Positions 1 to 24,590 of a DNA stretch of 24,590 nucleotides are shown piece by piece. Each line of letters starts with the position of its first letter. The first letter of the stretch is position 1. The stretch lies in IMG/VR virus record IMGVR_UViG_3300025769_000806, positions 1 to 24,590 of that record, one strand, 5' to 3'. The notes beneath the pieces were generated by a model. The model was not told the origin of the DNA and did not search any database. It was given only the letters and a program-made list of their open reading frames with translations. Made by a program: the position numbers and the translations under genes. This stretch comes from a virus.

Positions 1-2404
1 ACAGGTCAACAGCAATAGTTGCTGCATCGGTCAAAGTATTGAGTGCACTAGATGCACGCTTAACTTCGACAGTACCAGTACCGTTTGGTTGGATTGAAAT
101 ATCACCGTTAGATGCACTGACAATCTGATTACCGTTTACATCCAGGTTCCCACCAAGTTGTGGGCTGGTGTCATTGACAAGATCTGTAATACCGGCTGCA
201 AGTTTAGCGGTAGTTACTTCACCATCAAGGATTTCATCACGAGTAACGGAGTTTGCTCCTAGCTTGGCTGTCGTAATCTGATTGTCTGCAATATGAGCGG
301 TGTCAATAGAACCGTCTGCATAGTGCTCGGAATTGATTGCATCATCAGCAATCTTGGTACCATCAATCGCATCATCACGGATGTGGTTACGAGTTACAGC
401 ACGGTCTGCATCAGTAGTCGTTGAGTCTGCAAGCTTAGCTGCAGTTACCTGATCATCTTGGATGTGAGCAGTACGGACTGCATTGTCAGCAATATGCTCT
501 TGATCAACTGCGTCATCAACGATCTTAGTGCCATCCACTGTGTCAGCACTAGGTTCGCCAATGTTGACGGTAGAACCAATAATCACACCCCAAGCTTCTG
601 AACCAGTAGCTGGTGCATCAGATAGTTGAATGGTGTCGCCGTTAAGTGAGAAGCCATCTGTAGGACGTGCAGTACCTGCATTCGGCTCTTGAATTACACC
701 GTTAATAGACAGAATGATTTGTGAGGCATTAGCAGGTGCATTAGCAATACTGGTAATGTCATTAATAGTGCCATTCCAAGTCGGGAACGTGTTTGCAGGA
801 ATAATGAAATATTCACCAATTGACTGTACTTCACCCCACTCACTGCCATCATAAACAAGAAGAGTGTCACTACCAGTGTTGTAGAACAGGTCACCCTCAT
901 CAAGGCTAGTAGTCGGGTTAGAAGCGCCTACACGGTAACGAGCTTGGAAGTCGTTGATGTCATTAGACAGCTGAATAACGTCAGCATTAGTAGCAACAAC
1001 GCGGTGGAAGTCATAGGTGTGCGCAGTACTAGTTGCAATAACCAACATACCAAGACCATCTTGTATGGTTTGGCTCTGCATATTGGTAGGAATATTCTGG
1101 ATGGTTACCGTATCGGTACCACCGGCACGGGTTGCATCAGTAGTTGATGCACTAGCACCAATAACCATCCCACCTGCGTTAGCAATACTGATAATGGTGC
1201 CTTCAGGAGGTGCAGTAGCTGGGAAGCTGTCTTCATCAGCAATAGCTTCAAAACCACCAATAGGATCAATACGTGCAGTGATGCGTGAATCGACCTGTGC
1301 AGATGACGGGAACGTAGTTGTACCAGTCCAGTCAGTGATGTTGTTGGAAAGAGTGTTGCTATCAAGCTGGTTTAGGTCAGCAGCAGTCAGTGTGCTGTTG
1401 ACACCATCAAGAGTGTTGAGTTCAGCAGCGGTTGCGGTTACCCCGTCAAGGATATTCAGTTCAGCAGCTGTAGAGGTGACACCATCTAGAATGTTGATCT
1501 CAGCAGCAGTAGCAGTAACACCATCGAGAATATTTATCTCATCTGTAGTAGAAGTGACACCATCAATAGTCTGAACCTCTGGACCAGTAAGGTCTGCCAG
1601 TGCAGAAGCTGTAGCGCTACTCATGGTGGCAAGCTCAGTCAGCTCTGCATCAAGAGGTTGCTTTGCATCCAGTTGGGTCTGAACGTTTGAAGTGACACCA
1701 TCTACAAAGTTGATCTCTGCAGTTGTTGCAGTGACACCATCCATCAGGTTGAGTTCAGCCGTGGTGGCTGTAATCCCATCCATGGTGTTTAGCTCTGCTG
1801 TAGTAGCAGTAACACCATCCATGATGTTTAGTTCTGCAACCGTAGAAGTAATACCATCAAGGGTATTTAGTTCTTCTGGTGTAGCAGTAATCTGAGTATT
1901 AGATGCAGCTGCCAAGACAGGAACCGTGCCAGATTGGTTAGGCAGGGTAATTGTCCGATCAGCAGTTGGATCAGTAACAGTCAGGGTTGTTTCATGATCA
2001 TCAGCGGTTGCACCTTCAAAGACAACATTAGCGTTGTTCATTGTCAGGTCACCTGTCATCGTGTCCCCAGTTTTATCTAGGTCACGATTGACTCGTTCCT
2101 GTGCAGAGTACAGAACCTGATTGGTGTTATCGTTCAGGTCCTGTGCACGGATAGCTGAACCTGCAAAAAACGTAGTTACCGCATTTTCCGTGTCAGTTTC
2201 ACGGTAAATACGGATAGCTACGCCAGTTCCAGGTGCAGTATCAAAAGAAATAGTCGTTGCGTTGGCAAACGTGTAGTCAGTGTCTTGAGTTTTATCTACA
2301 GCGTCAAGAGATACCCTGACATCTGCTTCTTTAATATAGGGAAATGTAAATGAATAATCCGTTGTCGAATTATTACCTGTGTATGTATTTTGGGTTGTTG
2401 CCAT
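1..2404 (-). CDS. tail fibre protein, T7 gp17-like N-terminus (3' end outside window)
   Basis: This is the receptor-binding fibre of the short-tailed particle. I translated the open frame by hand from the ATG just after the gp16-like gene to the window edge (801 codons, no stop), so the C-terminus is missing. The first ~110 residues resemble the T7 gp17 tail-attachment domain: a TDYSFTFPYIK stretch, a DYTFANATTISF stretch and an SAIRAQDLN stretch line up with T7's DFNIPFEYL, DYRFATRTTISL and SILRAYDLN. Then come nine exact-length 13-residue repeats (core AELNxLDGVTAT) in two blocks, and later a tract of imperfect KIADDAI/HIADNQI-type repeats at about 200-540. Such repeats are common in marine phage fibres and probably form a trimeric shaft. 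The start lies 11 nt after the preceding stop and has no clear Shine-Dalgarno. The receptor-binding tip is not visible. Confidence 0.88.
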   Translation of the reverse strand, partial: MATTQNTYTGNNSTTDYSFTFPYIKEADVRVSLDAVDKTQDTDYTFANATTISFDTAPGTGVAIRIYRETDTENAVTTFFAGSAIRAQDLNDNTNQVLYSAQERVNRDLDKTGDTMTGDLTMNNANVVFEGATADDHETTLTVTDPTADRTITLPNQSGTVPVLAAASNTQITATPEELNTLDGITSTVAELNIMDGVTATTAELNTMDGITATTAELNLMDGVTATTAEINFVDGVTSNVQTQLDAKQPLDAELTELATMSSATASALADLTGPEVQTIDGVTSTTDEINILDGVTATAAEINILDGVTSTAAELNILDGVTATAAELNTLDGVNSTLTAADLNQLDSNTLSNNITDWTGTTTFPSSAQVDSRITARIDPIGGFEAIADEDSFPATAPPEGTIISIANAGGMVIGASASTTDATRAGGTDTVTIQNIPTNMQSQTIQDGLGMLVIATSTAHTYDFHRVVATNADVIQLSNDINDFQARYRVGASNPTTSLDEGDLFYNTGSDTLLVYDGSEWGEVQSIGEYFIIPANTFPTWNGTINDITSIANAPANASQIILSINGVIQEPNAGTARPTDGFSLNGDTIQLSDAPATGSEAWGVIIGSTVNIGEPSADTVDGTKIVDDAVDQEHIADNAVRTAHIQDDQVTAAKLADSTTTDADRAVTRNHIRDDAIDGTKIADDAINSEHYADGSIDTAHIADNQITTAKLGANSVTRDEILDGEVTTAKLAAGITDLVNDTSPQLGGNLDVNGNQIVSASNGDISIQPNGTGTVEVKRASSALNTLTDAATIAVDL
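1400..1555 (-). repeat. four 39-nt (13-codon) in-frame tandem repeats in the tail fibre gene
   Basis: Four units encode variants of TATAAEINILDGV, each exactly 13 codons. They diverge mostly at third positions and at a few residues (T/S, I/L, I/T). They sit in the fibre frame and continue, more degenerate, on the C-terminal side (NSTLTAADLNQLD). They are a protein structural repeat, not an independent element. Confidence 0.9.
1694..1888 (-). repeat. five 39-nt (13-codon) in-frame tandem repeats in the tail fibre gene
   Basis: Five units (5 x 39 = 195 nt) encode TxTxAELNxMDGV-type repeats. They are separated from the other block by a non-repeat linker of about 46 residues (TSNVQTQLDAKQ to EVQTIDGV). 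Unit length is identical in both blocks, which suggests an ancestral array interrupted by an insertion or by decay of the middle units. Confidence 0.9.
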
Positions 2405-2415
2405 TGCTTACATGG

Positions 2416-5400
2416 TTAGCGGTTTGTAAGTGGAAAGGTGGGTTGTTGTCCTCTACGGACATCGACTTTATTAATGGATTCCTTACGACGCAGTTCACGG
2501 ATCTCAGCTGCATTACTTAGATCACGTTCGGCTGCTTGTTGTGCACGACGCATCGCCATATCAATGTCGTAGTAGACCCTGGCGAAGTCGCGTTCGTTAA
2601 TCTGTCCACCAGTTTCCCTGGCTGTCTTAAGTGCTTCTCTGAATTTCTTAGCGTCAACACGCTTCATGATGGACCTAATGCGATCCTTGAAGATCCCTTG
2701 CTGACCCATAAGCTTGAATAGCTCAGAGCGTTCTTCAGGTGTATAGGAAATACCACCTTTAGACTTAGCAAATGTCGGCATTGAGTCATACTCAATATCG
2801 ATAAGGAATTGTTTCTCAGGACTAATACCCTCAGATACCTTCATAGGCATAGAAGCGTTCCACATACGTGTCCAGAAGGATTCGCTATAACCAACAGGCG
2901 TACCATCCATCCAGTCATATGCTTGTGGAAGACCAGCATCAGGGTTGATTACATCTACAAACTTGTTACGGTTGTGGAACAGTTGCCAAAGCTCTTGATC
3001 GACTTCACGTAGTTCAGGGGAGAGATACCTTCCAAGCTCATTACGCAGACCAGACAAAGGAAGCATGGAGCTAGTGAAGCTAGAACCCCAACGTGCAAGC
3101 GCTGCAGGGTTGCCTGCAAACAAGTCACCCATTGGTTCTAGACCAGCAACAAACGATTTATTTGTAAGGTTGGAACCAAGCACAAACATCATCTTGCCAA
3201 GCATGGCTTCACCATCGTTTTGATCGATAGTGTCCATGTTGTCCATAATGTCAGCAGTGATAGAGATGAAGTCAGCCATAGGACCAAGGAAGTCATAGCT
3301 GTACCAGTTACCATCCCAAGCACGGAAGCTGCGGGGAGCCCAGTTGTTCTTACGACGGAAGTTCTGACGCTCTTTGTCAAAGTGACCATTACCGTGAAGG
3401 TTGTCACCCATAAACATGAATGCAGCACCTAGCACTGCAGCAGTACCAATAGCTTTACGACCACGTACTTCAGCTTGGAGTGTCCTAAATGTCTGCTCAA
3501 TGCTGCCGTCAATGCGTAACCCACGTTCAGTCAGAATACGGATCATGTCATCACTAGAGAAGTTCTGACCAGGCATAGCAATCTTGTTGTAGTCCTTGAT
3601 AAAGACAGAAACAGGGCTGAACTTATTGACCATGCCAATCATGTTGTCCGCAGTACGCGGGAACATCAGGAAGGGCTTAAGGAAGGGTGCTCGGCTAATA
3701 AAGCCACTCAACGATCGAACGTTGTCTGTATCTAGGTTGAGAGCAATTTCACGGCTAGCGTAATCAACTGCTTTATCAGTGATCATGCCATTTTTATCAA
3801 ACATGCTCTCGTAAACGTTCTTCTCAGCTAAACGGATTTCATCAGCACTGAGCATTGCACGTTCACCACCACGCATCATCGCGTCATATACACGTCCTCT
3901 AGCTTCAACATTTGCTAAAGCAGCGCGTGTAAAGCCATCCAGAGCTGACATAGCGTTAGCTCCAAACCTCAACCAAGGATGGTTGGCAATGTCCTGCATG
4001 GTCTCAGCCATGTTGTAGAGGACCATCGGACCATCTTCACCACGCTTCACTGCTGATTGAGCGAACGAATGGAGAATGTCCATTTGAGCCTCGTTCTTAT
4101 ACACCAGCTCTTCACGCATGATGTAACCAACAGAGGTAGGATCCTGCGAGGCCTTACGGAACACATCAGTCATATGCTTCCATGAGCGCATGAATGTGTC
4201 ACCAACAGCCATGTATTGGTAGGCACCACGTCTCAAGGTCTTCATGTCTCGTGCCATAGCAGCGCCAGCAAAGACGCTGATGGGTTTCTGCAGCATCAAT
4301 ACAGTGTTACCAGCAAAAGCTTTGATAGGTGTAGAGAATGCAGATAGAACTGAGTTATAAATATTGGCCCATGCACCTTGAACAATCACACTAGGAATCT
4401 CAGGCATGCCGTCAATAAAGGCTTTGCTGACCGTTCCCAGGCTGTTGTTTACATAGTTGTTCAGCTTAGACAGGGTATCAATGTTGCCATCAGAGAATTC
4501 CCATGCCATCTGTAGAGGCACAAGGAACTCAGGACGTGACTTAGAAATCTCTCTCAGGGAGTTAGCAGAGTTCTTTGCACGGTTGATGATGTTCTTCAGT
4601 GCGTCATCAGTCTGCTCTTTAGCGTTTTGACCAGCCTTAGCAAGGATTTCAGGGTTATTGCTGAAGCGCTTCCAAGTGTTCAGGAAGTTCAGAGATGCAC
4701 CCCAGTTGTAAGCTGCCAGACCCTTTTCGACCATCAGGTATTCCATACGGTCAAGGATCATTTCTTGAGCCCTGCCGACTGCTTCAGTGCCTTCCATTAT
4801 GCGAGCACCTTCAGATAGGTCAGCTACTTCACCAGCAAAGGAAGTCTGCAAATAAGCTGATGCCTTCTGCATATCCATGTTGATGTACTCATCCATGTAG
4901 CCCTTAATGGCTTTCATAGCAGCGTTGTAACCAGCCTTACCTAGAAGCTTCTGTGCTTTTCCAGTCTTACCAAGGTCATTAATCATGTCCTTGTAGTCAT
5001 CCAGTACGGCACGGATCATGCCGGTATCCATTTGTGGATCGATGATGATTTCAGCTAGTCGAGTACCAGCAGCATCAATCTCTTCAAATGGAATCTTCCG
5101 ACCATCAGCAAGCTCAGCAGAGTACTTGCCGCCTTGACGCAAGCGATCAGTCACCATCTTGACGACTTGCCGCTTAGAGAGGTTGTTGATCTCTAGTCCG
5201 TACTTTTTAGCTGCTTCAGTAACGATGCTACCTAAACGACCATATCGTGTGTTGTAGTTCTTCTGCACACGTACAGCATCTACCGAAGCTCCAAGTACAC
5301 CATCAGGGTCAACAGAACGTGTACCCATCTCATCAATATCTACATCGTCAATAACTCCAGGCTTCCAGAGTTCATCTAGATCACCAGCCTTAGATGCAAT

Positions 5401-6417
5401 GTATTCGCCAGTTTCGTCAATAGCATCTTCTACACGCTTGACAGCATTAGTAAACACGTCTTCGGGAACCTCACCACGTTTGTGAAGTTCCTCAAGCTCT
5501 GTAAATAGCTTGTTTTTACCTTCACTTTCAGGGATAAAGTTAGTGATAAATCGCTTACCAATAGAGCCTTTAGCAAGCAGGGAAGCTGCTTCAACAAAGG
5601 CGGTAAACATACCAAGCCCTACACCTTCATAGATGGACTTGTTACGCTTAATGTCAGGGCTGTCACCATCAACGGTTGCGATGTTGTCAGAGATCCAGCC
5701 GAACTGAGCAGGCAAATTCTTCTTCAATGTGCCTGTCAGGTTATCGCCTTCACCAGAACCAGTGTTTGCATAGTCAACAAATACACCAGTACCTAGATCA
5801 ACGCCTGTTTTACCAATCAGTTGTACAAGCTTGCTTTGTCCAATACCCCAAGCAACTTTGGCATTAGCTGCCTTACCTAAGGCACCAGCAGCTCCACCAA
5901 GAACAAGGCTAGGGACAATAAAGGAAGCTAGTTCACGAGATGCTTCTGCGTATTCAGTTTCAAACTTCCTGTACTTAGGAAGGTTGACGTTAGCCAAAGC
6001 AGCTGTATCACGTACAAAGTCATAAGTACCAGCACCAGTGGCTTGTGTAAGCTCACCAACGGTTTTAAGTTCCTTGCTTTGAGCAATACCTTTGACAGCA
6101 CCTTTAACGGTTTCTTTATAGCGTTGTAGAGCTTTAGGCCCACTGGTACGTGTATCAGCAGGTTCTTCAGGCTCTTCCTCTGGTTCTACATCAACCTCTT
6201 CCTCTTGGCGTTTCTTAGCGCCAGAACGACCACCTGGGGAGTCAGGTGCAATATCAGCAGACTTAGGACGTGCAGCTTCGGCTGCAGCTCGTTCCTCAGA
6301 CTCCTGCTTATCACGAGCAATTACTTCTTTTTGTCGGGCTTGCTCTTCATCTAGACGCCTACGTTGTTCCTCGCCATCTAGCTCTTCACCCTCATACATC
6401 TCCTCATACATTGCCAT
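2416..6417 (-). CDS. internal virion protein, T7 gp16-like
   Basis: This very large protein (1333 aa; T7 gp16 is about 1318) holds the last position before the tail fibre, as gp16 does in T7. In T7 that protein is ejected into the cell and helps form the channel for DNA entry. The first ~100 residues are highly charged and probably disordered (EEQRRRLDEEQARQKE; an acidic run near 75-90). Hydrophobic, membrane-compatible segments occur near 160-180 (ELASFIVPSLVLGGAAGALG), near 270-285 (GLGMFTAFVEAASLLA) and late (GTAAVLGAAFMFMGDN). The rest looks mainly helical. I see no N-terminal lytic transglycosylase domain of the kind T7 gp16 carries; a muralytic domain lies in the preceding gene instead. 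Its ATG overlaps the upstream stop (TGATG). The assignment rests on position, size and composition. Confidence 0.82.
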   Translation of the reverse strand: MAMYEEMYEGEELDGEEQRRRLDEEQARQKEVIARDKQESEERAAAEAARPKSADIAPDSPGGRSGAKKRQEEEVDVEPEEEPEEPADTRTSGPKALQRYKETVKGAVKGIAQSKELKTVGELTQATGAGTYDFVRDTAALANVNLPKYRKFETEYAEASRELASFIVPSLVLGGAAGALGKAANAKVAWGIGQSKLVQLIGKTGVDLGTGVFVDYANTGSGEGDNLTGTLKKNLPAQFGWISDNIATVDGDSPDIKRNKSIYEGVGLGMFTAFVEAASLLAKGSIGKRFITNFIPESEGKNKLFTELEELHKRGEVPEDVFTNAVKRVEDAIDETGEYIASKAGDLDELWKPGVIDDVDIDEMGTRSVDPDGVLGASVDAVRVQKNYNTRYGRLGSIVTEAAKKYGLEINNLSKRQVVKMVTDRLRQGGKYSAELADGRKIPFEEIDAAGTRLAEIIIDPQMDTGMIRAVLDDYKDMINDLGKTGKAQKLLGKAGYNAAMKAIKGYMDEYINMDMQKASAYLQTSFAGEVADLSEGARIMEGTEAVGRAQEMILDRMEYLMVEKGLAAYNWGASLNFLNTWKRFSNNPEILAKAGQNAKEQTDDALKNIINRAKNSANSLREISKSRPEFLVPLQMAWEFSDGNIDTLSKLNNYVNNSLGTVSKAFIDGMPEIPSVIVQGAWANIYNSVLSAFSTPIKAFAGNTVLMLQKPISVFAGAAMARDMKTLRRGAYQYMAVGDTFMRSWKHMTDVFRKASQDPTSVGYIMREELVYKNEAQMDILHSFAQSAVKRGEDGPMVLYNMAETMQDIANHPWLRFGANAMSALDGFTRAALANVEARGRVYDAMMRGGERAMLSADEIRLAEKNVYESMFDKNGMITDKAVDYASREIALNLDTDNVRSLSGFISRAPFLKPFLMFPRTADNMIGMVNKFSPVSVFIKDYNKIAMPGQNFSSDDMIRILTERGLRIDGSIEQTFRTLQAEVRGRKAIGTAAVLGAAFMFMGDNLHGNGHFDKERQNFRRKNNWAPRSFRAWDGNWYSYDFLGPMADFISITADIMDNMDTIDQNDGEAMLGKMMFVLGSNLTNKSFVAGLEPMGDLFAGNPAALARWGSSFTSSMLPLSGLRNELGRYLSPELREVDQELWQLFHNRNKFVDVINPDAGLPQAYDWMDGTPVGYSESFWTRMWNASMPMKVSEGISPEKQFLIDIEYDSMPTFAKSKGGISYTPEERSELFKLMGQQGIFKDRIRSIMKRVDAKKFREALKTARETGGQINERDFARVYYDIDMAMRRAQQAAERDLSNAAEIRELRRKESINKVDVRRGQQPTFPLTNR

Positions 6418-9053
6418 CAGACACCTCCCTGCCGCCAGCGGCTAATAAATCCGGCATGGGCTCTGGAGTCACGCGCCAAATCTGCAGGACGTTCCCAATA
6501 CTTAGCCCACCAATCAGCAGCATCTTGTGCAGATGCAAAGTTCATTCTGAGATATTCCTGTCCAGGTTCACCGGCTTCTTCTAATGCATATTTGATCTGA
6601 GCACGCGGATCATTCCAATGCTCACCAAGTACTTGCCTTGCTTTAGTCAGACGGCTCTTGTGCCACTGGAACATGCCATTACTTAAACCAGCATCACCAG
6701 CAACTGTTGTCCTAAGCGTTGATTCGCGAAGCCCGTTAACCAGAAGTCCCATTGCATGGTACTCACCCATCTTCAGATCTTCTGTCATGTACTTCATGAG
6801 AAACTCACCCTTTTGGCGAGTAACATCAGGAGTAACGGTGGCTTGCCAATCAAATCCACTAGGATCCATATTGCCTAAATTGGCTGGATTAATAGCAGGA
6901 ACAACTTGTGCAAGGTTCGGACGTATTGCACGCACTGCAGAAGTCAGTCGGAAGTTAGAGATCTGTGTAGCAGTACCTTTAAAAACACGATCAATATCAG
7001 CTTGTACTGAAGGGTTAAGCGGAGGTGGTTGATAATCCATATCTAGTTCGTCTAATCCGTTAGATCTAAGTATTAAGTTCAAGTTGTCGAAGTAAGTCCC
7101 ACCGAACTGTTTAGTGACGGCTTGGATATAGGAATCCAACTCACCCTTTTCAGCACGGGTTTTTACATCCATTAGGTATTCATTAGTGCCTACATAGCCA
7201 GGCTTAGCCAAAGCACTTCTACCGATTAACTTGCCTTCCTGATATAGGCGTGCGTGGCGATTACGGAATTCAGATGTCTTGGTATCTAGGTCGCCAATCT
7301 TGTGCTCTAGATATCCCTTGTACCCGTAGTCACCGTGATAGTAAATGCTATTCTCATCATTCACACCAGCAATTAACTTATCAGCCTGATTATTAACAGC
7401 AACCCTCAATGCATCGATATAAGTACGATTTACATTATCAGGGCTTGACATCATCTCGTCAGCTTCAGCTAGAGCGGCTTGCTTTAAATCTTGAAAGACC
7501 AAACCACCCCAAGCAGCTTTATCAGCAGCAACTGATTCTTTGACATAAGAGTTACGCAGTACTGTACCCTCTAGTTCTTCAAACAACTTTTTAGCTTGAA
7601 GGCCATCTAGCTGGTCTTGGCGATCTTTATGTTGCTGAAATTTAGCCTGTAGCTCAGGAGGAAGTGAATCATAGAATTCATCATCCAACTTGCCTCGGTC
7701 AGCACGATACTGAGCTTGGTATTCAAGCTCTTCCATCTCTTGACCAGTGTAAGTAATGTTCTTCATGGCATCGTCATATCCGATCTTTTTAGGATCAAAA
7801 CGATGGCCCATACCGTGAGCATTGAAGAAATCCAATCCCTTCTTACGAGCTTCAAGGATGTCAGTCAGGGATGCATTGGGGTTGGCTGCAATAGGACTGA
7901 GAGATTCTTGTGCACCTCTAGTCAACATATCTGCAAGAATGTCATCAACCTCACCTACGTTTCCTTTAATGTCATCTAGACGATCAGCATAGAAAGCACT
8001 AATCCTTTTGTTATGGAGAGTCTCAAAAGGAACGCCATCTAACTTGAGCTGTCTATAAGCTCCCAATAAGTCATCTGCTAATTCAGGATCGGTTTTAGCA
8101 AGGTCACGGATGTTCTTAAAGAACTGCGTGTGCGAATGATTAAAACCTTTTAGGTCTTCACCGTTCGCCTTCAACTCACGTGCAGCAGTTGCAAACCAAA
8201 CTGAAAGGTTCTCAGTAGTTGGCTCTCCTGATACTTGAGCCCAGTCAAGAGCTGTTTGTTTCTGGCTCTCGTTGATGTAGTAATTCTTGGTATGAACGTC
8301 CCTCAGCTTAGTTCTGGCTTTCTCACGAACAGGTTGTCCATGAGTAAGGTCCATACCAAGTGTGGACTGGTGAGTGATGTCGTTTTCTTTGAGACCAGCA
8401 GCTTCTGACAGACGCCAGGCATAGTCCCATTCTTCCTCATTCAACTCACTCCAACGCTTACCAAGTGCATCAACAACATTGTCTTCTTTGATATCAAGTT
8501 GAATATCGTTGACAATATCTTGTGATGCTTGTTGGGTTGCTAGTTGTACACGATAGAACTGAGCCCATGAACTGGACTTATTTGCCTCATCAATAAGGCT
8601 ATAAGTCATGTTGGGGTTATTCTTATATTCGTCAGCGAATTCACCTAAGTTAAATTGCTCACCAGTTCTAATTTGCTTGAGTTCACCTTCAATAGCTTGT
8701 TGACCTAGGACAACCCGGTCACGAGCTTCTTTTTGATCAGCCATCCATTGGATAGCATTGACCTTCTCTTGTGCAATCTGATCCTTAGCAAACTCTTGGA
8801 GTCGCTCTTGTGCTTTTGGTGCAAATGCAAGTAGTGCAGCCGTGTCACGGTTGGCATTAAGTGCTTTGAGTTGTTCGTCTTTGACTTCCATCTCAAAGTC
8901 ACGTTGTGCAGCCCGATCTTGGCGCTGCATCTCTTGCATTCGTGTCTGTTGGTTTTCCCGTAGGAAAGGAGTTACATCAGCAGCTCTGACAGGGTTAAAG
9001 CCTTGGCTTAGTTTCTGTGGCTGATATAAGTTCCTGCGTTCAATTTTTGCCAT
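6417..9053 (-). CDS. internal virion protein, T7 gp15-like, with C-terminal lysozyme-type domain
   Basis: This 878-aa protein lies between gp14-like and gp16-like genes; T7 gp15 is 747 aa. Most of it is helical and charged, as expected of an internal core component. The last ~115 residues look like a phage tail lysozyme domain (Phage_lysozyme2 type): a GLLVNGLREST segment with a candidate catalytic Glu near residue 777, then a GDAGLSNGMFQWHKSRL segment, then Trp-rich helices (AADWWAKYWERP). In T7 the wall-degrading domain is at the N-terminus of gp16, so the activity appears to have moved to the neighbouring ejected protein. Its expected role is local peptidoglycan cleavage during DNA entry. 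The start overlaps the upstream stop (TAATG). Role by synteny is fairly sure; the domain is a motif-level call. Confidence 0.83.
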   Translation of the reverse strand: MAKIERRNLYQPQKLSQGFNPVRAADVTPFLRENQQTRMQEMQRQDRAAQRDFEMEVKDEQLKALNANRDTAALLAFAPKAQERLQEFAKDQIAQEKVNAIQWMADQKEARDRVVLGQQAIEGELKQIRTGEQFNLGEFADEYKNNPNMTYSLIDEANKSSSWAQFYRVQLATQQASQDIVNDIQLDIKEDNVVDALGKRWSELNEEEWDYAWRLSEAAGLKENDITHQSTLGMDLTHGQPVREKARTKLRDVHTKNYYINESQKQTALDWAQVSGEPTTENLSVWFATAARELKANGEDLKGFNHSHTQFFKNIRDLAKTDPELADDLLGAYRQLKLDGVPFETLHNKRISAFYADRLDDIKGNVGEVDDILADMLTRGAQESLSPIAANPNASLTDILEARKKGLDFFNAHGMGHRFDPKKIGYDDAMKNITYTGQEMEELEYQAQYRADRGKLDDEFYDSLPPELQAKFQQHKDRQDQLDGLQAKKLFEELEGTVLRNSYVKESVAADKAAWGGLVFQDLKQAALAEADEMMSSPDNVNRTYIDALRVAVNNQADKLIAGVNDENSIYYHGDYGYKGYLEHKIGDLDTKTSEFRNRHARLYQEGKLIGRSALAKPGYVGTNEYLMDVKTRAEKGELDSYIQAVTKQFGGTYFDNLNLILRSNGLDELDMDYQPPPLNPSVQADIDRVFKGTATQISNFRLTSAVRAIRPNLAQVVPAINPANLGNMDPSGFDWQATVTPDVTRQKGEFLMKYMTEDLKMGEYHAMGLLVNGLRESTLRTTVAGDAGLSNGMFQWHKSRLTKARQVLGEHWNDPRAQIKYALEEAGEPGQEYLRMNFASAQDAADWWAKYWERPADLARDSRAHAGFISRWRQGGV

Positions 9054-9796
9054 TATGCATTGGGATTGATATCTGTCGCCTTAATACCTTTAAAACCAAG
9101 GCGATCTTGTGGTGCAGCGAACTGGTTATATGTACCAAGCCCATCCATAATCCCACCACCAATCATCAACGCTTGACTCAGGAATGACGGACCCTTAGGC
9201 ATACCCATCATTGCTGCTGGACCAAGCTCAGATTGCATGTATGGTTGGACAGCAACTTGAGAATATGCTTCCAGATTTGCAGTCTTATGTTGTAGAAAAA
9301 TATCTTGCATCTGGTGACGTGCCTGACGGTTGAGATCCTTGACGGATTCAGCATCTTGCACTTTCTGTCTACCGTATTCACCGAATGTGGCCTTAGCAGC
9401 TGCAAGCTGTGCAGACCGGTTATCACCTTCAATGGATGCAGAAGTAGCGCCAGCAGCTTCTAATAGCTGCATGGCTCTGTTCTGACGCTCAAACGCCATT
9501 TGCTTGAGCTGCATCAACCTATTCTCTTGAGTAGATTGATACCCACGGATGGCAGCTTCTGCGTTGTATTGCATCTGCTGCTGAGCCATCTGCTTCCGAA
9601 TTCCATACTCATACTGTGCATATGAGTTCTGGGCTCGTATCTGACGGTTCTCAGCTTCACGCTGCATCTGGGCTTGGAGGTTGGCAGCTCTTACCTGACG
9701 CTTTTGGTTTTCAAATTCAGTACGTTGCTTTGACATTCCGCCAAAGATCTTCATACCAGCATTGAAAAGCCCTAAACCTAGTGCGGTATATGCCAT
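9053..9796 (-). CDS. internal virion protein, T7 gp14-like
   Basis: This 247-aa protein (T7 gp14 is 196 aa) sits between tail tube B and the large internal core proteins. A short hydrophobic Gly-rich N-terminus (ALGLGLFNAGMKIFGGM) is followed by a long Gln-, Arg- and Ala-rich helical region, about residues 25-180 (QAQMQREAENRQIRAQN), probably coiled coil. A second Gly/Met-rich hydrophobic patch follows near 200-220 (SFLSQALMIGGGIMDGLG). This layout fits the gp14 family, which is ejected first and associates with the outer membrane in T7. The start is well defined: a strong AGGAGGT lies 5 nt upstream and is made from the last codons of the tail tube B gene. Confidence 0.85.
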   Translation of the reverse strand: MAYTALGLGLFNAGMKIFGGMSKQRTEFENQKRQVRAANLQAQMQREAENRQIRAQNSYAQYEYGIRKQMAQQQMQYNAEAAIRGYQSTQENRLMQLKQMAFERQNRAMQLLEAAGATSASIEGDNRSAQLAAAKATFGEYGRQKVQDAESVKDLNRQARHQMQDIFLQHKTANLEAYSQVAVQPYMQSELGPAAMMGMPKGPSFLSQALMIGGGIMDGLGTYNQFAAPQDRLGFKGIKATDINPNA

Positions 9797-9799
9797 TTA

Positions 9800-12769
9800 T
9801 TACCTCCTATAAAAACGTTGGTTCAGCTTTCCTTCCCAGTCCAAACCAAGCAGAGATACAGGAAATGGTGTATTACCAATGATCTGTACAGCAAGGTTCT
9901 CGTTGCGTTGGAAAATAGGAACAACGTGAGTAGAGCTTGCTTGCATGTTTACGTTGTTTAGTTGGTATTGATTAGGCTGGGTAACACTAATGGTGTTAGT
10001 CCAGCTATTCAGACCAGTAATGGAGATCTTGTAATCGACAGGACCACTCAAACCAGTCTTCACTTTCAGTCGATGGATGATCAAACTAGATACATCATCG
10101 TTGGTGACTTGATCACCACTTACGTTGTACTTATATAGCTTAGGAAGGTCAATCGTCATGTCATAGCCGTAGCCAATGATCAAGTCTCTACCCCTATAGT
10201 CACCATCAATATCTACGTGTCGGTTACCTGCTGTGCCACCAATAGTGGGCTTAAGGACAGCACCAACTGATTGAGATGAAACTGTATTGGCGTCTCCGAT
10301 GTAACCACCCAACACAACCACATTAAGTTCCTTTCCACTAACGCTGTCATAAGGCAAAAAGATACGTGTTTTATTTGCGTAACCAGTACCGTCATATAGG
10401 CGGTGTGGGTTGATGGTGAATAGGTCTAAACACACATCGGTCTTCTCACCAGTAGGGAGGGTAAGGAAACCTTCCTCACTGGATTGAGTCATATCAAATG
10501 ATTGGACATATACATCACTTCCGTTCTTGACAACCACGTAGTAAGTACTGGAGTCAAAGAACTGAGCAAGCAATGTGCCAGTCAGCTCCCACTTGTACCA
10601 GGAGTTGACCAGTCGTTCATCACGAGATCTGGCAAGGAAGCGGTATTGATAAATAGTGGATTTACCTGTTTCACCAAGAGAGACAATGGACAGAGCAGGA
10701 GAGGCAACCATCGAGTCAACAGACTGAGGTACCAGTTCAGGAACCACGGTTGTAACGTCAGCCATCAATGGTGGTTGTTCCGATGAAATATCGTTCAACT
10801 CAAACAAGCGGGTGTAAAGGGGTGTCTTACTAATGAATGCTTGTGATGTACCAAGACTGACTGATTCAACACTTGCATCACACTCGTAAGCACTCATGGC
10901 ATTCACCTTGGCTGATGTAGGTGCCAGGATGTCGGAGTCTGTAGACAGCAGGAACTGTTCAGTAGTGGAGTACATGACCAAACCCACAGCAGTAGGTTCG
11001 ACATAGTTCAGGAATACAGGACGCTTACCAGCTGCTGAGATGTCAATAGGGTCATCATTAGTGCCGGTTTGAGCAGAGGTATTCCAGAAGTTAAATAGGT
11101 CACCAGCTTTACCAAGGATCACATTCTGTCCAGACAGGAAACCCATACGGTTCCTGTAGAAGAAGATGTGGCTAATTTCGTGGTCTACAAAACTAGGCTT
11201 GGGATTAGTGTCATCATCACCAACAATACGGTCGTTCCAATTGACAGGTCCATAAAGGAATGAGCCGTCAGCTTGTCGCACAAGCTGGTGAGGCATAGTC
11301 AGCTCATCAAATTCAAATTCAATGCCAGGCTCAGTCGTTTCTTCCCACTGACCAGTACCGTACGTGCCACCACCATCAGTAGTGAACTTCACGAACATGT
11401 CATCGATATCGATATCCTCAGAGTTAACAACCCTGACTACATATCCATTCTTGCTTTGCAGAGGAAGTCGTGTTGTGTTGCCAATAGTGTCAGTCAGAGC
11501 AAAGATAGCTGACTCAGACTGACCACCACGTGTCTCTACAGTGAAAGCAGAACTGCTAGTAATATACAAACCAGCACCCACTTGTTGTGCCGTATAAGCA
11601 GAATTACCATCAACAGCAGTTGCCAAAGCAGATGCAATGTTGTCAGCACTTGCTCCAGAACTACCTGAAGTGTGAGAGAACGTCGTCGTAGTACCACTCT
11701 GCGTGAGAAGGATTTCATAAGCAGTAGAGTTAGCTGCAATGTTAATCACAACTTGTGCACGGTTTGTATCCAAACCTGATGAGTGTGTGGTTGTGGTTTT
11801 CATCTCAACCTTCTTTTTCTTATTGAGAATGAAGGTGTAGTCATTGAGAGTTAGAACCTCAATGTCATCAGCAGTTGCATCTTTTAGGTAAGCATCGCTC
11901 GGACACTGTGCATCTGTAATTGCACAGGCATCAAAGTCAGTATCGTAATCAGAGCGTGCCGTACCTTCAGCAGTTACAGCGGCGTTGTATTCAGGTAACT
12001 TTCCTGTATCTGGATCAGGCGTAGTATTGTTGTAATCGTTATTAGCGTCAGTGAGGTTTGTTGCTGTATGAGTAGCAGCAACTGTCAGCTGTGCCTCATA
12101 GATCCTGTAACCCTGCGAAGCAAGGAGCGGGTGCTCATCTGTACGTTCGGTGCCTAAGGCATAGTTAGCAGGCAGCGTGGTGGTCTGAGAGGCAACAACA
12201 GCACCGTCATTCTTGACAAGGTATTCACCACCAGAATCTTTGATGATTCCAGATTTGATGGTCTCTTTTACATACCCGCTTGTATAGTCATACTCAAACT
12301 CAAAGAGTCGGGTAGTCGTACTAATCTGTCCAGCAATCGCTTTTGCAAGTGTTGACTCAGATGCGTGTAGATCACCAAGTTCAGTAGCAGTAGTAGCTAC
12401 AGCAGTGTTCAGCTCATCACCTTCTGTCTTTACATCAGCTGGTGTACAGCCGCTCTGAACTCCAGTGTTGGAGCCCATGTCAACCATACGCACATCACCA
12501 TCTTGTAGATCCCAAACTTGGAACCTATTGTCTGCATAACAAGCAATGTACTTTTCCGTTGTATCCCTCAGGATTGGGAACCACTTACCATCAGTGGGTG
12601 CTTTATGCAGTTGCGCAACAAACTTACCTCCCGGACGCTTTAGCAAGCCTAGAGCAAAATCAGGAAATGCATTGACTGCATCTTTCAATTGTCCAGGACG
12701 TTTTCTACTATCTGGCTGTTGCGATATGCCAGACAGAAGATTAGGTATAGATTGGGAGAGTGTACTCAT
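9800..12769 (-). CDS. tail tubular protein B, T7 gp12-like nozzle
   Basis: This 989-aa protein, clearly longer than T7 gp12 (794 aa), forms the nozzle at the distal end of the short tail. The N-terminus (SIPNLLSGISQQPDSRKRPGQ followed by a LLKRPGGKFVAQL stretch) is the family signature. A middle segment at about residues 100-420 is Thr-, Ser- and Ala-rich, with many beta-prone stretches (ANSTAYEILLTQSGTTTTFSH) and a helical DLHASESTLAKAIAG part. This probably accounts for the extra ~200 residues as an inserted surface domain. Family-like sequence resumes with LQSKNGYVVRVV and runs to the end (NTPFPVSLLGLDWEG). The start overlaps the tail tube A stop (ATGA), so the two tail genes are probably translated in a coupled way. 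Confidence 0.93.
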   Translation of the reverse strand: MSTLSQSIPNLLSGISQQPDSRKRPGQLKDAVNAFPDFALGLLKRPGGKFVAQLHKAPTDGKWFPILRDTTEKYIACYADNRFQVWDLQDGDVRMVDMGSNTGVQSGCTPADVKTEGDELNTAVATTATELGDLHASESTLAKAIAGQISTTTRLFEFEYDYTSGYVKETIKSGIIKDSGGEYLVKNDGAVVASQTTTLPANYALGTERTDEHPLLASQGYRIYEAQLTVAATHTATNLTDANNDYNNTTPDPDTGKLPEYNAAVTAEGTARSDYDTDFDACAITDAQCPSDAYLKDATADDIEVLTLNDYTFILNKKKKVEMKTTTTHSSGLDTNRAQVVINIAANSTAYEILLTQSGTTTTFSHTSGSSGASADNIASALATAVDGNSAYTAQQVGAGLYITSSSAFTVETRGGQSESAIFALTDTIGNTTRLPLQSKNGYVVRVVNSEDIDIDDMFVKFTTDGGGTYGTGQWEETTEPGIEFEFDELTMPHQLVRQADGSFLYGPVNWNDRIVGDDDTNPKPSFVDHEISHIFFYRNRMGFLSGQNVILGKAGDLFNFWNTSAQTGTNDDPIDISAAGKRPVFLNYVEPTAVGLVMYSTTEQFLLSTDSDILAPTSAKVNAMSAYECDASVESVSLGTSQAFISKTPLYTRLFELNDISSEQPPLMADVTTVVPELVPQSVDSMVASPALSIVSLGETGKSTIYQYRFLARSRDERLVNSWYKWELTGTLLAQFFDSSTYYVVVKNGSDVYVQSFDMTQSSEEGFLTLPTGEKTDVCLDLFTINPHRLYDGTGYANKTRIFLPYDSVSGKELNVVVLGGYIGDANTVSSQSVGAVLKPTIGGTAGNRHVDIDGDYRGRDLIIGYGYDMTIDLPKLYKYNVSGDQVTNDDVSSLIIHRLKVKTGLSGPVDYKISITGLNSWTNTISVTQPNQYQLNNVNMQASSTHVVPIFQRNENLAVQIIGNTPFPVSLLGLDWEGKLNQRFYRR
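9802..9808 (-). promoter_or_regulatory. strong ribosome binding site for the gp14-like gene
   Basis: AGGAGGT is followed by AATAA and then ATG. It overlaps the two terminal Arg codons and the stop of the tail tube B gene (AGG AGG TAA). It is one of only two near-consensus Shine-Dalgarno sites I noticed; most starts here have none. Confidence 0.85.
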
Positions 12770-13386
12770 TGCCTAGATAGCGCTCTAAATGGTTGATAGC
12801 TTGTGTAATTATTGTCACCATCTTTGAAACCAAAGATCGTGTAATCACCTTGATTACATTCATTCTCAATAAGAGTTGCTCTAGTAGTAGCTTCCTGCTC
12901 TTGTAGAAGAGCATTCAATTCCCTATCACCAACCATCTTCACGGCACACATGCGTGCTGCTTTGGCAGTTACATATGCCTGTACAGCTGGTGGCAGGAAT
13001 TGGAAATCCCAATACCACAGAATGTCTGCAATAATGGATTTCGTGAATGTATAAGTATGGTCATGCTTGTCATAAACAAAACCATTTCTAAGTACTAGAT
13101 CGTAATCATCCAGATGCTCAGCAACATTTGCATCAATAGCAAGCATGTTACTGGGTACAGGAATTTTGTTGGTGGAAGTATCGGGTGTTAGTTCGTAGTG
13201 ACGCTCAGTGTTGAACGTCCAACCCTCAAGCTGGACTTGCCTGCTTTGTTCCCGCAGTGTATTGACTGCAGTAAACACTTCTGGGTTTTGTAGATCTAGT
13301 GTAGTGACAGGTGCCTGTCCCACACTGCTTAGTATTTGATTAACGGCATCCAGTTCGGTGGACACAGCATTTGTAGGAAACGGCAT
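12766..13386 (-). CDS. tail tubular protein A, T7 gp11-like
   Basis: This 206-aa protein (T7 gp11 is 196 aa) forms the ring between the portal and the nozzle. The start (ELDAVNQILSSVGQAPVTTL) and the segment QSRQVQLEGWTFNTERHYEL are diagnostic of the TTPA family, as is the C-terminal half (LPPAVQAYVTAKAARM). It is the first gene after the capsid terminator, so it must be reached by read-through or by a start within the ~60 bp behind the capsid gene. I see no clear Shine-Dalgarno before its ATG. Confidence 0.93.
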   Translation of the reverse strand: MPFPTNAVSTELDAVNQILSSVGQAPVTTLDLQNPEVFTAVNTLREQSRQVQLEGWTFNTERHYELTPDTSTNKIPVPSNMLAIDANVAEHLDDYDLVLRNGFVYDKHDHTYTFTKSIIADILWYWDFQFLPPAVQAYVTAKAARMCAVKMVGDRELNALLQEQEATTRATLIENECNQGDYTIFGFKDGDNNYTSYQPFRALSRQ

Positions 13387-13403
13387 ATCTGTCAGAAATA
13401 GAT

Positions 13404-13430
13404 AAAAAAAAGGGGACCCGAAGGTCCCCC
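13404..13430 (-). terminator. intrinsic terminator after the major capsid gene
   Basis: Read on the minus strand this is GGGGACC, a TTCG tetraloop, GGTCCCC and then eight T. The stem is a perfect 7 bp at 13412-13429, directly followed by the T tract (13411-13404). It begins about 17 nt after the capsid stop. T7 likewise has its main terminator directly behind capsid gene 10, where partial read-through lowers expression of the tail genes; the same role here is inferred. Confidence 0.95.
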
Positions 13431-13446
13431 ATGAGATAGCTGAATA

Positions 13447-14631
13447 TCAGCCGAATGCGGCAGGCTTGGTAGCGGTGCCAGCGAACAGTTCAACTGCAGC
13501 AGCAGGGTTCAGGTAGTCAGCACCCATAGCCAGACGGCCCAGGATCACGTCACCTTGATAGATCACGGAAACGTCACCGGAAGTCGTTTGGACTTGAGGA
13601 GCGATTGCCTCAACCACACCAGCGGCTTCACGTTGGAAGATCAGACCGCAGCTGTTGGTGAAGTTGGAGGTTGCACCGTAGTTGTTGTGCAGAGCGTCGT
13701 CGTCGTTTTGAACACCAGAGGTATCACCGTCAATATCGGTGTCCTTGTCGCGAGCGTTCTCCATATCAACATCAACGAAGCTACCGGTGTTACCAGGATC
13801 GGTGATGCCAGGGTTAGTAGCAGAACCGGTGCCGTAGGTAGTACCGTAATGACCGAAGAACGGAATGTTCATCGACTTGTAGATCTTGATGCCGGCGATA
13901 GAGATAACACCCTTACCGCTTTGCAGTGCAGAGCCTTGCTCATCACGGTTAACAAGACCGCCATCACCCACCTTCTGGATGAGTTCGTAGTACTGACGGG
14001 GGTTGAGGACAGCCACACGGCCATCGGTACTCACTCCCTTTTCGTCAAGAGCAGCGGCTGCATCGTAGAAAGCAGAGATCAGGTTGTCTGCGTTATAAGC
14101 ATCAGAAGCGTTGGTAGAAGAACCAACACGGATCTGTGTGCCACCCGGTTCAACATAGTTAGTCATGCTGATCGGGCTAGCCTTACGTGCACCTTTAGTG
14201 ATGGCACGGAAGATCAGACGGTCATACTTTTCTGCCAGTGCATAACCAATCTTGCGGCTGATTTCAGAACGCAAGTCGTAATGTGAGAGAACTTCGTCCA
14301 ATTCATAGACGAAAGCACTGGAGATCAAAAGGTCATCACAAGTGATGGTACGTTCTGCCACCGGGGGTGCATTCTCGTCATTACCGAGAATGGAACGGCC
14401 AGGGACATGGTACTCAGCTTCTGTACGGCCAGTGAAGATGAACTGCATACTCTTTCCGTTTTTAAGAGTACGCTTCATAACAAGATCACGAGCGATCGTG
14501 TTATTTTGGAAGCCCTTAAACATCTCACCAGAGAAGAGCTTCAGGAATAGCGCTCGGTTATCAGTATCCGAGCCATTAGCGCGGCCAATCCTATTAAGAC
14601 TAGAATTGTTGCCAGTAGACTGTTGAGCCAT
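13447..14631 (-). CDS. major capsid protein, T7 gp10-like
   Basis: This 394-aa protein (T7 gp10A is 345 aa) has the HK97-like fold known for this family. Support comes from the N-terminal segment (ALFLKLFSGEMFKGFQ), from FIFTGRTEAEYHVPGRSILG, from the DDLLISSAFVYELDE stretch, from GRVAVLNPRQYYELIQK, and from the C-terminal GDVILGRLAMGADYLNPA. A Gly/Asp/Asn-rich acidic stretch near 255-320 (DKDTDIDGDTSGVQNDDD) is probably a surface loop that explains the extra length. I see no equivalent of T7's gp10B frameshift extension: the terminator follows almost at once. The gene sits alone between a structured 155-bp leader and the terminator, which fits strong separate expression. Its ATG lacks an obvious Shine-Dalgarno. 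Confidence 0.95.
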   Translation of the reverse strand: MAQQSTGNNSSLNRIGRANGSDTDNRALFLKLFSGEMFKGFQNNTIARDLVMKRTLKNGKSMQFIFTGRTEAEYHVPGRSILGNDENAPPVAERTITCDDLLISSAFVYELDEVLSHYDLRSEISRKIGYALAEKYDRLIFRAITKGARKASPISMTNYVEPGGTQIRVGSSTNASDAYNADNLISAFYDAAAALDEKGVSTDGRVAVLNPRQYYELIQKVGDGGLVNRDEQGSALQSGKGVISIAGIKIYKSMNIPFFGHYGTTYGTGSATNPGITDPGNTGSFVDVDMENARDKDTDIDGDTSGVQNDDDALHNNYGATSNFTNSCGLIFQREAAGVVEAIAPQVQTTSGDVSVIYQGDVILGRLAMGADYLNPAAAVELFAGTATKPAAFG

Positions 14632-14658
14632 TATTAGTAGAGAGAATAACTTTTACTC

Positions 14659-14672
14659 TCTGAACGTTCAGA
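14659..14672. repeat. 14-bp perfect palindrome in the capsid leader
   Basis: TCTGAACGTTCAGA equals its own reverse complement. It lies about 27 nt before the capsid start and borders an A-run on its minus-strand upstream side. It could bind a dimeric protein or form a short stem with an ACGT loop. Length and symmetry are observed; function is unknown. Confidence 0.7.
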
Positions 14673-14704
14673 ATTTTTTTAACCAATTTTTGTGGTCTAT
14701 CCCA

Positions 14705-14716
14705 CCGTCTAGACGG
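14705..14716. repeat. 12-bp perfect palindrome in the capsid leader
   Basis: CCGTCTAGACGG is self-complementary and lies in the middle of the non-coding leader. It is unrelated in sequence to the 14-bp palindrome 32 bp away. Confidence 0.65.
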
Positions 14717-14751
14717 CAAAGGGTATCCGCGTACGGGCCAATGCCAATGAA

Positions 14752-14780
14752 GGGAGAGTCCGACTCTGAGGTGCTCTCCC
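14752..14780 (-). other. possible RNA hairpin at the start of the capsid leader
   Basis: A 7-bp stem (GGGAGAG with CTCTCCC) encloses a 15-nt loop, beginning about 6 nt after the stop of the upstream 34-aa gene. The loop contributes to a competing AGAGT/ACTCT hairpin, so two exclusive folds are possible. No T-run follows, so it is not a standard terminator. Confidence 0.5.
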
Positions 14781-14786
14781 AACTAT

Positions 14787-14891
14787 TTACTTTTTCTCTT
14801 CTTTCTTAGGTTCCTTTTTCTCAGGGGTAGGTTGATAGCGCACAGGGTACGCTTGACCTAAACCTCCATTAGGACCAGATTGTTGAGCCAT
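14787..14891 (-). CDS. small hypothetical protein, 34 aa
   Basis: This short frame runs MAQQSGPNGGLGQAYPVRYQ and then a Pro/Lys/Glu-rich charged tail (PTPEKKEPKKEEKK). Its ATG overlaps the stop of the preceding small gene (TAATG), the same coupling used by the certain genes here, which is the main support. It shares its first five residues (MAQQS), and the DNA TAATGGCTCAACA around its start, with the major capsid gene downstream. It has no membrane segment and no recognised family. It is probably a real, highly expressed minor protein of unknown role. Confidence 0.55.
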   Translation of the reverse strand: MAQQSGPNGGLGQAYPVRYQPTPEKKEPKKEEKK

Positions 14892-14995
14892 TACTTTTGG
14901 GTTTTCAAATAGGTAACGCCGCGATACTTCAGCTTGGCTGCTTTGACAGCAGCGGCTTGCTCTTTAACGCGAGCTTGCAGTTCAACATTAGGCAT
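14891..14995 (-). CDS. small protein with a YRGVxY motif, 34 aa
   Basis: The protein has an Ala/Lys/Gln-rich N-terminal helix (MPNVELQARVKEQAAAVKA) followed by KLKYRGVTYLKTQK. The LKYRGVTY end resembles the short LxYRGxxY motif of the cyanobacterial DUF4278 family, and I recall similar small proteins in marine cyanophages. A GGAG about 6 nt before the ATG supports this start over an in-frame ATG four codons upstream. The stop overlaps the next gene's start. Function is unknown. Confidence 0.65.
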   Translation of the reverse strand: MPNVELQARVKEQAAAVKAAKLKYRGVTYLKTQK

Positions 14996-15013
14996 GATGA
15001 TCTCCATGAAGTA

Positions 15014-15037
15014 TCACACCCCCGTTCCATGGTGTGA
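15014..15037 (-). other. possible RNA hairpin between two small genes
   Basis: A 7-bp perfect stem (TCACACC with GGTGTGA) and 10-nt loop sit directly after the stop of the 60-aa gene and about 20 nt before the next start. No T tract follows. It may protect or separate messages, or be incidental. Confidence 0.4.
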
Positions 15038-15040
15038 GTG

Positions 15041-15223
15041 TTATGCGTCCAGCATGAAAGTTTCTTCTAGAAGTACACGTTGCAGGCTATCTCTCAAGTA
15101 CGCATAGTATTGCTGCTCCACAGGATCACCACCTGGCCATTGGTCAAGTGCAAAGCTCACTGCTTTGTGCATCATGCGGAGAGAGGTGGCTGTAAATTGT
15201 AATTCGTAGATGTTGTCTTCCAT
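15041..15223 (-). CDS. conserved-type small hypothetical protein, 60 aa
   Basis: This acidic, helical protein begins MEDNIYELQFTATSLRMMHK, continues with an ALDQWPGGDPVEQQYYAYL segment and ends LLEETFMLDA. The pattern of aromatic and Leu residues suggests a small two- or three-helix bundle. There is no signal peptide or membrane segment. It lies between the outer-membrane-type protein gene and the YRGVxY gene, with short spacers on both sides. I have a weak impression of similar proteins in cyanophages but cannot name a family. Confidence 0.65.
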   Translation of the reverse strand: MEDNIYELQFTATSLRMMHKAVSFALDQWPGGDPVEQQYYAYLRDSLQRVLLEETFMLDA

Positions 15224-15243
15224 ATTGGATGAACGTACGTTAC

Positions 15244-15603
15244 TTAGAAGGAATATTTAACGCCAGCTTTGGTGCCATAGGAGTTCTGATCTTCTTCAAA
15301 ACTAGCAGCCAATTCGGCATACACTTTGAGGTGCTTGTTTGCTTTGACACTGAAGCCAACCTTACCGGCAGGGACAGTCTCAGACACACCATTATCAGGA
15401 GTGGTCATGCTGGGACCACCTTCAATGAAGTAATCAAGAGTACCGACTTCACCTTCATAACCAACGAAGAAGTCAGTAGCAGTTTTAGAGTAGTCAGTAC
15501 CTGCAAACTTAGAAGAAGTTTCGACGTTCACGTAAGGACCGGCGATAGCAGGCACAGCAAAAGAGGACACCGCAAGGGTGGTAAGTGCGATTTTGTTAAA
15601 CAT
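15244..15603 (-). CDS. secreted porin-like outer membrane beta-barrel protein
   Basis: This 119-aa protein has a Sec signal peptide: MFNKIALTTLAVSSFAVPAIA, with a charged residue, a hydrophobic core and an AIA-G cleavage site after residue 21. The mature ~98 residues alternate polar and hydrophobic positions (GPYVNVETSS, TDFFVGYEG, LDYFIEGGP, HLKVYAELAASF) and end in GVKYSF. The C-terminal Phe preceded by alternating residues is the usual signal for BAM-dependent insertion into the outer membrane. I start it at the second Met of a longer open frame because the upstream part (KKSKAKRKRN) is low-complexity and would spoil the signal, and because this ATG sits 4 nt after the preceding stop. Barrels this small are short for a true pore. 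Possible roles are superinfection exclusion, envelope change during infection or lysis help; none is shown. Confidence 0.75.
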   Translation of the reverse strand: MFNKIALTTLAVSSFAVPAIAGPYVNVETSSKFAGTDYSKTATDFFVGYEGEVGTLDYFIEGGPSMTTPDNGVSETVPAGKVGFSVKANKHLKVYAELAASFEEDQNSYGTKAGVKYSF

Positions 15604-15607
15604 AGTT

Positions 15608-15793
15608 TTAAGAGATTTTGAGTTTAGATTTCTTTTTCTTTTTGCCTTCGACTTTTTTAAAGAGCTCGACAGCATTTACACTCTTTCCATATTTGGAATC
15701 TTCTTTATCAGCTCGTTTACGAGCGTCTTTATAGGAATCATAAAGACCAAAGTTTTCCCTCGTAATGGGATTATAAACTCTATATGTAGGCAT
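15608..15793 (-). CDS. small basic hypothetical protein, 61 aa
   Basis: It begins MPTYRVYNPITRENFGLYDS, continues YKDARKRADKEDSKYGKS and ends in a Lys-rich tail (KKVEGKKKKKSKLKIS). The first part reads like a compact domain and the tail like a nucleic-acid- or capsid-binding extension. The start overlaps the previous stop (TAATG). It belongs to a run of very basic small proteins after psbA, which could be virion-packaged or DNA-binding. No family is recognised with certainty. Confidence 0.7.
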   Translation of the reverse strand: MPTYRVYNPITRENFGLYDSYKDARKRADKEDSKYGKSVNAVELFKKVEGKKKKKSKLKIS

Positions 15794-15861
15794 TATTTTT
15801 TTGGTCCTTTCTTAGGCGGCCGACCTTTTTGAGTACCGTATGTACCTTTACCTTTAGGCAT
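15793..15861 (-). CDS. tiny basic protein, 22 aa
   Basis: The sequence [20 protein letters not shown] followed by KK is joined to both neighbours by TAATG stop/start overlaps. I recall near-identical MPxGKGTYGxxxGRPPKK peptides in other marine cyanophages, which supports a real gene. It is strongly basic with a GRPPKK end reminiscent of AT-hook-like DNA-contacting peptides; that function is speculation. Confidence 0.65.
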   Translation of the reverse strand: MPKGKGTYGTQKGRPPKKGPKK

Positions 15862-16010
15862 TACTTTTTCTTTGCAGTTTTTGCAGAGCGTTTAAAGTTG
15901 GCAGCCGTAGGAGCACCCTTGCTCCCTGGCTTCCTCATAGATTCACCACTGCCTTTTGCGATACGTTTGCGCTTGGCGTGGATGTTTGCATATAGTCCTT
16001 GTTTAGCCAT
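15861..16010 (-). CDS. small basic protein, DUF6321-like, 49 aa
   Basis: The sequence begins [20 protein letters not shown], continues [19 protein letters not shown] and ends [10 protein letters not shown]. It matches a small protein I recall as widespread in marine phages and annotated DUF6321, with the conserved [13 protein letters not shown] and [11 protein letters not shown] segments. It has about 15 Lys/Arg and almost no acidic residues, so nucleic-acid binding or packaging in the head is plausible but unproven. Its ATG lies inside the end of psbA (8-nt overlap, ATGGCTAA), so it is probably translated from the psbA message. Confidence 0.8.
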
Positions 16011-17061
16011 ATACTTTTTGTTCTGTAGTAGCTAGATCAAGTGGAAAGTTATGTGCATTCCTTTCGTGCATGACTTCCATCCCCAACCCTTGACGGTTGA
16101 GGATGTCAGCCCAGGTGTTAATTACTTTTCCTTGTGAGTCCTGAATGGATTGGTTGAAGTTAAAACCATTAAGGTTAAATGCCATGGTGCTTACACCAAG
16201 TGCAGTGAACCAGATACCCACAACAGGCCAAGCAGCCAGGAAGAAGTGAAGGCTACGTGAATTATTAAAAGACGCATATTGAAAGATCAAACGTCCGAAG
16301 TAACCATGTGCGGCTACGATGTTGTACGTCTCTTCTTCTTGGCCAAACTTATAACCTTTGTTATGAGATTCAGCTTCAGTAGTTTCACGAACCAGCGAAG
16401 ACGTGACCAGACTTCCGTGCATCGCAGAAAAAAGAGAGCCACCAAATACACCAGCCACACCAAGCATGTGGAATGGGTGCATAAGAATGTTGTGCTCCGC
16501 TTGGAAGACGAGCATGTAGTTGAAGGTACCGGAGATACCCAGTGGCATGCCATCGCTGAATGATCCTTGTCCAAATGGATATACAAGGAACACGGCGGTA
16601 GCAGCCGCAACCGGTGCAGAATATGCGACACAAATCCACGGCCTCATTCCGAGTCGATAACTAAGTTCCCATTCACGTCCCATGTAAGCGAAGACACCGA
16701 TGAGAAAGTGGAATACAACGAGTTGATATGGCCCTCCGTTGTAGAGCCATTCGTCAAGTCCTGCTGATTCCCAGATGGGATAGAAATGTAGTCCGATTGC
16801 GTTGGAGCTGGGTACGACTGCTCCGGAGATGATGTTGTTTCCATAGAGTAGAGACCCAGACACGGGTTCACGGATGCCGTCAATGTCAACCGGCGGAGCG
16901 GCGATGAAGGCGATGATGAATGCGGTTGTAGCTGCCAGTAGACAAGGAATCATGAGGACACCGAAGTGTCCTACATAAAGCCGGTTCTCAGTGCTGCTAA
17001 CCCACTCAACATATTTGTCCCAAGGATTCTTGGAACGTTGTAGTGCGATAGTAGCTGCCAT
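16003..17061 (-). CDS. psbA: photosystem II reaction centre protein D1
   Basis: D1 is the fast-turnover core subunit of photosystem II in the thylakoid membrane. Phage copies replace host D1 during infection so that electron flow, and thus energy for phage growth, continues. The frame is intact (352 aa, no intron) and every functional residue falls at standard numbering: Tyr161 (YZ), Asp170, His190, His198, His215, His252, Ser264, His272, His332, Glu333, His337, Asp342 and Ala344, the mature C-terminus. Glu130 (GREWELSY), with surrounding GVFAYMG and [10 protein letters not shown], marks the high-light D1:2 type. The extension after Ala344 is only 8 residues (TTEQKVYG). His occupies position 32, where D1 usually has Trp. 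It starts 6 nt after the scaffold gene, without a clear Shine-Dalgarno, so it is expressed among the late genes. Confidence 0.99.
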
Positions 17062-17067
17062 TAAAAA

Positions 17068-17805
17068 TTAAAATTGAAGTTCAGAACGATCCAGTTTTGA
17101 AATTACATCCTGCCGGTACGCTGGATCGGAGTCGTACCGGGGATCATTCATTGCTGCAATTAGTTCAGCTTGACTTCGGAAGGTTGCTTCTGCTGCTGCA
17201 GGCTTACCTTGTAAAAGATTTCCGTCTTGTCCCATAGCATCTGTGTATCGGTAATTCAGTGACTGAAGTGCGAGGTTGATTTGATCCAGGTTCCCGCTTT
17301 CAATGATTTGATCGTATGCATTAATCTCTGCTTCACTAAAGTTTTCTTTAGCCCAGCCAACAATCTCTGAATACTTGTCTTCACCACCGACACTTTTATA
17401 AACGGTATCGATTTCACCTTGTGACAAGTCACGTCCGCCAGGTGGGTTAGCACCTTGCATTGCTTTGAACACGTCAACTCCACTCATCTCTGAGAGTTGC
17501 TTACTTAATTCTTCTGAGAGTTCTCCGCTTTCGTTGATCGCTCGGTAGGCTTCATCCAACCAAGATCCTTCAGCAGTTTCTTCAGACTGCTCTTGCACAT
17601 CTTCTTTATCGTTGCTTCCGAGTTTCTTTTGTAGCTCTAGGTAAGCTTCCTCCAGTTGTTCTGTGGTCTCATACTTACCAGCCAGCTTTTGTGCATGTGC
17701 CTCTTCAATCTCTTCACCAATCCGCAGAGAGTCTGCCTCTTCAGCGGCTAGTGATTCCATTACTTCAGCATCTACACTATTATCATGAGATAAAAGTTCT
17801 GCCAT
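17068..17805 (-). CDS. capsid assembly scaffolding protein, T7 gp9-like
   Basis: This 245-aa protein (T7 gp9 is 307 aa) guides procapsid assembly and is absent from mature virions. It is very acidic in the first half (ESLAAEEADSLRIGEEIEEA) and helical. The C-terminal segment FRSQAELIAAMNDPRYDSDP followed by AYRQDVISKLDRS is the clearest family mark. It lies between portal and capsid, as in T7, except that psbA and the small genes are inserted before the capsid gene. The start overlaps the portal stop (TAATG). Confidence 0.92.
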   Translation of the reverse strand: MAELLSHDNSVDAEVMESLAAEEADSLRIGEEIEEAHAQKLAGKYETTEQLEEAYLELQKKLGSNDKEDVQEQSEETAEGSWLDEAYRAINESGELSEELSKQLSEMSGVDVFKAMQGANPPGGRDLSQGEIDTVYKSVGGEDKYSEIVGWAKENFSEAEINAYDQIIESGNLDQINLALQSLNYRYTDAMGQDGNLLQGKPAAAEATFRSQAELIAAMNDPRYDSDPAYRQDVISKLDRSELQF

Positions 17806-19367
17806 TATTCAATAGGTGGTTGTTCTTGCTCTAGCTGTGCAGCCAGTGCAGGGTTCTTAGATGGATCATTCATAGGCGCAGAAGCAAGTTGTCCTTGCTG
17901 CTTAGCCATCTCCATATCTTGTTGCTGCTGCATCGCAGCTTGTTGTTCCTCTTGCTGCTGATCCATAGACTTAACGAGGTTAAGTACATCGATACCTTGA
18001 GCAGCTGCCAGACGTTTAATAAATTCGTCTGGGTTAAGGAACTGCATCATGCCTTCAGGTCCAATGGTCTGAGCGATAGTCATGATGAAGTTGGTCAGAC
18101 TCTCTCGGTCCTGACCCCTACCTAGTGCATTAATACCAGCCACAATGGTTGGCTTCACTAGGTTCTTTGGATACCTAGGCAGCTCACCACTACGTTGCAT
18201 TGTCAGCAACTTACGGTTGAGATATGGCACAAGGAATTCAACGGTCAGCAAACTGAAGAGACCACCGAGCTGTTGCTCTAGCTCAAGTTGAGTAAGACGT
18301 ACTTCTTCCGCAGTTGTCCGTTCGCTTTGGCGTACTGTCAACACAAGGAATGCTTCAGAGATGCGACGCTCAAGCGTTTGCATCTGTTGCATTGCCGTTT
18401 GGAAGTCAGCAGTCTTACCAACTTGAACTACAGAAACATCATCAGGTCTCCCCTGAATGATCGCTCCGTTGCCTGCCTTAGCCAGTGTCTGAGGTTTAGT
18501 TGTAGATGAAGGTGAAACCATAAAGACAACTTTCGCAGCAGCTGCAGAGCCTTCTGTCAGTGCTTGAGAGAGTGCCTCAAGTGATTTCAAATCACCAATA
18601 AACTCTTCGACTCGGCCGCGACCGTAATTCTCACCATCTACCGAGTTGAACCTGAGGACCAACCATGGCGATGTGTTCTTAGGTGCCTTACCTTCTGTGC
18701 CAGGTACTTTCTTATCGAATACTTCTTGATGCCAGAGCCAGCGGTTGTTCTGCAACCGTACATGTGTATAAACTTCGCAGTCGTTATTGACATTATAAGA
18801 ATCATCGCTAGTGCGTAGCGGATCCTTAGTAATCTCAGCAGGTAGAAGTTGTTTGTTAATAAGTTCTTTGGTTACGATCTCAATTACGTTGCCATTACCG
18901 TCACGTTCTATAACGTAGCGATTCAATGGATAGTGCTTAATCCCATCCTTTCCCATAAACAACAAAGCGTTGCCACCAACAACAAGATGTTTGATGGCTT
19001 GGTGCACAGTGACACGATCGCTTGAAGCAGCGATAGAGTCCATCACCATACGCTCAAGTTTGGCAAAACTAAGATCAAGTTCAGACCTAACTTCAGCTGG
19101 GATTTCAGTACCCAGCTTTTCATCAGCAATCTGTAACTTAAAGAACGTGGTCTGAGGTGGTAGCAGAGCCAGCATCAACTTAGATGCAAGAGTTACTACC
19201 GACTTAGCACCAACGCTTTGCCATGGTTGAGTAAGAGATTTGTGGGAACTTCTCATCTCATCACGTTGGATGAGGTAAGGAAGAGTAAGCTCAGAGCATT
19301 GAACAGCTATGTCAAGAAATGCAGTACGGCCACTACTTAGTGCATCGTACCTACTCTTTGCTGTCAC
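17805..19367 (-). CDS. portal (head-tail connector) protein, T7 gp8-like
   Basis: This 520-aa protein (T7 gp8 is 536 aa) forms the dodecameric ring through which DNA is packaged and ejected. Signatures include TQPWQSVGAKSVVTLASKLM and LALLPPQTTFFKLQ near residues 46-78, then VGGNALLF, FNSVDGENYGRGRVEEFIGD, and QSERTTAEEVRLTQLELEQQ near 345-365. The C-terminus has a long Gln-rich stretch (DQQQEEQQAAMQQQQD), probably flexible. It starts with GTG, chosen because GGAGG lies 6 nt upstream and because the GTGA overlaps the preceding stop. Confidence 0.95.
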   Translation of the reverse strand: MTAKSRYDALSSGRTAFLDIAVQCSELTLPYLIQRDEMRSSHKSLTQPWQSVGAKSVVTLASKLMLALLPPQTTFFKLQIADEKLGTEIPAEVRSELDLSFAKLERMVMDSIAASSDRVTVHQAIKHLVVGGNALLFMGKDGIKHYPLNRYVIERDGNGNVIEIVTKELINKQLLPAEITKDPLRTSDDSYNVNNDCEVYTHVRLQNNRWLWHQEVFDKKVPGTEGKAPKNTSPWLVLRFNSVDGENYGRGRVEEFIGDLKSLEALSQALTEGSAAAAKVVFMVSPSSTTKPQTLAKAGNGAIIQGRPDDVSVVQVGKTADFQTAMQQMQTLERRISEAFLVLTVRQSERTTAEEVRLTQLELEQQLGGLFSLLTVEFLVPYLNRKLLTMQRSGELPRYPKNLVKPTIVAGINALGRGQDRESLTNFIMTIAQTIGPEGMMQFLNPDEFIKRLAAAQGIDVLNLVKSMDQQQEEQQAAMQQQQDMEMAKQQGQLASAPMNDPSKNPALAAQLEQEQPPIE

Positions 19368-19720
19368 GCGAGTCCTCCAATATTGAGTCCACTTCCTCCG
19401 CCAAGACCACCAACCTGTTGATTGATCTTTGACTTAGGACGGATCCGAAGGCTGGCAAGTGTGGTTTTCCTACGCTTGCTTTCTTTCGGACGGCGCACAT
19501 TCTCACCGGCAGCAGCAATAGTTGCGTCGGTTTGTTGTGCAGGTTTAGGTGGTTCAGGTTTAGGCTTGGGGTGATATAGCTCGTTACTACGTTGCACCCA
19601 ACCTGGGTCAAGTGGTAGGTGACCATAAAGCGGCCGACCTTTCTTGTTGTATCTAACAATCCCCCAAGTTGAACCGGCATAGAGTTCACCTTGTGAATAG
19701 ATTCTTTGTTCAGGACCCAT
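19364..19720 (-). CDS. small T7 gp7.3-like protein, 118 aa
   Basis: A 50-residue N-terminal part rich in Gly, Tyr and Trp (GELYAGSTWGIVRYNKKGRP) is followed by a Pro/Lys-rich linker (HPKPKPEPPKPAQQT). A basic segment comes next (RRPKESKRRKTTLASLRI), then a Gly-rich end (GGLGGGSGLNIGGLA). The K/R-rich stretch, LxI, and terminal GGGxxLNI resemble the end of T7 gp7.3 (KKSLSVARSSGGGINI), a small virion protein needed for adsorption and ejection. The gene lies directly before the portal gene, as gp7.3 nearly does in T7. Homology is based on this short motif and on position, so it is tentative. The start overlaps the previous stop (TAATG). Confidence 0.68.
   Translation of the reverse strand: MGPEQRIYSQGELYAGSTWGIVRYNKKGRPLYGHLPLDPGWVQRSNELYHPKPKPEPPKPAQQTDATIAAAGENVRRPKESKRRKTTLASLRIRPKSKINQQVGGLGGGSGLNIGGLA
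19374..19378 (-). promoter_or_regulatory. ribosome binding site that fixes the GTG start of the portal gene
   Basis: GGAGG, then ACTCGC, then GTG. The site lies within the last Gly-Gly codons of the preceding gene, and its spacing supports the GTG over any later ATG. Confidence 0.8.
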
Positions 19721-19881
19721 TAATTTTCCTCAGTTATACGTTGTTTAATCCAGTTGATAATAGATTGTTGACCAGCGTTAAACATGATGTGTTGGATCTT
19801 GTCCTCTGGCCCAGTAAAGGGTGGTGGAAATTGTTCTTCTAACTCAGCTAACATCTTTTGAGGTGTCAGGAAGTTAAGCAT
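19720..19881 (-). CDS. small hypothetical protein, 53 aa
   Basis: The protein runs MLNFLTPQKMLAELEEQFPP, then PFTGPEDKIQHIMFNAGQQS and IINWIKQRITEEN. I chose this internal ATG, which overlaps the end of the reductase small-subunit gene by 8 nt, rather than the start of the longer open frame. The longer frame would overlap that gene by 95 nt, and its extra residues (HREHGCLPSL) look like the other gene read out of frame. Helical ends flank a Pro-rich turn. No family is recognised; it occupies the T7 6.5-6.7 position. Confidence 0.7.
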   Translation of the reverse strand: MLNFLTPQKMLAELEEQFPPPFTGPEDKIQHIMFNAGQQSIINWIKQRITEEN

Positions 19882-20593
19882 ATTGTGGGAGGTTTTGATT
19901 AGCGTGTTCAAAGAAGGCAGGCATCCGTGCTCTCTGTGTCTCAGAAAGTTCAGGTGCTTTTCCCTCATACATCAGCCGATCACTGGAATCGAGCCAAAAT
20001 TTTTTGTCTAAATATTTATCAGCACTCTTGCCTAGTGGTTGCATGACCCAGGCAATAGTCGCCTTACGGAGTTTATCCAAAGACGGCGAAGCTTCCAGCC
20101 CAAGCTCTCTACATACCAGAGAATTGACTCCGACGTGAACTTGCTCATCTCTAGAGATGTCAGCCGAAACTGTTCGCATCCCTGCGTCGCCATTAAACCT
20201 AAAGAAGGGTAATAGGACGAAAAAGATTGCACGTTCAGCAACCATGGCTTTAAGGATAGTGTGATCAGGATGTTCTGACCACGCATCACGCAGTGCGAGG
20301 GCTTCCCGCTCAGCTTTCGGATCAACTCCCCAAGCATCGGCGACATAACCCAAAGCGATGTCGTGCTTAATTTCGTCTTGAACGTTGGATTCCAGGATTT
20401 CACGTGCGAGAAATGGAACTTCAGTGGTGAGCGCATCACGAATAAAATCTCCCACAGGTAGTTCCATATGTCGCAAGGCAAGTGCACGGCGCAGAGTCTC
20501 CTCCGCACCCTCCTTGAACTTGCCTTTGGTAGTAGCTACAGGAGTCCATGTGCGCTTCCGCTCCAGTAGTTTTTGATAAGGATGTTTTCTCAT
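19874..20593 (-). CDS. nrdB: ribonucleotide reductase small (beta) subunit, class I, lacking the usual radical tyrosine
   Basis: The beta subunit houses the metal cofactor that starts the radical reaction in the large subunit, turning ribonucleotides into DNA precursors. Six candidate metal ligands are spaced as in class I proteins: Glu44 (RHMELPV), Glu74 and His77 (DEIKH), Glu120 (VAERAIFF), Glu150 and His153 (RDEQVH), with Asp149 as the conserved partner. The radical Tyr normally four residues after the first His is Leu81 (HDIAL). The cofactor therefore cannot be the standard tyrosyl radical; a metal-centred radical, as in class Ic/Id enzymes, is the likely alternative. At 239 aa it is well below the usual 320-375. 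It is coupled to the large subunit by an ATGA overlap. Confidence 0.9.
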   Translation of the reverse strand: MRKHPYQKLLERKRTWTPVATTKGKFKEGAEETLRRALALRHMELPVGDFIRDALTTEVPFLAREILESNVQDEIKHDIALGYVADAWGVDPKAEREALALRDAWSEHPDHTILKAMVAERAIFFVLLPFFRFNGDAGMRTVSADISRDEQVHVGVNSLVCRELGLEASPSLDKLRKATIAWVMQPLGKSADKYLDKKFWLDSSDRLMYEGKAPELSETQRARMPAFFEHANQNLPQYA

Positions 20594-21960
20594 TCTTGGC
20601 AGTCACAGGTAGGTTCTTTTTCATTCAGTAAATCTGCGAGATAGTCGTCTACTTCTTGTTGGTCAAGAGCGGCATAAGCGTCAGATTTATCTTGTGTATC
20701 CCCCATTACTTGAAGGGAGTAGTACAAGGAAGTCTGGGGACTCTTTAGCCACTCTTCGATAAAGGCGTTGTCATACGTGACAACATCACTCCAACTGTTG
20801 AAGCTATACCCGTGAAGAAGCCCAGTGTTATTCAGCATCGTCATGATTCCATCAGCGACACGCTTGTAAGCGTCCCAGCCAACTTCAGATGCAATTTCAA
20901 CGTCACCATAGTCGTAGCTCTCAACACCAAAGGTGCCAGAGTCACGGTCTACATGACGGGAGATCGGAGGTGCAATCTCCGGTGTACAGGTATATCCGTC
21001 TAGATCTTTACTGCGGTAGCTACAGCTAGCAGTAGGAGCGATTGCGAAAGCTCGTTCCATCGTGTAACTACGTGCAATGCTCGCTGCCGAGTCAACTCCA
21101 CTCGCGAATTGTGATACCAGCTCAAATGCTGGTGTCTGTACGATCTCTCCATTGTTGTATTGGTCAAGTGCACGTCCGAATTGTTCATAAGTAACGCCTA
21201 CTCGTCGAAGCAGATTTGCAAGTCCGAGCATTCCAAGGCCGACTTGTCGGTCTGTTTCAGGCGGGAGATATTCACCACTCTCACCAACTCCAGTGGTTGC
21301 ATGCAGTGCACACAATTCAGACATACCTTCGACAAAAGCTTTTGGAATGTCATCGAACTCACAGGCTCCAAGATTAATATGCTGTAAGAGGCACGTTCCT
21401 CGGCTTGGCAAGTACACTTCGAGACAAACGTTGCCTCGAATACGGTTCCCTTTTTTGTCATACTTTACTTTGTTGAGCCAAATGTCTCCAGACTTGATGC
21501 CATTGAGTAGTTCCTCTTTAAAAGAACACGCCTCCCACCATTCATCTGTAATGTTGATGCACCGCTTAGCCCAAGGGAGTTCATGACGTGGAGTTTGTAT
21601 AAACTCAAGAGCATCAGGATGGCACAAGTCGATATGCAACACCACAGCGCCGTTCTTATAGACACCCCCACGTCGGAGTACAGAGTTAAGGGTTGAATAG
21701 ATTTGGCCAAATGAAACCGGGCCGCTAGCGACAAGTCCCTTTCCATTTTCAGTTCCTTTCGGTCGAAGTTCGGACAGGTGAATAGCTACACCAGCTCCAT
21801 TACGGAGAGCATGTGAGGCAAAGCGCCAGCTAGCTTCAATACCATCTGGACCCTCGCAAGAGTCGAGAACGTTAAAGATTGTGCACGACACTGGCAGCCG
21901 TGATGTTGGGTCGTCGATCCAGCTTTGGACGCGACCAGTACGAGAAATAAGATTAGACAT
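20590..21960 (-). CDS. nrdA: ribonucleotide reductase large (alpha) subunit, class I, compact form
   Basis: This is the catalytic subunit that reduces ribonucleotides for phage DNA synthesis. The active-site set is complete: Cys26 (PVSCTIFN), Asn177-x-Cys179-x-Glu181 (GNVCLEV), and Cys190 as redox partner. The Tyr413-Tyr414 dyad (SLYYSLQ) relays the radical from the beta subunit, and a C-terminal Cys-x-Cys pair (CDCQE) serves re-reduction. The dyad and the adjacent beta gene argue for class I. Cyanopodovirus enzymes of this size were long annotated as class II and, as I recall, later re-assigned. At 456 aa it lacks the ~200-residue N-terminal region of E. coli NrdA, including the ATP cone, so dATP feedback is probably absent. 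The start overlaps the upstream stop (TAATG). Confidence 0.93.
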   Translation of the reverse strand: MSNLISRTGRVQSWIDDPTSRLPVSCTIFNVLDSCEGPDGIEASWRFASHALRNGAGVAIHLSELRPKGTENGKGLVASGPVSFGQIYSTLNSVLRRGGVYKNGAVVLHIDLCHPDALEFIQTPRHELPWAKRCINITDEWWEACSFKEELLNGIKSGDIWLNKVKYDKKGNRIRGNVCLEVYLPSRGTCLLQHINLGACEFDDIPKAFVEGMSELCALHATTGVGESGEYLPPETDRQVGLGMLGLANLLRRVGVTYEQFGRALDQYNNGEIVQTPAFELVSQFASGVDSAASIARSYTMERAFAIAPTASCSYRSKDLDGYTCTPEIAPPISRHVDRDSGTFGVESYDYGDVEIASEVGWDAYKRVADGIMTMLNNTGLLHGYSFNSWSDVVTYDNAFIEEWLKSPQTSLYYSLQVMGDTQDKSDAYAALDQQEVDDYLADLLNEKEPTCDCQE

Positions 21961-22328
21961 TAGACAAGATCTGACAAATCAGGTGGTTGATAGTTAGGTC
22001 CTTTGAGGACTTTTCCGTCCTCGCGTTTGATCGGTTTGCCGTCTTCTCCGAGCTTGGACATATTCGATGTATGGACACGGCGCAATGCTTGCTCTAGATC
22101 CCAATCCATGTTCTCAGCGTACTGAGCACAGACATATACAAGATCAGCTAGCTCTTTTAAGCACGCCTCACGGTCTTGAGGGTGCATAAGAACCATATTG
22201 GTGTCAGCATCTAGGAACTCTTTGAATTCCTCAACGATCAAATTGCGCTGGCGAGTCCTCCCACTCAAAGTATTGGGGATCCCGTACGCTCGGCGAAATT
22301 CGATAGCTTGGTTCGATAGCAGTGACAT
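21960..22328 (-). CDS. MazG-like nucleotide pyrophosphohydrolase
   Basis: The 122-aa protein has the layout of the all-alpha NTP pyrophosphohydrolase superfamily: an N-terminal QAIEFRRAYGIPNT, then an acidic helix (IVEEFKEFLDAD), then KELADLVYVCAQYAENMDWD. The EExxEF and ELxDLxY pairs form the usual Mg-binding acidic cluster. The C-terminal tail (HTSNMSKLGEDGKPI, then KGPNYQPPDL) is typical of phage and PRA-PH-like members. The likely role is removal of unwanted nucleoside triphosphates or adjustment of nucleotide pools beside the reductase. Marine phage MazG proteins are also discussed as (p)ppGpp modulators, but activity cannot be read from sequence. The gene begins 98 nt inside the DUF3310 gene; the conserved N-terminus requires that start. 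Confidence 0.85.
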   Translation of the reverse strand: MSLLSNQAIEFRRAYGIPNTLSGRTRQRNLIVEEFKEFLDADTNMVLMHPQDREACLKELADLVYVCAQYAENMDWDLEQALRRVHTSNMSKLGEDGKPIKREDGKVLKGPNYQPPDLSDLV

Positions 22329-22506
22329 TTTCCAGTTCTTTCTCTAAATAGGTGATTGCTTTTTGCAGGTCTTCAATCCTGCTTTCTTTGTAACCAGCTC
22401 TGCAGATGTACTTGATTGCATTACCCAAGAAATAATTCAGGTCTTGCTCTCGGATGAAGTCCCAGACTTCTAAAGTTCCTCGGGTGTAATAGGATGGGCT
22501 GGCCAT
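22231..22506 (-). CDS. DUF3310-type small protein
   Basis: This 91-aa protein carries the DUF3310 pattern: YYTRGTLEVWDFIREQDLNY, then FLGNAIKYICRAGYKES, then IEDLQKAITYLEKELE, over residues 6-60. DUF3310 proteins are common in phages, often next to nucleotide metabolism genes; as I recall, the T7 nucleotide kinase gp1.7 contains a related region. No catalytic role can be assigned here. Residues ~60-91 (AIEPSYRISPSVRDPQYFEW) lie over the start of the MazG-like gene in another frame and look unlike the domain. The gene also overlaps its upstream neighbour by 37 nt. Confidence 0.8.
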   Translation of the reverse strand: MASPSYYTRGTLEVWDFIREQDLNYFLGNAIKYICRAGYKESRIEDLQKAITYLEKELENVTAIEPSYRISPSVRDPQYFEWEDSPAQFDR

Positions 22507-22709
22507 TGTTTAACTAAATTACTAACGGTGTTGCAAAGGCAAAAGTTTTGATGTTGCAACGCATCAATGATAGTGATCAGATCTTCTTTGTCTGCTTCAG
22601 GAAGTAGATCCCTCATGCGACGCATCTTGAAGCTCTGCTCCATCGTCAATTCGATAACTGGCGGCGGGGGTCCAAAGTATTGGTTGTTTGGTGTCGAAGT
22701 CATAGTCAT
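22470..22709 (-). CDS. small hypothetical protein, 79 aa, overlapping the exonuclease gene
   Basis: A Pro-rich N-terminus (TPNNQYFGPPPPVIELT) leads into a helical part (MEQSFKMRRMRDLLPEADKE, then DLITIIDALQHQNFCLCNTV). I recall similar small proteins with a PEADKxDLI segment in cyanophages, but no function. Starting at the first ATG gives a 113-nt overlap with the end of the exonuclease gene. Later in-frame ATGs, at 22703 or 22643 (the MEQSF start), would shorten the overlap to 107 or 47 nt. The start is therefore uncertain, though the proline segment reads like true protein. Confidence 0.65.
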   Translation of the reverse strand: MTMTSTPNNQYFGPPPPVIELTMEQSFKMRRMRDLLPEADKEDLITIIDALQHQNFCLCNTVSNLVKQWPAHPITPEEL

Positions 22710-23376
22710 CTACAGTAAGAATTCGTGCTAAGCGTGCATTTTGTAGTGCAATATCTTCACCGAGATCCTTCTCTGCAAATGCATTCACTACGGTCTCCCA
22801 GCTATAACCATGCTTCTCAAATAGGATCTCAGCACGCTTGACTCCAATGCCAGGCGCACCGGCATACCCATCTGTCTGGTCACCAGCAAGCGTTTGAATC
22901 AGGTGCCACTTAGCACCCTCATCACGTGTGACTGTGAATCTTTGGTCAAGGTTGTAGAGAGATCCGGGGATCTGTCGCATGTCCTTGTCTGGCGAAACAA
23001 TGCAATTGCCAGGAAATTTTGTGGCAAAAATCCCAAGAGCATCGTCTGCTTCCAAGCTACGCATGACAATCACCTCAAACTCTTTCTTGAGTTCGTTGAT
23101 CACACGTCTATAACCACAAGGTTTCTTGCGATTACGGTGTCCCTTATAGGAGGGAAGTATGTCCTTACGGAAGTTATGTGAGTCAGAGAAGAACAGCACA
23201 GGTTCGTTGAACCCGCCGAACTCTCCAATAATTCTATTTATGTCTTTAAGTACATTGGCATATGCCTCTGAGAACTTAGAGGTGACCATGATCACATCGG
23301 ATCCCCAGTCAATCTCTGTCTCAGCTGCTGCACAACTTTTATAGACAATATAATCAGCGTCCAGATACAGTTTCAT
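22597..23376 (-). CDS. 5'-3' exonuclease, T7 gp6-like
   Basis: This 259-aa enzyme (T7 gp6 is 300 aa) degrades host DNA and removes RNA primers during phage replication. Acidic metal-site residues appear in order: Asp6 (LDADYIVYKS), Glu109, Asp111 and Asp112 (EADDALG), Asp130 and Asp132 (SPDKDMRQIPG), Asp166 and Asp169 (GDQTDGYAG). LPSYKGHR supplies the basic DNA-contact segment, and GAPGIGVKRAEILF is the helix-turn-helix that binds DNA without sequence preference. The start is the ATG giving MKLYLDA, overlapping the polymerase stop (TGATG); the upstream TTG adds nothing. Confidence 0.93.
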   Translation of the reverse strand: MKLYLDADYIVYKSCAAAETEIDWGSDVIMVTSKFSEAYANVLKDINRIIGEFGGFNEPVLFFSDSHNFRKDILPSYKGHRNRKKPCGYRRVINELKKEFEVIVMRSLEADDALGIFATKFPGNCIVSPDKDMRQIPGSLYNLDQRFTVTRDEGAKWHLIQTLAGDQTDGYAGAPGIGVKRAEILFEKHGYSWETVVNAFAEKDLGEDIALQNARLARILTVDDYDFDTKQPILWTPAASYRIDDGAELQDASHEGSTS

Positions 23377-24590
23377 CAATGTACCTCGGCCCAGTTTTTT
23401 CCGATCTTGGCTTCTGCTGCGATTGGGACTCGGAGGTTGTAGAACTCTCCAGCCGCTGCAGCGCTAAATACCAAGGATGTTGATAAGTCTTTTGCATGTT
23501 CAGGTGCACACTCAAACTGAATCTCGTCATGAACGAATGCCAGTTGTGAGCAGCATAGTTTAGTTTCGTTTACTGTTTGTTGGTTTATTAGAAGCCACCT
23601 TTTCGCCAAAACCCCTGCTGATCCTTGCAATAAGAAATTGAGGCATTTGTGTGGTGAATCGACTGGGATTCGGCGACCGTCAATCGCCTTAACATACCCT
23701 CGATCACCCGCAGTTTTAACAGCACTAAGGAGCGAATCAAGACCAGGAATCGCTTCAACATACGCTGCGCGAATCTCTTTACCTTTGGATTTAGCTGCAG
23801 CACTGCTGAGAGATGAGTCATAACTTAAACCTATTTTTTGATCACCCGCGCCATACAAAAATGCATAGGTTACGGTCTTAACTAGCTTCCGAGATATTCC
23901 TATCTTGTCAGCATTAACTTGGTGAATGTCACCATTGAGAAGAATGTCTGCGTACCTGCCGCCGTCATAGCGTGCAAGGTAATGAGCAAGCATCCGTAGT
24001 TCGATGCCAGATAAGTCAGCTCCAACCATCACCTGTCCAGGTGTGGGGATAAATAGTTCTCTGAATCTTGGGTCACTAGGAACCTGCGCCAGATTGGGAT
24101 TTTTGTGAGACATTCTAAAAGTCGCACACCCAACTGAACAGTGGTGATGTACTCGGTTAGCAGTCGTAGCAAGCTTGAGCCATGCGTTCGTGCCTTCCGA
24201 GATCATCCCCAATTTCTTCGTAATATCGAGACACTTCGCGAAGTCCCCGGCAATCGAAATCCCACCTAAGGCAATCTCCTTCAATATGATCTCGTCGATA
24301 ACCGGCTTCCCAGTATTGGTCATCTGGGTCGGAGTCCAGCCATAAAATGTGGAAAGGATCCATGCAATATGATCTCGCGATGTTGGATTTAATTCTTTGA
24401 GTCGGATTGACTCGCAGCCCTGAAAGTATCCTTGGCTTTTGTTATTTCTTTTAGGATTGAACGTCGCGCCTTGGACGAAAGGGTGCCTTTGGCGTAGTAC
24501 TTCTTTAGTCTCTTCCAACTCTTTTTGGAGAGCCGATGCAAGCTGCCATGCAGCGCGTTCATTAAAACACCATCCATGTAACTCCTGTTT
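23376..24590 (-). CDS. DNA polymerase, family A, T7 gp5-like (5' end outside window)
   Basis: This is the replicative polymerase; 404 C-terminal residues are visible and the frame stays open to the window edge. There I read KQELHGWCFNERAAWQLASA before the internal TTG, so that TTG is not the start. T7-like features in order are FNPKRNNKSQGYFQG, NPTSRDHIAWIL, motif A (VGADLSGIELRMLAHYLA), O helix motif B (RKLVKTVTYAFLYGAGDQKI), motif C (FVHDEIQFEC) and an end (KIGKNWAEVH) matching T7's KMGPNWAICH. The O-helix position equal to E. coli 762 / T7 526 is Tyr, the state linked with virulent phages. The usual TGR motif reads TFR. T7 uses host thioredoxin as clamp; that part and the exonuclease domain lie outside the window or cannot be judged. 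Confidence 0.96.
   Translation of the reverse strand, partial: KQELHGWCFNERAAWQLASALQKELEETKEVLRQRHPFVQGATFNPKRNNKSQGYFQGCESIRLKELNPTSRDHIAWILSTFYGWTPTQMTNTGKPVIDEIILKEIALGGISIAGDFAKCLDITKKLGMISEGTNAWLKLATTANRVHHHCSVGCATFRMSHKNPNLAQVPSDPRFRELFIPTPGQVMVGADLSGIELRMLAHYLARYDGGRYADILLNGDIHQVNADKIGISRKLVKTVTYAFLYGAGDQKIGLSYDSSLSSAAAKSKGKEIRAAYVEAIPGLDSLLSAVKTAGDRGYVKAIDGRRIPVDSPHKCLNFLLQGSAGVLAKRWLLINQQTVNETKLCCSQLAFVHDEIQFECAPEHAKDLSTSLVFSAAAAGEFYNLRVPIAAEAKIGKNWAEVH

Follow-up and report, generated by a model that had tools for sequence, protein, structure and literature searches.

Beta-barrel proteins of marine cyanophages are catalogued in Pfam as PF24653, with the full name 'Cyanophage outer membrane protein like beta barrel domain' (Phage_OMP), and as PHROG 417. 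Members are common in marine cyanophages, yet they are filed as hypothetical protein, gp222, DUF680 (PhCOG173) or autotransporter barrel, and the DUF680 label was not backed by any Pfam match in this analysis. An over-representation of DUF680 together with PstS is reported for the BATS and MED datasets, an enrichment in low-phosphate ocean (PMC3686209), and a link between PhCOG173 and phosphorus is credited to Kelly et al. 2013, as cited in PMC6224464. In phage S-TIM4, ORF224 gathered 13 mutations, many of them disabling, at a cumulative frequency of ~100% and only in populations evolved on Synechococcus WH8102 (PMC6224464); we read this inactivation on one host as a cost of the protein. Virion proteomes, to which the first-pass annotation had looked for a check, give conflicting reports on relatives. 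By mass spectrometry, ORF224 was classed as not associated with particles (PMC6224464), whereas S-SZBM1_90 was detected by mass spectrometry, with 2 peptides, in CsCl-purified particles (PMC9146016). Both proteins were verified here as PF24653 members.

The gene studied here lies in a stretch of viral DNA of 24,590 nt, analysed as a whole and referred to below as the window. It is a minus-strand ORF of 119 aa with its ATG at 15603 and its stop codon ending at 15244 (Table 1); the same frame also holds a 143-aa ORF that starts upstream of the signal peptide. The 119-aa protein matched PF24653 at 133.5 bits (curated cut-off 27), residues 1–119 aligning with positions 1–122 of the 122-position profile, signal peptide and C-terminal Phe included. 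In addition, residues 67–119 matched the end of the NCBIfam autotransporter barrel profile TIGR01414 (379–432 of 432) at 18.4 bits against a cut-off of 16. Comparison with close relatives showed dN far below dS (e.g., 0.045/0.374 and 0.157/1.07), and purifying selection directly supports a real, conserved gene. It comes from the same phage group as the family and differs from it in nothing important: it is an ordinary A-type member of an already catalogued, uncharacterised cyanophage family.

Table 1. Coordinates of the PF24653 gene, its parts and its neighbours in the window.
Feature	Position	Strand	Evidence
Phage_OMP (PF24653) gene, 119 aa, A-type subfamily	15244..15603	-	Pfam PF24653 E 5.8e-39 over 1-119; PHROG 417 E 2.2e-37; purifying selection
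Sec signal peptide, residues 1-21, MFNKIALTTLAVSSFAVPAIA, AxA cleavage site	15541..15603	-	sequence; AxA in 251/261 homologues; hydrophobic core and N-region K/R in 60/60 representatives
Mature domain, residues 22-119, six predicted antiparallel beta strands (22-34, 37-53, 56-69, 75-87, 92-102, 107-117)	15247..15540	-	AlphaFold2 model; structural matches
C-terminal beta-signal KAGVKYSF (BAM recognition)	15247..15270	-	sequence; pattern kept in 57/60 representatives
psbA (photosystem II D1), upstream neighbour	16003..17061	-	Pfam Photo_RC E 3.3e-90; PHROG 182
Major capsid protein, downstream neighbour	13447..14631	-	Pfam Gp10A-like E 1.3e-69
Capsid assembly (scaffold) protein	17068..17805	-	Pfam Phage_T7_Capsid; PHROG 1052

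The backbone of the window is that of a T7-like cyanophage, with portal, scaffold, psbA, PF24653, major capsid, tail tube and nozzle genes following one another on one strand. The closest phages were S-RIP2 and KBS-P-1A, at ~73% identity over part of the window. The first-pass annotation had placed the gene beside psbA in the late region, and psbA and the major capsid gene do flank it, on the minus strand. Across 78 podovirus loci, the PF24653 gene occupies the interval bounded by the scaffold gene and the capsid gene, on one side of psbA or the other. One podovirus-like contig (L347, 5751–8207) has it between scaffold and capsid in a stretch with no psbA match. Since its place relative to psbA varies in podoviruses, and psbA is unmatched in that contig, the functional clue that the first-pass annotation had drawn from this adjacency is unspecific; psbA is a neighbour within a shared insertion interval and no specific partner of the gene. 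Several very small minus-strand ORFs flank the PF24653 gene, at 14632–15243 and 15608–16002. One of these, a 61-aa ORF (15793–15608), ends 4 bases ahead of the ATG, a spacing that suggests coupled translation of the two. Sigma-70-like promoters near the gene were no more frequent than in shuffles.

By the character of its sequence, the window protein carries a Sec signal peptide with an AxA site, and cleavage is predicted after it, leaving a chain that runs from GPYVNVE... to ...GTKAGVKYSF. The signal-peptide sequence changes fast among homologues, while the basic N-region and hydrophobic core are always kept and the AxA nearly always (Table 1). The C-terminal Phe is present in 258 of 261 homologues and the residue at −3 is aromatic in 260 of 261; the beta-signal pattern recognised by BAM, zeta-x-G-x-x-h-x-F, is fitted by nearly all representatives. 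Both features had been proposed in the first-pass annotation and are borne out across the family. The window has 208 ORFs that start with Met and encode 60 aa or more, and this is the only one of them that combines a signal-peptide-like N-terminus with a C-terminal beta-signal. Residues alternate along the predicted strands (amphipathic pattern) more than in shuffled sequences, with p = 0.014 in the window protein and a mean z of 2.2 across the family. An outer-membrane location of the mature protein is considered very probable.

A tblastn search found the family in 475 phage records, nearly all of Synechococcus and Prochlorococcus phages, podoviruses and myoviruses alike; one record bears a Yersinia phage name. 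No copy was found in S-PM2, Syn5 or P-SSP7. The statement in the first-pass annotation that other cyanophages have relatives with no established function was correct. Two subfamilies are distinguished. Subfamily A (PYVNVE...) includes the window copy, Syn9 gp222 and S-TIM4 ORF224; subfamily B (PYVESK...), apart from one divergent row, groups as one clade on a long branch. The lumen-facing sites 28, 81, 97 and 112 are E, K, E and K in A and K, E, K and E in B, almost without exception, an exact polarity swap that traces to one branch. We do not claim the swap as repeated compensatory evolution, the B clade having a single origin. Single-unit matches in 'bacterial' metagenome-assembled genomes (MAGs) were largely cyanophage contigs carrying psbA, capsid, scaffold, portal, pstS or hli-type genes. 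Such loci (L321–L328), with a PF24653 gene and cyanophage genes, occur in MAGs labelled Lewinella, Dehalococcoidia, Actinomycetota, Euryarchaeota and others and are probably misbinned cyanophage contigs.

An AlphaFold2 model of the single chain, built from 60 homologues, gave six antiparallel strands, with pLDDT of at least 90 at 89 of 119 residues, including most of the mature ones. Foldseek against the PDB returned no match below E 0.001, and many outer-membrane barrels were listed at high probability. In the VIA comparison, outer-membrane barrels occupied the top rows throughout (best Z 9.7). Avidin-type barrels, at Z about 7 in the same list, ranked below them and were set aside on account of the signal peptide and beta-signal. 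Sequence searches for direct PDB relatives yielded chance matches only with phmmer and weak barrel-like matches, at E 0.03 and above, with a profile. The model of a B-type protein likewise shows these six strands, and contiguous parts of 12-stranded barrels superpose on it (KdgM, 2.4 Å over 90 residues; BrkA, 2.1 Å over 101; NalP and EspP, each 2.6 Å over 104). The first-pass annotation had predicted a small outer-membrane beta-barrel. Export and barrel type hold, on PF24653, TIGR01414, the AlphaFold2 model, the structural matches and the beta-signal; a complete barrel probably does not, as a chain of six strands probably amounts to half of one.

Cyanobacterial genomes hold relatives of a different build. 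In genomes of the Synechococcus/Prochlorococcus family, PF24653 mostly matched the mature part of longer proteins. Several of these are ~260 aa long and contain two tandem PF24653 units (two Pfam stretches, 50.6 bits), whose mutual identity was 35% (E 2e-16) in one and 32% in the other of two proteins compared. Two-unit proteins, without an NCBIfam name, were noted in five Synechococcus loci (L341 at 5067–5861, L343, L342, L339 and L340). Each half aligns with the phage protein and keeps E28, (L/V)GY, G63, K81, E97, K112 and G114, and the aromatic beta-signal stands at the very end, as in the phage protein; the phage protein is a single unit, whereas the host protein has both units in one chain. 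At both loci examined, the two-unit gene follows a His-rich outer-membrane-type gene and lies beside a Fur-family regulator gene; in one of the two, znuA, znuB and znuC are also adjacent (zur/znu zinc-uptake cluster). In the tree, the host units form their own clade on long branches, distant from the phage proteins. To judge from these alignments and the tree, phage and host units look like descendants of a common ancestor, and recent host-to-phage transfer of a metabolic gene is not supported, given the separate host clade. A broken copy with in-frame stops (L344, G129:C1:132523–132861) was seen in a 2.4-Mb Synechococcus-type contig and is possibly a cyanophage relic.

One chain supplies six predicted strands, whereas a barrel closing in one chain takes at least eight, the smallest number known to us in natural outer-membrane barrels. 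A designed 10-stranded barrel superposes its first six strands on the A-type model at 1.5 Å over 87 residues, compared with about 3.4–4.5 Å for closed eight-stranded barrels. One chain should not close on itself, because the curvature of its sheet is that of a 10- to 12-stranded barrel, and in the model the phage unit looks like an open half-barrel in need of a partner chain. As the models are single-chain predictions, the argument on closure and pairing uses this curvature together with the host two-unit protein, the main support for pairing, whose two six-stranded units make twelve strands. On these models a paired half-barrel is the arrangement we somewhat favour. No natural two-unit fusion occurred among the phage ORFs collected, and mutual information applied to the closure question drew on too few effective sequences (~50), with a signal dominated by the A/B split.

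The strongest competitor is a complete, closed six-stranded monomer, which would sit in the outer membrane as a tiny anchor or plug that lacks a pore. Each chain does carry six strands and is equipped with a signal peptide and a beta-signal, and salt bridges inside the barrel could arise from the conserved inward charges that alternate on strands 1, 4, 5 and 6 (E28/K81/E97/K112, swapped in B). Set against the close fit to part of a wider barrel, the poorer fit to closed eight-stranded ones, the two units of the host chain and the strand number of natural barrels, a closed monomer appears unlikely.

The linkage of B-type paralogues to pstS is directly supported. In IMG/VR loci, pstS lies directly downstream in 52 of 60 A-B tandem pairs and no more than 2.5 kb away from 80 of 94 B copies, counts that are biased by the use of pstS-adjacent queries; with podovirus P-SSP2 as an independent query, 14 of 20 B copies found were also near pstS. 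The A-B-pstS arrangement recurs in the isolates P-SSM2 and S-SCSM1. A four-gene cassette, DUF680-DUF680-pstS-phoA, was noted in the isolate cyanomyovirus S-SM2 (L351, 5441–8706). A Pho-box-like tandem site (at most 1 mismatch) precedes 42% of B genes versus ~1% in shuffles, a figure uncorrected for relatedness among the genes; none was found upstream of A genes. For phages, a published warning holds that Pho-box predictions should not be relied on unless binding has been measured (PMC10976474). The conserved inward sites, whose facing is inferred from the model, mix E, K, D and Q and form no obvious phosphate-selective basic ladder.

Nutrient import is indicated by the place of B in the A-B-pstS cassette with a Pho-box-like site and by the host gene in a zur/znu cluster. 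Nutrient permeability, one of the functions suggested in the first-pass annotation, gains support from the A-B-pstS(-phoA) cassettes, the sites upstream of B, the environmental enrichment (PMC3686209) and the host zinc-cluster homologue, and is the best of those proposed. In the window, the best tandem Pho-box match has 4 mismatches, and the gene has neither a Pho box nor a pstS neighbour, psbA and the capsid gene standing there instead. An uptake role for this A-type copy is therefore carried over from its paralogues, and by that analogy it may apply, though we hold it tentatively.

The explanation that we consider best, with a probability of roughly 0.45, is an exported six-stranded unit that pairs and serves as an extra outer-membrane nutrient port in the infected cell. 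During infection, Sec would export the protein and the signal peptide would be removed between AIA and GP; host BAM would then insert it by means of the C-terminal KAGVKYSF. The active form would most likely consist of two chains giving a 12-stranded barrel, as the host two-unit version would make in one chain. Such a barrel would be an additional entry port through which more nutrients reach the periplasm during infection. Other cyanophages have a B-type partner linked to the phosphate-binding PstS and a Pho-box-like site; the solo A-type copy of the podovirus studied here, which lies in the capsid-gene region, would act without phosphate control. A real conserved gene, its signal peptide, its family membership, the predicted six-strand fold of outer-membrane type and the pstS linkage of B have direct support; that the chains pair, that they make a pore and what the solo copy does are the parts that we infer. 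A fuller version, in which a split pore of two six-stranded chains (A+A, or A+B with swapped lumen charges) shares its ancestry with the host two-unit family and feeds phosphate or other nutrients to the infected cell, is more speculative.

Other roles explain less. A change of the infected-cell surface that keeps further phages from adsorbing, by receptor masking or superinfection exclusion, would suit the predicted outer-membrane location and a family spanning cyanopodoviruses and cyanomyoviruses that share hosts. However, no genomic link to adsorption or exclusion genes was seen, against a clear link to pstS and phoA, and the conserved parts are the barrel strands and not the loops; with no positive evidence, this proposal of the first-pass annotation is less probable than the closed monomer. 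A virion component, such as a particle-associated membrane-binding protein, would agree with the peptides of S-SZBM1_90 (PMC9146016) and with the place of the podovirus gene in the capsid region. It is at odds with ORF224 (PMC6224464) and with a Sec signal, which is not normal on virion proteins, and outer-membrane vesicles may co-purify with particles; we regard it as improbable. Late outer-membrane destabilisation assisting lysis, also raised in the first-pass annotation, has no positive evidence and is no more probable: capsid-region placement suggests late expression in podoviruses and expression is costly on one host (PMC6224464), but myovirus paralogues sit in Pho-linked uptake cassettes and annotated loci show no link to holin, endolysin or spanin genes, except a tail lysozyme near the S-SCSM1 pair.

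The products of cyanophage pstS and phoA act in the periplasm, and with an outer-membrane partner such as the paired port, phage remodelling would extend to the first barrier that scarce phosphate meets. The loss of function on one host (PMC6224464) offers a ready genetic handle. The family itself is catalogued; the proposed half-barrel and the host two-unit relatives were not found described in the open-access papers covered.

Two six-stranded chains in one barrel would, if true, extend the known assembly modes of outer-membrane barrels and bear on barrel evolution by duplication of shorter units; we know of no barrel made in this way. There is a likeness to 12-stranded barrels, namely the autotransporter beta domains of BrkA, NalP and EspP and the KdgM-type porins, in which six contiguous strands superpose on the phage model at 2.1–2.8 Å, and the TIGR01414 match at the C-terminal end adds a likeness in sequence to autotransporter barrels. 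Unlike the phage protein, these barrels have all twelve strands in a single chain, and the phage protein is without a passenger domain or known substrate. The host two-unit protein likewise keeps both units in one chain, in a zinc-uptake cluster and far off in the tree. TolC, the YadA anchor and MspA build one barrel from several short chains, and the proposed phage barrel would have this principle in common with them, although each chain contributes 2 or 4 strands there and would contribute six here.
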